From Mycobacterium sp. Marseille-P9652 (GTDB lineage: Bacteria > Actinomycetota > Actinomycetes > Mycobacteriales > Mycobacteriaceae), in assembly GCF_902652685.1 (NCBI RefSeq), contig NZ_CACRUY010000018.1, positions 1 to 64,000 of the forward strand: a DNA stretch of 64,000 bases, given 5' to 3'. The first letter of the stretch is position 1. Each line of letters opens with the position of its first letter. Made by a program: the position numbers and the translations under genes. Below the pieces are notes generated by a model that worked only from the letters and a program-made list of their open reading frames with translations, made no database searches and was not told the origin of the DNA. Of this stretch, positions 1-64,000 are shown one piece after another.

Positions 1-184
1 TGCCTCCACCGCCGCCGGTCCCGCCCGGGTTACCCCCGCCACCGCCGCCACCGCCGTGGCAGCCCGGGCACGGTGGTGGCGGGTCCCTCGGGGCGGAACT
101 CGCGAGCCCCGGTTCGACCGTCATCGCGGACAAGCCGAGGCCCACCGCGAACGCCGCCGCGCTGACGACACGTTTCATAGACAT
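1..184 (-). CDS. Exported Gly/Pro-rich protein, 5' part only
   Basis: The ATG at 184 follows a strong GGAGGGG ribosome site. The first 30 or so residues look like a signal peptide: Met-Ser-Met-Lys-Arg, a hydrophobic Ala/Val/Leu stretch, then a small-residue region ending near Ala-Ser-Ser-Ala. The mature part begins with prolines, has a CPGC motif and enters a long glycine run where the window ends. No family is recognised; small Gly/Pro-rich secreted proteins of this kind are common in mycobacteria. The gene is cut by the window edge, so its length is unknown. Signal peptide and ribosome site are seen; secretion is inferred. Confidence 0.6.
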   Translation of the reverse strand, partial: MSMKRVVSAAAFAVGLGLSAMTVEPGLASSAPRDPPPPCPGCHGGGGGGGGNPGGTGGGGG

Positions 185-218
185 TGCTGCGTCCCCTCCC
201 GAATGTCGATCGCCTGCG

Positions 219-683
219 CTACGGGCAGGTCACGTCCATCTCGAACGACTTGGTCACCTGCTGCGCCTGGTTCGGGTTGTTCATATCGACTCCCGTGGCG
301 GTGCCCTTGATGGCGTAGGCCTTGCCGTTGACGGCGGCTCCGGCGTTGCTGCCCTGGTTCGGCGCGGCGTCGGAAAAGCCCAGCGTGACGCCGTTGACGC
401 TGCCGAGGCCGACCGAATGGACGATGGGTGGATTGTCGGTGCTGACCACCGCGCCGAGCCCGGACGACGCGTCGCCGATACCAATGGTGGTGACACCATT
501 GGCCGACGTGCACGTCACCGCGCCGCTGACGTTCTGGTTCTGGCCGTCGACTATAACCTGCGGCGCGGCCGCCGGCGGGGCCGAGCTCGACGCACCGGTG
601 CTGGACTTGTTGCCCGAACAGCCGGCGCAGGCCGCGACCACGACGGCCACACCCCCTACCCCGGCGACGATCGCACGCTTCAC
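219..683 (-). CDS. LpqH (19 kDa antigen)-like lipoprotein
   Basis: This 154-residue protein resembles the mycobacterial LpqH family over its whole length: an N-terminal MKR signal sequence, a Ser/Ala/Pro linker after Cys22, a VIDGQNQNVSG segment, VGLGSVNGVTLGF, and an end in KGTATGVDM...KSFEMDVTC. LpqH proteins are surface lipoglycoproteins that stimulate TLR2. The lipobox is unusual: both Cys19 (VAAC) and Cys22 (CAGC) are candidates, and alignment to LpqH favours Cys22, which leaves a Cys instead of Leu at -3. The start is GTG at 683 with GGAGAG upstream. It is a paralogue-type copy, not necessarily the lpqH orthologue. Confidence 0.82.
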   Translation of the reverse strand: MKRAIVAGVGGVAVVVAACAGCSGNKSSTGASSSAPPAAAPQVIVDGQNQNVSGAVTCTSANGVTTIGIGDASSGLGAVVSTDNPPIVHSVGLGSVNGVTLGFSDAAPNQGSNAGAAVNGKAYAIKGTATGVDMNNPNQAQQVTKSFEMDVTCP

Positions 684-841
684 TGCTGCTCTCCTTCGAG
701 TCGCTGGACCCGGGTCTCTTTCGTTGGCTGAGCGCGGCGGAATGTGGGGATCGGTTGTCCGACACTCACAACGCCGGAGCTGCGGATACCCCCGAACGGA
801 GCTCGCAAACCCGCGCTTTCAGCGCCTCGACGAGCCGATAG

Positions 842-1486
842 TCAGGGAAGAATGCGCAAGCCCCACTTGCCGAGCAACGGCTGGACGAGGGCGAAGTACG
901 TCGTGTTGTCGTCCCCGTCGGGTGACGACATCAAGATACCGACGGCGCTCGCGCTGCCGTCCGGGTTCTTGACGAACCCGGGGCTGCCGCTGTCGCCGTT
1001 GAGGCTGTAGACACTCGCCTCGACGACGTCGCCTTCGATGTCCGTGATCGAGCCGCACGTCTCCCCGGTGACCGAGCCGACCTTACAGAACGGCATGCCC
1101 ACCCGAATCTGGTTCAGGCCGAGCGTATCCCGAACCGGCCTCCCACCCACGGCGCCTATCGGGGCGCCGACGCCGGGGTCGAGGCGGATGATCGCCGCGT
1201 CCCTCTTGTCGCCTTCCTGCTCGCTGGCGCTGATCTTCCCGAGCGGGACGCCGTCTCCATAGCTCCATTCGGATCCGTCGTGCGCATCGCAGTGCCCGCT
1301 GGTCAGCAGGAAGTAGGCTCCGTCGTTGCCCTGGGCGGCGAAACCCGCTGTGCACTTGCCGTTTTCGTCGTCGACCTCAATGCCGGGCGACGGCGGTGGC
1401 GCCGCCGCGGCACTGCCCGCGAGGATCGTCGCGGCGATCGCCGTGGCAGCGGCCACGGTCACACCTCGCAGCCACGATATGGTCAC
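842..1486 (-). CDS. Secreted chymotrypsin-like (S1) serine protease
   Basis: With the GTG start at 1486, preceded by AAGGAGG five bases away, the protein has 214 residues; an ATG at 1516 would add ten residues but has no such site. Residues 1-30 form a signal peptide ending in a run of alanines. The triad is visible: His65 in TSGHC, Asp96 in RDAAIIRLD and Ser166 in NGDSGSP. Cys45, Cys66, Cys134 and Cys144 could form two disulfides. The size and GDSGSP motif resemble actinobacterial streptogrisin-type proteases, without their usual propeptide. It probably acts outside the membrane; its substrate is unknown. Confidence 0.78.
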   Translation of the reverse strand: MTISWLRGVTVAAATAIAATILAGSAAAAPPPSPGIEVDDENGKCTAGFAAQGNDGAYFLLTSGHCDAHDGSEWSYGDGVPLGKISASEQEGDKRDAAIIRLDPGVGAPIGAVGGRPVRDTLGLNQIRVGMPFCKVGSVTGETCGSITDIEGDVVEASVYSLNGDSGSPGFVKNPDGSASAVGILMSSPDGDDNTTYFALVQPLLGKWGLRILP

Positions 1487-1709
1487 GGCGCCTCCTTCGC
1501 TCGTTCCGCGAAGCATGATTACAACCGACTACCGTCGGAGTTGGCAAGGCGGCACGAACCCGGCGCCCTTCGAGGGCGCCGGAGACCGCTTGGCACCCAT
1601 CATCTTCGACCACGGCACGGGTCACGTCACGGCATGAGCCGTGGCGAAGATGTTTGCGGCGCGGAACTCCTCGACGCCGACGGCGTTTCGCAGGCGCCCG
1701 GCTGCCGCG

Positions 1710-2108
1710 TCACTCGGGCGTGGCGGCGGGTTCGGGCTTCATCTTGAGGTAGTGACCGATCCGGAATCGCCCGAACTCGCGACGACGGCGGGGTGACAGC
1801 TGAGGACCGGCGGTCGCCGCGTCGATGATCTCCGGCTCGACGGCGGGGCAGGTTTGACCGTTGACGTGCAACGTGGCCCGCCCCGCGGCCATCACGTTGC
1901 GGAGCCAGTCCACCTCCGTGCCATAGGGAAGCGGAATCATGTAGCCGTCACCGACCCGATCGATCACGACCGGCGTGGTGTACGTCTTGCCCGAGCGCCG
2001 CCCGGTGTGCTCGACATATCCCGCGTACCAATACCGTTGGCCCGCCACGAGCATCATGACCGGGTTGAGCACGTGCTTGTTGAACACCCGGACGGTGTCA
2101 AGGACCAT
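1710..2108 (-). CDS. Deazaflavin-dependent nitroreductase-family oxidoreductase
   Basis: This 132-residue protein fits the mycobacterial Ddn-like split beta-barrel family. A short N-terminal helix is followed by HTGRRSGKTYTTPV, the G-R-x-S/T-G-K signature of the group, and IPLPYGTEVDWLRNV. Family members bind F420 or flavin and reduce varied substrates. The ATG at 2108 is preferred because a GAGG ribosome site precedes it and it gives the usual family length; an upstream start would add 17 residues. It stands alone between a protease gene and an alpha/beta hydrolase gene, all read leftwards. Family assignment is firm; substrate and exact cofactor are not. Confidence 0.8.
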   Translation of the reverse strand: MVLDTVRVFNKHVLNPVMMLVAGQRYWYAGYVEHTGRRSGKTYTTPVVIDRVGDGYMIPLPYGTEVDWLRNVMAAGRATLHVNGQTCPAVEPEIIDAATAGPQLSPRRRREFGRFRIGHYLKMKPEPAATPE

Positions 2109-2261
2109 GCCGATCACCTCGATTCTCCGAATCTCGATGATCACGGTAGGGCCGCCCAAGGCGGCGCGGTAGGGCCTTTCGACCCCACCGCCATGACCGC
2201 GCCGTCACGGCCGAATACGGCAGCGGCGCAGGTGATTCCGCGGCAGCAACCGCAAGCGCGG

Positions 2262-3131
2262 TCAGTCGACGTGCCGGGCCAGGAAGTCCAAGACGGCCCG
2301 CGCGAAGATGTCATTGCGGTCGCCGGCGACCATGTGTCCGGCGCCGCGGACATCGGTGAACTCAACCTGCGGGAATCGTTCGAGGAACTCGTCCGCGCGG
2401 TCCTGGCTGACCAAATCGCTCACCTGGCCCCGCACCAGAAGCATTGGCACCCCGCTGTTCAGAATCGTCTCGACGGCCGTGTGCATGCGGTCGGGATCGG
2501 TGACCTCGAACGGGGGGAAAGCGGCTGTGCCGCTGATGAATTGCGGATCCCAATGCCAATACCAGCGGTCGCCGCGACGGCGAAGATTGGCCGTCAGCCC
2601 CTCGAGGTCCGACGGGCGTGGACGGTGCGGGTTGTATTCGGCGATCGCGTCGGCGACCTCGTCGAGCGAGCCGAAACCCGATTCGACCCGGTCGGACATG
2701 AACGCGTGGATCCGATTAGCCCCCGACTGGTTCATGTTGGGCACGATGTCCACCAGCACGACGGCGCTGGCGATGCCGGGCGAGATCTCCCCCGCCAGCA
2801 GCATCGAGGTGAACCCGCCGAGCGAGGCGCCCACCAGCACCGGCCGCGGCGGAAGCGTGCGCAGCACCTCCTGGACATCGGCCGCAAAGCTCACGACGCG
2901 GTAGTCGCCCTCGCTCGACCAGTCCGATTCGCCGTGCCCGCGCAGGTCGATCGTCACCGCTTGCCAGCCGCGCTCGGCCACGGCCGCGGCCGCCTTGCCC
3001 CACGAGCGACGCGTCTGACCGCCGCCGTGCAGGAACACCACGGCCCGTGCCGACGGATCGCCCAGGCGGTCGGCGACGATGCGAACCCCGCCGGGTCCCT
3101 CGATGGAGAACGGTTGCGCGGCCATGGGCAT
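2262..3131 (-). CDS. Alpha/beta-fold hydrolase
   Basis: The 289-residue protein is a full-length alpha/beta hydrolase. It shows the oxyanion motif FLHGGGQ near residue 34, the DLRGHGESDW strand, the nucleophile elbow VGASLGG with Ser near 102, and a C-terminal GAGHMVAGD carrying the catalytic His. Such enzymes are esterases, epoxide hydrolases or C-C hydrolases; nothing here settles which. No signal peptide is seen, so it is probably cytosolic. Two ATGs six bases apart (3131 and 3125) are possible starts. It is followed at some distance by the Ddn-like gene and preceded by a small hypothetical gene on the same strand. Confidence 0.85.
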   Translation of the reverse strand: MPMAAQPFSIEGPGGVRIVADRLGDPSARAVVFLHGGGQTRRSWGKAAAAVAERGWQAVTIDLRGHGESDWSSEGDYRVVSFAADVQEVLRTLPPRPVLVGASLGGFTSMLLAGEISPGIASAVVLVDIVPNMNQSGANRIHAFMSDRVESGFGSLDEVADAIAEYNPHRPRPSDLEGLTANLRRRGDRWYWHWDPQFISGTAAFPPFEVTDPDRMHTAVETILNSGVPMLLVRGQVSDLVSQDRADEFLERFPQVEFTDVRGAGHMVAGDRNDIFARAVLDFLARHVD

Positions 3132-3184
3132 CTGGTGATAGTAAGACGCCCGGGCCCGCGGTGGCGGTGAGGTGGCTCAGCCGA

Positions 3185-3361
3185 TCAGCTGTTGGGCTTG
3201 TCCTCCGGGGACGCGTGGTCGCCGCGCCACAGCGTGGCGAACCGCCGGGCGACGTCACCCAACCGGATTCGCGACCGCCGTGAGTCGTTGATGTTGTCGA
3301 GCGTCTGCTTTCCCTCGGCCGCGTAATCCTTGACGGATTCGTCGCCTTCCTCAGCGCGCAT
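3185..3361 (-). CDS. Small charged hypothetical protein (58 aa)
   Basis: An open frame starts at ATG 3361, preceded by AGGGGGA at good spacing, and ends at TGA 3185. The product of 58 residues is highly charged (an acidic N-terminus MRAEEGDESVKDY, then RRSRIRLGDVARR) and has no membrane segment or signal peptide. It fills what would otherwise be a gap between two genes on the same strand and the codons have mycobacterial GC-rich third positions. The family is not recognised. Support is the ribosome site and codon pattern only, so it may be non-functional. Confidence 0.5.
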   Translation of the reverse strand: MRAEEGDESVKDYAAEGKQTLDNINDSRRSRIRLGDVARRFATLWRGDHASPEDKPNS

Positions 3362-3523
3362 GCCTGTCCCCCTGCTTGGTCGAAATGGTTATGTATCCCA
3401 CGCCCGCCGCGGGCAGCCGAACGCCGTGATCGGGCGGCTCAACGGTGCCTACCCGCGCCCGCCGTGTCCGAAACGGGCGCGAGCGCGAGTTCCCAGCGCT
3501 ATCACGCTGCGGATTAACCGGTT

Positions 3524-4672
3524 TCAGGACACCCGCTGCTTGCTGGCCTTGATGGGCGTGGTGCTGGGCGGGGATGTGAGCAGATTTCCGCGCAGGCTTC
3601 CGCGGGCGGTCCGAACCGCCACCAGCACCCAGGTCAGGAGCAGACCGGCGTAGGCGACGACCGCGGCGATCCGGAAGGCCGGGAGGTGCGTGTGCGCCGC
3701 AAGCTGCGCCGTCCCGGTGACGAACGTCCCGACCGGAAAGGTCAGGCTCCACCACGTCAGGGCGAACGGCATGCCGCGCACCAGGGTGCGGGCGGTCAGG
3801 GCGGTGGCCAATGCGATCCACAACACCGCGAAGCCCCACACCGGAACTCCGTAGAGGATGGCGAAGGCGTTCATGTCCTCGGCGATCTCGCCGTCGACGG
3901 CCAGCGCGGCGTTGGTCCCCAAAAGCCCTGCCGCCGTGATGGATTGGCCGAGCGGACCAAGAACGATCCACAGCGTGGGCACCCGCGCGGTGCCCGACGT
4001 CCCGTAGAGAACGAGTCGGCTCCAGATCATCGCGATGATGTTCAGCGAGGCCACCAGCGACAGCCCGAACATCGCGTAGCAGCCGTACAGCAGGGTTTCC
4101 CGGCCCGTCCCGGCCGCCATGTGTGGCAACAACAGCGCCCCGGTCGCCGCCGACACCATCGGCGGAACCACCGGCATCAGCCAGCCCCCGAACGCCGCGT
4201 CCGGCTCGACGTCGTGCTGGGTGAACATCAGGTAGGGGATGCTGACGGCCGTGAACAGCCCGCCGAGTGTGCCCCCGGCCCACAGCACCCAGTCGAGGTC
4301 GACGGCCGCGCGCTCACCGATCAGGTCGCGTCCCACCAGCACCGCTCCGCCGCCCACCGTCATCAGCGCCATCGGCGCGGCGCCGTAGAAGTGCGCCATC
4401 TGTGGGTTGCGCGCGTGGCTTCGCGCCACCGTCGGGTGCCGCAGCCAGTGGCCACCGACGAGCGCGAGCAGGAACACCAGTAGGACCGCGGCGATCACCC
4501 AGACTCCTTGGGTGAATGCGCGCAGTCCCGCGACGTGGACGGGCAGCGTGGCTCCGGCAACGGCGACGATGCCGGTGCCCATCACGGAGGCGAACCAGTT
4601 GGGCCCGATGTTGCCCAGGACTTCGACCCGCGGCTGCGGCGACGGCGCCGGACCCGGGTTGGGGGTGGCCAT
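3524..4672 (-). CDS. TDT-family transporter (tellurite resistance/C4-dicarboxylate, SLAC1-like)
   Basis: The 382-residue protein starts at ATG 4672 and has about ten hydrophobic segments. The first carries NWFASVMGTGIVAVA, the signature opening of the TehA/Mae1/SLAC1 (TDT) family of anion and dicarboxylate channels and exporters. Later segments include GTNAALAVDG and WWSLTFPVGTF, also typical of the family. It should sit in the cytoplasmic membrane and move an anion such as a dicarboxylate, sulfite or tellurite derivative; the substrate cannot be read from sequence. It has no counterpart next to cpsA in M. tuberculosis as I recall that locus. A CRP-like site lies upstream (4768-4783). Confidence 0.82.
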   Translation of the reverse strand: MATPNPGPAPSPQPRVEVLGNIGPNWFASVMGTGIVAVAGATLPVHVAGLRAFTQGVWVIAAVLLVFLLALVGGHWLRHPTVARSHARNPQMAHFYGAAPMALMTVGGGAVLVGRDLIGERAAVDLDWVLWAGGTLGGLFTAVSIPYLMFTQHDVEPDAAFGGWLMPVVPPMVSAATGALLLPHMAAGTGRETLLYGCYAMFGLSLVASLNIIAMIWSRLVLYGTSGTARVPTLWIVLGPLGQSITAAGLLGTNAALAVDGEIAEDMNAFAILYGVPVWGFAVLWIALATALTARTLVRGMPFALTWWSLTFPVGTFVTGTAQLAAHTHLPAFRIAAVVAYAGLLLTWVLVAVRTARGSLRGNLLTSPPSTTPIKASKQRVS

Positions 4673-5001
4673 AGCTGTGAAACCTACTTGGCCGAGGGCC
4701 GCGCGTGCCCCCTTATCCGAATCGGTGCGGGACGGATGCGCGGCCTGGTGCACGATCGTTTCCCTACTGTGACGGCGCTGACACAGCATCGGAATCTGCA
4801 TGGCTAAAAGCGCTGGTAGACGGCCCGGCATGGACCGCCGGGCCAGGCCAAGAGGACGCTTGGGCGTTTGCTCGGGGGCACTTTGATTGGGGGCTGGCGA
4901 GCAAGCTCCCGCATACTTGACACCATGCTTGAAGCGACATTGCCGCAAACCGCCGACGCGGTCCGCGGTGATGCGCGTGATGCGCTGGGCCGAGGTCTGT
5001 G
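4673..5001. other. 329-bp intergenic region between divergent transporter and cpsA genes
   Basis: This gap separates the leftward TDT transporter from the rightward cpsA. It contains one CRP-like palindrome and, at its right end, a 25-codon frame that overlaps the cpsA start. No RNA gene, terminator or longer coding frame is convincing in the rest. Confidence 0.6.
4768..4783. promoter_or_regulatory. CRP-like site (one mismatch)
   Basis: The sequence TGTGACGGCGCTGACA matches the TGTGA-N6-TCACA pattern bound by mycobacterial CRP (Rv3676) at all but one position. It lies 96 bp upstream of the TDT transporter start and about 140 bp upstream of the short frame before cpsA. A single imperfect match in GC-rich DNA can arise by chance. 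Confidence 0.3.
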
Positions 5002-5002
5002 A
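4925..5002 (+). CDS. Possible 25-codon upstream ORF coupled to cpsA
   Basis: A frame begins at ATG 4925 and its TGA (5000-5002) shares its A with the cpsA ATG, a TGATG overlap typical of translational coupling. The 25-residue product has no recognisable feature. No ribosome site precedes it, but a weak -10-like TACTTG lies at 4913-4918, so a leaderless message starting at this ATG is possible. The evidence is positional only. Confidence 0.3.
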   Translation: MLEATLPQTADAVRGDARDALGRGL

Positions 5003-6549
5003 TGGGACGCTCCGGCGGTGCTCACCACCGCCATCGAGCCCCTCGCAAGCCCTCGCGGTTCCGTAGGGGGCTGGTGCGCGGCCTGATGGCGCTGGGGTCG
5101 GTGGGCGCCCTGCTGATGACGGCGGCGGGCTATTACGTGGCCCACGGCGCGCTGGGCGGCATCACCGTGTCGCAGGCGCTGCAGCCCGACGATCCGCGCT
5201 CCAGCGGCAACAACATGAACATCCTGCTGATCGGGCTGGATTCACGCAAAGACCAGGACGGCAACGACCTGCCCTGGTCGATCCTGAAGCACCTGCACGC
5301 CGGCGACTCGGACGACGGCGGCTACAACACCAACACGCTGATACTCGTGCACGTCAGCGCCGACAACAAAGTGGTCGCGTTCTCGATCCCGCGCGACGAC
5401 TGGGTCGCGTTCAACGGGGTCCCTGGGTACAACCACATCAAGATCAAGGAGGCCTACGGGCTCACCAAGCAGCACGTCGCGAACAAGCTGGCCAATCAGG
5501 GCGGGATGGACCAGAAGGAGCTGGAGACCAAGGGCCGCGAGGCCGGCCGGGCCGCGACCCTACGCGCGGTGCGCAGCCTGACCGGTGTGCCGATCGACTA
5601 CTTCGCCGAGGTCAACCTGGCCGGCTTCTTCGACATGGCGCAGACGCTGGGCGGTGTGGAGGTGTGCCTGAACCACCCGGTGTACGACGAGTACTCCGGC
5701 GCCGACTTCCCTGCCGGTCGGCAGAGGCTGGACGCCTCGCAGGCGCTGTCGTTCGTCCGGCAGCGCCACGGCCTCGAGAACGGGGATCTGGACCGCACCC
5801 ACCGCCAGCAGGCGTTCCTCTCGTCGGTGATGCAGGAGCTTCAGGACTCGGGCACTTTCACCAACATCGACAAGCTCAAGGGGCTGATGGCCGTTGCCCG
5901 CAAGGACGTCGTGTTGTCGGCCGGCTGGGACGAAGACATGATCCAGCGGCTCGGGGCGCTCGCGGGCGGCAACATCGAGTTCCGGACCCTGCCGGTGGTG
6001 CGCTACGACAACATCGACGGCCAGGACGTCAACATCATCGACCCGGCCGCGATCAAGGCCGAGGTGGCCGCGGCGATCGGCACCCCCGTCCCGACGACCA
6101 CGCCGGCCACCACCGCCGCGAAACCGAGCCCGTCCACGGTGGTCGACGTGGTCAACGCCGGAAGCATCAGTGGTATGGGGACCCAGGTCTCCAGCGCCCT
6201 GAAGAAGCAGGGCTATACCGCCGGTACGGTCCGCGACCGCAACTCCGGTGAGCCGACCACCACCACGGTGCAGTACGGCATCGGCGCGGAGACGGACGCG
6301 CAGAACGTGGCCAATGCCCTGGGCATCGACTCCCCCACGCAGCTCAGTCCCAGCCTGGAGCCCGGGCACATCCGGGTGATCGTGGACACCAACTTCTCGA
6401 TGCCGGCCGCGGACGAAACCACCACGACCACGAGCACAACGACGTCGAGCAAGGCGAGCACGTACTACTACAACGGCACCACCACCACCTATCCGACGCC
6501 CAACGAGGGCAAGCCGATCGACGGCGGCGGGGTGCCCTGCGTCAATTAA
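5002..6549 (+). CDS. cpsA: CpsA, LytR-CpsA-Psr (LCP) cell-wall ligase
   Basis: The 515-residue protein has a basic cytosolic N-terminus, one membrane segment at about residues 28-48 and a large extracytoplasmic part. The LCP domain starts at NILLIGLDSR and shows the expected conserved stretches: VAFSIPRDDW, then Asp/Arg-rich LSFVRQRHGLENGDLDRTHRQQ. A LytR_C domain follows (DVVNAGSISGMG onward) and the tail is Thr-rich. LCP enzymes join arabinogalactan to peptidoglycan; M. tuberculosis CpsA (Rv3484) is also implicated in blocking LC3-associated phagocytosis. The ATG at 5002 is chosen over the adjacent GTG because GAGG lies at 4992-4995. Length matches the family. Confidence 0.93.
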   Translation: MGRSGGAHHRHRAPRKPSRFRRGLVRGLMALGSVGALLMTAAGYYVAHGALGGITVSQALQPDDPRSSGNNMNILLIGLDSRKDQDGNDLPWSILKHLHAGDSDDGGYNTNTLILVHVSADNKVVAFSIPRDDWVAFNGVPGYNHIKIKEAYGLTKQHVANKLANQGGMDQKELETKGREAGRAATLRAVRSLTGVPIDYFAEVNLAGFFDMAQTLGGVEVCLNHPVYDEYSGADFPAGRQRLDASQALSFVRQRHGLENGDLDRTHRQQAFLSSVMQELQDSGTFTNIDKLKGLMAVARKDVVLSAGWDEDMIQRLGALAGGNIEFRTLPVVRYDNIDGQDVNIIDPAAIKAEVAAAIGTPVPTTTPATTAAKPSPSTVVDVVNAGSISGMGTQVSSALKKQGYTAGTVRDRNSGEPTTTTVQYGIGAETDAQNVANALGIDSPTQLSPSLEPGHIRVIVDTNFSMPAADETTTTTSTTTSSKASTYYYNGTTTTYPTPNEGKPIDGGGVPCVN

Positions 6550-6550
6550 C

Positions 6551-6720
6551 GGCGACCCGCAGCGCCCGGCTACGCCGCCCTTGCGATCGCCACGCCAATT
6601 AATGGCGACCCGCAGCGCCCGGCTACGCCGCGCTTGCGATCACCACGCTAATCAATGGCGACCCGCAGCGCCCGGCTACGCCGCCCTTGCGATCGCCACG
6701 CCAATTAGTGGCGACCCGCT
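6551..6720. repeat. 53-bp tandem repeat (MIRU/VNTR-like), three full units and a partial fourth
   Basis: Units begin at 6551, 6604, 6657 and 6710 with an exact 53-bp period. Each opens with GGCGACCCGCAGCGCCCGGC and units differ by only a few substitutions. The fourth is cut after ten bases, where it runs into the stop codon of the SDR gene. The junctions read AATTAATGGCGA or a close variant, so stop and start codons overlap between units, a feature described for mycobacterial interspersed repetitive units. The array fills the gap between the convergent cpsA and SDR genes. Confidence 0.88.
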
Positions 6721-7510
6721 AGGCGTGCGTTCCGCCGTCGATGCGGATCTCGGTGCCGGTGATGAACGCGCCGTCGTCCGACACCAGCATGGCGATGACC
6801 CCCGCCACCACCGACGGGTCGGCCATGCCGGTTCCGCTGGATTCCACGGTGGTGGGCAGGACGGGCATCAGCCGGGTGAACAGCGACCAGTCCGCGTCCT
6901 GGGGAATGTAGCCGCCCGTGGCGTCGGTGATGCCCGACTTGATACTGCCCGGCGCCACGCACACCGCGCGCAGGCCGTCGCGCGCGTACTCGAGCGCCAG
7001 CGAGTGGGTGAAGGCCTGGATCCCGCCCTTGCTGGCCGCGTAGGCCGCCATGTAGGGGTGCGCGAACGAGGCCGACGTCGAGCTGAAGTTGACGATCGAG
7101 CTGCCCGACTTCGCCAGCAGCGCCGGCAAAGCTTCGCGAACCACCAGGAAGGTCCCGGTGAGGTTCACCCCGATGATCTGATTCCACAGGTCCAGGCTCG
7201 TCTCGTGGGTGTGGGCGGCGCGCAGCATGCCCGCCGCGTTCACCAGCGAGTCCAGCCCGTCGAGCGTCTGGACGGCCCAGCACACGCCGTCGATGACGGA
7301 GTCCTCGTTGCTGACATCCATCGGCATGGTGGTCAGGCGGTCGGCCGTCCCCCTCTCGTCGGCGCGGGAACGGGTGGCGCGGAGGCCTTCCTCGGCGACG
7401 TCGGAGGCCACGACGCGGGCGCCCTCGTCGAGCAGTCGCAACGCCGTGGCCTGCCCGATGCCCGACGCCGCCCCCGTCACCAGGATCCGTTTGCCCTCGA
7501 GTCGGTTCAT
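6719..7510 (-). CDS. Short-chain dehydrogenase/reductase
   Basis: The 263-residue protein is a classical SDR. It has the NAD(P) motif TGAASGIGQ at residues 12-20, NAAG near residue 90, the catalytic Ser in NFSSTSASF, and YAASKGG with the Tyr-x3-Lys pair. Asp in VVASDVAEE after the second strand favours NAD(H). The C-terminus IRIDGGTHA is typical of FabG-like enzymes. The substrate is unknown. Its stop codon touches the 53-bp repeat array. It begins 71 bp from a divergently read dehydrogenase gene, so the two may share a control region. It is cytosolic, with no membrane segment. Confidence 0.85.
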   Translation of the reverse strand: MNRLEGKRILVTGAASGIGQATALRLLDEGARVVASDVAEEGLRATRSRADERGTADRLTTMPMDVSNEDSVIDGVCWAVQTLDGLDSLVNAAGMLRAAHTHETSLDLWNQIIGVNLTGTFLVVREALPALLAKSGSSIVNFSSTSASFAHPYMAAYAASKGGIQAFTHSLALEYARDGLRAVCVAPGSIKSGITDATGGYIPQDADWSLFTRLMPVLPTTVESSGTGMADPSVVAGVIAMLVSDDGAFITGTEIRIDGGTHA

Positions 7511-7581
7511 CCACTGCTCCCGTCGCTCAACGTGCCCATCATCGTAAGGACCCCCGGACCGGGATAGGGCAGGCTGGACGC

Positions 7582-8475
7582 ATGGAAATCGGATTCGTGG
7601 GCCTGGGGAACATGGGCCGGGGCATGGCAGCCAACCTGATCAAGGCCGGTCACCACGTGATCGTCTATAACCGCTCCCCCGACAAGGCGGAGGCCCTCGC
7701 TCAGCAGGGGGCGACGGCCGCGCGGACGGTCGCGGAGGCCTGCGCCGGCGAGGTCGTGTTCACGATGTTGTCCGACGATTCGGCCGTCGAGGATGTGACG
7801 TTCGGTGAGGGCGGCATCGTGGCGTCGCTGAAGCCCGGCGCCACCCACGTCTCGTCGAGCACGATCAGCGTCGCCCTCTCGCAGCGCCTGGCGACCGCCC
7901 ACGCCGAAGCCGGCCAACACTATGCGTCGGCACCGGTATTCGGCAGGCCCGAGGCGGCCTCGGCGGCAAAGCTTTTCGTGATCGCCGCCGGCGACCCCGA
8001 GGTGCTGCGGCCGCTGTCCGAGCTCTTCGACGCGATCGGTCAGCGGACCTTCGTGGTGTCCGAGTTGCCCCATACCGCCAACCTGGTGAAGCTGAGCGGC
8101 AACTTCCTGATCGCCTCGGTGATCGAGAGCGTCGGCGAGGCGGTCGCGCTCGTCGGCAAGGGCGGGGTCGACAGGCAGCAGTACGTCGACATCCTCACCT
8201 CGACGCTGTTCGCCGCGCCGGCGTATCAGACGTACGGCGGGCTGATCGCCCGGCAAGAATTCGAGCCGGCCGGCTTCGCGGCCCGCCTGGGATACAAGGA
8301 CATTCGGCTGGCGCTGGCCGCCGCCGAGCAGCTCGAGGTGCCGCTGCCGTTGGCCAGCCTCCTGCATGACCGCTTCCTGACGCTGGTGGCGACCGGAGGG
8401 GGGAACCTGGACTGGTCGGCGGTCTCCACGCTGGCCGACCGGGACGCCGGGGTTCACTCAGACCAGTCCGCGTAA
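7582..8475 (+). CDS. 3-hydroxyisobutyrate dehydrogenase-family oxidoreductase
   Basis: The 297-residue protein belongs to the beta-hydroxyacid dehydrogenase family. It starts with the Rossmann motif GFVGLGNMGRGMAANL, has the substrate-binding region VSSSTIS...APVFGRPEAA, the conserved catalytic lysine in NLVKLSGNF, and the all-helical C-terminal domain ending around LGYKDIRLALAAAE. Family members oxidise 3-hydroxyisobutyrate, tartronate semialdehyde or related acids, and some are imine reductases. The HIBADH-type GxxGxGxMGxxMAxNL is intact. It is divergent from an SDR and its 3' end overlaps the next, convergent SDR gene by 18 bp. The substrate cannot be assigned. Confidence 0.83.
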   Translation: MEIGFVGLGNMGRGMAANLIKAGHHVIVYNRSPDKAEALAQQGATAARTVAEACAGEVVFTMLSDDSAVEDVTFGEGGIVASLKPGATHVSSSTISVALSQRLATAHAEAGQHYASAPVFGRPEAASAAKLFVIAAGDPEVLRPLSELFDAIGQRTFVVSELPHTANLVKLSGNFLIASVIESVGEAVALVGKGGVDRQQYVDILTSTLFAAPAYQTYGGLIARQEFEPAGFAARLGYKDIRLALAAAEQLEVPLPLASLLHDRFLTLVATGGGNLDWSAVSTLADRDAGVHSDQSA

Positions 8476-9288
8476 CCCCTCGGCCCCGAACGCCGGCTCG
8501 AGCATCGCGGAGAAGTCCGGCCCCCGTCGCAGGATGTGACCGCCGTCGACGTTGATGCACTGCCCGGTGATCCACGCGGCCGCGTCGCTCAGTAGGAACA
8601 TCACCAGGTTGGCGACGTCCTCGACCTCACCGGGCCGCGGCAGGGGGGTGCAGGTCGCGTAGTCCGCGCTCAGTTCCGGCGAATCGAGCACGGGCGCAAC
8701 GAGATCCGTGCGGATCAGGCCGGGACGGACGCTGTTGACGCGCACCCACGAGGGTCCGAGCTCGTCGGCGGCCAACTGCATCATGTGGTCGAGGGCCGAC
8801 TTGGTGACGCCGTAGGCGCCGAACCAGCGGTGGGTGTTGCTCGCCGCGATCGAGGAGATCCCGACGAAGGAACCCCCGCCGCCGCGCACCAGCTCGCGCG
8901 CGGCGTGCTTGAGCACGTACATGGTGCCGTTGACGTTGAGGTCGACGGTGCGCCGCCACGCCTCGGAGTCGATCTGGGTGATCGGGCCGATCGTCTCCGA
9001 CCCACCGGCGCAGTGCACCGCGCCGTGCAGCCGGCCCTGCCACGCCGTCGCGGCGTCCACCGCGCGGGCGGCCTCGTCCTCGTTGGTGATGTCGGCCGGC
9101 TCGTAACGGATCGCGCCGTCGCCCTCGCGCCGTTCGATGTCCTCGACGGCGGCGGCCAGCCGGTCGGGATTGCGGCCGACGATCATGACGTTCGCGCCGG
9201 CGGCGACGAGCCCGGCGGCGACACCCTTGCCGATCCCGCTGCCACCGCCCGTGACCAGGTACGTCCGGTTCTCGAAAGAAAGCTGCAC
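8458..9288 (-). CDS. SDR-family dehydrogenase with an upstream KstR box
   Basis: This 276-residue SDR has TGGGSGIGKG at residues 14-23, CAGG near 93, the catalytic Ser in GISSIAASN and the YGVTKSA Tyr-Lys pair. It starts at GTG 9288 behind GAGGAGC. A perfect KstR-type palindrome sits 22 bp upstream of the start, which suggests induction during sterol growth; an acyl-CoA or hydroxysteroid substrate is therefore plausible but not shown by the protein itself. A crotonase gene lies 75 bp upstream on the same strand. The gene overlaps a convergent dehydrogenase gene by 18 bp. Confidence 0.85.
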   Translation of the reverse strand: MQLSFENRTYLVTGGGSGIGKGVAAGLVAAGANVMIVGRNPDRLAAAVEDIERREGDGAIRYEPADITNEDEAARAVDAATAWQGRLHGAVHCAGGSETIGPITQIDSEAWRRTVDLNVNGTMYVLKHAARELVRGGGGSFVGISSIAASNTHRWFGAYGVTKSALDHMMQLAADELGPSWVRVNSVRPGLIRTDLVAPVLDSPELSADYATCTPLPRPGEVEDVANLVMFLLSDAAAWITGQCINVDGGHILRRGPDFSAMLEPAFGAEGLRGLV

Positions 9289-9309
9289 GCGAGCTCCTCA
9301 CGCCCAAAC

Positions 9310-9323
9310 TGAAACAGGTTCTA
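9310..9323. promoter_or_regulatory. KstR operator (perfect consensus)
   Basis: TGAAACAGGTTCTA fits TnnAACnnGTTnnA at every fixed position. It lies in the 75-bp gap between a crotonase gene and the SDR at 8458-9288, 22 bp before the SDR start. KstR is the TetR-type repressor of sterol uptake and side-chain genes. Confidence 0.7.
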
Positions 9324-9363
9324 GCATGCTGTCACACGCCAGACGGGCTCCGCCGAGCGAGGG

Positions 9364-10287
9364 CTAAGGGACGTCGCGGCGGGCGATCTGCGTCGGCTTG
9401 GCGTTGCGCCAGTCCTCGACGTCGGGCGGCAGGCCGACGGCGTACCGGTTCTCGTTGTGTGCGGCCCAGTGCGCGTGGCCCAGCTCGTGAATGTGGAACG
9501 CGTGACGCAGCGCCTCGGTGAAGCCCATCGCGTCCGAGGCGGCGTTGACCGAGTCCTTGACCAGCAGCGCCGCCATCGTCGGCCGATCGGCGATGCGCCG
9601 CGCGAACTCCAGTGTCTTCTCGGCCAACTCGTCGACCGGAAACACCTTGGACACCATGCCGAGCCGGTAAGCCTCGTCGGCGTCCAGCGAATCACCGGTC
9701 AGCAACAGCTCTTTCGCCTTCCGGGGGCCGAATTCCCAAGGGTGGGCGTAGTATTCGACGCCGGGCATCCCGAGTCGCACGGCTACCACGTCGCTGAACT
9801 TCGCGTTGTCGGCGGCCACGATGAGGTCGCATGCCCAGACGAGCATCAGGCCGGCCGAGATGGCGTTGCCCTGGACCTGGGCGATGGTGATCTTGCGCAG
9901 ATCCCGCCAGCGGCAGGTGTTTTGGAAGAAGTAGTGCCACTCCTGCAGGTAGATCTTCTCGGCGATCGGTTCGCGGGTGCCGCCGTTGATGCGAAAGCTC
10001 GGCAGCTGGCCGCGCTCGGCGATGGCCAGCTCCGAGCCCAGGTCGTGTCCCGCGGAGAAGTTGCGGCCGCGCGCCGCGAGGATGACCACGCGCACCGTGT
10101 CGTCGGCCTCGGCGCGCAGGAAGGCCTCGTCGAGCTGGATCAGCAGGCCGCGGCTTTGCGCGTTGTGGGCCTCGGGCCGGTTCAGCCAGATGCGGGCGAT
10201 GCGGCCCTCGTCGAGGGTCTCGTAGGTCACCAGCTCGTCGCCGTCGGCGGGGGACGCCTCGGACCCGGCCTGCTCGGAGAGCGTCAT
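9364..10287 (-). CDS. Enoyl-CoA hydratase/isomerase family protein
   Basis: The 307-residue crotonase has the two oxyanion-hole loops GRNFSAGHDLGSE and GNAISAGLMLVWACDLI and a C-terminal region with GFTEALRHAFHIHELGHAHW, rich in histidine. A 25-residue N-terminal extension precedes the first strand. Members of the superfamily hydrate, isomerise or cleave acyl-CoA thioesters. The usual hydratase glutamates are not obvious at the expected places, so isomerase or another activity is possible. It starts at ATG 10287 with GAGAAGG upstream. It lies just before the KstR-boxed SDR and could feed it, but has its own upstream inverted repeat. Confidence 0.82.
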   Translation of the reverse strand: MTLSEQAGSEASPADGDELVTYETLDEGRIARIWLNRPEAHNAQSRGLLIQLDEAFLRAEADDTVRVVILAARGRNFSAGHDLGSELAIAERGQLPSFRINGGTREPIAEKIYLQEWHYFFQNTCRWRDLRKITIAQVQGNAISAGLMLVWACDLIVAADNAKFSDVVAVRLGMPGVEYYAHPWEFGPRKAKELLLTGDSLDADEAYRLGMVSKVFPVDELAEKTLEFARRIADRPTMAALLVKDSVNAASDAMGFTEALRHAFHIHELGHAHWAAHNENRYAVGLPPDVEDWRNAKPTQIARRDVP

Positions 10288-10316
10288 TTGCGCACCTTCT
10301 CTCGGATCGGACTTGT

Positions 10317-10340
10317 TTACACATTACGGCCAGGGTGTAA
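10317..10340. promoter_or_regulatory. Inverted repeat, possible operator of the crotonase gene
   Basis: TTACAC (10317-10322) and GTGTAA (10335-10340) form an inverted repeat with a 12-bp spacer, centred about 40 bp upstream of the crotonase start in a short gap that is AT-richer than its surroundings. It differs from the KstR pattern. A TetR- or FadR-type regulator is a guess. Confidence 0.3.
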
Positions 10341-10390
10341 GCGAAACGCCCGCGGGGTGGAGGCCCTGGCGAGAGCCCTCGGAGGTCCGA

Positions 10391-11179
10391 TTAAACCGCG
10401 GTGACCGGCCTCCGGGAGATCGGCGCGAGCCGGTGGTCGCGGGTGAACAACAGCCGGACCAGGCCGAGGGCGACGACGACGGTCGTGGCGGCGACCGAAC
10501 CGAGGATGAGGAACATGACGACGGCCTGGACCAGCACCGCCTGCACCGGGGGGACGCCCGCGAGGATCAGGCCGGTCATGGCGCCCGGCAGGAACACCAG
10601 GCCGGTGGCCTTGGTGGTCTCGATCTGGGGCGAGATGGCCGACCGGAGCGCGGTCCGCAGGTAGGGGCCGGCGGCCTGCCGGGACGTCTGACCGAGCGCG
10701 AGCCTGGCCTCGACCTCGTCGCGTTTGTCGCGCAGCTCGTCGACGAGGCGCCGGGCCACCAGCACCATGGCCGTCATCGAGTTGCCGATCATCATCCCGG
10801 CGATCGGGACGAGGGTCCGCGCCTGCAGCGGGAACACGCGCATCCCGAAGATGACGCCCAAGGTGACGGCGGCCGCGGTGGCGAACGCCGCCATCGCCAG
10901 CGGCGCCAGCCTGGGCACCTCCGGGGCCCGTCGGCGCGCCACGTCCCCGGCGTACGCCACCATCGCGGCGACCCATGCCCACGACCACCACAGCGACCGG
11001 CCGGGCGCGAACAGCAGGGTGAGCGCACCGCCGACGAGCAGCAACTGGGCCAGGGCGCGGGCGGCCGCCCAGGCCAGCTGCCGCTCCAGGCCCAGGCGCT
11101 GCCAGACGGAGACGGCCGCGGCGACCGCGACCAGCGTCAGCGATGTCGCAAGGCCCACCCAGCCGACCTGACCGTTCAT
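10391..11179 (-). CDS. ABC transporter permease, FetB/UPF0014 family
   Basis: The 262-residue protein begins MNGQVGWVGLATSLTLVAVA and has about seven hydrophobic segments. The stretch ALAQLLLVGGALTLLF and the central GMMIGNSMTAMVLVARRL, with SAISPQIETTKATGLVFLPGAMTGLILAG later, are hallmarks of the FetB (YbbM) family, whose E. coli member is linked to iron export and peroxide resistance. It overlaps the ATPase gene by an ATGA junction, so the two are co-translated. The longer open frame upstream is read-through of the ATPase region. Membrane location is clear; the substrate (iron or another ion) is inferred from the family. Confidence 0.87.
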   Translation of the reverse strand: MNGQVGWVGLATSLTLVAVAAAVSVWQRLGLERQLAWAAARALAQLLLVGGALTLLFAPGRSLWWSWAWVAAMVAYAGDVARRRAPEVPRLAPLAMAAFATAAAVTLGVIFGMRVFPLQARTLVPIAGMMIGNSMTAMVLVARRLVDELRDKRDEVEARLALGQTSRQAAGPYLRTALRSAISPQIETTKATGLVFLPGAMTGLILAGVPPVQAVLVQAVVMFLILGSVAATTVVVALGLVRLLFTRDHRLAPISRRPVTAV

Positions 11180-11850
11180 CGGGGCCCCGACCGGACCGGC
11201 TCCAGCCCCAGGCTGCGGCCGCGCTCGATGTGCACGACCCGGTCGGCGGCCCGCTCGACCTGTGCCGCGTCGTGGGTGACCCACAGGGCGGGCGTCCCGT
11301 CGGCGGCCAGGTCCCGCACCGCGCGCTCGATCGCGGCGGCCGCTTCCGCGTCGACGGCCGACGTGGGCTCGTCCAGGAGCAACACGTCCGGTCGCGCCAT
11401 CAGGGTGCGCGCGAGGCACACCCGCTGCGCCTCGCCGCCCGACAGCGCGGTCGCGTCGCGGTCCAGCCACGACCCCGTCAGCGCCACCCGCTCCAGCAAC
11501 TCGCGCATCCGAGCGTCCGACGCGTCGGGGTCGGCGGGCCGCAGGTTGTCGGCCACGGTCCCGGGAAACGGCGTCGGACGCTGGAAGCACATGCCTACCC
11601 GCCGCCGCAACCCCAACGGGTCGACGTCCGCGATGTCGTCGCCGCGGAACAGCACCCGCCCGCTCGTCGGCACCTCCAGCCGGTTGCACAACCGCAGCAT
11701 CGTCGACTTCCCGGAGCCCGACGGCCCGAACACGGCCGTCACGCCCTGCCCGGGAATCGTGACCGTCAGTCCGTCGAGGGCACGCGTCCCGTCGCGCTCC
11801 ACCACCACGTCGACGAAGTCGAACACCAAGTCCTCACCCCCGCCCGCCAT
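11176..11850 (-). CDS. ABC transporter ATP-binding protein, FetA-like
   Basis: The 224-residue ATPase has Walker A GPSGSGKST near residue 40, a Q-loop (CFQRPTPFP), signature LSGGEAQRVCLARTL, Walker B VLLLDEPTSAVD and the switch histidine in WVTHDAAQ. It is one domain, as in FetA/YbbL. The ATG at 11850 is preferred over a TTG 36 bases upstream; it places the first strand (LVFDFVDVVVE) at the usual distance. With the permease that overlaps it by four bases it should form a complete exporter or importer without a binding protein. It reads away from the divergent Rv3489-otsA block. Confidence 0.87.
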   Translation of the reverse strand: MAGGGEDLVFDFVDVVVERDGTRALDGLTVTIPGQGVTAVFGPSGSGKSTMLRLCNRLEVPTSGRVLFRGDDIADVDPLGLRRRVGMCFQRPTPFPGTVADNLRPADPDASDARMRELLERVALTGSWLDRDATALSGGEAQRVCLARTLMARPDVLLLDEPTSAVDAEAAAAIERAVRDLAADGTPALWVTHDAAQVERAADRVVHIERGRSLGLEPVRSGPR

Positions 11851-11927
11851 CCTGCCCGAGATCCGGCGGGCCGCCCACCCCGCCAAGACCCCTGCGGCCG
11901 GGCAAAACGGTCGCCTACAGTTGTGTC

Positions 11928-12092
11928 ATGCCTACGAAATCTGACCCGGCCGAGATCGGCGACGTGGAGCCGGTGGCCGACAGCACCGCAAGCCAGGCGC
12001 GGCGAGTCGTGGCGGCCTACGCCACCGACGCCGACGAATGCCGCGTGTTCCTGTCCATGCTCGGTATCGGACCGGCGAAACTCGACACCTAA
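11928..12092 (+). CDS. Small conserved protein, Rv3489-like
   Basis: The 54-residue frame runs from ATG 11928 to TAA 12090-12092, and the otsA ATG follows without a gap. Its position before otsA and its size match M. tuberculosis Rv3489. The protein is soluble, with an acidic first half (EIGDVEPVADS) and an Ala/Arg helix, ending FLSMLGIGPAKLDT. The single cysteine is in DECRVF. No function is known to me. Direct abutment with otsA suggests co-translation and perhaps a role linked to trehalose synthesis, which is inference. Confidence 0.75.
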   Translation: MPTKSDPAEIGDVEPVADSTASQARRVVAAYATDADECRVFLSMLGIGPAKLDT

Positions 12093-13571
12093 ATGGCTCC
12101 CGCGCGAGGGAGACGGCCGGCAGGTTCCCGCTTCGGGAACTCCGACTTCGTCGTGGTCGCCAACCGATTGCCGGTGGACCAGGAACGGCTCCCCGACGGC
12201 ACGACCGCCTGGAAACGCAGCCCCGGCGGACTGGTCACGGCCCTGGAACCGCTGCTGCGTCGCCGGCGCGGAGCCTGGGTCGGGTGGCCCGGTGTCGCGA
12301 GCGAGGAGACCGACGTCGACGACGAGCCGGTCGTCCAGGACGACATCGAGCTCCACCCGGTCCGCCTCTCCGCCGACGACATCGCGGAGTACTACGAGGG
12401 ATTTTCCAACGCCACCCTCTGGCCGCTCTATCACGACGTCATCGTCAAGCCCCTCTACCACCGGGAATGGTGGGACCGCTACGTCGACGTCAACCGCCGC
12501 TTCGCCGAGGCCACATCGCGCGCGGCCGCCGAGGGCGCGACGGTGTGGGTGCAGGATTACCAGCTGCAACTGGTCCCGAAGATGCTGCGCGAACTGCGGC
12601 CCGACCTCACGATCGGCTTCTTCCTGCACATCCCGTTCCCGCCGGTCGAGCTCTTCATGCAGCTGCCCTGGCGCACCGAGATCACCGAAGGTCTGCTCGG
12701 CGCCGACCTCGTCGGGTTCCATCTCGCCGGCGGCGCCCAGAACTTCCTGATCCTGTCCCGGCGGTTGATCGGCGCCAACACGTCACGGGGGTCGGTCGGG
12801 GTGCGCTCCCGCTTCGGGGAGGTCGATCTGGGGTCGCGCACCGTGCGCGTCGGCGCCTTCCCCATCTCCATCGACTCCACCGCGCTCGACCACTCGGCCC
12901 GCCACCGCGATGTGCGCCGCCGCGCCCGCGAGATCCGTGCCGAACTCGGCAACCCGCGCAAGATCCTGCTCGGCGTCGACCGGCTCGACTACACCAAGGG
13001 CATCGACGTCCGGCTGAAGGCTTTCTCCGAGCTGCTCGCCGAGGGCCGCGCCAAGCGCGACGACACGGTCCTGATCCAGCTGGCGACTCCGAGCCGCGAA
13101 CGCGTGGAGAGCTATCAGCTGCTGCGCAGCGAGATCGAGCGGGAGGTCGGCCACATCAACGGTGAGTACGCCGAGGTCGGACACCCGGTGGTGCACTACC
13201 TGCACCGCCCGGTGCCCCGCAACGAACTCATCGCGTTCTTCGTGGCCGCCGACGTCATGCTCGTCACCCCGCTGCGTGACGGGATGAACCTGGTCGCCAA
13301 GGAGTACGTCGCCTGCCGCAGCGACCTCGGCGGCGCGCTCGTGCTGAGCGAATTCACCGGTGCGGCAGCCGAACTCCGGGCCGCCTACCTGGTCAACCCG
13401 CACGACACCGAGGGCGTCAAGGACGCGATCGAGGCCGCGCTCGGCCAGACGGTGGAGGAGGGCCGGCGCCGGATGCGGTCGCTGCGGCGGCAGGTGCTCG
13501 CGCACGACGTGGACAGGTGGGCGCGTTCGTTCCTCGACGCGCTCGCGGAATCGCACCCGCACCGCGACTGA
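12093..13571 (+). CDS. otsA: Trehalose-6-phosphate synthase OtsA
   Basis: The 492-residue GT20 enzyme joins a nucleoside-diphospho-glucose and glucose 6-phosphate to make trehalose 6-phosphate, the first step of the OtsA-OtsB route. Visible motifs are VVVANRLPV, the GGLVTAL loop, [37 protein letters not shown] and the donor-binding [16 protein letters not shown]. Sequence and length agree closely with M. tuberculosis Rv3490 (500 residues). In mycobacteria trehalose is essential for mycolate carriers and stress protection. The ATG at 12093 abuts the stop of the Rv3489-like gene. No trehalose phosphatase gene is adjacent. Confidence 0.96.
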
Positions 13572-13639
13572 CTGGCCTCAAGCCATGGTGTTGGCGCGCA
13601 AACGCTGTGATACTCGATGCAGCGTGAAGGGAGGGCACC

Positions 13640-14218
13640 ATGGACATCCGTCGCACGCTGGCCGCGGGTGCCGGCGTCTGCTCGGTGTTGGCGATGGGGT
13701 TCGCGCTCGAGTCGGGCGATCCGGCGAAAGCGGTCGCCCCACCTGCCGACGGCACCTACACCCTCAATGAGGCGGGCGCGTCCGGGGTGAAGTGGACGAT
13801 CGGCGTGCTGTGCGACCAGGTCAACGGAAGCCGTTACTACAAGGACTATTCCAATCCCGACATCATGGCCGACTTCTGCGCCTTGAACGTCGTCAGTTCC
13901 ACGGATGAGCAGATCAGCCAGCAGGACAAGGTCCAGAACTTCAGCGGACGGGCCCGGCTGGTCAGCGGGCTGTGGACCTTCAAGGTCGACAAGGCGGACG
14001 GGGTGTCGTGCCCCGGCGGCGGCACCGGGTCGTCCAGTGAGACCTACGCGTTCGACAACGAGAGCCTCGCCGGCACGCACACCATCGTGCACGGGGCCGT
14101 CTGTGGCCTGCAGCCGGCGATGACCAAGCGGCCGTTCTCGTTGGTGCTCAGCGGACCGCCGCCGAGCCCGATAGAGCGCTACCCGTTGCGCTGCAACGAC
14201 ATTGCGATGTGCTTTTAG
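13640..14218 (+). CDS. Exported conserved protein, Rv3491-like
   Basis: The 192-residue protein starts at ATG 13640 behind AAGGGAGGG. Its first 30 residues form a signal peptide (MDIRRTLAAGAGVCSVLAMG onward) with a likely cleavage after the Ala-Val-Ala region. The mature part has several cysteines, including a terminal CNDIAMCF, so disulfides are likely. Size and position directly after otsA match M. tuberculosis Rv3491 (192 residues). It ends four bases from the convergent stop of the last mce4-locus gene, so it marks the boundary of that operon. No domain of known function is seen. Confidence 0.82.
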   Translation: MDIRRTLAAGAGVCSVLAMGFALESGDPAKAVAPPADGTYTLNEAGASGVKWTIGVLCDQVNGSRYYKDYSNPDIMADFCALNVVSSTDEQISQQDKVQNFSGRARLVSGLWTFKVDKADGVSCPGGGTGSSSETYAFDNESLAGTHTIVHGAVCGLQPAMTKRPFSLVLSGPPPSPIERYPLRCNDIAMCF

Positions 14219-14222
14219 AGCC

Positions 14223-14723
14223 CTAGATCGGCGTGATGTAGGAGATCAGCCACTGCTTGCCGATCTTCTTGAAGTCCACCCGCAGGCGGCTGCCGTCGTA
14301 CAGCGGCTGCCGTGACTTGTCGGTGACCGTGCGGTTCATGTAGACCATCACCGACGCCGAATCCCGCTTGGCGGTCATCACTCCCACGCCGACGACGTTG
14401 GCCTGGACGACCACTTCGCGCTTCTTGGCCTCCGGGATGATCTGCGTGTTGGCGCTCTTCTTGAACTCCTGGCGATAGTCCGGCGTCAGCAACGGATACG
14501 CGTCGGCCAGGCTGCGCTCGACGGTCTGGTAGTCGTAGGCGAACACCTCCGGTATCCGCTTGGCGGCCAGCCCGGGCAACACCGCCCGCGCGGCCTGCTC
14601 GTCCCGGGTCTGCACCCGGTCCCAGTAGAACCAGCCGGCCGCGGCCGACAGCCCGACGATGCCCGCCACCAGCAGGCATCCCGCCACGGCGACCAGCCAC
14701 CTTCGCAACCGCGGCCAGCGCAT
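14223..14723 (-). CDS. Mce-associated membrane protein (Rv3492c-like)
   Basis: The 166-residue protein has a basic N-terminus, one membrane helix at about residues 10-32 and an extracytoplasmic NTF2-like domain (SLADAYPLLTPDYRQEFKK, then VMVYMNRTVTDKS and VDFKKIGKQWLISYITPI). This is the Mam/Omam pattern of proteins encoded at the end of mce operons, and the locus equals Rv3492c. Such proteins stabilise Mce complexes; OrfamA/OmamA-type proteins are needed for cholesterol uptake. The start overlaps the stop of the preceding gene by ATGA. It is the last gene of the mce4 operon. Confidence 0.88.
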   Translation of the reverse strand: MRWPRLRRWLVAVAGCLLVAGIVGLSAAAGWFYWDRVQTRDEQAARAVLPGLAAKRIPEVFAYDYQTVERSLADAYPLLTPDYRQEFKKSANTQIIPEAKKREVVVQANVVGVGVMTAKRDSASVMVYMNRTVTDKSRQPLYDGSRLRVDFKKIGKQWLISYITPI

Positions 14724-15466
14724 CAGTTGCCCCCGTCGGGATACTTCAGGTCGTAGCCGGTCATCTGCCCGGTCTGCTCGTCTTCGTGCACGATGACGCG
14801 CAGCCGATAGGGCATCGACGGCTTGTTGACCCCGTCGATGTCGGCGACCGTCACCCGCACCGACACCAGCACCGAGGCGTTGTTGGTGACCGCGTCGATC
14901 CCCTCGAGGGCGGCGCCGTTGACGACGGCCTCCGAGGTCGCGTTGGTCGATCGGAACAGCCCCTTGAGGTTCTCGATGTTGTTGTTGGCGCCCAGCATGC
15001 CGCGCAGGGGCCCGCTGGTGCCGTTGTAGAACCGGTTGACGCTGTCGTCGATGTTGTCCTGCTTGTAGCTGAACATGTTCACGACCGTCTGGGTTGCGGT
15101 GTCGACGAAGCGCTGGTCGCGCGCCTGTTCGGCGTTGGCGTGCCGTTGCTGCCCGACGAGCGCGACCACGCACGCGGCCAGGGCCCCGACCGCCACCAGT
15201 GCGACGGCGAAGGCGATCGAGGCGACGAGGGTCCGGTGCGGCCGCCGTCGCGGCGGCGGCTTGACCGGCTTGAGTTGCTTGGCGCCCTTGCCAGTTTGCT
15301 TGGCCGCCGGCTTGGGGGCGACGTCGACCGCGACCGTCGCGGGCTCGGCGGGTTCGTTCCGGGCCGGGCCCGCCGCGCGGGACGCCCGGCGGCGGACGCG
15401 CCGCGCCGGCTCGGCCTCGTCCTTCGCGTCCCGCACCGTTTCGTCGGTGACTGCCTGGTCCGTCAC
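14723..15466 (-). CDS. Mce-associated membrane protein (Rv3493c-like)
   Basis: The 247-residue protein has a long charged cytosolic N-terminus (about 80 residues rich in Arg, Ala and Pro), one membrane helix (LVASIAFAVALVAVGALAACV) and an outer domain of the same NTF2-like type as its neighbour, with FVDTATQTVVNMFSYKQDN and VSVRVTVADIDGVN. It corresponds to Rv3493c. It begins at GTG 15466, sharing one base with the mce4F stop codon, and ends in an ATGA overlap with the next gene. It likely assists assembly or stability of the Mce4 importer; this is inferred from the family. Confidence 0.88.
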   Translation of the reverse strand: MTDQAVTDETVRDAKDEAEPARRVRRRASRAAGPARNEPAEPATVAVDVAPKPAAKQTGKGAKQLKPVKPPPRRRPHRTLVASIAFAVALVAVGALAACVVALVGQQRHANAEQARDQRFVDTATQTVVNMFSYKQDNIDDSVNRFYNGTSGPLRGMLGANNNIENLKGLFRSTNATSEAVVNGAALEGIDAVTNNASVLVSVRVTVADIDGVNKPSMPYRLRVIVHEDEQTGQMTGYDLKYPDGGN

Positions 15467-17190
15467 TACATCGGCCTCGGATCAAGCATCAGGTCCACCC
15501 AGTTCTCCGCGCTCGACGCGCCAGTCGCGCCGGCCGCGAAAATACCAGTTCCGCCGGCCGGGTCCACGAACGCACCCGTCCGTTGGTCGTAGGTGGTGTA
15601 GGCCGTCCCGCTGGCCTGCGGCTGCGAGGCGCCTGGCGGTGGGCCCCACGGCTTCTCCGGTCCCGGGCCGGCCGGCGGAGGATTGATGCCCTCCGGCGGC
15701 GGCGGTGGGGGCAGCCACTTCGGGTACGGCAGCTGAGGCGGCACCGGCGGGTAGTTGGGCGGCATCCACGACGGGTTGCCGGGTGGCGGCGGCCTGTCGT
15801 TCGGCGGCGGCGGGTCATAGGCGGGCTGATGCGGCGCCGGCCCGGGCCCGGGCACGACACCGGGAGGCGGCGGTCCCACGATCGGCACACCCGGATCGGG
15901 GTCCGCACCCGGCGGGATGTACGGAAACTTGTTGGGCGGCAGGGTGTTCAGCCCGTTGGTGACCGGGGTGTCGTAGGGCACCGGCGGACCGCGCCACGGG
16001 TTGCGACCCACCGGCACATAGCCTTTCGGGTCACGGCAGAGCTGGATGGTCGGCGCGCGCTTGCCGGGGAACTCCTGGCACGGGTAGTTGCGTGCGCCGC
16101 GCACGGTGCTCGGGTCGTTCTGGGCGACCTTGCAGTACATGTCCCTCGGCAGCTCGCGCAGCGTCTCGTCGGCCGGCGTGCGCATCAACGGCGGGGGCAG
16201 GAATCCGACCGCGCACGGCGGCGGGTCGTTGAGGTCCAGCTTGAAGTCCAGCTTCGCGCCCTCGTCTTGGGGCACGCCGCCGGCGGCCGTCGTGATCGCG
16301 GCGAACAAGGCCGGGAACGTCACCAGCAACTGCTCGATCGACTTGTGGTAGATCACCCCGACCCGGCCCAGATTGGACAGGCTGGCCGCGAGCATCGGGA
16401 AGGACGGGCGGATGCCGGAGAACGCCGTGCTGGCCTCGTCGGCCGCGCCCGGGGCCGTGGCGAGCGTCTGGCGAAGCTGCGGATCGGCCTGCCGGACCTC
16501 GGAGGTGAACCGCGCCAGGCCGTCCGACAGCGACTTGATGTCGGCGCCGGCGCGAATCTGGGCCTGCAGGAACGGGCCGGCGTCGTCGATCAGCTGGGAG
16601 ATCTGCGGGTAGTTGGCGTTGGCCTCGTCGACCAGCAGCCGGGCGGATTCGAACAGCCGGGCCAGCTCGGGGCCCGACCCGTTGGCCGCGAGGAACGTCT
16701 CGTGCAGCAGCTCGCGCAGCCGCGTGTCGCCCAGGCTGTTGACCAGCGCCTCCGCCCGCTTCAGCAGGTCGGCGACGTCCTGCCCGATCCGCGTGTTCTG
16801 CCGGTCGATGCGAAAGCCGTTGTGCAGCTTGCTGGTCGCCGGCTTGGCCGGTGGCACCAGGTCGATGTACTGCTCACCGACGGCCGACACGCTCTTGACG
16901 GTGGCGGTGACGTTCGACGGGATCGGCGTGCCGCTGTTGAGCCGCATGGTCGCGGTGACCCCGCTGGGGTTGAGCCCCACCGACTCCACCCGGCCGACCG
17001 CGACGCCGCGGTAGGTGACGTTGGCGTTCTTGTACAGGCCGCCGCCGGCGACGAAATCGGCCGTGCCCGCATAGGTTCCAATGCCGAACGTGGCCGGCAG
17101 CCGCAGGTAGAAGATGGCCATCAGGGTCAGCGTGATCGCGGTGATCACCGCGAAGATGCCGAGTTGGACTCGCGTGAGTTTGTCGATCAT
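15466..17190 (-). CDS. mce4F: Mce4F, MlaD-domain subunit of sterol importer
   Basis: The 574-residue protein has an N-terminal membrane anchor (LGIFAVITAITLTLMAIFYL), then the MlaD domain with GGGLYKNANVTYRGVAVGRVESV, a long helical Mce/coiled-coil region to about residue 290, and a Pro/Gly-rich tail of about 170 residues. Six such subunits (Mce4A-F) form the periplasmic part of the Mce4 complex, which imports cholesterol with YrbE4A/B and the separately encoded ATPase MceG. It matches Rv3494c in position and length. ATGA overlap joins it to mce4E upstream. The tail is low complexity (PPPPG-type runs). Confidence 0.94.
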   Translation of the reverse strand: MIDKLTRVQLGIFAVITAITLTLMAIFYLRLPATFGIGTYAGTADFVAGGGLYKNANVTYRGVAVGRVESVGLNPSGVTATMRLNSGTPIPSNVTATVKSVSAVGEQYIDLVPPAKPATSKLHNGFRIDRQNTRIGQDVADLLKRAEALVNSLGDTRLRELLHETFLAANGSGPELARLFESARLLVDEANANYPQISQLIDDAGPFLQAQIRAGADIKSLSDGLARFTSEVRQADPQLRQTLATAPGAADEASTAFSGIRPSFPMLAASLSNLGRVGVIYHKSIEQLLVTFPALFAAITTAAGGVPQDEGAKLDFKLDLNDPPPCAVGFLPPPLMRTPADETLRELPRDMYCKVAQNDPSTVRGARNYPCQEFPGKRAPTIQLCRDPKGYVPVGRNPWRGPPVPYDTPVTNGLNTLPPNKFPYIPPGADPDPGVPIVGPPPPGVVPGPGPAPHQPAYDPPPPNDRPPPPGNPSWMPPNYPPVPPQLPYPKWLPPPPPPEGINPPPAGPGPEKPWGPPPGASQPQASGTAYTTYDQRTGAFVDPAGGTGIFAAGATGASSAENWVDLMLDPRPM

Positions 17191-18368
17191 CCGCCGCTCC
17201 CTGTCGTCCCCGTCGAACCCGAAGCCGTGCCGGGCGGAATCGTGAACGGGTCGGCCGCCTGTCCGGAGAGGTTGGCCAGTTCACCGGTCAGGAAGTCCGG
17301 TGGGTTGACGATCTCGCTCATGTGCATCATGTTCGGGTCGAGCGCATACGACGTCGTGAAGAACGTCTCGCCGATCCGGCGCAGGGTGAGGTCGAACGTG
17401 GTGAACACGTTGAGGTAGTCGCCGCGCACGGCCTGCTTGATCCCGAAGTTCGGGAACGGGAACGTCAGCAGCAGCTGCAGCGAGGTGACGAAGTTTCGGC
17501 GGTTGTCATTGAGCTCCTTGACGACCGAGTAGAGGCCCTTGAGGTCTTCGGCGAAGTCGACCTTGGTCTTGGCCAGGACGTTCGACGTCACCAGCGCCAG
17601 CCGCCTGAGCGAGGCGAAGGCGTCGACGATGTTGCCGCGGTTCTTGTTGAGCACGCGGATCGCTTCCGGCAGCGTGTCCAGCGCCCGGCCGAGGTTGTCC
17701 TTGTCGCGCGCCAGGGTGGCCGAGAAACGGTTCAAGCCGTCGACGGCGTCGATGATGTCGTTGACCTGCCGGTTGAGTCCGGCGGTCAGCTCCGCCAGCC
17801 GCGGCATCAGGCCCGAGAATTGGTCCTGCCGCCCGGCGACGGCCTGGTAGGTCTCGTCGGTGATCTCCTGCAGCGCACCGACATTGCCCTTGTTGACCAC
17901 GACTCCGAGGGCGGACAGCACCTCTTCGGTGGTCGGGTACCGGCCCGTGTGCGACTCGGGAATCTTCGAGCCGTCGGTCAGCCTGCCGGTCGCGGGCTTG
18001 TCCTTCGGGCGGATCAGGTCGATGTGCATCGAACCCAGCAGCGACGTCTGCGCCACCGTGGCCGTCGTGTTGGCCGGCAGCTCCACGTTCTTGTTCAACG
18101 CCAATTTCACTGCGGCATAGAACGACCCGTCGGCCCTCTGCTCGGCCGAGATTCCGGCGACGCTGCCGACCGTGACGTCGTCGACCATCACCGGCGAGTT
18201 CTGCGGCAGCGTCGCCACGTCGGGCATCTCGACCGTGATCGAGTACGCGCCCAGGCCGTGGCCGGCGGTGCCCGGCATCGCCAGGGAGTTCAGCCCGTTG
18301 AACTGGCAACCGGCCAGCAGGGCACCACCCATCGCCAAAACGCCGCAGCGCAACCAGTTTCGGCTCAT
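17187..18368 (-). CDS. mce4E: Mce4E/LprN lipoprotein subunit of sterol importer
   Basis: The 393-residue protein has a lipoprotein signal ending in the lipobox LLAGC (Cys21), unlike the other Mce4 subunits, which have membrane anchors. The MlaD domain follows (ITVEMPDVATLPQNSPVMVDDVTVGSV, split here by the reader as two strands), then TLLGSMHIDL-type strands and a helical Mce region. It matches Rv3495c (lprN). Lipidation should attach it to the outer face of the cytoplasmic membrane as the fifth of six subunits. The gene overlaps its neighbours on both sides by ATGA junctions. Confidence 0.94.
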   Translation of the reverse strand: MSRNWLRCGVLAMGGALLAGCQFNGLNSLAMPGTAGHGLGAYSITVEMPDVATLPQNSPVMVDDVTVGSVAGISAEQRADGSFYAAVKLALNKNVELPANTTATVAQTSLLGSMHIDLIRPKDKPATGRLTDGSKIPESHTGRYPTTEEVLSALGVVVNKGNVGALQEITDETYQAVAGRQDQFSGLMPRLAELTAGLNRQVNDIIDAVDGLNRFSATLARDKDNLGRALDTLPEAIRVLNKNRGNIVDAFASLRRLALVTSNVLAKTKVDFAEDLKGLYSVVKELNDNRRNFVTSLQLLLTFPFPNFGIKQAVRGDYLNVFTTFDLTLRRIGETFFTTSYALDPNMMHMSEIVNPPDFLTGELANLSGQAADPFTIPPGTASGSTGTTGSGG

Positions 18369-19828
18369 CCGCCGCCCTCCTGGTCGGGCGGGGCAGGGGC
18401 CGCGTTGGGCGGCGGCCCGGGCAAGGGGCCGAACGGGGAGTTCGGCGCCCCGGCCGGCCCCGGCGCACCCGCGCCGGCCGGCGGCGGTCCGGGAAGCGGT
18501 ACCCCGCCCGCGCCGGCCGGCGGCGGACCGGGTAGCGGCGCCGACGGGACGAGCAGCGCCTGCAGGTCCGCGGGGTTCTGGGCGGCGGGCGGCGGTTGGG
18601 CGCCCTTGGCGGGTATCCAGGTCAGCTGCGGGATCGGGGTGGCCGCCTTGGCCTGGGTCTGCGGGGTGTCGTAGATGATCTGGCCCTTGTACGCCGTGAT
18701 CGTGTTCAGCGGGTGGAACATGACCGGCGGGTAGTTCACCGCGAGCCGGCGCAGCACCGGGCCCAGCCGCTCGCGACAGATCTCGGCGCGCTTGTAGTAG
18801 TCGGGCGCCCTTGGCCCGCCGGCGGTTTCGAATGATCCGCCGCAGATGAACTGCACGGGGTTGGCGAACTCGGGGATGGACAGCAACCCGTTCAGGGTGC
18901 CCTGCGCGGGGTCGTAGATGTTGTAGAAGTTCGCGATGCCGGGCCCCGCAACGTGCAGCACCTGCTCGATGTTCTCGCTCTGGTCACTCAGCGTCTTGGC
19001 GAAATCGTTGAGCTGGTTCACCGTTTCGATGAGCGTCGAGTTGTTCTCGTGCAGGAATCCCCGGACGTCCGACAGCGCCTGATTCAGGGTGCCCAGTGTG
19101 TTGTCGAGGTGGCGCGAGCTGTCGGCGAGCACCTGGGACACCGAGGCGACGTTGCCGGCGAACTGCACGATCTGGTCGTTGCTCTTCGACAGCACATTGA
19201 CCAACACCTGCAGGTTCTTGACGGTGCCGAAGATGTCGCTGCGCGAATCCCCGAGTCGCCCAGCGACCTGGGACAATTCGCGCAGCGCGTTGTGGAACGA
19301 GTCCCCGTTGCCGTCGAAGGTGTCGGCGGCCTGGTTGATGACGGCGCCCAACGGTCCCTGCATCGCTCCCGTGGTGGGGCCCAGCTGGACGGCGAGCTGG
19401 GTCAGCGCCTCCTTGACCTCGTCCCATTCGACCGGAACCGCGGTGCGGGACAGGTCGATGGTTCCGCCGTCGGGCAGCACGGGGCCACCGGTGTAGGCCG
19501 GGGTGAGCTGAATGAACCGCGCCGACACCAGGTTCGGCGAGATGATGACGGCCTTGGCGTCCTTCGGGATCTTGACGTCCCGGGAGACCGACATGGTGAT
19601 CTTGACGTCGGAGGGCCGCGGTTCGATCGTGTCGATGGTACCGACGGGCACCCCGAGCACCCGCACCTCGTCACCGGGATAGAGCCCGACCGCGGACTGG
19701 AAGTAGCCCGCGAGGGTCCGGTTCTTGCCGTGCGAGTTCAGGACATACACGCCACCCACCAGCACCGCGATCAGCGCGATGACGGTGGCGTAACGCAGCC
19801 CCCTGCTGCCGGCAATCCGTCGGATCAT
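18365..19828 (-). CDS. mce4D: Mce4D subunit of sterol importer
   Basis: The 487-residue protein starts at ATG 19828, which overlaps the mce4C stop (ATGA); an upstream start would add eight residues. It has one N-terminal membrane segment (YATVIALIAVLVGGVYVL), the MlaD domain (GLYPGDEVRVLGVPVGTIDTI), a long helical region with QLAVQLGPTTGAM and a C-terminal tail built of repeated LPGPPPAGAG blocks followed by Pro/Ala-rich sequence. It matches Rv3496c. The repeat tail is the likely site of length variation among strains. Confidence 0.94.
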   Translation of the reverse strand: MIRRIAGSRGLRYATVIALIAVLVGGVYVLNSHGKNRTLAGYFQSAVGLYPGDEVRVLGVPVGTIDTIEPRPSDVKITMSVSRDVKIPKDAKAVIISPNLVSARFIQLTPAYTGGPVLPDGGTIDLSRTAVPVEWDEVKEALTQLAVQLGPTTGAMQGPLGAVINQAADTFDGNGDSFHNALRELSQVAGRLGDSRSDIFGTVKNLQVLVNVLSKSNDQIVQFAGNVASVSQVLADSSRHLDNTLGTLNQALSDVRGFLHENNSTLIETVNQLNDFAKTLSDQSENIEQVLHVAGPGIANFYNIYDPAQGTLNGLLSIPEFANPVQFICGGSFETAGGPRAPDYYKRAEICRERLGPVLRRLAVNYPPVMFHPLNTITAYKGQIIYDTPQTQAKAATPIPQLTWIPAKGAQPPPAAQNPADLQALLVPSAPLPGPPPAGAGGVPLPGPPPAGAGAPGPAGAPNSPFGPLPGPPPNAAPAPPDQEGGG

Positions 19829-20889
19829 GGTGACTTCGGCCTGATGATCCAACGCTCCTGGATGAGCCCGCGCAGGTAGTCGGCGAGGCTCGCGGGCAGC
19901 TTGCCCGGCTGGTAGAAGAAGTCGAACATCGTGGCCATCAGCGGCGCCGGGATCACCCCGTAGACGTTGACGTTGAAGCCCGGTCCCGAGCCGACCACCT
20001 CACCCAGTTCGGTTGCGTACGTGGGCAACCGCTTGAGCGCCTCGGTGATGTAGTCCCGGCGCTGATTGAGGTTGTCCAGCACCTGGTTGAGCTTGCTCAG
20101 GGCCGGACCGAACTCCTTGCGGTTGTCGGCCACGAACCCGGAGATCTGCGCCGAGACGTCGTCGATCCCCGAGATCAGTTGTCCCAGCGCCGCACGTCGC
20201 TCGTCGAGCGCGGCGAACAACTCGTTGCCGTCGTCGACCAGCTTGTTGACCTGCTCCGCGCGTTGCGCGAGCACCGACGTCACCGACTTGGCGTGCGCCA
20301 GCAGGCCCTGCAGCGCCTCGTCGCGGCGGTTCAGCGTGCGCGACAGCGACGTCACGCCGTCCAGCGCGCCGCGCAGTTCGGGGGTGGCGTCGTGCAGCGT
20401 GTCGGTGAGCACGTTCAGCGCCTGTTCGAATTGCGGCTTGTTCAGATTGTTGGCGTTGTTGCCCAGATCCTCCAGCGCCCCGGCCAACGTGTACGGCGTG
20501 GTGGTGCGCGACAGCGGAATCGTTGTCGTCTTGCCGGTTCCGGCGGGCGTCAGGGCGATGGAGCGCTCGCCGAGGATGGTGTCCGTCCGGATCGCGGCGA
20601 GCGACTGGTCACCGATCGTCACGTGCCGGTCGACGGAGAAGGTCACCTTTGCGCTGTCCCCGGCCAGCGCGACGGACTGCACCTTGCCGACCTTGAAGCC
20701 GGAGACGTAGACGGAGTTGCCACCCTTGATGCCGCCGGCGTCGGAGAAGTAGGCCTCGTACGTCTTGCCCTGCGGGAAGAACGGCAGGTTCGCGTATCCG
20801 AATGCGACGAGCACGACGCAGACCACGAGCACCACGCCGAAGATGCCGGTGCGGATCGGGTCGCGCTCGTGCTTACGGCTACTTGGCAA
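19825..20889 (-). CDS. mce4C: Mce4C subunit of sterol importer
   Basis: The protein has a membrane anchor (GIFGVVLVVCVVLVAFGYANL), the MlaD domain (YFSDAGGIKGGNSVYVSGFKVGKVQSV) and the Mce helical region, and ends QERWIIRPKSP, as Rv3497c does. The start is uncertain. A TTG at 20889, which overlaps the end of mce4B, gives 354 residues, close to the usual 357, and makes the N-terminus MPSSRKHERDP; longer open sequence upstream lies inside mce4B and is judged to be read-through. It is tightly coupled to mce4B and mce4D. Confidence 0.9.
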   Translation of the reverse strand: MPSSRKHERDPIRTGIFGVVLVVCVVLVAFGYANLPFFPQGKTYEAYFSDAGGIKGGNSVYVSGFKVGKVQSVALAGDSAKVTFSVDRHVTIGDQSLAAIRTDTILGERSIALTPAGTGKTTTIPLSRTTTPYTLAGALEDLGNNANNLNKPQFEQALNVLTDTLHDATPELRGALDGVTSLSRTLNRRDEALQGLLAHAKSVTSVLAQRAEQVNKLVDDGNELFAALDERRAALGQLISGIDDVSAQISGFVADNRKEFGPALSKLNQVLDNLNQRRDYITEALKRLPTYATELGEVVGSGPGFNVNVYGVIPAPLMATMFDFFYQPGKLPASLADYLRGLIQERWIIRPKSP

Positions 20890-21931
20890 AAGCGCACCTC
20901 CCCTTGCTCGGATCGACTGAGCCACCGAGCGGCAACAGGATGTCACCGCCGGCCGGTCCGTTGATCTTGATCGTCACGGAGCAGAAGTAGATGTTGAAGA
21001 ACGACCCGTAGGCGCCCAGCGCCGCGAGCCGCAGGTAGTCCTCGCCGAGCTGCTCCACGTCGTTGTTCACCTCGGCCTTGCGGTTGTCCAGCTCCGTCGC
21101 GAGCGGACGGGTGTTCTCAAGGATGCCCTGCAGGGGCCGGCGCGAATTCTTCAGCAGCTCGGTCAAATCCGTCGTCGTCGAAGCCAGCGGCGGGATCGCG
21201 CCCGCGATGTCGTCCTTGTTCTTGGCCAGTCCGGTGATCAGTTGCTGCAGCTGGTCGACGCTCGCCGAGAACTGCGCGCTCTTCTGGTCGACGGTCCCGA
21301 GCACCGAGTTGAGGTTGGTGATCACGTCCCCGATGAGCTGGTCGCGCTGGCCCAGCGCCGTGGAGAAGGCGCTGGTGTTGGCCAGCACGTCGGACAGCGC
21401 GCCGCCTTGTCCCTGGAGCAGTTGGATGACGGCGCTGCTGATCGTGTTCACCTTGTCGGCATCCAGGCCCTTGACCACCGGTCGCAGACCGCCCAACAGA
21501 GCGTCGAGATCCAGGGCGGGCTGGGTGTGCTGGGAGTTGATCGTGCCTCCGGCCGGCAGCTTGCGCAATTCCCCGGGGCCCGAGGTGATTTCGAGGAACC
21601 GGTCACCGACCAGGTTCTCGTACCGGATCACCGCCCGCGTCGACGAGTACAGCTGGTAGCGCCGGTCGACACCGAACTCGACGTCAATCGTGTTGTCCTG
21701 ATTGAGTTTGATTCCCGACACCGCGCCCACCGGCACGCCGGCGATGCGGACCTTCTGCCCGGCCTTCAACCGCGACACATTGGTGAACGTTGCGTGGTAC
21801 GTGTTTTCGGCGCCGAACCGGAAATCGCCGAAGATCACCACCAGGCCCGCGGCGACCACCAGCATCGCGGCCGCGAAGACGCCGACCTTGATCACCATCG
21901 AGCGGTGCGACGGCATTCCCGACGCGGCCAT
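20879..21931 (-). CDS. mce4B: Mce4B subunit of sterol importer
   Basis: The 350-residue protein starts at ATG 21931, which shares one base with the mce4A stop codon (TGATG). It has a membrane anchor (MVIKVGVFAAAMLVVAAGLVV), the MlaD domain (TFTNVSRLKAGQKVRIAGVPVGAV as consecutive strands), a helical Mce region and a C-terminus with a Cys pair (FCSVTIKINGPAGGD...GRCAFAK). Length equals that of Rv3498c. It is one of six non-identical subunits that form the lipid tunnel of the Mce4 cholesterol importer. Confidence 0.94.
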   Translation of the reverse strand: MAASGMPSHRSMVIKVGVFAAAMLVVAAGLVVIFGDFRFGAENTYHATFTNVSRLKAGQKVRIAGVPVGAVSGIKLNQDNTIDVEFGVDRRYQLYSSTRAVIRYENLVGDRFLEITSGPGELRKLPAGGTINSQHTQPALDLDALLGGLRPVVKGLDADKVNTISSAVIQLLQGQGGALSDVLANTSAFSTALGQRDQLIGDVITNLNSVLGTVDQKSAQFSASVDQLQQLITGLAKNKDDIAGAIPPLASTTTDLTELLKNSRRPLQGILENTRPLATELDNRKAEVNNDVEQLGEDYLRLAALGAYGSFFNIYFCSVTIKINGPAGGDILLPLGGSVDPSKGRCAFAK

Positions 21932-23133
21932 CAGAAGTCGTCCCTTTCCGCGAAGGCGCCGTGGAACAGGAACTGCAGCGTCGAGGGCGCGTCGAACTGC
22001 AACTCCGTGAACGGCTCGTACGGGATATTGGCGTTGTCGGTCACCAGGAACGGTGAGCGGAAAAACGATCCGCCGGTCTGCTTGGTCGGGATGTCCGGCA
22101 GCCCGCGGCAATTCGGGCCACCGGAGGCGTTGACGATCGGCAGCGATTCGGGATAGGTGTAGGACGGCGCGCCGAGCACGAAGCTCGAGGACGTGAACAG
22201 CCCCGCCTTGCGGACGCCGATCAGCGGCGCGAATTCCTTGATGCCGCGCTCGATACCGGCGAACAGACAACCGAACTCGGGCGAGTAGTCGTGGGCCACC
22301 TTGATCGGGGCCCGCAGCCGCTGGAGCGCGTCGATCAGGTCCTGTTCGGCCGGAGCCAGCGTCTCGTAGGCGTTGTTGGCCAGCCCGATCGTCGCCAGCA
22401 GCGTGTCGTTGAGGTTGTTCTGCTGGTCGACGACGGTGCGGTTGATCGTCGGCAGGTTGTCGAAGATGGTGTTGAGGTCGGGGGCGGCGTCGGCGTAGTT
22501 GTTCGCGACGACGGCGGTCTTGCGGAAGTCCTCCTGCAGCGCCGGCAGCTTCGGATTGGACTGGCGCGTCAGGGTGTTCAGTCCCGACAGGGTGTCACCG
22601 AGGTCGTTGCCGTGACCCCGCAGCCCCTCGGACAACGCGCTGAGCGTCCCGTTCAGCTCGACCGGGTCGACCTTGTGCAGCAGGTCCACGAGCGACTGGA
22701 ACAGCGTGTTGACCTCCAGCTGAACCGCGGACGCCGCGACGTGCGCGTCCGGGCGCAGCGATGTCGGCGACGGCGCCTGCGGCGGAACGAATTCCACCGA
22801 CTTGGCGCCGAAGATCGTGTTGCCCGCGATGTGCACTGTCGCGTTGGAGGGGATGAAGTGCATGTCGTCGCTGTTGATCGCCAGTGTCAGCCGGGCCTGG
22901 TCGGCGGCATAGTCGATGGCCTCCACCTTGCCGACCTGGATGCCGCGGTACTTGACTTTGGCTCCCTTGTCCATCACCAGCCCGGCCCGCGGCGCGCTGA
23001 CGGTGACGGTGTCCACCGAGGCGAAAGCCGCTGTGTAGGAAAGGTAAGTCAGGACGGCGAACGCCACGATCAAGCTGGCCAGCAGCGCCGCTGCCAGCCG
23101 GACACTTGTGCGTCGCGATCCGCCGTCTGCCAT
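21931..23133 (-). CDS. mce4A: Mce4A subunit of sterol importer
   Basis: The 400-residue protein starts at ATG 23133. It has a membrane anchor (LAAALLASLIVAFAVLTYLS), the MlaD domain (VMDKGAKVKYRGIQVGKVEAI), and the Mce helical region with NTLFQSLVDLLHKVDPVELN and FGCLFAGIERGIKEFAP. Length equals Rv3499c. Mce4A is the first MlaD-type subunit of the operon; in M. tuberculosis loss of Mce4 impairs growth on cholesterol and persistence in mice. A 19-bp gap separates it from yrbE4B, one of the few non-overlapping junctions of the operon. Confidence 0.95.
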   Translation of the reverse strand: MADGGSRRTSVRLAAALLASLIVAFAVLTYLSYTAAFASVDTVTVSAPRAGLVMDKGAKVKYRGIQVGKVEAIDYAADQARLTLAINSDDMHFIPSNATVHIAGNTIFGAKSVEFVPPQAPSPTSLRPDAHVAASAVQLEVNTLFQSLVDLLHKVDPVELNGTLSALSEGLRGHGNDLGDTLSGLNTLTRQSNPKLPALQEDFRKTAVVANNYADAAPDLNTIFDNLPTINRTVVDQQNNLNDTLLATIGLANNAYETLAPAEQDLIDALQRLRAPIKVAHDYSPEFGCLFAGIERGIKEFAPLIGVRKAGLFTSSSFVLGAPSYTYPESLPIVNASGGPNCRGLPDIPTKQTGGSFFRSPFLVTDNANIPYEPFTELQFDAPSTLQFLFHGAFAERDDF

Positions 23134-23152
23134 GACTGTTGAGCGGTCCCCC

Positions 23153-23995
23153 TTATCCGGAGAGGTTGAAGTTACCGGACGCCCCGTAAACAGCGAGCGA
23201 GATGAACAAAGTAATGACGACGACGACGATCAGCGAGGTCCGCACCGCCTGGCCCACCGCGATGCCCACGCCGATCGGGCCGCCGCTGGCGTTGTAGCCG
23301 TAATAGGTGTGCACCAGCATCACCGCGATGGACATCACGATGGCCTGCAGGAACGACCACAGGAGGTCGGAGGGTATGAGGAAGGTATTGAAGTAATGGT
23401 CGTAGAGGCCCTTGGACTGCCCGTTGATGTACACCGTGGTGAACCGCGCCGCGAAGAACGCCGCGAGCACCGACAGCGAGTACAGCGGGATGATCGCGAC
23501 GAGCCCGGCGATGAGCCGCGTGGAAACCAGATACGAGACCGAATGAACCGCCATGCATTCCACGGCGTCGATCTCCTCCGACACCCGCATGGCCCCCAGT
23601 TGTGCGGTCGCGCCGGCGCCGATCGTGGCGGCCAGCGCGATGCCCGCGATCACCGGAGCGACCACCCTGACGTTCAGGAACGCCGACAGGAATCCCGTCA
23701 GCGCCTCGATGCCGATGTTGCCCAGCGACGAGTAGCCCTGCACGGCAATGACTCCGCCGGAGGCGAGGGTGAGGAAGGCCGCGACCCCGACCGTGCCGCC
23801 GATCATGACGAGCGCCCCCGCGCCGAGCGTCATCTCGGCGATGTTGCGGATCGTCTCCTTGCGATACCGGGTCAGCGCGTTGGGGACGTACCGGATCGTC
23901 TCGCCGAAGAACAGCGCCTGCTCACCGAAGTCGTCGACGGGGCCCTGCAGCCGGGAGAAGACGTTGCGGAGCCGGTAGGTGAGGTCGTAGCTCAT
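23153..23995 (-). CDS. yrbE4B: YrbE4B, MlaE-type permease of sterol importer
   Basis: The 280-residue protein is an MlaE/YrbE permease with about five membrane helices. It shows GAGATAQLGAMRVSEEIDAVE, the conserved EQ-loop-like cytoplasmic segment where the ATPase MceG couples, and STRLIAGLVAIIPLYSLSVL. It matches Rv3500c. Together with YrbE4A it forms the membrane channel through which Mce4 delivers cholesterol. The start is ATG 23995; 19 bp separate it from the upstream yrbE4A stop. Confidence 0.95.
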   Translation of the reverse strand: MSYDLTYRLRNVFSRLQGPVDDFGEQALFFGETIRYVPNALTRYRKETIRNIAEMTLGAGALVMIGGTVGVAAFLTLASGGVIAVQGYSSLGNIGIEALTGFLSAFLNVRVVAPVIAGIALAATIGAGATAQLGAMRVSEEIDAVECMAVHSVSYLVSTRLIAGLVAIIPLYSLSVLAAFFAARFTTVYINGQSKGLYDHYFNTFLIPSDLLWSFLQAIVMSIAVMLVHTYYGYNASGGPIGVGIAVGQAVRTSLIVVVVITLFISLAVYGASGNFNLSG

Positions 23996-24014
23996 CGCGG
24001 GCCCCCTTCCGCCG

Positions 24015-24779
24015 TCACTTGGCCGTGACCCGCACGCCGATGGCCGTCATCACCACGTTGATGACGAAGAGGCAGATGAACGCGTAGACGACGGTCTCGT
24101 TGACGGCGTTCCCCACCCCCTTGGGCCCACCCTTGACGGTCAGGCCGCGATAACACCCGACCAGCCCGGCCATCACGCCGAACAGCAGCGCCTTGACCTC
24201 GGCGAGGACCAGCTCTTTCAACCCGGTCAGAACGGTGAGCCCGTTGATGAACGCGCCGGGGTTGACCCCTTGGAGGAAGACGGAGAAGACGTAGCCGCCC
24301 GAGAGGCCGATCGCGCAGACGAGGCCGTTGAGCAACAGCGCGACGACGGTGGACGCCAGCACGCGGGGCACGACGTGCCGTTGGATCGGGTCGATGCCGA
24401 GCACCCGCATCGCGTCTATCTCTTCGCGGATCGTGCGGGCACCCAGGTCGGCGCAGATGGCGGTGGCTCCGGCGCCGGCCACGACGAGCACCGTCACCAC
24501 CGGGCCGAGCTGGGTGATCGTGCCGAACGCCGTTCCGGCGCCGGACAGGTCGGCGGCGCCGATCTCGCGCAACAGGATGTTCAGGGTGAATGCCACGAGG
24601 ACGGTGAACGGGATGGACACCAGCAACGTCGGCACCAGGGACACCCGGGCGATCATCCACGTCTGTTCCAGGAACTCGCCGAACTGGAACGGCCGGCGGA
24701 ATGCCGCACGGCCGGTGTCAATCATCATTTCGAAGAACCCGCCAACAGCGCGGGCGGGGACGGCAAGCTGTTGAATCAA
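24015..24779 (-). CDS. yrbE4A: YrbE4A, MlaE-type permease of sterol importer
   Basis: The 254-residue permease has the MlaE pattern of helices and the cytoplasmic segment GAGATAICADLGARTIREEI that contacts the ATPase. Length equals that of Rv3501c. Reading of the codons gives a TTG start at 24779 with GCGAGG directly before and AGGGGG further upstream; the N-terminus MIQQLAVPARAVGG is as in M. tuberculosis. It is the first gene of the mce4 operon proper and follows a 235-bp AT-richer gap that carries candidate promoter and operator sequences. Confidence 0.95.
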   Translation of the reverse strand: MIQQLAVPARAVGGFFEMMIDTGRAAFRRPFQFGEFLEQTWMIARVSLVPTLLVSIPFTVLVAFTLNILLREIGAADLSGAGTAFGTITQLGPVVTVLVVAGAGATAICADLGARTIREEIDAMRVLGIDPIQRHVVPRVLASTVVALLLNGLVCAIGLSGGYVFSVFLQGVNPGAFINGLTVLTGLKELVLAEVKALLFGVMAGLVGCYRGLTVKGGPKGVGNAVNETVVYAFICLFVINVVMTAIGVRVTAK

Positions 24780-24865
24780 CCTCGCAGCCCCCTCTGCTGC
24801 TCACGGCGAAGCCTATGGGTCGCCTTTGCGTTGTCATCGGTCACACTCGGCTCGCTGTGAGCCGG

Positions 24866-24899
24866 ATCATATTAACTCAGAAGAAGTTCATGGTGTCAA
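24866..24899 (-). promoter_or_regulatory. Candidate sigmaA-type promoter of the mce4 operon
   Basis: Reading leftwards, TTGACA (24899-24894) is followed after 18 bp by TTAATA (24875-24870), overlapping TATGAT (24871-24866). It lies about 90 bp before the yrbE4A start in a stretch that is much AT-richer than its surroundings. The -35 match is perfect; the -10 choice is ambiguous. Confidence 0.4.
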
Positions 24900-24964
24900 C
24901 GAACTGCTTATCTCTGTCTTAAACGTTAATTTTGCTGGTCAGACCCATTCTTTCGTTATAAAAC

Positions 24965-24978
24965 TGACACCCGTTCCA
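24965..24978. promoter_or_regulatory. KstR-like operator, one mismatch, in the hsd4A-yrbE4A gap
   Basis: TGACACCCGTTCCA fits TnnAACnnGTTnnA except for CAC in place of AAC. It is the best match in the 24780-25014 gap and lies 66 bp upstream of the candidate promoter. The rest of the gap holds no gene; TAAACGTTAA at 24920-24929 is nearly palindromic but has the wrong spacing for KstR. Confidence 0.4.
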
Positions 24979-25014
24979 CGTCACATATCCCCCCGGTTAT
25001 GTTTCATAGAATTG

Positions 25015-25929
25015 CTATTGTTCCATCAGTCCGACGGCGGAGAAGTTTTTCTCCGGGTCGCGGCCAGCAAAGTATTTCTGCAATGTCGAGCTCAGTTGCG
25101 CCGCCTCCCAGGCCGCCCCGTCCGCGCTGAATCTCTGCTCGGCGGTGGGCGCCGCGACCAGCGTCACCTGAGGACCGTAGACGATGAACACCTGGCCGTT
25201 GACCTCGGCGGCAGCCGGGGAGCACAAAAACTGCACCAGCGTGACCACGTGGTCGGGCGACAACGGGTCGATCTCCCCCGCCGCCGCTTCCGGCTGCGCC
25301 CCGAAGACGTCGGCCGTCATCGCGGTGCGGGCCCGGGGGCAGATGGCGTTGGCGCAGACGCCGTAGCGGCCCAGAGCCCGGGCGGCCGAGAGCGTGAGGG
25401 CGATGATGCCCGCCTTGGCCGCGCCGTAGTTGGCCTGACCCACCGGGCCCACCAGCCCCGCCTCCGAGGAGGTGTTGACGATGCGCCCGAAGATCGATCC
25501 ACCAGCGTCCTTGGCCTTGCCGCGCCAGTAGGTGGCCGCGTTGCGAGTCAACAGGAAGTGGCCGCGCAGATGCACGGCGATCACCTGGTCCCATTCCTCG
25601 TCGGACATGTTGAACAGCATCCGGTCGCGGGTGATCCCGGCGTTGTTGACCACGACGTCGAGCCCGCCCAGTCCGTCGGCGGTGGCGATGAGTTCGTCGG
25701 CCGTCGAGCGCTGACTGATGTCGCCGGCCACCGCGATCGCCTTGGAACCGGCCGCGTTGATCTCGTCGATGACGTCGGACGCGTTCAGCGCGGCCTCGAT
25801 GTCGTTGACCACGACGGTCGCGCCGAGCCGGGCAAGGCCCAGGGCCTCGGCGCGCCCCAGTCCCGCGGCCGCGCCGGTCACCACCGCGACCTTTCCGGAA
25901 AGATCGGTCGCGTTCGTGCTGCTAGTCAA
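25015..25929 (-). CDS. hsd4A: Hsd4A, 17-beta-hydroxysteroid/3-hydroxyacyl-CoA dehydrogenase
   Basis: The 304-residue SDR has TGAAAGLGRAEALG at about residue 18, the VVNDIEAA strand that favours NAD, NNAGITRDRM, the catalytic Ser in NTSSEAG and YGAAKAG with Tyr-Lys. The C-terminal extension after NGQVFIVYGPQVTLV is typical of multifunctional-enzyme-2-type dehydrogenases. It matches Rv3502c, which oxidises the 3-hydroxyacyl-CoA of the sterol side chain and can act on 17-beta-hydroxysteroids. The codons give a TTG start at 25929 with GAGG ten bases upstream. It follows fdxD by 33 bp and probably shares its KstR-controlled promoter. Confidence 0.92.
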   Translation of the reverse strand: MTSSTNATDLSGKVAVVTGAAAGLGRAEALGLARLGATVVVNDIEAALNASDVIDEINAAGSKAIAVAGDISQRSTADELIATADGLGGLDVVVNNAGITRDRMLFNMSDEEWDQVIAVHLRGHFLLTRNAATYWRGKAKDAGGSIFGRIVNTSSEAGLVGPVGQANYGAAKAGIIALTLSAARALGRYGVCANAICPRARTAMTADVFGAQPEAAAGEIDPLSPDHVVTLVQFLCSPAAAEVNGQVFIVYGPQVTLVAAPTAEQRFSADGAAWEAAQLSSTLQKYFAGRDPEKNFSAVGLMEQ

Positions 25930-25962
25930 TTTATGAATACCTCTAGTTGACGGTGACGGGTT

Positions 25963-26154
25963 CTAGTCCTGGCGCTGCAGCGCGGCCCGCGGGCATTCCG
26001 CGATCGCCTGCTCCGCCAGCTGCTCCTGGTCGGGGGGAACGGGGTCGAGCTTCACGACGGCGTAGTCCTCGTCGTCCAGGTCGAAGATGTCCGGCGCGAT
26101 GCCTAGGCACACGGCGTTACCTTCACACCGATCACGATCCACGATCACCCGCAC
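25963..26154 (-). CDS. fdxD: FdxD, [3Fe-4S] ferredoxin
   Basis: The 63-residue ferredoxin has Cys10 and Cys16 in CEGNAVC and Cys54 in AECPRAAL, three cysteines that fit a [3Fe-4S] cluster as in actinobacterial P450 ferredoxins. The GTG at 26154 is chosen because GAGGAGG lies six bases upstream and the length then equals Rv3503c; a longer frame from 26190 lacks such a site. Likely electron donor to a P450 or other redox enzyme of sterol catabolism (CYP125 and CYP142 are encoded in this window); the partner is inferred. It is divergent from fadE26 across a KstR box. Confidence 0.92.
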   Translation of the reverse strand: MRVIVDRDRCEGNAVCLGIAPDIFDLDDEDYAVVKLDPVPPDQEQLAEQAIAECPRAALQRQD

Positions 26155-26262
26155 AGCACCCTCCTCGTAGCTGGCCGTCAATTCGAGCACCTGTCCCGTC
26201 AGCGCGTAGGTACACCATAGGGCCCCGATGCCTCCAGGGGAACGGTCGCTGGATTCCCAGAC

Positions 26263-26276
26263 TAGAACGTGTTACA
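26263..26276. promoter_or_regulatory. KstR operator between fdxD and fadE26
   Basis: TAGAACGTGTTACA fits the KstR consensus TnnAACnnGTTnnA. It lies 109 bp upstream of fdxD and 60 bp upstream of fadE26, so one site can control both divergent units. Confidence 0.85.
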
Positions 26277-26335
26277 ACCGGGGAAGCGAACGGGTCGCGC
26301 CGCTGCTCGCGGCAACGAATCGAAGGACGGCTGAC

Positions 26336-27517
26336 ATGCGCATCAGTTACACCCCCGAACAGGAGGAGCTGCGTCGCGAGCTGCGGTCGTACTTCAGCAC
26401 CCTGATGACCCCGGAGCGCCGAGAGGCGCTGAGCTCGACCCAGGGCGAGATCGGCACCGGCAACGCGTATCGCGAGGTCGTTTCGCAGATGGGCAAGGAC
26501 GGGTGGCTCACCCTCAACTGGCCCGAGGAGTACGGCGGGCAGGACCGCTCGCCGATGGACTCGCTGATCTTCACCGACGAGGCGGCCGTCGCGGGCGTGC
26601 CCGTGCCGTTCCTGACGATCAACAGCGTGGCGCCGACGATCATGGCGTACGGCAGCGACGAGCAGAAGAAGTTCTTCCTGCCGCGCATTGCTGCGGGGGA
26701 TCTCCACTTCTCCATCGGCTACTCCGAGCCCGGCGCCGGGACCGACCTGGCCAACTTGCGCACGAGCGCGGTGCGCGACGGCGACGACTACGTCGTCAAC
26801 GGCCAGAAGATGTGGACCAGCCTGATCCAGTACGCCGACTACGTCTGGTTGGCGGTGCGCACCAACCCCGAGGCGAAGAAGCACCGCGGCATCTCGGTGC
26901 TGATCGTGCCGACCACCGCGGAGGGCTTCTCGTGGACGCCGGTGCACACCATGGCCGGTCCCGACACCAGCGCCACGTACTACACCGACGTGCGGGTGCC
27001 GGTGAGCAACAGGGTGGGCGAGGAGAACGGCGGCTGGAAGCTGGTGACCAACCAGCTCAACCACGAGCGCGTCGCGCTGGTGTCGTCGGCGCCGATCTTC
27101 GTGGCGCTGCGCGAGGTTCGCGAATGGGCGCAGAACACCAAGGACGCCGGTGGGTCCCGGCTGATCGACTCCGAATGGGTGCAGCTGAACCTGGCCCGGG
27201 TGCACGCGAAGGCCGAGGTGTTGAAGTTGATCAACTGGGAACTCGCGTCCTCTCAGGGTGATTCGCTCGGCCCGGCGGATGCGTCGGCGGCCAAGGTCTT
27301 CGGCACCGAGTTGGCCACCGAGGCCTACCGGCTGCTGATGGAGGTGCTGGGCACCTCGGCGACGGTGCGCCAGGATTCGCCGGGCGCGTTGCTGCGCGGC
27401 CGGGTCGAGCGCATGCACCGGGCCTGCCTGATCCTGACCTTCGGCGGCGGCACCAACGAAGTGCAGCGCGACATCATCGGGATGGTCGCGCTGGGACTCC
27501 CCCGAGCCAACCGCTGA
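26336..27517 (+). CDS. fadE26: FadE26 (ChsE4), steroid acyl-CoA dehydrogenase, catalytic subunit
   Basis: The 393-residue acyl-CoA dehydrogenase starts at ATG 26336. It has the FAD-binding motif GYSEPGAGTDLANLRT, NGQKMWTS, and the QLNHERVAL stretch where Glu244 occupies the catalytic-base position. The C-terminus shows the flavin-contacting FGGGTNEVQRDIIG. In M. tuberculosis FadE26 pairs with FadE27 as an alpha2beta2 enzyme that desaturates the cholesterol side-chain CoA in the first beta-oxidation rounds. fadE27 follows after 30 bp. Expression is likely driven from the KstR box at 26263-26276. Confidence 0.95.
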   Translation: MRISYTPEQEELRRELRSYFSTLMTPERREALSSTQGEIGTGNAYREVVSQMGKDGWLTLNWPEEYGGQDRSPMDSLIFTDEAAVAGVPVPFLTINSVAPTIMAYGSDEQKKFFLPRIAAGDLHFSIGYSEPGAGTDLANLRTSAVRDGDDYVVNGQKMWTSLIQYADYVWLAVRTNPEAKKHRGISVLIVPTTAEGFSWTPVHTMAGPDTSATYYTDVRVPVSNRVGEENGGWKLVTNQLNHERVALVSSAPIFVALREVREWAQNTKDAGGSRLIDSEWVQLNLARVHAKAEVLKLINWELASSQGDSLGPADASAAKVFGTELATEAYRLLMEVLGTSATVRQDSPGALLRGRVERMHRACLILTFGGGTNEVQRDIIGMVALGLPRANR

Positions 27518-27547
27518 GCCCCTTCTCTCTTCAAGGACATCGAACCC

Positions 27548-28645
27548 ATGGATTTCACCACCACCGAAGCGGCAAACGACCTCGGGAGCCTGGTCGACAC
27601 CATCGTCGACGCGGTGTGCACGCCGGAGCACCAGCGCGAACTCGACAAACTCGACCAACGGTTCGACCGTGAGTTGTGGCGCAAGCTGGTCGACGCCGAC
27701 ATCCTCACCAGCGCCTCGCCTTCGTCGCTGGGTGGCGACGGCTTCGGGGTCCTCGAGCAGGTGGCCGTGTTGGTGGCCCTCGGCCACCAACTGGCCGCGG
27801 TGCCCTACCTGGACTCTGTGGTCCTGGGCGCGGGCGCGTTGGCCCGGTTCGGTTCTGAGGAGTTGCAGCAGGGTTGGGGCGCGCCCGCGGTGGCCGGCGA
27901 GAAGATCCTCGCCGTCGCGCTGCTGGGCGAGATGGGTGAGGGACCGGTGCAGGCGGCCCGCGCCGGCGCCGGCTACCGCCTGACGGGCAGCCGCACCCAG
28001 ATCGGCTACGGCCCCGTGGCGGACGCATTCCTTGTCCCGGCCGAGACGGATTCCGGGACAACGGTTTTCCTGGTCGCCGCCGATGACCCGGGGGTGTCGG
28101 TGACGGCGATGGAGACGACGGGCCTGGGCAGTGTGGGGCACCTCGTCCTCGAGGGCACGGAGGTCGACGGCGGCCGGGCGGTCGGCGGCGCCGAGGTCGT
28201 CCTATGGCTCGACACGCTTGCGGCGCTGGGCCGCAGCGCATTTCAGTTGGGCGTCCTGGAACGGGGCCTGCAACTGACGGCCGAGTACGCGCGCACCCGC
28301 GAGCAATTCGACCGCCCGATCGGCAGCTTCCAGGCCGTGGCGCAGCGGCTGGCCGACGGGTACATCGACGTCAAGGGGTTGCGGCTGACGCTCACCCAGG
28401 CGGCCTGGCGCGTCTCGGAAGACATCCCCGCCGAGATCGACGTCGCCAGTGCGGCGTTCTGGGCCGCCGACGCCGGCCACCGAGTGGCGCACACGATCGT
28501 GCACGTGCACGGCGGTGTCGGTGTCGACACCGACCACCCGGTGCACCGCTACTTCCTTGCCGCCAAGGATGCGGAGTTCGCTCTCGGCGGCGCCACCGGG
28601 CAGCTGCGCCGCATCGGCCGTGAACTGGCGGAAACGCCCGCCTGA
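27548..28645 (+). CDS. fadE27: FadE27 (ChsE5), partner subunit of steroid acyl-CoA dehydrogenase
   Basis: The 365-residue protein has the acyl-CoA dehydrogenase fold but lacks the usual catalytic glutamate; instead it has the C-terminal region TREQFDRPIGSFQAVAQRLAD and HVHGGVGVDTDHPVHRYF that builds half of the shared FAD site. This division of labour is the hallmark of the mycobacterial heteromeric ACADs. It matches Rv3505 (373 residues). It follows fadE26 by 30 bp and should be co-transcribed with it. A tandem palindromic repeat lies directly after its stop codon. Confidence 0.94.
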   Translation: MDFTTTEAANDLGSLVDTIVDAVCTPEHQRELDKLDQRFDRELWRKLVDADILTSASPSSLGGDGFGVLEQVAVLVALGHQLAAVPYLDSVVLGAGALARFGSEELQQGWGAPAVAGEKILAVALLGEMGEGPVQAARAGAGYRLTGSRTQIGYGPVADAFLVPAETDSGTTVFLVAADDPGVSVTAMETTGLGSVGHLVLEGTEVDGGRAVGGAEVVLWLDTLAALGRSAFQLGVLERGLQLTAEYARTREQFDRPIGSFQAVAQRLADGYIDVKGLRLTLTQAAWRVSEDIPAEIDVASAAFWAADAGHRVAHTIVHVHGGVGVDTDHPVHRYFLAAKDAEFALGGATGQLRRIGRELAETPA

Positions 28646-28650
28646 TCGCT

Positions 28651-28710
28651 CGAACGTGAAGCTAGCCGCACACTCGAGCCCGAACGTGAAGCCAGCCGCA
28701 CATTCGCGAC
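28651..28710. repeat. Two 30-bp tandem palindromic repeats
   Basis: Units at 28651-28680 and 28681-28710 differ at only a few positions. In the first, arms CGAACG and CACTCG (26 bp apart end to end) flank a central GCTAGC, giving a near-perfect palindrome. The same arm-centre-arm layout recurs at 57073-57098. The pair lies between the fadE27 stop and the fadD17 start. Confidence 0.75.
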
Positions 28711-28723
28711 GACGGGGACGTGG

Positions 28724-30235
28724 ATGCTCGACCCGACCGACCTGACCGTCACCCAGCTCCTGGTGCCGCTGGCCGAAATCGACGATCGCGGTGTCTATTT
28801 CGAGGACTCGTTCACCAGCTGGCGTGATCACCTGCGGCATGGCGCAGCGATAGCGGCGGCGCTGCGCGCCCGCCTCGACCCGTCCCGGCCCCCACACGTC
28901 GGCGTGCTGCTGGAGAACACCCCGTTCTTCTCGGCGATGCTGGCGGCGGCCGGGATGTCCGGCATCGTGCCCGTCGGCCTCAACCCGGTGCGGCGCGGCG
29001 CCGCGCTGGAACGCGACATCGCCCGCGCCGATTGCCAATTGGTGCTGGCCGACACCAATTCGGCCGCCCCGCTCGGCGACATCGACCACGTGAACGTCGA
29101 TTCGCCGGACTGGGCGGCCGAGGTGGACGCGCATCGGGACGCCCAACCGTCATTCCAGTCCGCGTCGCCCGCCGACCTGTTCATGCTCATCTTCACGTCG
29201 GGCACCAGCGGCGACCCGAAGGCGGTGAAGTGCAGCCACGGCAAGGTGGCGGTCGCCGGCGTGACCATGACGCAGCGGTTCGGCCTCGGCCGCGACGATG
29301 TCTGCTACGTGTCGATGCCGCTGTTTCATTCCAACGCGGTGCTGGTCGGCTGGTCGGTGGCGGCGGCGTGCCGGGGCTCGATGGCGTTGCGGCGCAAGTT
29401 CTCCGCGTCGAACTTTCTGCCCGACATCCGCCGCTACGGCGCCACCTATGCGAACTACGTGGGCAAGCCCTTGTCGTACGTGCTGGCCACCCCGGAGCGC
29501 CCGGACGACGCGGACAACCCGTTACGGGCGGTCTACGGCAACGAGGGCGTGCCGAGCGACATCGACCGCTTCGCGCGCCGGTTCGGCTGCGTCGTGCAGG
29601 ACGGCTTCGGGTCCACCGAAGGGGGCGTCGCGATCGCCCGCACGCCCGATACCCCGCCGGGCGCGCTGGGCCCGCTGCCCGAAGGCATCGAGATCATCGA
29701 CCCCGACACCGGCGACCCGTGTCCCGCGGGCGTGGTGGGCGAGCTGGTGAATGTCGCCGGCCCGGGGCGCTTCGAGGGCTATTACAACGACGAGGCTGCC
29801 GAGGCGGAGCGGATGGCCGGCGGCGTATACCACAGCGGTGACCTCGCCTACCGCGATGACGCCGGCTACGCGTATTTTGCCGGACGGCTTGGTGATTGGA
29901 TGCGCGTCGACGGGGAGAACCTGGGCTCGGCGCCAATCGAGCGAGTCCTGCTGCGCCACCCCGACGTGGCCGAGGTCGCGGTGTATCCCGTGCCCGACGC
30001 AAGAGTCGGCGACCAGGTGATGGCCGCGCTGGTGCTGAGGCCGGGCGCGGAGTTCGACGCCGACGCGTTCCGCGCCTTCCTGGCCGGGCAGCCCGATCTC
30101 GGGCCCAAGCAGTGGCCGGCGCACGTGCGGGTCAGTGCCCAGATGCCGCGCACGGCAACCTTCAAGGTGCTGAAGCGTCAGCTGTCGGCGGAGGGTGTGG
30201 ATTGCGGCGACCCCGTCTGGCCGATTCGCCGATAG
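28724..30235 (+). CDS. fadD17: FadD17, steroid side-chain CoA ligase
   Basis: The 503-residue acyl-CoA synthetase has the AMP-binding motif FTSGTSGDPKAVK at about residues 153-165, VYGNEGVPSD, the adenylate-contacting DGFGSTEGG, and YHSGDLAYRD with the GRLGDWMRVDGENLG hinge; the C-terminal lysine motif appears as TFKVLKRQL. Length equals Rv3506 (502). FadD17 activates sterol metabolites with a shortened (five-carbon) side chain in M. tuberculosis. The ATG at 28724 lies just beyond the tandem palindromic repeats, so its promoter either precedes those repeats (fadE26 operon) or is within them. Confidence 0.93.
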   Translation: MLDPTDLTVTQLLVPLAEIDDRGVYFEDSFTSWRDHLRHGAAIAAALRARLDPSRPPHVGVLLENTPFFSAMLAAAGMSGIVPVGLNPVRRGAALERDIARADCQLVLADTNSAAPLGDIDHVNVDSPDWAAEVDAHRDAQPSFQSASPADLFMLIFTSGTSGDPKAVKCSHGKVAVAGVTMTQRFGLGRDDVCYVSMPLFHSNAVLVGWSVAAACRGSMALRRKFSASNFLPDIRRYGATYANYVGKPLSYVLATPERPDDADNPLRAVYGNEGVPSDIDRFARRFGCVVQDGFGSTEGGVAIARTPDTPPGALGPLPEGIEIIDPDTGDPCPAGVVGELVNVAGPGRFEGYYNDEAAEAERMAGGVYHSGDLAYRDDAGYAYFAGRLGDWMRVDGENLGSAPIERVLLRHPDVAEVAVYPVPDARVGDQVMAALVLRPGAEFDADAFRAFLAGQPDLGPKQWPAHVRVSAQMPRTATFKVLKRQLSAEGVDCGDPVWPIRR

Positions 30236-30242
30236 CGCCGCG

Positions 30243-30926
30243 ATGGATGTCTCGCTGGAGGAGAGCTTCGGCCGGCTCCGCGCCGGGGTGCGGGCCACCA
30301 TCGGCGTCGCGGTCGCCGGGCCGGGCGGCGTGCGGTCCTTCGGCGACTGGACCACCGGGGTCGCCTGGTCGACCATCAAGGTTCCCCTGGCGATCGCGGC
30401 GGTGCGCGCCGAACCCGCGCTTGCCGGACCGTTGTTGACCAGCGTCATCACCGAATCCGACAACGCGGCCTCCGAAGCGTTGTGGCGACTGCTGGGCCCA
30501 CCGGTCGACGCCGCTCGCCACGTGCGGGCCGTCATCGAGGATGCGGGCGACTCGGAGACCGCGGTCGAATCACGGCGGCTGCGTGACGGATTCACGCCGT
30601 TCGGCCAGACGCAGTGGCCGCTGGTCAGGCAGGCGGCTTTCGCCGCGCGGTTGCCGTCCGTGCGCGGTGCCGGCACGGTGGTCGAGCTGATGCATCGCGT
30701 GGTCGCCGCGCAACGCTGGGGCCTGGCCGCGAGGAACTTCGCGGCCAAGGGCGGTTGGGGTCCCGGGTTGCGCGGCGACTACCTGGTCCGCCAATTCGGG
30801 GTCGTGCCCACCGGTTCCGGGGACGTGGGGGTGGCGCTCGCCGCGCAGGCCGAGTCGTTCGAGGCCGGGGTCGAGATCGTCGGCGCCATCGCCGACTGGA
30901 CGGCGGACCACCTAGCCGAACAGTGA
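30243..30926 (+). CDS. Serine beta-lactamase-fold hydrolase, apparently cytosolic
   Basis: The 227-residue protein has the three active-site motifs of penicillin-interacting enzymes in order: STIK (Ser43, Lys46), SDN (residues 72-74) and KGG (169-171). It is shorter than a class A beta-lactamase and lacks any signal peptide, although enzymes of this fold normally act outside the cell. ATG 30243 lies seven bases after the fadD17 stop, so it should be co-expressed with that sterol-CoA ligase. The 3' end overlaps the convergent ilvX-like gene by 15 bp. Esterase activity is as likely as lactamase activity. Confidence 0.72.
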   Translation: MDVSLEESFGRLRAGVRATIGVAVAGPGGVRSFGDWTTGVAWSTIKVPLAIAAVRAEPALAGPLLTSVITESDNAASEALWRLLGPPVDAARHVRAVIEDAGDSETAVESRRLRDGFTPFGQTQWPLVRQAAFAARLPSVRGAGTVVELMHRVVAAQRWGLAARNFAAKGGWGPGLRGDYLVRQFGVVPTGSGDVGVALAAQAESFEAGVEIVGAIADWTADHLAEQ

Positions 30927-32462
30927 CGGCACCACCGCGTCGATCAGGTGCGGCCCGGCCTCGGTCAGCCCCCAGCGCAGCGCGTCGGCGAATTCCTCGG
31001 CGGTGGTGACGCGGCGCGCGGGCACGCCCATGCCCTCCGAGATCTTCACGAAGTCCATCGACGGTCGCGACAGGTCAAGCAGGTCAAGGGCTTTGGGTCC
31101 CGGAGCCGCCCCAACCCCGACGCGCTGCAGCTCGACGCGCAGAATGTCGTACGCGTTGTTGTCGTAGAGCACCGTCGTCACGTTGAGGTTCTCGCGGGCC
31201 TGCGTCCACAACCCGGAGATGGTGTACATCGCGGACCCGTCCGATTCCAGGCAGAGCACCGGGCGGTCGGGGGCGGCCACGGCGGCGCCCACCGCGGCGG
31301 GAATGCCGTAGCCGATCGCCCCGCCGGTCAGCGTCAGCCAGTCATGCGCCGGCGACCCCGCGGTTGCCCCGGGAAGCAGCAGGCCCGACGTGTTCGACTC
31401 GTCGACCACGATCGCCCCTTCGGGCAGCAACGCCCCGATCGCCGCGGCCACGGACGCGGAAGTCAGTGCGCCCGTCGGGAGTTCGGGGCGCGACGCGGGC
31501 GCCAAGGGCGCTTCGGTCCCCGGCGCGACCTCGTCGGCCACCGTGAGGAGGGCGGCCTGCGCGCCGCTGTGCTCGGCCAGCACGTGCACCTCGCAGCCCG
31601 CCGGCACCAGGTCACTGGGCATGTCGGGGTAGGCGAAGAACGACACCGGCGACTTCGCGCCGGCCAGGATCAGGTGCTTGGCGCCGTCGAGTTGGGCCGT
31701 GGCGGCCTCGGCGAAGTACGCGAGCCGTTCGATGGCCGGCACGCCGGCGCCGCGCTCCAGTCGCGTCGGGAACGTCTCGCACAGCAGCCGGGCGCCCGTC
31801 GCCTGCGCGATCCGCGCGGCCGCCGCCAGACCCGGGCCGCGGGTTGCGTCCCCGCCCACCAGGATCACGGTGGGTTCCCCGGAGCGCAGCACCTCCACCA
31901 CGTCGAGGGCGAGCGTCGGGTCGGCCTCCGGCGGCCGCCAGGGTGGCGTGTCGGCGGGTTGCGCCCCGTCGGTCCACGAGACGTCGGCGGGCAGGATCAG
32001 CGTCGAGACCTTCAGGCCGGCCCGGCTGGCCGCGATCGCCGCGGCAGCGTCGGAGCCGACTTCGGCCGTCTCGGTCGTCCTGTGCAGCCATCCTGAGACG
32101 CTGCCGGCGAGCGCGTCGATGTCGGATTCCAGTGGGGCGTCGTATTTCTTGTGATAGGTGGCGTGGTCGCCGACGACCACCACCATCGGCACCCGCGCGC
32201 GGCGTGCGTTGTGCAGGTTGGCCAGCCCGTTGCCCAGGCCCGGGCCCAGGTGCAGCAGGACCGCCGCCGGCCGGTCGGCGATGCGGGCGTAGCCGTCGGC
32301 CGCGCCGGTGGCGACGCCCTCGAATAGGGTGAGCACGCCGCGCATTCGGGGCACGGAGTCCAGCGCCGCGACGAAGTGCATCTCCGATGTGCCCGGGTTG
32401 GCGAAACACACGTCGACGCCGCCGTCGACCAGGGTGTCCAGCAGGGCCTGAGCACCGTTCAC
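30912..32462 (-). CDS. ilvX: IlvX, acetolactate synthase-like ThDP-dependent enzyme
   Basis: The 516-residue protein has the ThDP enzyme layout: an N-terminal Pyr domain with the conserved glutamate in LFEGVATGAADGYAR, a central domain, and a C-terminal PP domain with the ThDP motif ESDGSAMYTISGLWTQARENLNV. It matches Rv3509c (515 residues), annotated as a probable large subunit of acetolactate synthase, but no regulatory subunit is nearby and family members include benzoylformate decarboxylases, so the true reaction is open. GTG 32462 overlaps the amidohydrolase stop (GTGA). It appears to be the last gene of the fadD19 operon. Confidence 0.88.
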   Translation of the reverse strand: MNGAQALLDTLVDGGVDVCFANPGTSEMHFVAALDSVPRMRGVLTLFEGVATGAADGYARIADRPAAVLLHLGPGLGNGLANLHNARRARVPMVVVVGDHATYHKKYDAPLESDIDALAGSVSGWLHRTTETAEVGSDAAAAIAASRAGLKVSTLILPADVSWTDGAQPADTPPWRPPEADPTLALDVVEVLRSGEPTVILVGGDATRGPGLAAAARIAQATGARLLCETFPTRLERGAGVPAIERLAYFAEAATAQLDGAKHLILAGAKSPVSFFAYPDMPSDLVPAGCEVHVLAEHSGAQAALLTVADEVAPGTEAPLAPASRPELPTGALTSASVAAAIGALLPEGAIVVDESNTSGLLLPGATAGSPAHDWLTLTGGAIGYGIPAAVGAAVAAPDRPVLCLESDGSAMYTISGLWTQARENLNVTTVLYDNNAYDILRVELQRVGVGAAPGPKALDLLDLSRPSMDFVKISEGMGVPARRVTTAEEFADALRWGLTEAGPHLIDAVVPSLFG

Positions 32463-33283
32463 TTGGTTTCCTCCAGTCCGAAAACTCGCTCTGCGTTGCG
32501 GTACAGAAAGGCGTCGCGGGTCGCGTCGTCGAGCCCGAGCTCATCCAAGCCGGCGAGCGCGTGCGCGTGCGCGATCATCGGGTAGTTCGTGCCGAACAGC
32601 ACCTTGCGTTGTCCCGTCGAGGTTTTCATGAACCGGACGAGCTCGTCCGGCAGCCTTCTGATCGTGTAGGCGGAGGTGTCGATGTAGACGTTCTCGTGCT
32701 TGCGCGCCACCGCGACCATCTCCTCGGTCCACGGGTAGCCGACGTGCCCGCACACGATCACCAACTCGGGGAAGTCGAGGGCCACCTGGTCGATGTAGGG
32801 GATCGGGCGGCCGGTCTCCGACGGCCGCAGCGGCCCGGTGTGACCGACCTGCGTGCAGAACGGCACCCGGGACTCCACGCATTGGGCGAACAGCGGGTAA
32901 TAGCGACGGTCGGTGGGCGGCGCGCCCCACAGCCAGGGCACCACCCGCAGGCCCACGAAGCCCTCGGCGAGCCATCGCCGCAGTTCGCGGACGGCGTCCA
33001 TCGGCCGGTCCAGATCGACGGCAGCCAGACCGGCAAATCGGTTCGGATGCAGGCGAACCCACTCGGCGACCTCGTCGTTGGACACCAGGTCCTGACCGTT
33101 CGGGCCGCGCCACGCGCTGAGCAGCCCGAAGCCGACGCCGCCGGCGTCCATGGCCGCGAGCGTGACCTCGATCGGGACGTCACCCTCGGGGATGGACCCG
33201 CCCGTCCACCGCCGCAGGGACGCCAGCATGTCGCTGCGCAGGAATCGCGCGGTCGGATGCTGCATCCACACGTCGATCGTCAT
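32459..33283 (-). CDS. Amidohydrolase-2 family protein (Rv3510c-like)
   Basis: The 274-residue protein begins MTIDVWMQHP, where the Asp and His stand near the usual metal-binding HxH/ExH site of the amidohydrolase-2 (ACMSD-like) family. Later motifs are VGHTGPL, VCGHVGYPWTEE and VLFGTNYPM, the last typical of this family's C-terminal Asp/Asn loop. It corresponds to Rv3510c (278 residues). Family members are decarboxylases or hydrolases of ring-cleavage products. Coupling to ilvX by a GTGA overlap and a 27-bp gap to the kinase gene upstream suggest a shared operon from fadD19. Confidence 0.85.
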   Translation of the reverse strand: MTIDVWMQHPTARFLRSDMLASLRRWTGGSIPEGDVPIEVTLAAMDAGGVGFGLLSAWRGPNGQDLVSNDEVAEWVRLHPNRFAGLAAVDLDRPMDAVRELRRWLAEGFVGLRVVPWLWGAPPTDRRYYPLFAQCVESRVPFCTQVGHTGPLRPSETGRPIPYIDQVALDFPELVIVCGHVGYPWTEEMVAVARKHENVYIDTSAYTIRRLPDELVRFMKTSTGQRKVLFGTNYPMIAHAHALAGLDELGLDDATRDAFLYRNAERVFGLEETK

Positions 33284-33310
33284 CGCGATCGACTGTATGC
33301 CACCGTCGGA

Positions 33311-34078
33311 TCAAGCGGCCAGCGCGGCGCGGGCGGCTGTGTGCGTCTGCCGCGCGTAACCGCCGCCGAACAGCACGACGTGCGCGAGCAGCGGGAAGAG
33401 CTGGTGCAGCCCGATGCGGTCGCGCCAGCCGGGCCTCAGCGGCCGTACCCGCTCGTATCCGGCCACGACCGCCTCGTAGTGCGGGCAGCCGAACAGCGCG
33501 AGCATGGCGAGGTCGGTCTCGCGGTGGCCGGCGTGCGCGGCGGGATCGATCAGCACCACCCCGTCGGGGGTCCACATCACGTTCCCGCTCCACAGGTCGC
33601 CGTGCAGCCGCGCCGGCGGGTTGTTGTCGTCGAAATCACCTGAGCGGCAACGCTTCATGACCGACTCGATAGCGGCCCGGGTCGGGGCGTCGAGCCTGGG
33701 CGACGCCAGCTCGGCCATCGGGGCCAGCCGCTCCTCGGCGTAGAACTCGCCCCAGCTCGGGTGGGCGTTCAGCGACATCGGCAGGGGCTGCGACAGCGGC
33801 CCGAAGAACCCGGGGCCGCCCCATCCGTCGGGACCCGCGCCGAATGCCGGCGCGCCCGCGTCGTGGGTCACCGCGAGGTGCGCGCCGAACGCGCGCGCCG
33901 CCTCGGCCGTCGGGCTTACCGAGCGCAATCGCCCGAGGGTCAGGCTCGTCGCGTCGACGGCGACGACCTCGGCGCAGCGCACGCCGCCCTCGACACCGGC
34001 GAGCCAGCGCAATCCCGCTGCCTCCCAGGCGAAGTAGCCGTCCGGGGCGCCCGGGTTCTGCTTGACGAAATCGGTCAA
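33311..34078 (-). CDS. Fructosamine kinase-family (APH-fold) kinase
   Basis: The 255-residue protein begins at TTG 34078, which overlaps the fadD19 stop codon by TTGA. It has the catalytic loop HGDLWSGNVMW and the DFG-equivalent VVLIDPAAHAGHRETDLAM, both diagnostic of the fructosamine/ribulosamine kinase group. The N-terminus [15 protein letters not shown] lacks the full-length family's first strands, a form common in actinobacteria. Such kinases repair glycated amines or phosphorylate small sugars. Why it should be coupled to a sterol-CoA ligase is unknown. The aligned M. tuberculosis locus has PE_PGRS genes instead, from memory. Confidence 0.82.
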   Translation of the reverse strand: MTDFVKQNPGAPDGYFAWEAAGLRWLAGVEGGVRCAEVVAVDATSLTLGRLRSVSPTAEAARAFGAHLAVTHDAGAPAFGAGPDGWGGPGFFGPLSQPLPMSLNAHPSWGEFYAEERLAPMAELASPRLDAPTRAAIESVMKRCRSGDFDDNNPPARLHGDLWSGNVMWTPDGVVLIDPAAHAGHRETDLAMLALFGCPHYEAVVAGYERVRPLRPGWRDRIGLHQLFPLLAHVVLFGGGYARQTHTAARAALAA

Positions 34079-35709
34079 GCGCTCACATGGGCGGCATGCA
34101 CGTCGTCCGCGGGCCTTGCCTCGGTCTGTTCCTTGGCCCAGCGGTAGTCGGGCTTGCCGGCCGGCGAGCGCTTCACCTCGTCGACGAGCCAAAGGCTGCG
34201 TGGCACTTTGTATCCCGCGATCTCCGAGCGCACGAAGCGGTCCAGTTCGGCGAGCAACGGCCGCGCGCCCGGCCGGGGCTGCACGACGGCGGCGACGTGC
34301 TGGCCGTAGCGGGGGTCGGGCACGCCGACCACCAGCGCGTCGAAGACGTCGGGATGGCCCTTCAGCGCGGCCTCGACCTCTTCGGGGTAGATCTTCTCGC
34401 CGCCGCTGTTGATCGACACCGAGCCGCGGCCCAGCATGGTGACCGTCCCGTCCTCCTCCACCAGGGCGTAATCGCCCGGGATCGCGTACCGCACCCCGTT
34501 GAAGGTCTTGAACGTCTCGGCGGTCTTCTTCTCGTCCTTGTAGTAGCCGACGGGAATGTTGCCCTTCTTGGCGATGAGGCCGCGCACGCCCGAGCCGGGC
34601 TTGACCTCGTTGCCCTCCTCGTCGAGCACGACGGTGCGGTGGTCGATCGTCACGCGCGGCCCGCCGCTGTGCGGCGCGTCCTTGGCGACGATGCTGGTGC
34701 CCCCGAAGCCCGTCTCCGAGGAACCGATCGAGTCGGTGATGACGCGGTTCGGCAGCAACTCGAGCAGCTTCTCCTTGATGCTCGGCGAGAACAGCGCCGC
34801 CGTGCTGGCCAACAGGAACAGCGACGAGAGGTCGTAGTCGTGGTCGCGGTCCAGTGCGTCGAGCAGCGGCCGCGCCATCGCGTCGCCGGTGAAGAACAGC
34901 AGGTTCACCTTGTGCTTGTGGATCGTGCGCCACACCTCTTCGGCGTTGAATTCCGGTGCGAGCACGGTGGTTTGGCCGGAGAAGATCGACATCCAGGTGG
35001 CCGACTGGGTGGCGCCATGGATCATGGGCGGAATCGGATAACGGATCATCGGCGGGTTGGCGGTCGCCCCCTTGGCCAGGTCGTACTCGTCCTTGACGAA
35101 TTCGCCTGTGGCAAAGTCGGTTCCACCCAACAGCACCCGGTAGATGTCCTCGTGGCGCCACATGACGCCCTTCGGGAAGCCGGTGGTGCCGCCGGTGTAG
35201 AGCAGGTAGATGTCGTCGGCACTGCGCTCGCCGAAGTCGCGCTCTGGTGACCCCTGGGCGATCGCGTCGTAGAACGAGACGCCGCCGTAGCGCTGGAAGT
35301 CCTTGTCGCTGCCGTCCTCGATCACCAGGATCGTCTTGACGTTGGGGGTGTCCGGCAGGACGTTCGCCACCCGGTCGGCGTACTGGCGCTCGTGCACCAG
35401 CGCCACCATGTCGGAGTTGTCGAACAGGTAGCGAAGCTCGCCCTCGACGTAGCGGTAGTTGACGTTGACCAGGATGGCGCCCGCCTTGACGATCCCCAGC
35501 ATCGCGATGACGATTTCGATGCGGTTGCGGCAGTAGATCCCGACCTTGTCGTCCTTCTTCACGCCCTGATCGATCAGGTAGTGCGCGAGGCGGTTGGCCT
35601 TCTCCTCCAATTCGGCGTAGGTCAACTTCTCGTCGCCGCAGATGAGGGCAACACGGTCAGGCACAGCGTCGATGGCGTGCTCGGCAAGGTCGGCAATGTT
35701 CAGGGCCAC
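34075..35709 (-). CDS. fadD19: FadD19, long-side-chain steroid-CoA ligase
   Basis: The 544-residue ligase has [14 protein letters not shown], the gate motif [44 protein letters not shown] and the C-terminal lysine in [10 protein letters not shown]. It closely follows Rv3515c, which activates 3-oxo-cholest-4-en-26-oate, the first CoA thioester of side-chain degradation and a step also needed for C24-branched phytosterols. The GTG at 35709 gives the known N-terminus [13 protein letters not shown] and lies only 11 bp from the KstR box, so a near-leaderless message is likely. The divergent echA19 shares that box. Confidence 0.95.
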
Positions 35710-35720
35710 GAACCCCAAAT

Positions 35721-35734
35721 TAGAACGTGTTACA
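35721..35734. promoter_or_regulatory. KstR operator between fadD19 and echA19
   Basis: TAGAACGTGTTACA fits the consensus exactly and is identical to the box upstream of fadE26. It is 12 bp from the fadD19 GTG and 34 bp from the echA19 GTG, so it can repress both divergent genes. Confidence 0.85.
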
Positions 35735-35767
35735 TTTCTTGACAAGTTCCAGGAGAAAGGCGGCGCC

Positions 35768-36577
35768 GTGAGCGAGTCCGAGAACCAGCCCTCAGAGGCG
35801 GATGCGCTCGTGGAGCAGCGCGGCCACACTCTGATCGTCACGCTGAACCGGCCGCACGCCCGCAACGCCCTGAGCACCGAAATGATGGAAATCATGGTGC
35901 AGGCCTGGGATCGCGTCGACAACGACGACGACATCCGCTGCTGCATCCTCACCGGGGCCGGCGGCTACTTCTGCGCCGGCATGGACCTCAAGGCGGCAAC
36001 GAAACGGCCACCTGGTGAATCTTTTAAGGACGGCAGCTACGACCCGTCGCGAATCGACGCGCTGCTCAAGGGCCGCCGCCTGACCAAGCCGTTGATCGCG
36101 GCCGTCGAGGGCCCCGCGATCGCGGGCGGCACCGAGATTTTGCAGGGCACCGACATCCGGGTCGCCGGCGAGAGCGCCAAGTTCGGCATCTCGGAGGCCA
36201 AGTGGAGCCTGTACCCGATGGGCGGGTCGGCCGTGCGGCTGGTTCGGCAGATCCCGTACACGGTCGCATGCGACCTGCTGCTGACCGGGCGGCACATCAC
36301 GGCGGCCGAGGCCAAGGAGATCGGGCTGATCGGGTATCTCGTGCCCGACGGTCAGGCCCTGACCAAGGCGCTCGAGATCGCCGAGCTGATCGAGAACAAC
36401 GGACCGTTGGCCGTCCAGGCCATCCTGCGGGCGATCCGCGAGACCGAGGGTCTCAACGAGAACGACGCGTTCAAGATAGACACCCAGATCGGCATCAAGG
36501 TGTTCCTCTCCGACGACGCCAAGGAAGGGCCGCGGGCGTTCGCGGAGAAGCGCAAGCCGGAGTTCAAGAACAGGTAG
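35768..36577 (+). CDS. echA19: EchA19, steroid enoyl-CoA hydratase
   Basis: The 269-residue crotonase starts at GTG 35768 behind AGGAGA; the frame is open further upstream but that stretch belongs to the promoter and fadD19. Oxyanion loops are [13 protein letters not shown] and [18 protein letters not shown]; the region [17 protein letters not shown] carries the expected acidic residue near the active site. It matches Rv3516 (263 residues), which hydrates side-chain enoyl-CoA thioesters of cholesterol. It is expressed from the KstR-controlled divergent promoter shared with fadD19. A repeat-flanked nuclease-like gene follows. Confidence 0.94.
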
Positions 36578-36593
36578 TCGGTTCACCTTCTTG

Positions 36594-36655
36594 CGCCGAA
36601 CGTGCATTCCTTGTGCATTCTCGGCCGATTTCTCGCGCTGAGTGCACGCTCGGCG
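36594..36655. repeat. 62-bp palindromic repeat, left flank of nuclease-like gene
   Basis: The element begins CGCCGAACGTGCA and ends TGCACGCTCGGCG; the ends are inverted repeats with one mismatch. A second 62-bp copy with the same ends lies at 37515-37576, so the pair brackets the gene at 36690-37550. Confidence 0.75.
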
Positions 36656-36689
36656 AAGGTGTCGGTACCCCACGCCACACTCGGCTGCC

Positions 36690-37550
36690 ATGGAACCGTT
36701 CATCGGGAGCGAGGCCGTCGCCTCCGGCATCGTCACGCCGTACGCCCTGCGCCGGCGTTTCGTCGCGATTCATCCCGACGTCTACATACCGGCCGGTGTG
36801 GATCTCACCGCTCGATCCCGCGCCAGCGCCGCCTGGTTGTGGTCGAGGCGGCGCGGCATCGTCGCAGGGCAGTCCGCGTCGGCGTTGCACGGCGCCAAGT
36901 GGGTCGACGATCGCACACCGGCGGTCCTGCTTTACGACTATCGCCGTCCGCCGGACAACATCATCACTTGGTCGGATCGCGTGACCGAGGACGAGGTGAC
37001 CTCAATTGAAGGCATCCCCGTGACCACGCCGGCGCGAACCGCCTTCGACCTCGCTTGCCGAACGCCGACGTCGACCGCGGTTGCGGCCATCGACGCGCTG
37101 TTGCGCGCAACAAAATTTGACGTGGCCGAAGCTCTTTCGCTCACCCAGCGGCGCAAGGGACATCGCCACGTCAGGCGCGCGCGGCGCGCCCTGACCCTCG
37201 TCGACGCGGGCGCCCAATCGCCTCGAGAGACCTGGCTGCGGCTGCTGGTCATCGAGGCCGGTTATCCGCGACCACGGACACAGATCCCGGTCTACGGCGA
37301 ATACGGGGAACTCGTTGCCGTCCTCGACATGGGCTGGGAGGACGTCAAAATTGCGCTCGAGTACGAGGGCGACCATCATCGGATTGATCGCCGGCAATTT
37401 CGGAGAGACATCGCCCGCTTCGAGGCGCTGCCAGACCTCGGCTGGATCACGATTCGGGTGAGCGCCGGCGACACGCAGGGCGGCATCCTGGCGCGCCTGG
37501 CCACAACTTGGGCGCGCCGAACGTGCACTCAGCGTCGAAAAACCGCGTGA
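36690..37550 (+). CDS. AbiEi-like/DUF559 (Vsr-fold) protein, copy 1
   Basis: The 286-residue protein has an N-terminal winged-helix-like part seen in AbiEi antitoxin-type proteins (ALRRRFVAIHPDVYI, then GIVAGQSASALHGAKW and GIPVTTPARTAFDLAC) and a C-terminal DUF559/Vsr-like nuclease part with LDMGWEDVK (Asp213, Asp218, Lys220), Glu224 and YEGDHHRID. This resembles a PD-(D/E)xK site. ATG 36690 is preferred over an upstream start. The gene is bracketed by 62-bp palindromic repeats and its last 12 codons and stop lie inside the right one. Rv3517 holds this position in M. tuberculosis; homology is not checked. DNA binding or cleavage is inferred. Confidence 0.72.
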   Translation: MEPFIGSEAVASGIVTPYALRRRFVAIHPDVYIPAGVDLTARSRASAAWLWSRRRGIVAGQSASALHGAKWVDDRTPAVLLYDYRRPPDNIITWSDRVTEDEVTSIEGIPVTTPARTAFDLACRTPTSTAVAAIDALLRATKFDVAEALSLTQRRKGHRHVRRARRALTLVDAGAQSPRETWLRLLVIEAGYPRPRTQIPVYGEYGELVAVLDMGWEDVKIALEYEGDHHRIDRRQFRRDIARFEALPDLGWITIRVSAGDTQGGILARLATTWARRTCTQRRKTA

Positions 37551-37576
37551 ATCTCGCGCTCAGTACACGCTCGACG
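37515..37576. repeat. 62-bp palindromic repeat, right flank of nuclease-like gene
   Basis: The element begins CGCCGAACGTGCACTCAGCG and ends CGCTCAGTACACGCTCGACG, imperfect inverted ends that mirror the copy at 36594-36655. The first 36 bases encode the C-terminus and stop codon of the nuclease-like gene. Confidence 0.75.
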
Positions 37577-37588
37577 ACGCAGGGGCCT

Positions 37589-38782
37589 CTAGCCCACCGG
37601 GGCGGTGGGGGTGAACACCACCGGCATGGACTCCAGGCCGCTGACGAAGTTCGCCGGGCGCAGCGGCAGATCCGCGTCCGAGGCCAGGCGCATGTCCGGA
37701 AGCCGCTGCAGAAGTCGTGACTGCATGATCGACATCTCGAGCCGGGCGAGCTGATTGCCGAGGCAGAAGTGCGTCCCGAAGCCGAACGCGAGGTGGCTGT
37801 TGGGGTAGCGCTCGATGTCGAAGCTCTCCGGGTCCTCGAAAACCTTCTCGTCGAAGTTGGCCGACTCGAACAGCAGAATCATTTTCTCGCCCTGGTGCAG
37901 CGGGGTGCCGTGGAAATCGGTGTCCGCGGTGATCGTGCGGGCCATGTTCTTCACCGGGGACGTCCAGCGCAGCATCTCTTCGATGGCGTTGGGCAGCAGC
38001 TTCAGGTCTTTGACCAGGCGCCGGTGCTGGTCCGGGTGCAAGAGGAGTTGCCGTGTCCCGCCGGAGAGCGTGTGCCGGGTGGTCTCGTCGCCGCCGATCA
38101 GCAGCAGCAGCACCTCGGTGACGATCTGGTGATCCTCCAGGCGTGAGCCCTCGACCTCGGCGTGCACGAGGACGCTCACCAGATCGTCGGTCGGTTGCTC
38201 CTTGCGGGCGGCGATCATGCCCATCATGTATTCGCTGTATGCGGCGAAGGCGTCCATGGTCACCTGGACATCGGCTTCGGCCGCCGTGCTGCTCAACGCG
38301 CCGACCAGGTCATCGGACCACTTGAGGAACATCGTGCGTTCCTCCGGAAGTACGCCCAGCATATCGCCGATGACGGCCATCGGCAGCGGGGCGGCCAGGT
38401 CCCATACGAAATCGCACGCGCCGCGCTCGCACACCGCGTCGATCAGCGTGTCACACAGCGAAAGAATCTTGGACTCCTGGTCTTTCACGCGTTTGCGGGT
38501 GAAGCCGGAATTGACGAGCTTGCGGCGCAAGAGATGCTGCGGGTCGTCCATCTCGATCATCATCTCGACACCCGGTTGGTCCGGCCGGATGCCGCCCGCG
38601 TTCGAGAACAATTCGGGATTGCGCTCGGCGTCGATCACCGATTGATAGGTCGAGGCGGCCGCCAACCCGTTGCGGTCGCGGAACACCGGCTCGTTCTCGC
38701 GCATCCAGCGGTAGACGGCGTGGGAGTCACCGGCGTAGAAGGTGCCGTCGGTGAGGTCGACGTCCGGCCTGGTCATGGTCAT
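37589..38782 (-). CDS. cyp142: CYP142, cholest-4-en-3-one 26/27-hydroxylase
   Basis: The 397-residue P450 has the I-helix GGDETTRHTLSGG with the acid-alcohol style proton relay, the ExxR motif in EEMLR, and the haem loop FGFGTHFCLGNQLAR with the proximal cysteine. It closely matches Rv3518c (398 residues), which oxidises the terminal methyl of the cholesterol side chain as a back-up to CYP125 with opposite stereochemistry. The ATG at 38782 overlaps the stop of the acetoacetate decarboxylase-like gene by ATGA, so both are expressed together, probably from the KstR box at 39585-39598. Confidence 0.95.
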   Translation of the reverse strand: MTMTRPDVDLTDGTFYAGDSHAVYRWMRENEPVFRDRNGLAAASTYQSVIDAERNPELFSNAGGIRPDQPGVEMMIEMDDPQHLLRRKLVNSGFTRKRVKDQESKILSLCDTLIDAVCERGACDFVWDLAAPLPMAVIGDMLGVLPEERTMFLKWSDDLVGALSSTAAEADVQVTMDAFAAYSEYMMGMIAARKEQPTDDLVSVLVHAEVEGSRLEDHQIVTEVLLLLIGGDETTRHTLSGGTRQLLLHPDQHRRLVKDLKLLPNAIEEMLRWTSPVKNMARTITADTDFHGTPLHQGEKMILLFESANFDEKVFEDPESFDIERYPNSHLAFGFGTHFCLGNQLARLEMSIMQSRLLQRLPDMRLASDADLPLRPANFVSGLESMPVVFTPTAPVG

Positions 38783-39495
38783 GAGATCTCCTTGGCGTCG
38801 CCGAACGTCATCTGTACGTGGTCCGCGGAGCTGGACACCATCGCGCGCTTCGGAAGTCCCAAGGAGGCAAGCTCTTTGGCGTAGGGGTGGTCGCCCAGCC
38901 GGACGCGCACCCCCCCGAATCGGGTGCGCACACCGTCCAACGTGAACTCGAACGGGGTCTCGCGCGTGACGCCGTCGCGGTGCGAGTAGCTGCGCTGCTC
39001 CTGGTGGCGGGGCGCCAGCCGGAACGGCAGCCCGCGGGCGAAGTCCATGCCGATCACCAACTGCCCGTCCACGCGGCACTCGAACCCGAACTGCCGGTCC
39101 TCGCGAACGGTGAAGTCCGCCATGACTTTCGGGTAGCCCCAGATCTTGGTTCCCGCCTCCAGCGTGAACTCCTGGTCAACGGGCAAGTGGTGGATGAAGG
39201 CGCCCGCCGACTGCAGCGCGCGCGGTCCGCTCGCGCTCGATCCCGGGGGGTTGACCATCACGCTGGTGCCCCATTCGTAGTACTGGCCGAGGTCCCCGTC
39301 GATGTAGTGCATCAGCATGAGCACCACGACCGCGCGGCCCGGCAGGTAGCGGCAGACCCGCAGACCGCTGTAGTCGATCAGCTGCTGGGCCGCGTCGGCG
39401 TCGACCGAGAACATCGCCATGTGCTGAGTCGCCTGACGGATCCTCACCGGCATGGTGAGCACCGTGCCCGCGATGGTGTGCTGCGAGGCAGTCAT
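38779..39495 (-). CDS. Acetoacetate decarboxylase-superfamily protein (Rv3519-like)
   Basis: The 238-residue protein belongs to the acetoacetate decarboxylase superfamily: AGTKIWGYPKVMADF contains the GYPK segment around the Schiff-base lysine of true decarboxylases, and EWGTSVMVNPPG resembles the conserved N-terminal strand. It matches Rv3519 in size (236 residues) and neighbours. The reaction is unknown; many family members are decarboxylases, aldolase-dehydratases or non-catalytic. It is first in the two-gene unit with cyp142 and lies 90 bp downstream of a KstR box, so a role in sterol side-chain chemistry is likely by context. Confidence 0.8.
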   Translation of the reverse strand: MTASQHTIAGTVLTMPVRIRQATQHMAMFSVDADAAQQLIDYSGLRVCRYLPGRAVVVLMLMHYIDGDLGQYYEWGTSVMVNPPGSSASGPRALQSAGAFIHHLPVDQEFTLEAGTKIWGYPKVMADFTVREDRQFGFECRVDGQLVIGMDFARGLPFRLAPRHQEQRSYSHRDGVTRETPFEFTLDGVRTRFGGVRVRLGDHPYAKELASLGLPKRAMVSSSADHVQMTFGDAKEIS

Positions 39496-39513
39496 TCGGT
39501 CTCCTGTCCTCGT

Positions 39514-39581
39514 GGCGACCCGTCCCCCAACGTGCGCGGGGGTGCCCCCGGCGCCCGGCTTCGCCGCGTTTGCGATCGCCA
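39514..39581. repeat. Diverged copy of the 53-bp repeat next to a KstR box
   Basis: GGCGACCCG at 39514-39522 and GCGCCCGGCTTCGCCGCGTT with TGCGATCGCCA at 39551-39581 reproduce both ends of the 53-bp unit found at 6551-6720, with about 15 extra bases between. The copy stops three bases short of the KstR box. Confidence 0.55.
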
Positions 39582-39584
39582 GAC

Positions 39585-39598
39585 TAGAACGCGTTCTA
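39585..39598. promoter_or_regulatory. KstR operator upstream of the Rv3519-like/cyp142 unit
   Basis: TAGAACGCGTTCTA is a perfect palindrome that fits TnnAACnnGTTnnA. It lies 90 bp upstream of the Rv3519-like gene and 21 bp beyond the stop of the Rv3520c-like gene, so it should serve the former. Confidence 0.85.
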
Positions 39599-39618
39599 TT
39601 CCTCCGGCAACACCCTGG

Positions 39619-40650
39619 TTAGGTCAGCGAGGCGAGTTCACGGATATGTCCCGCGTCGCGGCCGTTGACGACCATCATGGTGACGCCCGCGGCCTCCCAC
39701 ACCTTCACCTGCCGGCGCACGTAGTCGAGGTCGCCGGCGATCGCGGCGTCGTCGACCAACTCGTCGGGAATGACCTCCGCGGCCTTGTCCTTCTGGTTGC
39801 TGCGGAACAGCTTGGTCACGTCGTCGACCACCTCGGCGTAACCCATCCTGCGGTAGACGTCGGCGTGGAAGTTGGTGTCCTCGGCCCCCATCCCGCCCAT
39901 GTACAGGGCCAGATACGGCTTCATGGCCGCGAACGCGGCGGCGCGGTCGTCGGTGACGACGATCGTCGCGGTCGCGCAGATCTCGAAGTCCTCGCGGCTC
40001 CGGCGCGCGCCGGGCCGGGCGAACCCCTCGTCGAGCCACGCGTTGTAGGTGTCGGCCATCCGCGGGGTGTAGAAGATGGGCAGCCAGCCGTCGCAGATCT
40101 CGGCGGCCAGCGCGACGTTCTTGGGGCCCTCGGCGCCGAGCATGATCGGGATGTCCGCGCGCAGGGGGTGGGTGATGGGCTTCAGGGGCTTGCCCAGCCC
40201 CGTCGTGTTCGGGCCGGACAGCGGCAGCGGGTAGTGCGGGCCGGCACTGGTCACCGGCTTCTCCCGGGCCCACACCTGCCGCACGATGTCGATGTATTCG
40301 CGGGTGCGCGCGAGCGGCTTGGGAAACGACTGGCCGTACCAGCCCTCGACCACCTGCGGCCCGGACACCCCCAGGCCCAGGATGTGCCGGCCGCCGGAGA
40401 GGTGGTCCAGGGTGAGCGCCGCCATCGCGCAGGCCGTCGGCGTGCGGGCGGACAGTTGGACCACCGACGTGCCGAGCCGCACCCGCCGCGTCGACGAGCC
40501 CCACCACGCCAGCGGCGTGTAGGCGTCGGATCCCCATGCCTCGGCGGTGAACACGGCGTCGAAGCCGGCCTCCTCGGCCGCGGCGACGAGTTCCGCGTGG
40601 TTTGCGGGCGGCTGCGCCCCCCAATAGCCGAGCTGTAAACCGAGCTTCAT
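39619..40650 (-). CDS. F420-dependent luciferase-like oxidoreductase (Rv3520c-like)
   Basis: The 343-residue protein is a luciferase-like monooxygenase-fold TIM barrel of the LLM class F420 type: MKLGLQLGYWG at the N-terminus, GFDAVFTAEAWGSDAYTPLAW, RVRLGTSVVQLSARTP, LDHLSGGRHILGLGVSGPQVVEG and YIDIVRQVW. It matches Rv3520c (347 residues). Members transfer hydride between F420 and a substrate. It belongs to the sterol regulon by its KstR-type promoter at 40695-40708, which it shares with the divergent DUF35 gene, but its substrate is unknown. A role in ring or side-chain reduction is inference. Confidence 0.9.
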   Translation of the reverse strand: MKLGLQLGYWGAQPPANHAELVAAAEEAGFDAVFTAEAWGSDAYTPLAWWGSSTRRVRLGTSVVQLSARTPTACAMAALTLDHLSGGRHILGLGVSGPQVVEGWYGQSFPKPLARTREYIDIVRQVWAREKPVTSAGPHYPLPLSGPNTTGLGKPLKPITHPLRADIPIMLGAEGPKNVALAAEICDGWLPIFYTPRMADTYNAWLDEGFARPGARRSREDFEICATATIVVTDDRAAAFAAMKPYLALYMGGMGAEDTNFHADVYRRMGYAEVVDDVTKLFRSNQKDKAAEVIPDELVDDAAIAGDLDYVRRQVKVWEAAGVTMMVVNGRDAGHIRELASLT

Positions 40651-40694
40651 GACGTTCGCCCTCCCGGAGGCTGACCCGATGTTGAATCCGTACT

Positions 40695-40708
40695 TAGAAC
40701 CTGTTCTA
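40695..40708. promoter_or_regulatory. KstR operator between Rv3520c-like and Rv3521-like genes
   Basis: TAGAACCTGTTCTA fits the consensus and is almost a full palindrome. It is 45 bp from the Rv3520c-like ATG and 10 bp from the Rv3521-like GTG. Confidence 0.85.
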
Positions 40709-40717
40709 CTCGATGGC

Positions 40718-41713
40718 GTGACAGCCAGCTCAAGCAGCCCGACCTTGACCGATCACTCCGAGCCGCCGCTCTCCGCGCCGCTGACGTTGTCCTTTGACTA
40801 CACCCGTTCGGTCGGCCCGACGCTCGGGAAGTTCTTCACCGCTCTGCGTGACCGCCACGTCCTCGGCGTGCGTGGCTCGGATGGCCGAGTTCATGTCCCG
40901 CCGGCCGAATACGACCCCGTCACCTACGAGCCCCTCGGCGAGATGGTGCCGGTCTCGGCCGTCGGCACCGTGGCATCGTGGAGCTGGCAGCCCGAGCCGC
41001 TCGAGGGTCAGCCGCTGGACCGCCCGTTCGCCTGGGCGCTGATCAAGCTCGACGGCGCCGACACCCTGCTGATGCACGCCGTCGACGCCGGCAGCCCCGA
41101 TGCCATCCACATCGGCAGCCGGGTGCACGTGCACTGGGCCGACGAGCCGGTCGGGGCGATCACCGACATCGCCTACTTCGCGCTCGGCGACCAGGCCGAG
41201 CCGGTCGCGGAATCCTCTGGGACCGAACGGGATCCGGTGACCATGATCGTCACGCCGATCTCGATGACCATTCAGCACACCGCCTCCCACGAGGAGAGCG
41301 CCTACCTGCGGGCGATCGCCGAGGGCAAGCTGCTAGGGGCGCGCACCGGCGCGCAAGGGAAGGTGTACTTCCCGCCCCACGGCGCGGACCCGGCGACCGG
41401 CCAGCCGACCACCGAGTTCGTCGAACTGCCGGACAAGGGCACGGTGACGACGTTCGCCATCATCAACATCCCGTTCCAGGGCCAGCGCATCAAGCCGCCC
41501 TACGTGGCGGCCTACGTGCTGCTCGACGGAGCCGACATCCCGTTCCTGCACCTGGTCGCCGACGTCGACGCGCACGAGGTGCGGATGGGCATGCGCGTCG
41601 AGGCGGTGTGGAAGCCCCAGGACGAGTGGGGTTTTGGCATCGACAACATCGAGTACTTCCGGCCGACGGGCGAACCCGACGCCGACTACGACACCTACAA
41701 GCACCACCTGTAA
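40718..41713 (+). CDS. Tandem DUF35 OB-fold protein (Rv3521-like)
   Basis: The 331-residue protein carries two copies of the DUF35/ChsH2-type OB-fold region: first VPVSAVGTVASWSW...FAWALIKLDGADTLLMHAV, then GTVTTFAIINIPFQG...VAAYVLLDGADIPFLHLV. Each is preceded by a segment with VHVPPAEYDP or VYFPPHGADP, where DUF35 proteins usually carry zinc-ligand cysteines; these are absent. DUF35 proteins partner thiolase-fold lipid transfer proteins, and the gene is followed by ltp4 and ltp3. The GTG at 40718 lies 10 bp after the KstR box, arguing against the longer frame from 40649. Confidence 0.85.
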   Translation: MTASSSSPTLTDHSEPPLSAPLTLSFDYTRSVGPTLGKFFTALRDRHVLGVRGSDGRVHVPPAEYDPVTYEPLGEMVPVSAVGTVASWSWQPEPLEGQPLDRPFAWALIKLDGADTLLMHAVDAGSPDAIHIGSRVHVHWADEPVGAITDIAYFALGDQAEPVAESSGTERDPVTMIVTPISMTIQHTASHEESAYLRAIAEGKLLGARTGAQGKVYFPPHGADPATGQPTTEFVELPDKGTVTTFAIINIPFQGQRIKPPYVAAYVLLDGADIPFLHLVADVDAHEVRMGMRVEAVWKPQDEWGFGIDNIEYFRPTGEPDADYDTYKHHL

Positions 41714-41729
41714 AGGGCACATTCATCAC

Positions 41730-42794
41730 ATGAGCGCTCGCAACGTTGCGGTCGTGGGCTTCGCCCACGCCCCACACGTACGCCGCACCGACGGCACCAC
41801 CAACGGCGTCGAGATGCTGATGCCGTGCTTCGCCGAACTCTACGAAGACCTCGGCATCACCAAGGCCGACATCGGTTTCTGGTGCTCCGGATCGTCGGAC
41901 TACCTTGCCGGACGGGCCTTTTCGTTCATCTCGGCGATCGACTCGATCGGCGCGGTCCCCCCGATCAACGAGTCGCACGTCGAGATGGACGCGGCGTGGG
42001 CCCTGTACGAGGCCTACATCAAGATCCTGACCGGTGAGGTCGACACCGCGCTGGTGTACGGCTTCGGGAAGTCGTCGGCCGGCGTCCTGCGCCGCATCCT
42101 GTCGCGGCAGACCGACCCGTACACGGTCGCGCCGCTGTGGCCCGACTCGGTGTCGATGGCCGCGCTGCAGGCCCGCATCGGCCTGGAGAGCGACAAGTGG
42201 AGCTACGAGCAGATGGCGCGCGTGGCACTGGATTCCTTCGCCGCCGCCAGCCGCGTGGACTCGGTGGAGCCGGCGGTCAGCATCGACGACCTGCTCGAGC
42301 GTCCGTTCTTCGCCGACCCGCTGCGGCGCCACGACATCGCACCGATCACGGACGGTGCCGCCGCGATCGTGCTGGCGGCCGACGGGCGGGCGCGCGAGTT
42401 GCGCGAAAACCCCGCCTGGATCACCGGAATCGAGCACCGCATCGAGTCACCGTCGCTGGGCGTGCGCGACCTCACCGAGTCGCCGTCCACCACGGCGGCG
42501 ACCAAGGCCGCCACCGGCGGCCATATCCGCGACCTCGACGTCGCGGAGATCTGCGCGCCTTTCACGCACCAGCACCTGATCCTCGCGGAGGCGATCCGGA
42601 TACCGGGAGCCACCAAGATCAACCCGTCCGGCGGAGCGCTGTCGGCCAACCCGATGTTCGTCGCCGGTCTGGAACGCATCGGCTTTGCGGCGCAACATAT
42701 CTGGAATGGGTCGGCCGGGCGGGTGCTCGCGCACGCCACCAGCGGTCCGGCGCTGCAACAGAATCTGATCGCGGTCATGGAAGGGAAGAACTGA
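41730..42794 (+). CDS. ltp4: Ltp4, thiolase-fold lipid-transfer-type aldolase candidate
   Basis: The 354-residue SCP2-thiolase-family protein starts at ATG 41730, 17 bp after the DUF35 gene. It has EMDAAWALYEAYIKILTGEV, ITDGAAAIVLAADGRAREL and the C-terminal NPSGGALSANPMFVAGLERI typical of the family. Length equals Rv3522. In Rhodococcus, Ltp3 and Ltp4 are needed for C24-branched sterol side chains, where they are thought to cleave C-C bonds by retro-aldol chemistry together with DUF35 partners. The stop overlaps the ltp3 start by TGATG. Exact reaction here is inferred. Confidence 0.92.
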   Translation: MSARNVAVVGFAHAPHVRRTDGTTNGVEMLMPCFAELYEDLGITKADIGFWCSGSSDYLAGRAFSFISAIDSIGAVPPINESHVEMDAAWALYEAYIKILTGEVDTALVYGFGKSSAGVLRRILSRQTDPYTVAPLWPDSVSMAALQARIGLESDKWSYEQMARVALDSFAAASRVDSVEPAVSIDDLLERPFFADPLRRHDIAPITDGAAAIVLAADGRARELRENPAWITGIEHRIESPSLGVRDLTESPSTTAATKAATGGHIRDLDVAEICAPFTHQHLILAEAIRIPGATKINPSGGALSANPMFVAGLERIGFAAQHIWNGSAGRVLAHATSGPALQQNLIAVMEGKN

Positions 42795-43993
42795 TGGCCG
42801 GTGCAGGGGCGCATCTCGCCGCCGTACTCGGTACGGGGCAGACCAAATACGTGGCCAAGCGCCAGGACGTTTCGATGAACGGACTGGTCCGCGAGGCGAT
42901 CGACCGCGCGCTGGCCGACTCCGGTTCCACCTTCGACGACATCGACGCCGTCGTGGTCGGCAAGGCCCCGGACTTCTTCGAGGGCGTCATGATGCCCGAG
43001 CTGTTCATGGCCGACGCCGTGGGCGCGACGGGCAAGCCGCTGATCCGCGTCCACACGGCCGGCTCCGTCGGCGGATCCACCGGCGTGGTGGCGGCCAGCC
43101 TGGTGCAGTCGGGCAAGTACCGGCGCGTGCTGGCGATGGCCTGGGAGAAGCAGTCGGAGTCGAACGCCATGTGGGCGTTGTCGATTCCGATTCCCTTCAT
43201 CAAGCCCGTCGGCGCGGGGGCGGGCGGCTATTTCGCCCCGCACGTCCGGTCGTACATCCGCCGGTCGGGTGCACCGTTGAACATCGGCGCCATGGTCGCC
43301 GTCAAGGATCGGCTCAACGGCGCCCGCAACCCGTTGGCGCACCTGCATCAGCCCGACATCACCCTGGAGAAGGTGATGCAGTCGCCGATGCTGTGGGACC
43401 CGATCCGCTACGACGAGACGTGCCCGTCGTCCGACGGTGCCGCCGCCGTCGTCATCGGCAACGAAGAGGCCGCGGAAGCCCGCCTGGCGCAGGGCAATCC
43501 GGTTGCCTGGATCCACGCCACCGCGTTGCGCACCGAGCCGCTGCAGTTCTCCGGCCGCGACCAGGTCAGCCCGCAGGCCGGCCGGGACGCGGCCGCGGCG
43601 TTGTGGAAGGCCGCCGGCATCAAGAGCCCCATCGACGAGATCGACGCCGCCGAAATCTACGTGCCGTTCTCGTGGTTCGAGCCGATGTGGCTGGAGAACC
43701 TGGGGTTCGCCGCCGAGGGCGAGGGCTGGAAGCTCACCGAAGCCGGCGAGACGAAGATCGGCGGTCGGTTGCCGGTCAACCCGTCCGGCGGGGTGCTGTC
43801 GTCGAACCCCATCGGCGCCTCCGGCCTGATCCGGTTCGCCGAGGCCGCCATCCAGGTGATGGGCAAGGGCGGCGACCACCAGGTGCCCGGCGCGCGAAAG
43901 GCGTTGGGACACGCCTACGGCGGCGGTTCGCAGTACTACTCCATGTGGGTGGTGGGGGCCGACAAACCCGAACCGGAGAAGGTGGGCGCATGA
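42794..43993 (+). CDS. ltp3: Ltp3, thiolase-fold lipid-transfer-type aldolase candidate
   Basis: The 399-residue SCP2-thiolase-family protein has VLGTGQTKYVAKRQDVSMNGL, FMADAVGATGKPLIRVHTAGSVGGST, CPSSDGAAAVVIGNEEAA and LPVNPSGGVLSSNPIGASGL. The nucleophilic cysteine of degradative thiolases is replaced by the Ala-Gly-Ser region, consistent with an aldolase-type rather than a thiolytic enzyme. It matches Rv3523. Its start overlaps the ltp4 stop by TGATG and its end overlaps an NTF2-like gene by ATGA, so four genes from the DUF35 gene onward form one translationally linked set. Confidence 0.92.
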   Translation: MAGAGAHLAAVLGTGQTKYVAKRQDVSMNGLVREAIDRALADSGSTFDDIDAVVVGKAPDFFEGVMMPELFMADAVGATGKPLIRVHTAGSVGGSTGVVAASLVQSGKYRRVLAMAWEKQSESNAMWALSIPIPFIKPVGAGAGGYFAPHVRSYIRRSGAPLNIGAMVAVKDRLNGARNPLAHLHQPDITLEKVMQSPMLWDPIRYDETCPSSDGAAAVVIGNEEAAEARLAQGNPVAWIHATALRTEPLQFSGRDQVSPQAGRDAAAALWKAAGIKSPIDEIDAAEIYVPFSWFEPMWLENLGFAAEGEGWKLTEAGETKIGGRLPVNPSGGVLSSNPIGASGLIRFAEAAIQVMGKGGDHQVPGARKALGHAYGGGSQYYSMWVVGADKPEPEKVGA

Positions 43994-44415
43994 CCGGGGC
44001 CGCCGCGACGACCAAGCATCCGGCCCACGAGGCCGGGGCCCGGTCACGCGCGGCGGTCGAGGCCCGCGACAAGGAAGCGTGGCTGGCGGTCTTCGCCGAC
44101 GACGCGATCGTCGAGGACCCCATCGGCCCGTCGGCCTTCGATCCGGAGGGCAAGGGGCACCGGGGCCGCGACGCGATCTCCGCGTTCTGGGATCTGGCGA
44201 TCGCGCCGACGGACAAGATCGAGTTCGTCTTCCGCGACACCTATCAATGCGGCAACGAGGAGGCCAACGTCGGCCACATCCTCATCACGACGGGCGGCTA
44301 TCAGGTGACGGCGGAAGGCGTGTTCACCTACAAGGCCAACGACGACGGCCAATTGGTCGCGCTGCGCGCCTACTGGGAAATGGACCAGGCGGCCGCCAGC
44401 GTCACAAAGGTCTGA
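43990..44415 (+). CDS. NTF2-like/SnoaL-type protein coupled to ltp3
   Basis: The 141-residue protein has the NTF2/ketosteroid-isomerase-like layout: a helix AGARSRAAVEARDKEAWLAVFADDAIVEDPIGPS, read here in two pieces, GRDAISAFWDLAIAP, then strands YQCGNEEANVGHILITTGG and LVALRAYWEM. Proteins of this fold include delta-5-3-ketosteroid isomerase and polyketide cyclases. The Asp/Glu in AIVEDPIGP sits where family members often have catalytic or cavity acids. ATG 43990 overlaps the ltp3 stop by ATGA. Rv3524 at this place in M. tuberculosis is a different, membrane-type protein as I recall. Isomerase or cyclase activity is a guess. Confidence 0.78.
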   Translation: MTGAAATTKHPAHEAGARSRAAVEARDKEAWLAVFADDAIVEDPIGPSAFDPEGKGHRGRDAISAFWDLAIAPTDKIEFVFRDTYQCGNEEANVGHILITTGGYQVTAEGVFTYKANDDGQLVALRAYWEMDQAAASVTKV

Positions 44416-44448
44416 CGGCCTCGGACCGGGACTTGCACCGCACGCCCG

Positions 44449-44973
44449 CTAGATCGGCTCCAGCCCGGCGATGTGGCGTTGTGCCAAGTCCCGGTAGGCC
44501 TGCGGGTTGACCTTGACCCACATCTCGGCGCCGGTCCCTGCGACCGGACCCTTCACCTGCGCCGGGGACCCGACCGCCAGCATCCCGGGCGGAATCTGCG
44601 TGCCGCCCAGCACGAGGGAACCGGCCGCAACCATGCAGCGCGCGCCGATGACCGCGCCGTCGAGGACGGTCGCGTGGTTGGCGATCAGCGCCTCCTGTCC
44701 CACATGGGCACCGTGGATGCAACACAGGTGCGCGACCGTGGCCCCCGGGCCGATGTCGACCGGGATGCCCGGCGGCGCGTGCAACACGGACCCGTCCTGC
44801 ACATTGGCCCCCTCGCGCACCACGACCGGCCCGTAGTCGCCCCGCAGCACGGCGTTGAACCACACGGAGGCCCCGGCCTCGACGGTAACGTCGCCGATCA
44901 GCGTGGCGGTCGGGGCGATGAACGCGCTCGAATCGATCCGCGGTGCGCGGCCCTCGAAAGCAAACAGCGGCAT
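44449..44973 (-). CDS. Gamma-class carbonic anhydrase-like protein (Rv3525c-like)
   Basis: The 174-residue protein is a left-handed beta-helix of the gamma-carbonic anhydrase/YrdA type, with hexapeptide repeats (AFIAPTATLIGDVTVEAGASVWFNAVLRG read in steps) and the zinc-ligand region VAHLCCIHGAHVG...IANHATV, whose histidines fit the trimeric active site. It matches Rv3525c (174 residues). The start ATG 44973 is 72 bp from a KstR box shared with the divergent kshA. Family members may be carbonic anhydrases or acyl-CoA-linked proteins; its role among sterol genes is not known. Confidence 0.9.
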   Translation of the reverse strand: MPLFAFEGRAPRIDSSAFIAPTATLIGDVTVEAGASVWFNAVLRGDYGPVVVREGANVQDGSVLHAPPGIPVDIGPGATVAHLCCIHGAHVGQEALIANHATVLDGAVIGARCMVAAGSLVLGGTQIPPGMLAVGSPAQVKGPVAGTGAEMWVKVNPQAYRDLAQRHIAGLEPI

Positions 44974-45045
44974 CGCTTACATATACCCGTAGTGGGAATA
45001 CCTCACAGTCCGACCCGCCATCATTGCGCATGCTGGCTGCAAAAC

Positions 45046-45059
45046 TGTAACGTGTTCTA
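45046..45059. promoter_or_regulatory. KstR operator between Rv3525c-like and kshA
   Basis: TGTAACGTGTTCTA fits TnnAACnnGTTnnA. It is 29 bp upstream of the kshA GTG, the likely main target, and 73 bp from the carbonic-anhydrase-like gene on the other side. Confidence 0.85.
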
Positions 45060-45087
45060 GTTAGAGGCCAGAAAACGGAGGTGAGAG

Positions 45088-46242
45088 GTGACTACCGACA
45101 CAGCAGCGGTCGGGATCCGGGAGATCGATTCCGGCACCTTGCCGACCAGATTTGCCCGGGGCTGGCATTGCCTGGGCGTCGCGAGGGACTTCCTCGACGG
45201 GAAGCCGCACGGCGTCGAGGCGTTCGGCACCAAACTGGTCGTGTTCGCCGACTCCCAGGGTGAGCTGAAGATCCTGGACGGCTACTGCCGGCACATGGGC
45301 GGCGACCTGAGCCAGGGCACCATCAAGGGCGACGAGGTGGCGTGCCCGTTCCACGACTGGCGCTGGGGCGGTGACGGCCGCTGCAAACTGGTCCCTTACG
45401 CCAAGCGGACGCCCCGCATGGCGCGCACCCGGTCGTGGACGACGGACGTGCGCGGCGGGCTGCTGTTCGTCTGGCACGACCACGAGGGCAACCCGCCCGA
45501 TCCCGCCGTCCGGATCCCCGACATCCCGGAAGCCGCGAGCGACGAGTGGACCGACTGGCGATGGAACCGCATCCTGATCGAGGGGTCGAACTGCCGGGAC
45601 ATCATCGACAACGTCACCGACATGGCGCACTTCTTCTACATCCACTTCGGGTTGCCGACGTACTTCAAGAACGTCTTCGAGGGCCACATCGCCTCGCAGT
45701 ACCTGCACAACGTCGGCCGCCCCGACGTCGACGACCTGGGGACCGCGTACGGCGAGGCCCACCTGGACTCCGAGGCGTCGTACTTCGGCCCGTCGTTCAT
45801 GATCAACTGGCTGCACAACAGCTACGGCGGCTACAAGTCCGAGTCGATTCTGATCAACTGCCACTACCCCGTGACGCAGAACTCGTTCGTCCTGCAGTGG
45901 GGCGTCCTCGTCGAAAAGCCCAAAGGCATGGACGAGAAGATGACCGACAAACTCGCCAAGGTGTTCACCGAGGGCGTCAGCAAGGGCTTCCTGCAGGACG
46001 TCGAGATCTGGAAGCACAAGACCAGGATCGAGAACCCGCTGCTGGTCGAGGAGGACGGCGCCGTCTATCAGATGCGCCGCTGGTACGACCAGTTCTACGT
46101 CGACGTGGCCGACATCAAGCCGGAAATGGTGGAGCGCTTCGAGATCGAGGTGGACACCACCAAGGCCAACGAGTACTGGAATGCCGAGGTTGCGGAGAAC
46201 TTGAAGGCGAGGGAACTCGAGTCGGCTTCCGAGCAGCACTGA
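45088..46242 (+). CDS. kshA: KshA, oxygenase component of 3-ketosteroid 9-alpha-hydroxylase
   Basis: The 384-residue Rieske oxygenase has the [2Fe-2S] ligands Cys67, His69, Cys86 and His89 (CRHMGG, then CPFHDW) and the non-haem iron region NVTDMAHFFYIHFG with its two histidines. KshA hydroxylates C9 of androstenedione-type steroids, which with KstD causes ring B opening; the reductase KshB is encoded elsewhere. It matches Rv3526 (386 residues). The start is GTG 45088 behind GGAGGTGA. A KstR box lies 29 bp upstream and a four-cysteine protein gene follows five bases after the stop. Confidence 0.96.
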   Translation: MTTDTAAVGIREIDSGTLPTRFARGWHCLGVARDFLDGKPHGVEAFGTKLVVFADSQGELKILDGYCRHMGGDLSQGTIKGDEVACPFHDWRWGGDGRCKLVPYAKRTPRMARTRSWTTDVRGGLLFVWHDHEGNPPDPAVRIPDIPEAASDEWTDWRWNRILIEGSNCRDIIDNVTDMAHFFYIHFGLPTYFKNVFEGHIASQYLHNVGRPDVDDLGTAYGEAHLDSEASYFGPSFMINWLHNSYGGYKSESILINCHYPVTQNSFVLQWGVLVEKPKGMDEKMTDKLAKVFTEGVSKGFLQDVEIWKHKTRIENPLLVEEDGAVYQMRRWYDQFYVDVADIKPEMVERFEIEVDTTKANEYWNAEVAENLKARELESASEQH

Positions 46243-46247
46243 CGTTC

Positions 46248-46700
46248 ATGAGCGACGATCAGCCGGCGGTTCCCGACGTCGATCGCCTCGCACGCTCGAT
46301 GCTGCTCCTGCACGGTGACCACGACGACCACAGGCACCCCGCCCAATCGGGTGAGGGGCCCCGATCCTGGTCTAAGTCAAGGAGTTTCGCCGACGACCCG
46401 CAACGGGCCGCCGCGGTCGCCGCGGCCACGCGCGCGGACCGGGAGCGCTACCTCACCTCCGGCCTGCTGCCGGTGGATTGCCGCTTCTGCCACGTCACGG
46501 TCACCGTGAAAAGGATGGGGCCGGGCCACACGGCGGTGCAGTGGAACACCGACGCGACGCGGCGCTGCGCCTATTTCGCCGAGATCCGCGATGCCGGAGG
46601 GGATCCGGCACGGGCGCGCGCCTGCCCGAAGATGACCGACAGCATCGAGCACGCGGTCGCCGAAGGCGTGCTGGAGCATGACGGTCCGCCCGTCGATTGA
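46248..46700 (+). CDS. Four-cysteine conserved protein downstream of kshA (Rv3527-like)
   Basis: The 150-residue protein starts at ATG 46248, five bases after the kshA stop. Its first half is acidic and His-rich (LLHGDHDDHRH); the second half has Cys78 and Cys81 in CRFC, Cys107 in RRCAYF and Cys126 in ACPK, plus His82 and His94. The spacing could hold a zinc ion or an iron-sulfur cluster. It matches Rv3527 in size and place. No function is known to me; an electron-transfer or assembly role for the KshA oxygenase is a hypothesis from context. Confidence 0.78.
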   Translation: MSDDQPAVPDVDRLARSMLLLHGDHDDHRHPAQSGEGPRSWSKSRSFADDPQRAAAVAAATRADRERYLTSGLLPVDCRFCHVTVTVKRMGPGHTAVQWNTDATRRCAYFAEIRDAGGDPARARACPKMTDSIEHAVAEGVLEHDGPPVD

Positions 46701-46711
46701 AGAACTAGGGC

Positions 46712-47857
46712 TCACAGCCCGGCGAAGCGCTCCTTCACCGCCTCGACGGTGAGCCCGTAGTCCGCCAGCGAGTAGGTGTGCTTGGGCGCGCGCGCACCGG
46801 TCTTGCTCTGGGCGTCGCTGTCGGCCATGGCCTTCCGGGCCTCCTCGGTCAGCGTCATGCCGAAGTGCCGGTAGATGTCGGCCACGGTGCCCATCGGGTC
46901 CGCGACCAGGTCGCGGTAGTGGACGTCGTAGAACTGGGCCGGGTTGTACTTGGCGCGTGCGGTGTTGAAGCGCTCCAATCCGCGCGACCACGTTTCCATT
47001 GCGTCGGAACCGATCTGGGCGCCGACGAACGTCGTCGACCAGCCTTCCGCGGTGTGCTGGGCCAGGGAACACATCGAGGCCATGATCGTCTCGACCGGCC
47101 GGTGCGTCTGGATCACCAGCGCGTCCGGATAGGTCGCCATCAGCGCGTCGAGCGCGAACAGGTGGCTGGGGTTTTTCAGCACCCACCGCTTGTCGGCGTC
47201 GTTGAGCCCGATCAGCTGAAGGTTTTTGCGGTGCCGGCGGTACGACGGCGTCCAGTCCTGCTGCGACAACCATTTCGCGTACGTCGGCAGATGCGCCAGC
47301 GTCTCGTACGACACCGAGTGCAGCGATTGCCTCAGCAGCTGCCAGCACTCCTCCAGCTCGTAGGCGGCCATGAAATGCAGACCGGTGTAGTCCGGGTTCT
47401 CCCGGTGCGCCCGCTCGAACTGCTCGTTGAGCCGGCTGTAAAACGGGTTGGACTCCCAGGTTTCGCGCGGCGGGCGCGGCTGCGGAAACTCGGCCAGCCA
47501 CAGATGCAGGCCCTGGTGCGCCGGGTCGGCGCCCAGGAGCCGGTGCAGCGCGGTGGTGCCGGTGCGCACCAGCCCGGTGACGAAGATCGGCCGCTCGATC
47601 GCGACGTCGGCGTGCTGCGGGTACTGCTTCCAGGCGGACTCCGACAGTAGCCGGGCCACCAGCGCGCCGCGCAGGAAGAACCGGTTCATCTTGCTGCCCA
47701 ACACCGTGAGGTTCGCCTCCCGCCGGTAGGAGTCGAGCAGCACCTCCAGCGCCTCGAGGTAGTTGTCGTCGTCGGTGCCGAAGTCGTCGAGCCCGACGAG
47801 CTTCGTGGCCGACGCTTTCAAATCGTCGACGGTGCCGACATCGGTTCTGTCGGTCAT
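46712..47857 (-). CDS. PAPS-dependent sulfotransferase-family protein (Rv3529c-like)
   Basis: The 381-residue protein has the 5'-phosphosulfate loop GLVRTGTTALHRLL near residue 95, WVLKNPSHLFALDALMATYPD, which contains the family's KNPxH motif, IQTHRPVETIMASM and a 3'-phosphate-binding RF/Arg region later. This is the large mycobacterial sulfotransferase family (Stf-like, Sulfotransfer_3). It matches Rv3529c (384 residues). It shares one base with the stop of the upstream SDR gene and so belongs to the three-gene unit starting at the KstR-like box 49777-49790. An acceptor (sterol or lipid alcohol) is not known. Confidence 0.85.
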   Translation of the reverse strand: MTDRTDVGTVDDLKASATKLVGLDDFGTDDDNYLEALEVLLDSYRREANLTVLGSKMNRFFLRGALVARLLSESAWKQYPQHADVAIERPIFVTGLVRTGTTALHRLLGADPAHQGLHLWLAEFPQPRPPRETWESNPFYSRLNEQFERAHRENPDYTGLHFMAAYELEECWQLLRQSLHSVSYETLAHLPTYAKWLSQQDWTPSYRRHRKNLQLIGLNDADKRWVLKNPSHLFALDALMATYPDALVIQTHRPVETIMASMCSLAQHTAEGWSTTFVGAQIGSDAMETWSRGLERFNTARAKYNPAQFYDVHYRDLVADPMGTVADIYRHFGMTLTEEARKAMADSDAQSKTGARAPKHTYSLADYGLTVEAVKERFAGL

Positions 47858-48642
47858 CAGACGTGGTACTCCCCGCAGTTGACGTCCAGCGTCTGCCCGG
47901 TGATGCCGCTCGACAGGTCGCTGGCCAGGAAGATGATGGCCGACGCCACCTCGTCCTCGGTGGGCAGGCGCTTCAGATCGGAGTTGGCCGCGGTGGCCTG
48001 GTAGATCTGCTCCGTCGTGGTGCCGTACTTGCCGGCCTGGTGCTCGAAGTACGCCTGCAGCGTGTCACCCCAGATATAGCCCGGAGCAACGGAATTGACG
48101 CGGATACCTTTCTCCCCCAGCTCGGTGGCCAGGGACTGCGACATCGCGAGCAGGGCTGACTTGGCCATCTTGTAGGCGCCGTACTTGGCTTGCGAGTGCC
48201 GCAGCACCATGGAGTTGACGTTGACGATCGAGCCGTGCGACTTCTCCAGCGCCGGGGTGAAGGCCTGAATCAGCCGCAGGGCACCGAGCGCGCTGAGTTC
48301 GATGGCGTCGCGGATGTGCTGAAAGCTGGTGCCGGCCAACGGCTTCATCGAGGGCACCCGGAACGCGTTGTTGATCAGGACGTCGACCTTGCCGTAGGTG
48401 GCCATGGTGGTCTCGACAAGGTAGGCGACCTCGTCGTCGTCGGTGATGTCGGCGCGCACCGCCAGGGCCCGGTGCCCGCCGTCGTTGACCTGCTTGGCGA
48501 GCTCCTCCAGCCGTTCGACGGTGCGGGCCGCCAGCACCAGGTCGGCCCCGTCGCGCGCGCAGCGGTGAGCCAGGGTCGTGCCGAGTCCCGGCCCGACACC
48601 GCTGATGACGACCACCTTCTCCTTCAACATGTCTGAGCTCAC
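47857..48642 (-). CDS. SDR-family oxidoreductase (Rv3530c-like)
   Basis: The 261-residue SDR has SGVGPGLGTTLAHRCARDG at the nucleotide site, INNAFRVPSMKPL, NVNSMVLRHSQAKYGAYKMAK with the Ser-Tyr-Lys triad, and ends ITGQTLDVNCGEYHV. It matches Rv3530c (260 residues). GTG 48642 is chosen because it overlaps the upstream stop by GTGA and gives the family length; an ATG four codons later is the alternative. It lies between a DUF-type gene and a sulfotransferase gene, all coupled, so a hydroxysteroid or acyl-CoA alcohol substrate is plausible. Confidence 0.88.
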   Translation of the reverse strand: MSSDMLKEKVVVISGVGPGLGTTLAHRCARDGADLVLAARTVERLEELAKQVNDGGHRALAVRADITDDDEVAYLVETTMATYGKVDVLINNAFRVPSMKPLAGTSFQHIRDAIELSALGALRLIQAFTPALEKSHGSIVNVNSMVLRHSQAKYGAYKMAKSALLAMSQSLATELGEKGIRVNSVAPGYIWGDTLQAYFEHQAGKYGTTTEQIYQATAANSDLKRLPTEDEVASAIIFLASDLSSGITGQTLDVNCGEYHV

Positions 48643-49766
48643 CCCAGCATCCTTGCCGCTATCTGCTGCTGGCGCAGCGCAATCCGCGCCCGCCACTGGT
48701 CGTCGGAAATCTTGTTGTGGTCGAAGTACGGCAGCTTGGTCGGAATGTCGTCGAAGTCCACCAGTTCCACGGTGGGCCCGTCGGCCTCGGTGAGCTGGCG
48801 CGACACCCGCTGCCAGCGGAACTGGAGGAAGCCGCGGCGATGCCCCAGCGTCTCGACCCAGTTGGTGACGCCCGGGTTCCGGTCGGCGACGACGATGCGG
48901 ACCTTGTCGTCCGGATCCCGTTGCGCCTGAGTGTTGTTCAGCGAGGTCTGGTGGTTGATGTAGTCCAGCGAGATGTACCACATGCTGCCCAGCTGAAAGC
49001 CCAGGTATGGCGCGTCGGAGACCGGGATGGTGATGACCAGAGCCTGATCCGGCCGCAGGTCGAAATGCCCGGCCGATGAGTACTGGGTGGCCAGGCCGCC
49101 CGGTGTCAGCCGCGGCGCCACCATCGTGTTGACCGGGATGTTGAGGTAGAACCACTTCGGGAATTCCAACCACGTCTTGACCCGGTTGACGAGCTGCTTA
49201 CCCGCTGTGGCGTAACGCTTTTCGATCACCTCGCGGGTCAGCGGCGGCGGCGCCGTACCGGCAGTGTCCAGCCGCGCGATCGTCAGCGTGCCGCGCCGCG
49301 CCGACCAGTCGCCGTACACCTCGCGGATCACCAACTGGCCGGGGCTCGTCGGACGCACCCGCCACTCGAAGCTGCCGTCGGGAGCGATGTCGAGTTCCCG
49401 GTCGTCGAACGCGGCCTGGCTGGCGGGCACGTTGTCGTCGGTGTATTCGCCGCCGAGCAGTTGGAAGCTCAGGTCGGTCGTGGTGCCCCGTACGCCGGTG
49501 ACCACGTACTCGTGGTTCGCGTGCACGCGGGTGCCGAAGTAGAGCGTGTCCGGATTGTCCAGGCCCATCTTGGTGAACGGCCCGGTGCCCGACTGTAGGA
49601 ACGGATGGTCGCGGTCGTAGTCGAAGGCCAGGTGCAGGCAGCCGGCGACGCAGCCCGCCAGGTATTGCAGCCCTTCGAGCAGGTCGGCTTCGGTCTCGAT
49701 GTGCGGAGCCTCGGCCACCAATTTCTCGGCTTCGGCGATGGCAGAAGTGAGGGGATCAGAGAACAC
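48639..49766 (-). CDS. Conserved protein of unknown function (Rv3531c-like)
   Basis: The 375-residue protein equals Rv3531c in length and neighbours. It has no signal peptide or membrane segment. The second half (GHFDLRPDQALVITIPVSDAPYLGFQLGSMWY read in two parts, then DDKVRIVVADRNPGVTNWVETLG) resembles the DUF1214 group of proteins, and Trp/Tyr-rich patches suggest a lipid-binding surface. The GTG at 49766 lies ten bases from a KstR-like box, so the message is nearly leaderless. It heads the unit with the SDR and sulfotransferase. No reaction can be assigned. Confidence 0.82.
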   Translation of the reverse strand: MFSDPLTSAIAEAEKLVAEAPHIETEADLLEGLQYLAGCVAGCLHLAFDYDRDHPFLQSGTGPFTKMGLDNPDTLYFGTRVHANHEYVVTGVRGTTTDLSFQLLGGEYTDDNVPASQAAFDDRELDIAPDGSFEWRVRPTSPGQLVIREVYGDWSARRGTLTIARLDTAGTAPPPLTREVIEKRYATAGKQLVNRVKTWLEFPKWFYLNIPVNTMVAPRLTPGGLATQYSSAGHFDLRPDQALVITIPVSDAPYLGFQLGSMWYISLDYINHQTSLNNTQAQRDPDDKVRIVVADRNPGVTNWVETLGHRRGFLQFRWQRVSRQLTEADGPTVELVDFDDIPTKLPYFDHNKISDDQWRARIALRQQQIAARMLG

Positions 49767-49776
49767 GCCTAGACGC

Positions 49777-49790
49777 TAGAACGTGTTCTC
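49777..49790. promoter_or_regulatory. KstR operator, one mismatch, upstream of Rv3531c-like unit
   Basis: TAGAACGTGTTCTC fits the KstR pattern except for the last fixed base (C for A). It is 10 bp upstream of the GTG of the Rv3531c-like gene and is followed by AT-rich DNA. Confidence 0.75.
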
Positions 49791-49854
49791 ATTTTGAGTC
49801 AATGGCGAACATTCCCGCGTGTCGGCGGCGGCGTAGGAATACGACGCCCGCTCG

Positions 49855-50160
49855 CTACGGCACGCACTGCTGGGACAGGTCGATAAGGTGCTGGCGCACA
49901 TCGGGGTGACGGTTCAGGTAGTCGAGGACGTTGGGTCCGCCGCCCTCCGCCTGAGACTGCGACTGGAGCCGCTGCTTCACGTCCGGATGCTTGGTCAGGT
50001 AGGAGTTGATGGACTGACCCACCGTCTGGTCCTGACTGCATTCCGGCTGGGCGTTGGCCACCGGCAACGCGAGGACGGCCGAGGCGGCGGCGCCGAGGAG
50101 ACCGCCGGCGATCAAGCCGTACAGTCCGCGGCGGTACGAGGTTGCGGTGTTTGCGGTCAT
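49855..50160 (-). CDS. Secreted haemophore-like (MHB-type) protein
   Basis: The 101-residue protein has a signal peptide (YRRGLYGLIAGGLLGAAASA onward, cleaved near VANAQP) and a small mature helical domain with two cysteines, CSQDQTVGQ and QQCVP, and repeated HPDVKQRL / HPDVRQHL motifs. This fits the mycobacterial haemophore-related (Rv0203-like) family. Members bind haem outside the membrane, though for this subgroup binding is unproven. ATG 50160 is used; a GTG six bases upstream is possible. It reads leftwards, opposite to no close partner, just outside the sulfotransferase unit. Confidence 0.8.
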   Translation of the reverse strand: MTANTATSYRRGLYGLIAGGLLGAAASAVLALPVANAQPECSQDQTVGQSINSYLTKHPDVKQRLQSQSQAEGGGPNVLDYLNRHPDVRQHLIDLSQQCVP

Positions 50161-50256
50161 GCCCACGAGATTACCCGCGCCGGCCGGCCCTCGGGTCGTG
50201 CGCGCACACCGCTAAGCGAACGCTTAACTTCACTGGCTTGGGATCCGGTCGCCGGG

Positions 50257-51456
50257 CTACCCGGCCGCGGCCTCCGGCCTGTCGGGGGGTGTCGCCTCCA
50301 CGGCGACCCGCTCGCGCGGACCCCGGTCTCCGGCCTCGGAGGCCTTCGCTGCCGGCGCCGCCGACGTCGCGGCTGCGGGCGCCGCCGACACCGAGGTTGC
50401 GCCCAAGGGGGTCGCGGCGGCGGGCGCGACGGCCTCCTCGACCTCCGTTGCAGGAGCCTCCACCGCCGCCGGCGCCTCCGTTTCGGCCGCCGGGGCGGGA
50501 GGTGCGGCGGCTTGCGTCGGAGGCGCTCCGGTTCCCTGTGTGGCCGATCCCGCGGCCGACGCCGCCATCATGGCGCCCATTCCGGCCACCCCCATGAAAC
50601 CGGGGCTCGCGCCGACGGTGCCGCCGGCAACGACGCCGCCGGTACCGACGGCGCCGCTCGAGACGGGTGAGGGCCCTGCCGCGGCCACCTGACCGTCATT
50701 GCCGGCCGCGACGGCACCGCTGTCCGGGCTTGCGACGCCGCCGCCTCCGCCGCCGCCGGTCGCCGCGACTCCGGCGCCGCCGGCGGCCACCGCTGCGCCG
50801 GTCATGGCGCCACTGGGGCCGCTACCGCCGCCGGTGGCGGAGGAACTGTCCTGTGCGCCTGCGCCCCCGGCCGCGCCGCTGCCCGAACCCGAGGTGCCGA
50901 TGCCACCGGCGGGCATGCCCGGGATGCTCGGCAGTGGCGGCAGGCTGGCCTGCCCCGACAGCAGCTGTCCGGCCGCCGCCGCCGCCCCGCCGTGGTAACC
51001 CACCATTGCGGTGACGTCCTGCGCCCACATCTCCAGGTAGTTGAATTCGGTTTCCGCGATCGCCGGCCAGTTCTGCCCGAACAGGTTCGACATCACCAAC
51101 TGGTACAGGCCGTTGCGATTCGCATCGACCACCAACGGGTGCACGGTCGCCGCGAGGGCCGACTCGAACGCAGTCGCCACCGCCTGGGCCTGGGCGGCCG
51201 CGCCCGCGGCCTGGGAAGCGGCCGCGCTCAACCAGCCCGCATACGGGGCAGCCGCCGCGGCCATGGCCGACGCGGCCGCGCCCTGCCAGGCCTGACCCGT
51301 CAGCCCCGACGTCACCGACATGAACGACTCGGCCGCGGTCGACAACTCGGAGGCCAGGCCGTTCCACGCCGCAGCGGCCTCCAACATGGGGCCCGAACCC
51401 GCGCCGGAGTACATCAACAGTGAATTGATCTCCGGCGGCAGCGAAAAGAAACTCAT
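50257..51456 (-). CDS. PPE family protein
   Basis: The 399-residue protein begins [20 protein letters not shown], with Pro7-Pro8-Glu9, and has the AWQG turn in the expected helical hairpin of the roughly 180-residue PPE domain. The C-terminal half is Ala/Gly/Pro-rich low complexity and ends without a recognisable transmembrane or PE-binding feature. PPE proteins are type VII secretion substrates at the cell surface. Its place between the Rv3531c-like unit and the hsa genes matches PPE61/PPE62 (Rv3532, Rv3533c); here only one copy is seen and no PE gene is adjacent. The exact orthologue cannot be stated. Confidence 0.9.
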
Positions 51457-51575
51457 CGAATCCCCTTAAGGCCCGTCCCCGCTTAACAACTTAGGCGAAG
51501 CCCGAGGCGAGACCCATCGTTTTCAGGAAACTCAAATAATCTACGCCGTGCGGGCCGGCGGCGGGTCCGCGGGGC

Positions 51576-52661
51576 TTAAGGCGCGGTGACGGCGCCGCTC
51601 TCGGCCCCCTTGGCGGCCGACGCCTCCTGCTCGCGCTTGATCTCCAGCGCGATGTCGATGAGCTGGTCTTCCTGCCCGCCGATCAGCTTGCGCTGACCCG
51701 CCCGGTGCAGCAGCTGGTGGGCCGGCACCCCGTAGCGCTCCGACTGGCGGATGGCGTGCTTGAGGAAGCTCGAGTACACCCCGGAATAGCCCATGATCAG
51801 GGCGTTGCGGTCCAGCAGGCACTCGGCGGGCATGGCCGGGGCGACGACCTCCTCGGCCGCGTCGGCGATGTCGAAGAAGTCGATGCCGGTCTTCACGCCG
51901 ATCTTGTCGAACACGCCGATGAGAGCCTCGACGGGCGCGTTGCCGGCGCCGGCGCCGAACCGGCGGCAGGAGCCGTCGATCTGCTTGGCACCCGCCCGCA
52001 CCGCCTCCACGGAGTTCGCCACCCCCAGGCCGAGGTTCTCGTGCCCGTGGAAGCCGACCTGCGCGTCGTCGCCCAACTCGGCGACCAGCGCGGCCACCCG
52101 GTCGCGCACGCCCTCCAGCACCAGCGCCCCGGCCGAGTCGACGACGTAGACGCACTGGCAACCGGCGTCGGCCATGATGCGGGCCTGCTGCGCCAACTTC
52201 TCCGGCGAGATCGTGTGGGACATCATCAGGAACCCGACGGTTTCGAGCCCCAGTTCGCGGGCCAGGCCGAAGTGCTGGATCGAGACGTCGGCCTCGGTGC
52301 AGTGCGTGGCGATCCGGCAGATCGACCCGCCATTGCCCTGCGCCTCCTTGATGTCCTCCTTGGTGCCCACCCCGGGCAGCATCAGGAAGGCGATCTTGGC
52401 CTCTTTGGCGGTTTCGGCGGCGAGCTTGATGAGCTCCTGCTCGGGCGTCTTGGAGAACCCGTAGTTGAAGCTCGAGCCGCCCAGGCCGTCGCCGTGGGTC
52501 ACCTCGATCACCGGCACGCCGGCGGTGTCCAGGGCGGCGACGATCGCGCCGACCTCCTCCTTGGTGAACTGGTGGCGCTTGTGGTGCGAGCCGTCCCGCA
52601 GCGACGTGTCCGTCAGGCGGACGTCCCAGATCGGGTTGAAGAAGATGTCGTGGGTACTCAT
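51576..52661 (-). CDS. hsaF: HsaF, 4-hydroxy-2-oxohexanoate aldolase
   Basis: The 361-residue DmpG-type aldolase has [15 protein letters not shown] at the active-site entrance, the metal-binding [10 protein letters not shown] and the [19 protein letters not shown] strand. It cleaves 4-hydroxy-2-oxohexanoate to pyruvate and propanal, which it channels to HsaG. It matches Rv3534c (346 residues); the extra residues form an Ala/Glu-rich tail. Start ATG 52661 overlaps the hsaG stop by ATGA. The order hsaE-hsaG-hsaF is as in M. tuberculosis. It completes the lower pathway of rings C and D/A-B catabolism. Confidence 0.95.
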
Positions 52662-53578
52662 GCCTGCGCTCCCGGCGCCGTAGCGGATAGTGACTCTTTG
52701 GCGATTTCCTCGCCGACCTTGGTTGCCGCCGCGGTCATGATGTCGAGGTTGCCCGCGTAGGGCGGCAGGTAATCGCCGGCCCCCTCGACCTCGACGAACG
52801 TGGTGACGACGGCCTGGCCCCCGGAGTTGAGTGAGGGCTCGTCGAACTGCGGCTCGTTGAGCAGCCGGTACCCCGGCACGTACGTCTGCACCTCGGCCAC
52901 CACATCATGGATGGACTTCGCGATCGCGTCGCGGTCGGCGTCCTCGGGGATGGCGCAGAAGATGGTGTCGCGCATGATCATCGGCGGGTCGGCCGGGTTG
53001 AGGATGATGATCGCCTTGCCGCGCTTGGCGCCGCCGATCGTTTCCACGCCCCTGCTCGTGGTCTTGGTGAACTCGTCGATGTTGGCCCGGGTGCCCGGCC
53101 CGGCCGAGACCGATGCCACCGACGCGACGATCTCGGCGTAGGGCACGTCGACGACGCGGCTGACGGCGTACACGATCGGGATGGTCGCCTGCCCGCCGCA
53201 CGTGATCATGTTGACGTTCGGCGCGTCCAGGTGCTCGCGGAGGTTGGCCGGGGGGATCACCGCCGGCCCGACGGCCGCCGGTGTCAGGTCGATGGCCCGG
53301 ATGCCGGCGGCCTCGTACTTGGGCGCCGCGTCGCGGTGCACGTAGGCGCTGGTGGCCTCGAACACCAGATCGGGTTTCTCCGACTGGGCCAGCAGCCAGT
53401 CGACCCCCTCGTGGGTGGTCTCCAGGCCCAGCTTGCGGGCCCGCGCCAGGCCCTCGCTCTCCGGATCGATGCCCACCATCCAGCGCGGTTCGAGCCAGTC
53501 CGATCTCAGCAGCTTGTACAGCAGGTCGGTGCTGATGTTTCCCGACCCGACAATCGCCACACTCGCCTTCGACGGCAT
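52658..53578 (-). CDS. hsaG: HsaG, propanal dehydrogenase (CoA-acylating)
   Basis: The 306-residue DmpF-type enzyme has the NAD motif [13 protein letters not shown] at residues 7-19 and the catalytic Cys127 in [12 protein letters not shown]. It turns propanal from HsaF into propionyl-CoA. It matches Rv3535c. The gene starts at ATG 53578, 11 bp after the hsaE stop, and overlaps hsaF by ATGA, fitting the obligate HsaF-HsaG complex that channels the aldehyde. Expression should come from the KstR box at 54433-54446. Confidence 0.95.
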
Positions 53579-53589
53579 GTCAACGCTCC

Positions 53590-54375
53590 TTATTCGAACG
53601 ACAACCGAACGGCGCCGAGCCCGGCGAAGTCGGCAATGAATTCGTCACCGGCGCGGGCGTCGATCGCCCGGGTGCACGATCCGGGAAGTACGACGTCGCC
53701 CTTTTTCAGCCGCACCCCAAAACTCTCCACCTTGCGGGCGAGCCACGCCACCGCGGTGACGGGATTGCCCAGCACCGCGTCGCTGCGACCCTCGGCGACG
53801 ACCTCGCCGTTGCGGGTCAGCACCGCGTCTATGGCCTTCACGTCGAGGTCGCCCGGCGACACCCGCGCCGCGCCCAGCACGAATCCCGCCGACGACGCGT
53901 TGTCGGCGATGGTGTCGCACAGCGCGATCTTCCAGTCCGTGATCCGGGTGTCGATCAGCTCGATCGACGGCACCAGCGCCTCGGTGGCCGCCAGTACGTC
54001 GTCCTCGGTGCAGCCGGCCCCCGGCAGATCCTCGGCCAGGACGAAGCCGACCTCCACCTCGACGCGCGGATAGAGGTAGCGGCTCGCCTTGACCGGGGTG
54101 TCCTCGAACACCTGCATCTCGTCCAGCAGATGCCCGTAGTCCGGCTCGTCGACCCCCATCATCTGTTGCATCGCCTTCGACGACAGCCCCACCTTGTGCC
54201 CGACCACCCGGGCCCCCTCGGCGACGCGCTGGCGGATGTTGATGAGCTGGATCTCGTAGGCGTCGACGACGTCGATGTCGGGGTGAGCGGCGGTCAGCGG
54301 AGCGATCGGCTCGCGGCTGCGTTCGGCCTGTGCCAGGTCGGCGGCCAGCTCGTCGCGGATGGCTTCACCGAGCAT
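53590..54375 (-). CDS. hsaE: HsaE, 2-hydroxyhexa-2,4-dienoate hydratase
   Basis: The 261-residue protein belongs to the DmpE/MhpD hydratase family: [13 protein letters not shown], the metal-binding [15 protein letters not shown] with its glutamates, and [11 protein letters not shown]. It adds water to 2-hydroxyhexa-2,4-dienoate from the ring A/B cleavage product to give 4-hydroxy-2-oxohexanoate for HsaF. It matches Rv3536c. ATG 54375 lies 58 bp from a KstR box that it shares with the divergent kstD, so ring opening and the lower pathway are switched together. Confidence 0.95.
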
Positions 54376-54432
54376 TTACCGAAGTCCCCTCGTTCGTGTG
54401 ACCGGGCCGGTAGCGCCCAACCCGGGCAATTC

Positions 54433-54446
54433 TATAACGTGTTCTA
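54433..54446. promoter_or_regulatory. KstR operator between hsaE and kstD
   Basis: TATAACGTGTTCTA fits TnnAACnnGTTnnA. It ends one base before the kstD start codon, so bound KstR would cover the kstD start; the hsaE ATG is 58 bp to the left. Confidence 0.85.
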
Positions 54447-54447
54447 C

Positions 54448-56130
54448 ATGACAGCGCAGGAGTACGACGTCGTCGTGGTCGGCAGCGGCGGAGCGGGCAT
54501 GGTAGCCGCTCTCGCCGCGGCCCACCGGGGTCTGTCGACAGTAGTCATCGAGAAGGCCCCTCACTTCGGCGGCTCCACGGCCCGCTCCGGCGGCGGCGTC
54601 TGGATACCGAACAACGAAGTGCTCAAGCGCGACGGCGTGCGCGACACCCCCGAGGCGGCCCGCACCTACCTGCACGGCATCATCGGCGACATCGTCGAGC
54701 CCGAGCGGATCGACACCTATCTCGACCGCGGGCCGGAGATGCTCTCGTTCGTGCTCAAGCACACGCCGCTCAAGATGTGCTGGGTGCCGCGCTACTCCGA
54801 CTACTATCCGGAGGCGCCGGGCGGCCGCGCGGGGGGCCGCTCGATCGAGCCGAAGCCGTTCGACGCCCGCAAGCTCGGCCCCGACGAGGCCGGCCTCGAG
54901 CCCGCGTACGGCAAGGTCCCCCTCAACGTCGTTGTCATGCAACAGGACTATGTGCGGCTCAACCAACTCAAGCGCCACCCCCGCGGCGTCGCCCGCAGCC
55001 TCAAGGTCGGTGCCCGCACGATGTGGGCGAAGGCGACGGGCAAGAACCTCGTCGGCATGGGGCGGGCGCTGATCGGACCGCTGCGTATCGGATTGCAGCG
55101 CGCCGGCGTTCCGGTGGTGCTCAACACGGCGCTCACGGACCTGTACGTCGAGGACGGCGTGGTGCGCGGCGTATACGTCCGCGACACAACGGGATCCGAA
55201 TCCGCCGAACCGCGGTTGATCCGGGCCCGGCGGGGCGTCATCCTGGCCAGCGGCGGCTTCGAACACAACGAGCAGATGCGGGTGAAGTACCAGCGCGCGC
55301 CGATAACCACCGAATGGACCGTCGGCGCCAAGGCGAATACCGGCGACGGCATCGTCGCGGGCGAAAAGCTCGGCGCCGCTCTGGATTTGATGGAGGACGC
55401 CTGGTGGGGCCCGACGGTGCCGCTGGTGGGCGCGCCGTGGTTCGCGCTGTCGGAGCGCAACTCGCCGGGGTCGATCATCGTCAACATGTCCGGCAAGCGG
55501 TTCATGAACGAGTCGATGCCCTACGTCGAAGCCTGCCACCACATGTACGGCGGGGAATACGGCCAGGGACCCGGGCCGGGCGAGAACATCCCGGCGTGGC
55601 TGGTGTTCGACCAGCAGTACCGCGACCGCTACATCTTCGCCGGTCTGCAGCCGGGACAACGGATTCCGCGCAAGTGGCTGGAGTCGGGCGTCATCGTCCA
55701 GGCCGACACCCTCGAGGAACTGGCCGAGAAGGCCGGGCTTCCGGCCGACCAATTCGTTTCGACCGTCGGGCGGTTCAACGGCTTCGCGCGGTCGGGCGTC
55801 GACGAGGACTACCACCGCGGGGAGAGCGCCTACGACCGCTACTACGGCGATCCGACGAACAAGCCCAACCCCAATCTGGGCGAGATCAGCCACCCCCCTT
55901 TCTACGCCGCCAAGATGGTGCCGGGCGACCTGGGGACCAAGGGCGGGATTCGCACCGACGTGCACGGACGCGCGCTGCGCGACGACGGCAGCATCATCGA
56001 AGGCCTCTACGCCGCAGGCAATGTCAGCGCGCCGGTGATGGGCCACACCTACCCCGGGCCCGGCGGCACCATCGGGCCCGCCATGACTTTCGGGTATCTG
56101 GCAGCACTGCACATCGCGGGGGCGAACTGA
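54448..56130 (+). CDS. kstD: KstD, 3-ketosteroid delta-1-dehydrogenase
   Basis: The 560-residue flavoprotein has the FAD motif VVVGSGGAGMVAA at residues 9-21, GGSTARSGGGVWIPNN, the substrate-side YSDYYPEAPGG tyrosines and the C-terminal GHTYPGPGGTIGPAMTFGY. KstD introduces the C1-C2 double bond in ring A of 4-ene-3-oxosteroids; with KshA this opens ring B. It closely follows Rv3537 (563 residues). ATG 54448 abuts the KstR box, so the transcript is probably leaderless and the longer frame from 54130 is not used. The stop overlaps the MaoC gene start by TGATG. Confidence 0.96.
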   Translation: MTAQEYDVVVVGSGGAGMVAALAAAHRGLSTVVIEKAPHFGGSTARSGGGVWIPNNEVLKRDGVRDTPEAARTYLHGIIGDIVEPERIDTYLDRGPEMLSFVLKHTPLKMCWVPRYSDYYPEAPGGRAGGRSIEPKPFDARKLGPDEAGLEPAYGKVPLNVVVMQQDYVRLNQLKRHPRGVARSLKVGARTMWAKATGKNLVGMGRALIGPLRIGLQRAGVPVVLNTALTDLYVEDGVVRGVYVRDTTGSESAEPRLIRARRGVILASGGFEHNEQMRVKYQRAPITTEWTVGAKANTGDGIVAGEKLGAALDLMEDAWWGPTVPLVGAPWFALSERNSPGSIIVNMSGKRFMNESMPYVEACHHMYGGEYGQGPGPGENIPAWLVFDQQYRDRYIFAGLQPGQRIPRKWLESGVIVQADTLEELAEKAGLPADQFVSTVGRFNGFARSGVDEDYHRGESAYDRYYGDPTNKPNPNLGEISHPPFYAAKMVPGDLGTKGGIRTDVHGRALRDDGSIIEGLYAAGNVSAPVMGHTYPGPGGTIGPAMTFGYLAALHIAGAN

Positions 56131-56990
56131 TGCCGATCGACGTCGACGTCGCGTTGAACGCGAAGCTCGATCCCATCGAATTCTCCTGGGCGAGCAGCGA
56201 TGTTCAGCTCTACCACCTGGGCCTGGGCGCCGGCGCCGACCCTATGGATCCGCGCGAACTGCGGTACCTGATCGACGACACCCCGCAGGTGCTGCCGACG
56301 TTCGGCACCGTGGCCGCCACGTTCCACCTCACCAAGCCGCCGACCGTGCGGTTCCCCGGCATCGACATCGAGCTGAGCAAGGTGCTGCACGCCAGTGAGC
56401 GCGTGGAGGTGCCGGGGCCGCTGCCCCCGACGGGCTCGGCGCGGGCCGTCACCCGATTCACCGATATCTGGGACAAGGGCAAGGCCGCGGTGATCTGGAG
56501 CGAGACGACGGTGACGACGCCCGACGGCGCACACCTGTGGACGCAGAAGCGGTCCATCTTCGCACGCGGTGAAGGCGGGTTCGGGGGCGAGCGCGGGCCG
56601 TCGGGCGGCGACGCGACACCCGACCGGGCGCCCGATCTCGAGGTCGACATGCCGATCCTGCCGCAGCAGGCGCTGCTCTACCGGCTGTGCGGCGACCGCA
56701 ACCCGTTGCACTCCGACCCCCAATTCGCCTCCGCCGCGGGGTTTCCCCAGCCGATCCTGCACGGGTTGTGCACCTTCGGGATGACCTGCAAGGCGATCAC
56801 CGATGCGGCGCTGGACGGCGACGCCGGGGCCGTCGCCGCCTATGGCGCCCGCTTCGCGGGCGTCGCCTTCCCGGGCGAGACGCTCAAGGTCAACATCTGG
56901 AAGGACAAGGGCCGCTTCCTGGCCGGCGTTGTCGCGCCGTCGCGCGACAACGCCGTCGTGCTGAGCGGCGTGGAACTCGTCCCGGCCTAA
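56130..56990 (+). CDS. MaoC-type enoyl-CoA hydratase (Rv3538-like)
   Basis: The 286-residue protein is a double hot-dog MaoC hydratase of the MFE-2 type. The C-terminal half has the hydratase-2 motif LYRLCGDRNPLHSDPQFA, with the Asp-His pair, and QPILHGLCTFG. It equals Rv3538 in length. Such enzymes hydrate 2-enoyl-CoA during beta-oxidation, so it is likely the hydratase for a sterol side-chain round. It overlaps the kstD stop by TGATG and shares its KstR-controlled promoter. A block of short direct repeats begins nine bases after its stop. Confidence 0.92.
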   Translation: MPIDVDVALNAKLDPIEFSWASSDVQLYHLGLGAGADPMDPRELRYLIDDTPQVLPTFGTVAATFHLTKPPTVRFPGIDIELSKVLHASERVEVPGPLPPTGSARAVTRFTDIWDKGKAAVIWSETTVTTPDGAHLWTQKRSIFARGEGGFGGERGPSGGDATPDRAPDLEVDMPILPQQALLYRLCGDRNPLHSDPQFASAAGFPQPILHGLCTFGMTCKAITDAALDGDAGAVAAYGARFAGVAFPGETLKVNIWKDKGRFLAGVVAPSRDNAVVLSGVELVPA

Positions 56991-56998
56991 GGCTCTAC

Positions 56999-57098
56999 CG
57001 CCGAGCGTTTCCCGCCGAGCGTTCCCGCCGAGCGTTTCCCGCCGAGTGTCACGCCAGAGTGGCGTTGGACGCCGAGCGCTGCGCTAGCGTGACGCTCG
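56999..57098. repeat. Short direct repeats and 26-bp palindrome at 3' end of nuclease-like gene
   Basis: Four direct copies of CGCCGAGCGTTTCC or a variant start at 56999, 57013, 57026 and 57040. ACGCCA-GAG-TGGCGT forms a hairpin from about 57051. At 57073-57098 arms CGAGCG and CGCTCG flank a central GCTAGC; this last palindrome holds the stop codon (57084-57086) of the nuclease-like gene. Confidence 0.75.
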
Positions 57099-57929
57099 AA
57101 GGGCGCGGGCCGCCGCCACCGCCCGAATGACGTCCATCGGCCGGTCCCCCGCCACCACTCGGACGTTTATCCAGCCAAGTCTTTCGATCTTCTCCTGGCG
57201 TCGGAGGTCCCACCTGTACTGTCGCTGATCGGTCCGATGCTGTTCGCCGTCGTATTCGGCGGCGACTTTCACGTCTTCCCACCCCATATCGAGATACGCG
57301 AAGACTTCACCGATCGCGTCGCAGACCGGAATCTGCGTCTGCGGCCGCGGAAAACCAGCTCGAATCAGCAGCAGTCGAAGCCAAGTCTCTCTGGGCGATT
57401 GCGAACCGCCGTCGACCAATTCGAACGCCTCTCGAGCTCTGCGGATACCGCGTCTACCGCGGCATCGCTCCGCCAACCGCTCGACCTCTGCGACTTTCAG
57501 GTCCGTGGCTCCCAACAACGCATCGATGGCCGCCACGGCCTCGTCGAGCGAGTACCAGCATGCCAAATCCAGCGCCGTCCGCGCCGGCGTCGTCACCGGT
57601 ACGCCGTCAACGACGGTAACCTCGTCGTCGTCGATACGGCCACCGCGAACCACTATCCCGGGCAGAGGGTTTCGGTTGGTGTGCAAGATTTCGAGAGGCC
57701 TCGACGGTTCAATCCACCTAGCGCCGTACACAGCCGAAGCGGTAAGTCCCGCCACGATGCCACGGCGTCGTGACCATATCCACCCCGCTCGTGCCCGAAC
57801 GATCGGACTCTGCTCGAGGCCGGGATTGGCATAGACGTCGCGGAACAGCCTGGTGTAGTGAGTGCGCAGCGCGCTCTTGAGAACCTCACCATTCGCGACA
57901 GCCTCGCTACCCACAAATGGCTCTGACAT
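57084..57929 (-). CDS. AbiEi-like/DUF559 (Vsr-fold) protein, copy 2
   Basis: The 281-residue protein is a clear paralogue of the one at 36690-37550: EPFVGSEAVANGEV, WIWSRRRGIVAGLTASAVYGARW, GVPVTTPARTALDLACW, SQSPRETWLRLLLIRAGFPRPQTQIPV (in parts) and LDMGWEDVKVAAEYDGEQHR. The last has the same Asp-Asp-x-Lys...Glu layout of a Vsr/PD-(D/E)xK site. ATG 57929 is the start. Like copy 1 it sits at a junction between sterol genes and is bracketed by palindromic repeats, and its stop codon is the TAG of the repeat centre GCTAGC. Function is inferred only: antitoxin-like DNA binding plus possible nuclease activity. Confidence 0.72.
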   Translation of the reverse strand: MSEPFVGSEAVANGEVLKSALRTHYTRLFRDVYANPGLEQSPIVRARAGWIWSRRRGIVAGLTASAVYGARWIEPSRPLEILHTNRNPLPGIVVRGGRIDDDEVTVVDGVPVTTPARTALDLACWYSLDEAVAAIDALLGATDLKVAEVERLAERCRGRRGIRRAREAFELVDGGSQSPRETWLRLLLIRAGFPRPQTQIPVCDAIGEVFAYLDMGWEDVKVAAEYDGEQHRTDQRQYRWDLRRQEKIERLGWINVRVVAGDRPMDVIRAVAAARALRASR

Positions 57930-57988
57930 GGCGGCAGCGTTCCACCTGGCGCCACGGCCGTCACTTCACCACTCGCCAACGGTCCACA

Positions 57989-58050
57989 GCGTCACGCCAG
58001 TGTGACGCTCGGCGCCGGCGGCCACGCTGGCGTGACGCTCGGCGCCGAGA
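57989..58050. repeat. Two 30-bp tandem palindromic repeats, upstream flank of nuclease-like gene
   Basis: GTGACGCTCGGCGCC occurs at 58002-58016 and again at 58032-58046, a 30-bp period. GCGTCAC (57989-57995) and GTGACGC (58002-58008) form a hairpin with a 6-base loop. The period equals that of the repeat at 28651-28710. Confidence 0.75.
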
Positions 58051-58056
58051 GAACCC

Positions 58057-59226
58057 TCAGCCCAGGATCAGGCCCGAGGTCGGCACACCTGTCCCCGCGG
58101 TGACGAGCACGTGCTCGACGTCGGGCACGGGATTCACCGACGTGCCGCGCAGTTGGCGCACGCCCTCGGCGATGCCATTCATCCCGTGGATGTACGCCTC
58201 GCCGAGCTGGCCGCCGTGGGTGTTGATGGGCAGCCGCCCGCCCACCTCGATCGCACCGTCGGCGATGAAGTCCTTCGCCTCGCCCTTACCGCAGAACCCC
58301 AACTCCTCCAACTGAATCAGGGTGAACGGCGTGAAGTGGTCGTAGAGGATGGCGGTCTGGATGTCGGACGGCGACAAGCCCGACTGCTGCCAAAGCTGCC
58401 GACCGACCACGCCCATTTCGGGCAGGCCCAGTTCGGGCCGGTAGTAGCTGACCATCGTGTACTGGTCGGGGCTCGATCCCTGCGACGCCGCCTCGATCAC
58501 CGCGGGTCGCTGCTTGAGGTCCTTCGCACGCTCGACGGACGTCACGACGATCGCCACCGCCCCGTCCGTCTCCTGGCAGCAGTCCAGCAACCGCAGCGGC
58601 TCGGCGATCCAGCGCGAGTTCTGGTGATCCTCAATGGTTATCGGCTTCTCGTAGAAGTACGCCTTCGGGTTCTTGGCCGCGTGCTTGCGGTCGGCCACCG
58701 AGATCACGCCGAAGTCGCGGCTCGTCGCGCCGGACATGTGCATGTAGCGCTGGGCGATCATCGCGACCTGCGCCGCGGGCGTCGACAACCCGTGCGGATA
58801 CGAGAAGGAGTTGTCGGCGGCCGTCGAATCGGCTTCCACCGCAGCGTCTCCCACCAATCGGGTCTGCACCTGGCCGAACCGCATGCCGGAGCGTTCGTTG
58901 AACGCCCGATACGCCACGACGACGTCGGCCACCCCGGTCGCGACGGCCATCGCCGCCTGCTGGATCGTGGCGCATGCGGCCCCGCCGCCGTAGTGGATCT
59001 TGGAGAAGAACTTCAGGTCTCCCATGCCCACCGCCCGCGCCACGGCGGTCTCGGTGTTGCTGTCCATGGTGAAGGTGGTCAGCCCGTCGACATCCGACGG
59101 CGAAAGGCCGGCGTCGTCGAGCGCGTCGAGCACGGCCTCGGCCGCCAGCCGCAGCTCGCTGCGGCCGGAGTTCTTGGAGAAGTCGGTGGCGCCGATGCCG
59201 ACGATCGCGGCCTTGCCCGACAACAT
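58057..59226 (-). CDS. ltp2: Ltp2, retro-aldolase of sterol side-chain degradation
   Basis: The 389-residue thiolase-fold protein has VGIGATDFSKNSGR at the N-terminus, HYGGGAACATIQQAAMAV, NSFSYPHGLSTPAAQ and LPINTHGGQLGEAYIHGMNG. It matches Rv3540c (386 residues). Ltp2 with the DUF35 domain of ChsH2 cleaves 17-hydroxy-3-oxopregn-4-ene-20-carboxyl-CoA to androstenedione and propionyl-CoA, the last side-chain step. ATG 59226 follows the chsH1 stop without a gap. It is the last gene of the cyp125-led operon; a pair of palindromic repeats follows close to its stop. Confidence 0.94.
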   Translation of the reverse strand: MLSGKAAIVGIGATDFSKNSGRSELRLAAEAVLDALDDAGLSPSDVDGLTTFTMDSNTETAVARAVGMGDLKFFSKIHYGGGAACATIQQAAMAVATGVADVVVAYRAFNERSGMRFGQVQTRLVGDAAVEADSTAADNSFSYPHGLSTPAAQVAMIAQRYMHMSGATSRDFGVISVADRKHAAKNPKAYFYEKPITIEDHQNSRWIAEPLRLLDCCQETDGAVAIVVTSVERAKDLKQRPAVIEAASQGSSPDQYTMVSYYRPELGLPEMGVVGRQLWQQSGLSPSDIQTAILYDHFTPFTLIQLEELGFCGKGEAKDFIADGAIEVGGRLPINTHGGQLGEAYIHGMNGIAEGVRQLRGTSVNPVPDVEHVLVTAGTGVPTSGLILG

Positions 59227-59628
59227 CTACGCGCCCCCCATCGTCAGCGTCACCGTCGCGATGACGTGATCGCCAAGGCTGTTGCGCCCGAACACCTTCA
59301 CGGTGATCAGGCCGTCCTCGACGGCCGTCACCTCGCCGGAGAAGGTCACCGTGTCGTACGCGTACCACGGCACCCCGAGCCGCAGCCCGATCGACTTGAT
59401 CAAAGCCGACGGCCCGGCCCAGTCGGTGACGTATCGCTGCACCAACCCGGTGTCGGTAAGGATGTTGACGAAGATGTCCTTCGACCCCTTGGCCTGCGCC
59501 TTATCCCGGTCGTGATGGACGTCCTGGAAGTCACGGGTGGCGATGGCCGTCGAGATGATGAACGTCGGGTCGCCATAGAGCTTGAGCTCGGGCAGCGTGG
59601 TGCCCACTTCAACGACGGGTGCGCTCAT
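59227..59628 (-). CDS. chsH1: ChsH1, MaoC-type hydratase subunit
   Basis: The 133-residue single hot-dog MaoC protein has ATRDFQDVHHDRDKAQAKG, with the Asp-His hydratase residues, and DIFVNILTDTGLVQRYVTDW. It matches Rv3541c. With the MaoC domain of ChsH2 it forms the heteromeric enoyl-CoA hydratase for the three-carbon side-chain intermediate. ATG 59628 overlaps the chsH2 stop by ATGA. An upstream open frame belongs to chsH2. Which subunit holds the catalytic residues is known for the family: they are in ChsH1, as seen here. Confidence 0.94.
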   Translation of the reverse strand: MSAPVVEVGTTLPELKLYGDPTFIISTAIATRDFQDVHHDRDKAQAKGSKDIFVNILTDTGLVQRYVTDWAGPSALIKSIGLRLGVPWYAYDTVTFSGEVTAVEDGLITVKVFGRNSLGDHVIATVTLTMGGA

Positions 59629-60551
59629 GCCTGCGGCTCCCACGCGTAAAGAGTCCAGTCCGGAAAGTCCAGATACGTTGCTTGCACGGGCATTCCGATC
59701 CGCACCTGTGCGGGGTCGACACCCCGCAACTCGCCCAGCATCCGGACACCCTCCTCGAGTTCCACCAGGGCGATGACGAACGGCAGCGTGCGCCCGGGCA
59801 CCTTCGGCGCATGGTGCACGACGAAGCTGAACACCTCGCCGCGGCCGCTGGCCACCACGTAGTCGATCGGGTCGGCCTTGTCCTGCCACACCGCCGGCAC
59901 AGGTGGGTGCTGCAGGCTGCCGTCCGGTCGGCGCTGGATCCGCAGCTCGTGCGCCTTGACGCCTTCCCAGAAGAAGGCGGTGTCCCGCGACGACGACGGC
60001 CGCATCAGCGCGTCCGGGTCGAGGTCCTCGGGGATCGGCGACGCGGCCGCGCCGGGCTTGAACTTGAGGATGCGCCAATTCATCTCGGCCACGTCTTCGT
60101 CGCCGACGCGCCAGATGATGTGCTGGTTGACGAAATAGCCCTCGCCGAGCGCGGTCTGCTTGGGCCCGATCACGTCCCCCATCTCGGACGTGATGCTCAC
60201 CTGCTCGCCGGGCCGCAGGTAGCGGTGGTAGGTCTGTTCGCAGTTGGTCGCGACGACGCCGATGTACCCGGCGTCGTCGAACAGCTGCATGATGGGACCC
60301 AGCGGATCGTCCTTGGGCCGTTCCCCACCCAGCCCGAACATGGTCCAGACCTGAATCATGGCGGGAGGGGCCACGATCCCGGGATGGCCGGCGGCGCGGG
60401 CCGCGACGTCGTCGACGTAGATGGGGTTGCGGTCGCCGAGGGCCTCGACCCAGTTGTTGATGATCGGCTGGTTCACCGGATCCCGGGCGTCGCGCGGTTT
60501 GCTGCTGCCGGCCGCCTTGATCTGGGCAACCAACTCCTGGATGTCGCTCAC
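59625..60551 (-). CDS. chsH2: ChsH2, MaoC-DUF35 fusion hydratase/aldolase partner
   Basis: The 308-residue protein is a fusion. Residues 1-175 form a MaoC-like hot-dog domain (NQPIINNWVEALGDRNPIYVDD in two parts, then VAPPAMIQVWTMFGL) and the rest a DUF35 OB-fold domain (FFWEGVKAHELRIQRRPDG, VVHHAPKVPGRTLPFVIALVEL). The first half pairs with ChsH1 for hydration, the second with Ltp2 for C-C cleavage, so one polypeptide links both steps. It matches Rv3542c. GTG 60551 overlaps the fadE29 stop by GTGA; the longer upstream frame is read-through. Confidence 0.94.
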   Translation of the reverse strand: MSDIQELVAQIKAAGSSKPRDARDPVNQPIINNWVEALGDRNPIYVDDVAARAAGHPGIVAPPAMIQVWTMFGLGGERPKDDPLGPIMQLFDDAGYIGVVATNCEQTYHRYLRPGEQVSITSEMGDVIGPKQTALGEGYFVNQHIIWRVGDEDVAEMNWRILKFKPGAAASPIPEDLDPDALMRPSSSRDTAFFWEGVKAHELRIQRRPDGSLQHPPVPAVWQDKADPIDYVVASGRGEVFSFVVHHAPKVPGRTLPFVIALVELEEGVRMLGELRGVDPAQVRIGMPVQATYLDFPDWTLYAWEPQA

Positions 60552-61711
60552 CGGGGCACCCTCGGCACCTTGAGGCCCGAGGCCGCGATCATCTCGCGCA
60601 TGACTTCGTTGACGCCTCCACCGAAGGTGATCACCAGGTTGCGCTTGGTCTGCGAGTCGAGCCAGTCGATCAGCTCGGCCGTGTCCGGGTCGGCGGGGTT
60701 GCCGTACTTGAAGACGATCTCCTCGGCGAGCCGGCCGATGTACTGGATGCGCTCCGTGCCAAACACTTTCGTGGATGCGGCGTCGGCCACGTTGATGTCC
60801 TCGCCGGAGGCGGCGACCTGCCAGTTGAGCAACTCGTTGATCCGCCACATCGCGTAGATCTCGCCCAGTGCCCGCTTGACGTCCTGATGATCGATCGGCG
60901 ACACCCCGTCACCGCCCGGCTTCGACGCCCACGCGTGCACGCGGTCGTAGATACCGGCGACCCGTCCGGCCGGGCCCAGCATGACCCGCTCGTTGTTGAG
61001 CTGCGTGGTGATCAGCCGCCAACCGCCGTTCTCCTCGCCGACCAGCATGTCGGCGGGCACCCGCACGTCGTTGTAGTACGTGGCGTTGGTGTGATGGGCG
61101 CCGTCGGACAGAATGACCGGCGTCCAGGAGTAGCCCGGGTCCTTGGTGTCGACGATCAGGATCGAAATGCCCTTGTGCTTCACGGCATCCGGGTCGGTGC
61201 GGCAGGCCAGCCAGACGTAGTCGGCATCGTGGCCGCCGGTGGTCCACATCTTCTGCCCGTTGACGATGTACTCGTCACCCTGGCGGACGGCGCTGGTCCG
61301 CAGCGACGCCAGGTCGGTTCCCGCCTCGGGTTCGCTGTAGCCGATCGCGAAGTGGACCTCGCCGGCGAGGATGGCCGGCAGGAACTTCTTCTTCTGCATC
61401 TCGGTGCCGAACACCTGCAGGGTCGGCCCCACCGTCTGGAGCGTGACCGCGGGCAGTGGCACGTCGGCCCGATGCGCCTCGTTGACGAAGATCTGCTGCT
61501 CGATCGGCCCGAATCCCTGGCCCCCGAACTCCTTCGGCCACCCGACGCCGAGCATGTTGTCCTTACCCATGCGCCGGATCACCGCGCGGTACGCGGCGCC
61601 GTGGCGGTCCTTCTCCATCTCCTTCATCTCGTCGGACGAGATGAGGTTGGAGAAGTACTGCCGGATGTCGGCTTGCAGCTGTCGCTGTTCGGGGGTCAGG
61701 TCGATGAACAT
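60548..61711 (-). CDS. fadE29: FadE29 (ChsE2), catalytic subunit of side-chain acyl-CoA dehydrogenase
   Basis: The 387-residue protein, the same length as Rv3543c, has GYSEPEAGTDLASLRTS, NGQKMWTTGGHDADYVW and TTQLNNERVMLG, in which Glu241 is the catalytic base. With FadE28 it forms the alpha2beta2 enzyme that desaturates 3-oxopregn-4-ene-20-carboxyl-CoA. ATG 61711 lies 16 bp inside fadE28, so the two genes overlap and are co-translated. It is part of the cyp125-fadE28-fadE29-chsH2-chsH1-ltp2 operon read leftwards from beyond the window edge. Confidence 0.95.
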   Translation of the reverse strand: MFIDLTPEQRQLQADIRQYFSNLISSDEMKEMEKDRHGAAYRAVIRRMGKDNMLGVGWPKEFGGQGFGPIEQQIFVNEAHRADVPLPAVTLQTVGPTLQVFGTEMQKKKFLPAILAGEVHFAIGYSEPEAGTDLASLRTSAVRQGDEYIVNGQKMWTTGGHDADYVWLACRTDPDAVKHKGISILIVDTKDPGYSWTPVILSDGAHHTNATYYNDVRVPADMLVGEENGGWRLITTQLNNERVMLGPAGRVAGIYDRVHAWASKPGGDGVSPIDHQDVKRALGEIYAMWRINELLNWQVAASGEDINVADAASTKVFGTERIQYIGRLAEEIVFKYGNPADPDTAELIDWLDSQTKRNLVITFGGGVNEVMREMIAASGLKVPRVPR

Positions 61712-62715
61712 TGCGCTCCCACCAATTCCAGGCGATGAGATGGCCCGCCCAGCAGGCGGGTCAGGTCCTTGATCGTCGAGTAGTACCGGTGCATCGGATA
61801 GGTGATGTCCATGCCCATGCCGCCATGGAGATGGTGGCACGTCTGCATCGCCGGCGGCGCCTGGGAAGTGATCCAGTACCCGATCACGTCGAGATCGGCG
61901 TCCGCGTCGCGCCCCTCCGACAGCCGCCAGACGACCGACTTCGCGGCCAGATCGATGGTGCGCGAGGCGATGTAGACCTCGGACAGCTGGGCTGCGACGG
62001 TCTGGAACGTCGACAGCGGCTTGCCGAACTGCTTGCGGTTGGCCACGTAGTCGGCGGTCAGCCGGAGCGCCCCGGCCACCAGGCCGTCCGCGTACGCGCC
62101 GATCATCGCCACGGCGAGCTGGTTGACGCGGTGCACGCTGGCGCCCGCCAGGACGTCCGAGTCAGGCACCGCCACGCCGTCGAACGTGACGGTGTACTCG
62201 TCGGCACCGCTCGACGAAGGAGTCTGCACCAGCCGCACCCCTTCGGCCTTGGGCGATACGACGACGACACCACTGTCGGCGGTGACGACCAGCCAATCCG
62301 CCTGTGCCGCATACCCGACGGCGATCTTGGTGCCCGACAGCGTCCCGCCGGCGAGCGTGGTGGCCGGCCTGTCGGGCAGCGCCGCGCCCGGTTCGTTGAG
62401 GGCGGCGGTCAGCACCCCGCCCTTGGCGACGCCGGCCAGGAAGCGGTCCTGCTGTTCCTCGGATGCGAGGTCGAGCAGGGGCACCACACCTAAGCCGAGG
62501 GTCGCCAGCGCCGGCGTGATGGCGCCGCGGCGACCCGCTTCGGTGAGCACCGTTGCGATCTCGGGCAGGCCCACCCCGTCGCCGCCGAGGCGTTCCGGCA
62601 CCGGCAGCGCCGTCACGCCGCCGCTCGCCAACGCCTCCCAGGACAGCTCCCGGTCGAGAACCGATGTCACCACGTCGGCGACGGCCTGCTGCGTTGCAGT
62701 GAGATCGAAGTCCAT
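61696..62715 (-). CDS. fadE28: FadE28 (ChsE1), partner subunit of side-chain acyl-CoA dehydrogenase
   Basis: The 339-residue protein, the same length as Rv3544c, has the ACAD fold with an altered flavin site and no catalytic glutamate at the usual place. The C-terminal YVANRKQFGKPLSTFQTVAAQLSE and LHGGMGMDITYPMHRYYS supply contacts for the FAD bound by FadE29. ATG 62715 lies two bases after the cyp125 stop. The end overlaps fadE29 by 16 bp. It is required for the last side-chain dehydrogenation in cholesterol degradation. Confidence 0.95.
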   Translation of the reverse strand: MDFDLTATQQAVADVVTSVLDRELSWEALASGGVTALPVPERLGGDGVGLPEIATVLTEAGRRGAITPALATLGLGVVPLLDLASEEQQDRFLAGVAKGGVLTAALNEPGAALPDRPATTLAGGTLSGTKIAVGYAAQADWLVVTADSGVVVVSPKAEGVRLVQTPSSSGADEYTVTFDGVAVPDSDVLAGASVHRVNQLAVAMIGAYADGLVAGALRLTADYVANRKQFGKPLSTFQTVAAQLSEVYIASRTIDLAAKSVVWRLSEGRDADADLDVIGYWITSQAPPAMQTCHHLHGGMGMDITYPMHRYYSTIKDLTRLLGGPSHRLELVGAQCSST

Positions 62716-62717
62716 GG

Positions 62718-63968
62718 TCAGTGCGCCACCGGGCACTGACCGGTGTAATCGACCTGCCAGTGCTTGATGCCGTTGAGCCAGCCGGACCGCAGCCGCTCCG
62801 GCTTCGAGATCGGCTTCAGGTCCGGGATGTGGTCGGCCACCGCGTTGAAGATGAGGTCGATCGTCATCTTGGCCAAGTTGGAGCCGATGCAGTAGTGCGC
62901 GCCCGTACCACCGAATCCGACGTGCGGATTGGGGTTTCGCATGATGTTGAAGGTGAACGGGTCGTCGAACACCTCTTCGTCGAAGTTGGCCGACCGGTAG
63001 AACATCACCACCCGCTGGCCCTTCTTGATCTGGACGCCGGACAGCTCGTAGTCCTCGAGCGCCGTGCGCTGGAACGCGGTGACCGGGGTCGCCCAGCGGA
63101 CGATCTCGTCGGCCGCGGTCTCGGGCCGCTCCTTCTTGAAAAGCTCCCACTGGTCGGGGTTTTCCGAGAAGGCGATCATGCCGTGGGTGATGGAGTTTCG
63201 GGTGGTCTCGTTGCCGGCGACGGCGAGCATCACCACGAACATCCCGAACTCGTCGTCCGAGAGCTTCTCGCCCTCGATGTCCGCCTCGATCAGCTTGGTG
63301 ACGATGTCCTCGCCGGGGTTCTTGGCCCGGTCTTCGGCCATCTTCATCGCGTACATGATGAGCTCCGCCGACGACATCGCCGGGTCGATGTGCGCGTACT
63401 CGGGGTCCTCGTTGCCGGTCATCTCGTTGGACCAGCGGAACAGCTTGTCGCGGTCCTCCTGCGGGACCCCCAAGAGGCCGGCGATGGCCTGCAACGGCAG
63501 CTCGCACGAGACCTGTTCGACGAAGTCACCGGAGCCGGCCGACGCCGCCGTCTTGGCAATGTTCTGCGCGCGGGCGTCCAACTCGTCGCGCAGCCGGCCG
63601 ATGGCGCGCGGCGTGAAACCGCGGGAGATGATCTTGCGCAACCGGGTGTGGTGCGGGGCGTCCATGTTGAGCATGACGTGGCGCTGCATGTCGATCTGGT
63701 CGCGCGTCATCGTCTGCGGCCAGACCGGGATGGCGCAATCCTGCTGGCTCGAGAAGACGTCGCTGCGCCGCGAGATCTCCTTGACGTCCTTGTGCTTGGT
63801 GATGACCCAATAGCCCCTGTCCCCGAAGCCGCCCGTGCCGCCGGGGACGTCGAGCCAGTAGATCGGCTGGGATTTGCGCACTTCGGCCAGCTCCGCGACC
63901 GGCAGTCCCTTGACGTTGACATCGGGATCGAGGAAGTCGAACCCGGGCGGAAGATGGGGGCTGGGCAC
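62718..63968 (-). CDS. cyp125: CYP125, steroid C26/C27-hydroxylase
   Basis: The 416-residue P450 has AVAGNETTRNSITHG in the I-helix, the ExxR region around DEIVRWATPVTAFQRTAL, and the haem loop FGGTGAHYCIGSNLAK. It closely matches Rv3545c, which oxidises the side-chain terminal carbon of cholesterol and cholestenone to the acid. The GTG at 63968 is certain on two grounds: GGAGAAA lies upstream and an in-frame TAA stands five codons before. It is the first visible gene of the leftward operon ending with ltp2; only 32 bp of upstream sequence are present and contain no KstR box. Confidence 0.95.
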   Translation of the reverse strand: MPSPHLPPGFDFLDPDVNVKGLPVAELAEVRKSQPIYWLDVPGGTGGFGDRGYWVITKHKDVKEISRRSDVFSSQQDCAIPVWPQTMTRDQIDMQRHVMLNMDAPHHTRLRKIISRGFTPRAIGRLRDELDARAQNIAKTAASAGSGDFVEQVSCELPLQAIAGLLGVPQEDRDKLFRWSNEMTGNEDPEYAHIDPAMSSAELIMYAMKMAEDRAKNPGEDIVTKLIEADIEGEKLSDDEFGMFVVMLAVAGNETTRNSITHGMIAFSENPDQWELFKKERPETAADEIVRWATPVTAFQRTALEDYELSGVQIKKGQRVVMFYRSANFDEEVFDDPFTFNIMRNPNPHVGFGGTGAHYCIGSNLAKMTIDLIFNAVADHIPDLKPISKPERLRSGWLNGIKHWQVDYTGQCPVAH

Positions 63969-64000
63969 GCTAATTTCTCCTTACTGCGGTACTCAAGTCC

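Follow-up and report, generated by a model that had tools for sequence, protein, structure and literature searches.

A gene for a predicted nuclease lies between two copies of a palindrome in the 64-kb window (the whole stretch of DNA analysed here), and the locus raises the question of how gene and palindromes are related. It is an open question how short palindromes such as REPs multiply and persist in the genomes of bacteria; to our knowledge only HUH enzymes have so far been tied to REP-like palindromes.

The window gene (36690..37550, plus strand) begins with ATG and encodes 286 amino acids followed by a stop codon. An element of palindrome family F1, which also occurs solo elsewhere, was found at each end, at 36594..36655 on the left and 37515..37576 on the right (neither with an assigned strand), so that the description given in an earlier sequence-only reading, a 62-bp palindrome at each end and a single gene inside, was confirmed with both elements measuring exactly 62 bp. 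The right palindrome covers the last 36 nt of the gene and thus encodes its last residues. The same end pattern, CGCCGARCGTGCA, had been claimed for both elements; it is exact at three of the four palindrome ends and has no other exact match in the 64-kb window, whereas the outer end of the right palindrome carries two mismatches to it. The inner arms are imperfect in both elements, each of which has 16 matching pairs among its 22 outer ones, a degree of pairing that a single element reaches in 87 of 3000 random 155-nt windows of the genome (2.9%). The strength of the window case is the matching left-right pair (flank score of 26 with the correct start) and its recurrence at the paralogues, not one element alone. 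The neighbouring genes encode an enoyl-CoA hydratase and a cytochrome P450 according to Pfam, the names echA19 and cyp142 coming from the earlier reading only.

Directly 3' of the left palindrome is a TGTCGG box with a promoter-like appearance (36660..36665, plus strand), followed by CACACT (36676..36681, plus strand), a possible -10 box picked out by eye, with similar letters seen by eye in orthologues. A TGTCGG at positions -50 to -5 relative to the start of the protein match was found at 78 of 136 loci compared to 13 of 604 random windows, and the box is likely a shared promoter part. Across the loci the median position at which the left palindrome ends is -41 relative to the match start. 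This position next to the box, together with the AbiEi-like region of the protein, is what a purely regulatory role would lead one to expect, in which the palindromes are operators for an AbiEi-like self-regulator and the nuclease-like half serves as a dimerisation or effector domain; the antitoxin of AbiE, a type IV toxin-antitoxin system, binds inverted repeats at its promoter. We consider this role improbable, as it does not account for a second copy of the palindrome at the stop codon, and further evidence against it is given below.

The protein was predicted by the sequence-only reading to have an AbiEi-like N-terminus and a Vsr/DUF559-like C-terminus, and this is borne out by Pfam and PADLOC matches, some of them marginal or below cut-off. 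The AbiEi_1 match (residues 92-167, 36963..37190, plus strand; E 1.6e-4) is marginal by Pfam because it scores 22.3 bits against a cut-off of 22.2, and the match to REase_MTES_1575, a Vsr-type PD-(D/E)xK family (residues 190-259, 37257..37466, plus strand; E 3.7e-4), scores 21.0 bits, below the curated cut-off of 38.2. Both matches recur with varying strength in six paralogues, two of which pass the DUF559 cut-off, and the PADLOC AbiEi profiles match the window protein with a best value of 2.3e-12. MTES_1575 is listed among the Vsr-fold nucleases in PMC3710099. A sequence search gave no relatives of known structure at E 0.1, and NCBIfam and PHROGs have no family for the window protein. No HUH/Y1 family and no DDE or HUH transposase of the insertion sequence or MITE type was found by Pfam among the seven proteins of this family in the genome, and the conserved residues are acidic or histidine.

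Asp213, Asp218, Lys220 and Glu224 had been put forward as the PD-(D/E)xK residues. D213 is invariant and position 224 is always acidic (E in 46 and D in 5 of the 51 aligned sequences), but D218 and K220 are kept in only 41 and 42 of the 51 respectively. Since these two vary whereas all 51 sequences have E180, D213, H230 and D240, we would sooner take E180/D213/E224 together with H230 and D240 as the candidate catalytic set, and this invariance argues against a nuclease-like half with a purely regulatory function. The gene is under purifying selection, as the median dN/dS of the homologues is 0.128 over 87 pairs. With the window protein as query, matches were found in 6 of 72,556 plasmid records and 1 of 50,697 phage records, and the gene is mostly chromosomal.

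AbiEi-like and nuclease halves resemble the parts of defence systems, in line with the PADLOC match, and the protein might therefore be imagined as an anti-phage nuclease that attacks incoming DNA, with the palindromes as self-marks or decoys. We find this scarcely credible, as the two genes adjoining the window gene are metabolic, neither of them an AbiEii toxin gene, and a private palindrome for every paralogue would be left unexplained. The AbiE system itself shares the AbiEi-like region and differs from the present case in the nuclease fusion, the second palindrome behind the gene and the genome-wide solo palindromes found here. VsrA of Caulobacter, a DUF559 protein for which a mismatch-repair role tied to a cytosine methyltransferase has been proposed, shares the DUF559/PD-(D/E)xK nuclease, whereas no palindromic repeats are described in the accessible part of that report (PMC12907096). 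Neither of the two neighbours of the window gene is a cytosine methyltransferase gene.

Seven genes of this family were found in the genome (5.70 Mb in 128 contigs), two of them within the window. The second (57084..57929, minus strand) encodes 281 amino acids, is 53% identical to the window gene and has a flank score of 33; its bracket palindromes, of family F2 and without assigned strand, lie at 57040..57101 on the 3' side and 57988..58044 on the 5' side. Three close direct copies of CCGCCGAGCGTTTC-like units adjoin its palindrome at 56999-57038 of the window. Each of the seven genes lies between elements of roughly 60 bp whose sequence differs gene by gene. The bracket pair of L007 consists of nearly perfect palindromes, whereas the palindromes of L004, L005 and L006 are imperfect, with 11 to 17 of 22 pairs, and the pair of L006 is asymmetric and inverted. 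The sequence-only reading had asked whether CGCCGARCGTGCA palindromes flank each homologue; palindromes usually do flank the homologues, but since every gene has its own, CGCCGARCGTGCA marks only the family of the window gene. Thirteen family genes were fetched from another genome, G065 (L403-L415), and several of them have visibly different pairs of their own, for example L404, L407, L408, L409 and L413.

The left-right flank scores of all seven genes range from 20 to 50, compared to a maximum of 18 among 571 called ORFs in a sample of the same genome scored in the same way; these ORF calls were crude, as they missed the second gene as well as the one for the enoyl-CoA hydratase and included the window gene with a wrong upstream start, at which it scored 18 instead of 26. 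This difference bears on whether the elements are ordinary transcription-end hairpins or chance symmetry in a G+C-rich genome whose position around the gene is incidental. Weak symmetry is indeed common in this genome, as the random windows reaching 16 of 22 pairs indicate, but matched pairs of this strength are confined to the gene family in that comparison, and we regard such an origin as highly improbable.

Homologues were found in 60 of the 60 genus genomes searched, with 2 to 17 per genome. Fifty-six of them were scored (7 from the own genome, 29 best hits of other genomes and 20 further ones, mostly from complete genomes): the flanks are more alike than the 95th percentile of 54 far-window pairs in 41 of the 56 and exceed the maximum of those pairs in 37. 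A palindrome with at least 17 of 22 outer pairs, which occurs in 0.6% of 3000 random windows, was observed on the left of 31 homologues, on the right of 29 and on both sides of 17. Fifteen homologues have no matching pair; most of these keep one palindrome by eye, and none is seen by eye at L174.

A second set comprised the 80 best loci out of at least 554 named ones that had been confirmed, counting five whose flank is cut by a contig end. Here 72 of the 80 score above the maximum of 72 far windows and eight are without a matching pair; a palindrome of at least 17 of 22 pairs is present in at least one flank at 72 loci and in both at 32, compared to none of the 72 far windows on either side. 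The two sets contain orthologues of one another, and once the ten loci holding the same gene as the first set are removed, 63 of 70 loci still exceed the far-window maximum. The check proposed by the sequence-only reading, a search for palindromes around the homologues, is therefore strongly positive within the genus, and this genus-wide bracketing supports its suggestion of a nuclease-driven element or a repeat-tending system like that of RAYT and REPs. The window case is one instance of a general rule, namely that in the genus the gene usually lies between two copies of a roughly 60-bp palindrome that is private to the gene.

Beyond the genus, the order has homologues in 113 of 121 genomes and 44 of 49 genera, and the phylum in 83 of 198 genomes (68 of the 147 actinobacterial genera sampled). 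In terms of left-right likeness, which is the measure used outside the genus and not one of palindromy, 10 of the 20 loci sampled in other genera of this order are above the control maximum of 20 and two equal it, and elsewhere in the phylum 13 of 25 loci are above the control maximum of 17 and 12 are not. Clear palindromes were seen at several of these loci (for example L188, L202 and L204), and others have flanks that repeat without being clearly palindromic. As about half of the loci fail outside the genus, either the rule is weaker there or the gene ends are less well placed.

If each palindrome belongs to its gene, the two should vary together, and several observations indicate that they do. 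The strict two-arm pattern of F1 is present in every one of the 16 other genomes whose orthologue reaches at least 58% identity (mean 6.1) and in 19 of the 43 genomes without such an orthologue (mean 1.3; p 9e-7), some of these 19 having visibly different inner sequences. Among 2,880 pairs from 103 loci at strictly different sites, with palindromes taken as alike at a score of at least 20, similar palindromes were found in none of the 51 pairs below 40% protein identity, 9 of 797 at 40-50%, 91 of 1067 at 50-55%, 125 of 726 at 55-60%, 99 of 225 at 60-70% and 13 of 14 above 70% (70-90%). Protein and palindrome distances at different sites are correlated (Mantel rho 0.43, p 0.001), and this co-variation is carried mainly by the N-terminal half of the protein, for which the partial value is 0.40 compared to 0.13 for the C-terminal nuclease half. 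Co-variation of this kind could also come from gene and palindromes travelling together, without recognition.

Solo palindromes were also compared with genes. When five solos at other sites were set against 156 gene loci, among which the genomes tested were over-represented, the best-matching bracket belonged to a gene of the same genome for four of them. L116 matches L397 with a score of 32 on both flanks (next best 21), L315 matches L173 with 46 on the left flank only (next 15), L319 matches L159 with 23 (next best 15), and L107 matches L407 with 26, nearly tied with a 24 from another genome. The best bracket for the fifth solo, L313 of G001, is not from its own genome, four of the seven genes of G001 being among the 156 loci.

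Solos were sought in 864 kb (800 kb fetched plus the window), or 15% of the genome, as pairs of family arms with at most two mismatches per arm. Seven pairs were found for F1, two of which are the window brackets, four for F2, possibly including the window's own bracket, one for F4 and three each for F5 and F6, whereas the reversed-arm control gave none in any of the seven families. At three mismatches the counts are five for F4, five for F5 and eight for F6, some of them overlapping or doubtful, with 0, 0 and 1 in the respective controls. F3 (4 versus 4) and F7 (0) show no solos above control in these 864 kb. Five of the seven families are thus also dispersed as solo palindromes, and the genome as a whole contains 17 exact F1 two-arm sites. 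Family-arm and 22-pair scores were used to recognise the elements. A gapped self-alignment score was too weak; a strict perfect-hairpin scan of the 864 kb gave only a modest excess over control, because the real elements have imperfect inner arms. A family-free search, which relied on the same crude ORF calls, returned 23 strong intergenic palindromes, 14 of which match one of the seven resident families; 13 of the 23 also match a bracket from other genomes, and a match to a resident family therefore shows no specificity. Identical palindromes equally common away from such genes, with no enrichment, had been named as evidence against the proposal. Palindromes far from the genes are common, but by themselves they are no objection to a RAYT-REP-like arrangement because at least some of them are dispersed members of the families of resident genes.

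The solos are mostly located outside promoters. Twenty-one picked solos include 10 between convergent genes, 6 between tandem genes, 1 between divergent genes and 4 inside called ORFs (the calls are crude), compared to 64 convergent, 217 tandem and 108 divergent among 389 background gaps; a second, partly overlapping F1 list that includes the two brackets gives 9, 6, 1 and 2 respectively. This avoidance of promoters speaks against palindromes that act only as operators. Transcription-end hairpins would agree better with it, as the solos often lie just behind stop codons and many are between convergent genes. Intrinsic terminators are nevertheless not supported, as none of the 36 ends of 18 F1 copies has a T-rich tail, and the family-level identity between unrelated sites, which the reversed-arm control lacks, also argues against chance or ordinary hairpins. 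Arm pairs do not co-vary within the 18 F1 copies beyond column composition (80.3% paired against 79.7% when shuffled), which argues against a required hairpin.

The sequence-only reading had further proposed that block ends might coincide with differences between otherwise syntenic strains, and this was found at some sites. At the window site, 26 filled loci among the 30 of L067-L096 were inspected and palindromes were seen by eye on both sides in 25, the right one being missing in L086. Of 20 further regions of this site 14 were inspected, and in 13 of these the two neighbours are adjacent and the gene is absent; at least 10 of these 13 gene-free sites contain, by eye, a palindrome of another family. 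In the fourteenth, G080, the middle of the gene has been lost and both palindromes are kept.

Differences of this kind were seen between G134 and G017. At one site the flanks are 92-94% identical and the block is inverted and 76.7% identical, the alignment of the inverted block ending within 7 bases of the outer ends of the palindromes. In a 120-kb comparison of the two genomes, one G017 block corresponds to a solo palindrome of the same family in G134, with some 15 extra bases in its centre, and the block at the site of the window's second gene is replaced by a 50-bp relic in G134. No target-site duplication is evident by eye at the junctions in this comparison, where divergence could hide a short one. 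At the solo-replaced site, filled alleles are present in G017, G031, G047 and G010 and same-family solos in G134, G051 and G023; the 30 loci compared there comprise 4 filled sites, 2 same-family solos (G051 and G023), 3 palindromes of another family, 8 short gaps without a clear palindrome, 3 ambiguous cases and 10 with the flank missing. At the site of the second gene, 14 of 30 loci contain the gene, 3 have a short empty site and 13 lack the flank. Close relatives thus differ by the palindrome-gene-palindrome block as a whole, which may lie in either orientation and in whose place a single solo palindrome of its family can stand. Such exchange would remain unexplained if the palindromes were only operators. 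Alignments of two close species pairs, covering about 97 kb and 45 kb, showed no clean gain of a single 60-bp solo.

Several other arrangements were observed at such sites. Instead of the block at C23:70582-71424 of G017, G134 has an AraC-like frame (first residues) and then an F6-like palindrome; a half-size palindrome lies at the site of the second gene in L351; and in L111 two inverted F6-like palindromes surround a third palindrome with no gene. Two different blocks of G031 (L045 and L164) are adjoined on the right by one and the same IS-like sequence, which interrupts one palindrome, as if this insertion sequence prefers block sites.

Filled and same-family solo alleles at one site are what a homing-type selfish gene would produce, and this is the main rival explanation: the nuclease would cut chromosomes carrying an unoccupied palindrome, or none, repair would copy the block in, and the solos would be unfilled targets or scars of recombination between brackets. 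A diverged block of opposite orientation within nearly identical flanks is likewise what a symmetric target would allow, and Vsr-type free-standing homing enzymes such as I-Bth0305I are known. These enzymes sit in introns or phage genes; they share with the present system the expected Vsr-type fold and a block that is present or absent at defined sites, and they differ in that here two copies of a target-like palindrome surround a gene on the chromosome and solo copies are scattered elsewhere. We think homing a rather unlikely account of the whole. Each family has one gene in this genome and five families have several further palindromes, and most solos therefore probably did not arise as scars of gene copies; on each side of the gene there is a whole palindrome instead of half a target. 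Purifying selection and the presence of the family, if not of each gene, in every genus genome searched also fit a resident gene better than a selfish one that is cyclically lost, and matches on plasmids and phages are rare. The homing-type reading of the filled and solo alleles may nevertheless describe part of the same process.

Our preferred explanation, which we hold to be probable without being certain of it, is that each gene of the family encodes a palindrome-specific nuclease and that gene and palindromes together form a repeat-tending system. Most likely, to judge from the sequences, the nuclease would read its palindrome through the N-terminal half and nick or cut there, and repair would spread the palindromes and exchange the blocks. 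The AbiEi-like half would bind the symmetric palindrome, probably as a dimer on conserved half-sites, which in F1 would be the outer 13 bp and the inner GCGA/TCGC, and the Vsr-type half would nick or cut at it. Repair or strand transfer would then copy solo palindromes in trans into new intergenic sites, as is thought for RAYTs and REPs, and would also copy the whole block into sites of other chromosomes. As the left palindrome, which ends about 35-40 nt before the start, adjoins the promoter-like TGTCGG box, protein bound there would probably also limit the gene's own expression. The recognition step is supported indirectly; we infer the cutting and copying steps.

The system resembles REP/RAYT in layout but is not one. 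A REPtron consists of a usually single-copy RAYT gene associated with dispersed REPs (PMC8266576), and that layout is found here, with a gene flanked by its own palindromes and dispersal shown for five of seven families. Further features shared with the REPtrons of PMC8266576 and PMC3733652 are a gene flanked by palindromes of its associated family, usually one gene per family, solos in intergenic DNA, and a protein and palindrome specific for each other (here as suggested by co-variation). It is not a REPtron because it lacks the defining HUH enzyme and, in F1, the GTAG tag: the RAYT is an HUH enzyme with a catalytic tyrosine, whereas an AbiEi-like plus PD-(D/E)xK protein is found here, and the GTAG (or CGTC) foot tag has no counterpart in F1, the family checked, whose consensus begins CGCCGARCGTGCA. 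The F1 elements also differ in being 62 bp long with conserved ends of about 13 bp, several different gene-palindrome pairs occur per genome, and the whole block varies as a unit. TIRtrons (PMC3733652) are alike in that long terminal repeats, which likewise make up families of moderate abundance, enclose a nuclease gene, and differ in encoding tyrosine transposases, the ends here being palindromic and the enzyme family unrelated. Searches of an open-access library, one without bioRxiv and most subscription journals, turned up no account of DUF559/AbiEi genes that have palindromes on either side.

We know of no role for the PD-(D/E)xK nuclease fold in spreading palindromes. An unrelated nuclease family now appears to be paired with its own palindromes; the family itself was found in 60 of 60 genus genomes and 68 of the 147 actinobacterial genera sampled. 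Our opinion is evenly balanced on the wider proposition that Actinobacteria carry a second, independently evolved REP-like class, in which families of palindromes of about 60 bp would each be made and spread by their own PD-(D/E)xK nuclease with an exchangeable AbiEi-like recognition half, with several to more than 12 pairs per genome and both palindromes and whole blocks being moved. The many natural gene-palindrome pairs would provide a ready panel for studying how a protein reads a symmetric site of roughly 60 bp, and the system would offer a test of whether a plain nuclease and host repair suffice for the spread of a repeat. A function would also be suggested for many proteins whose present annotation is only DUF559 or AbiEi-like.
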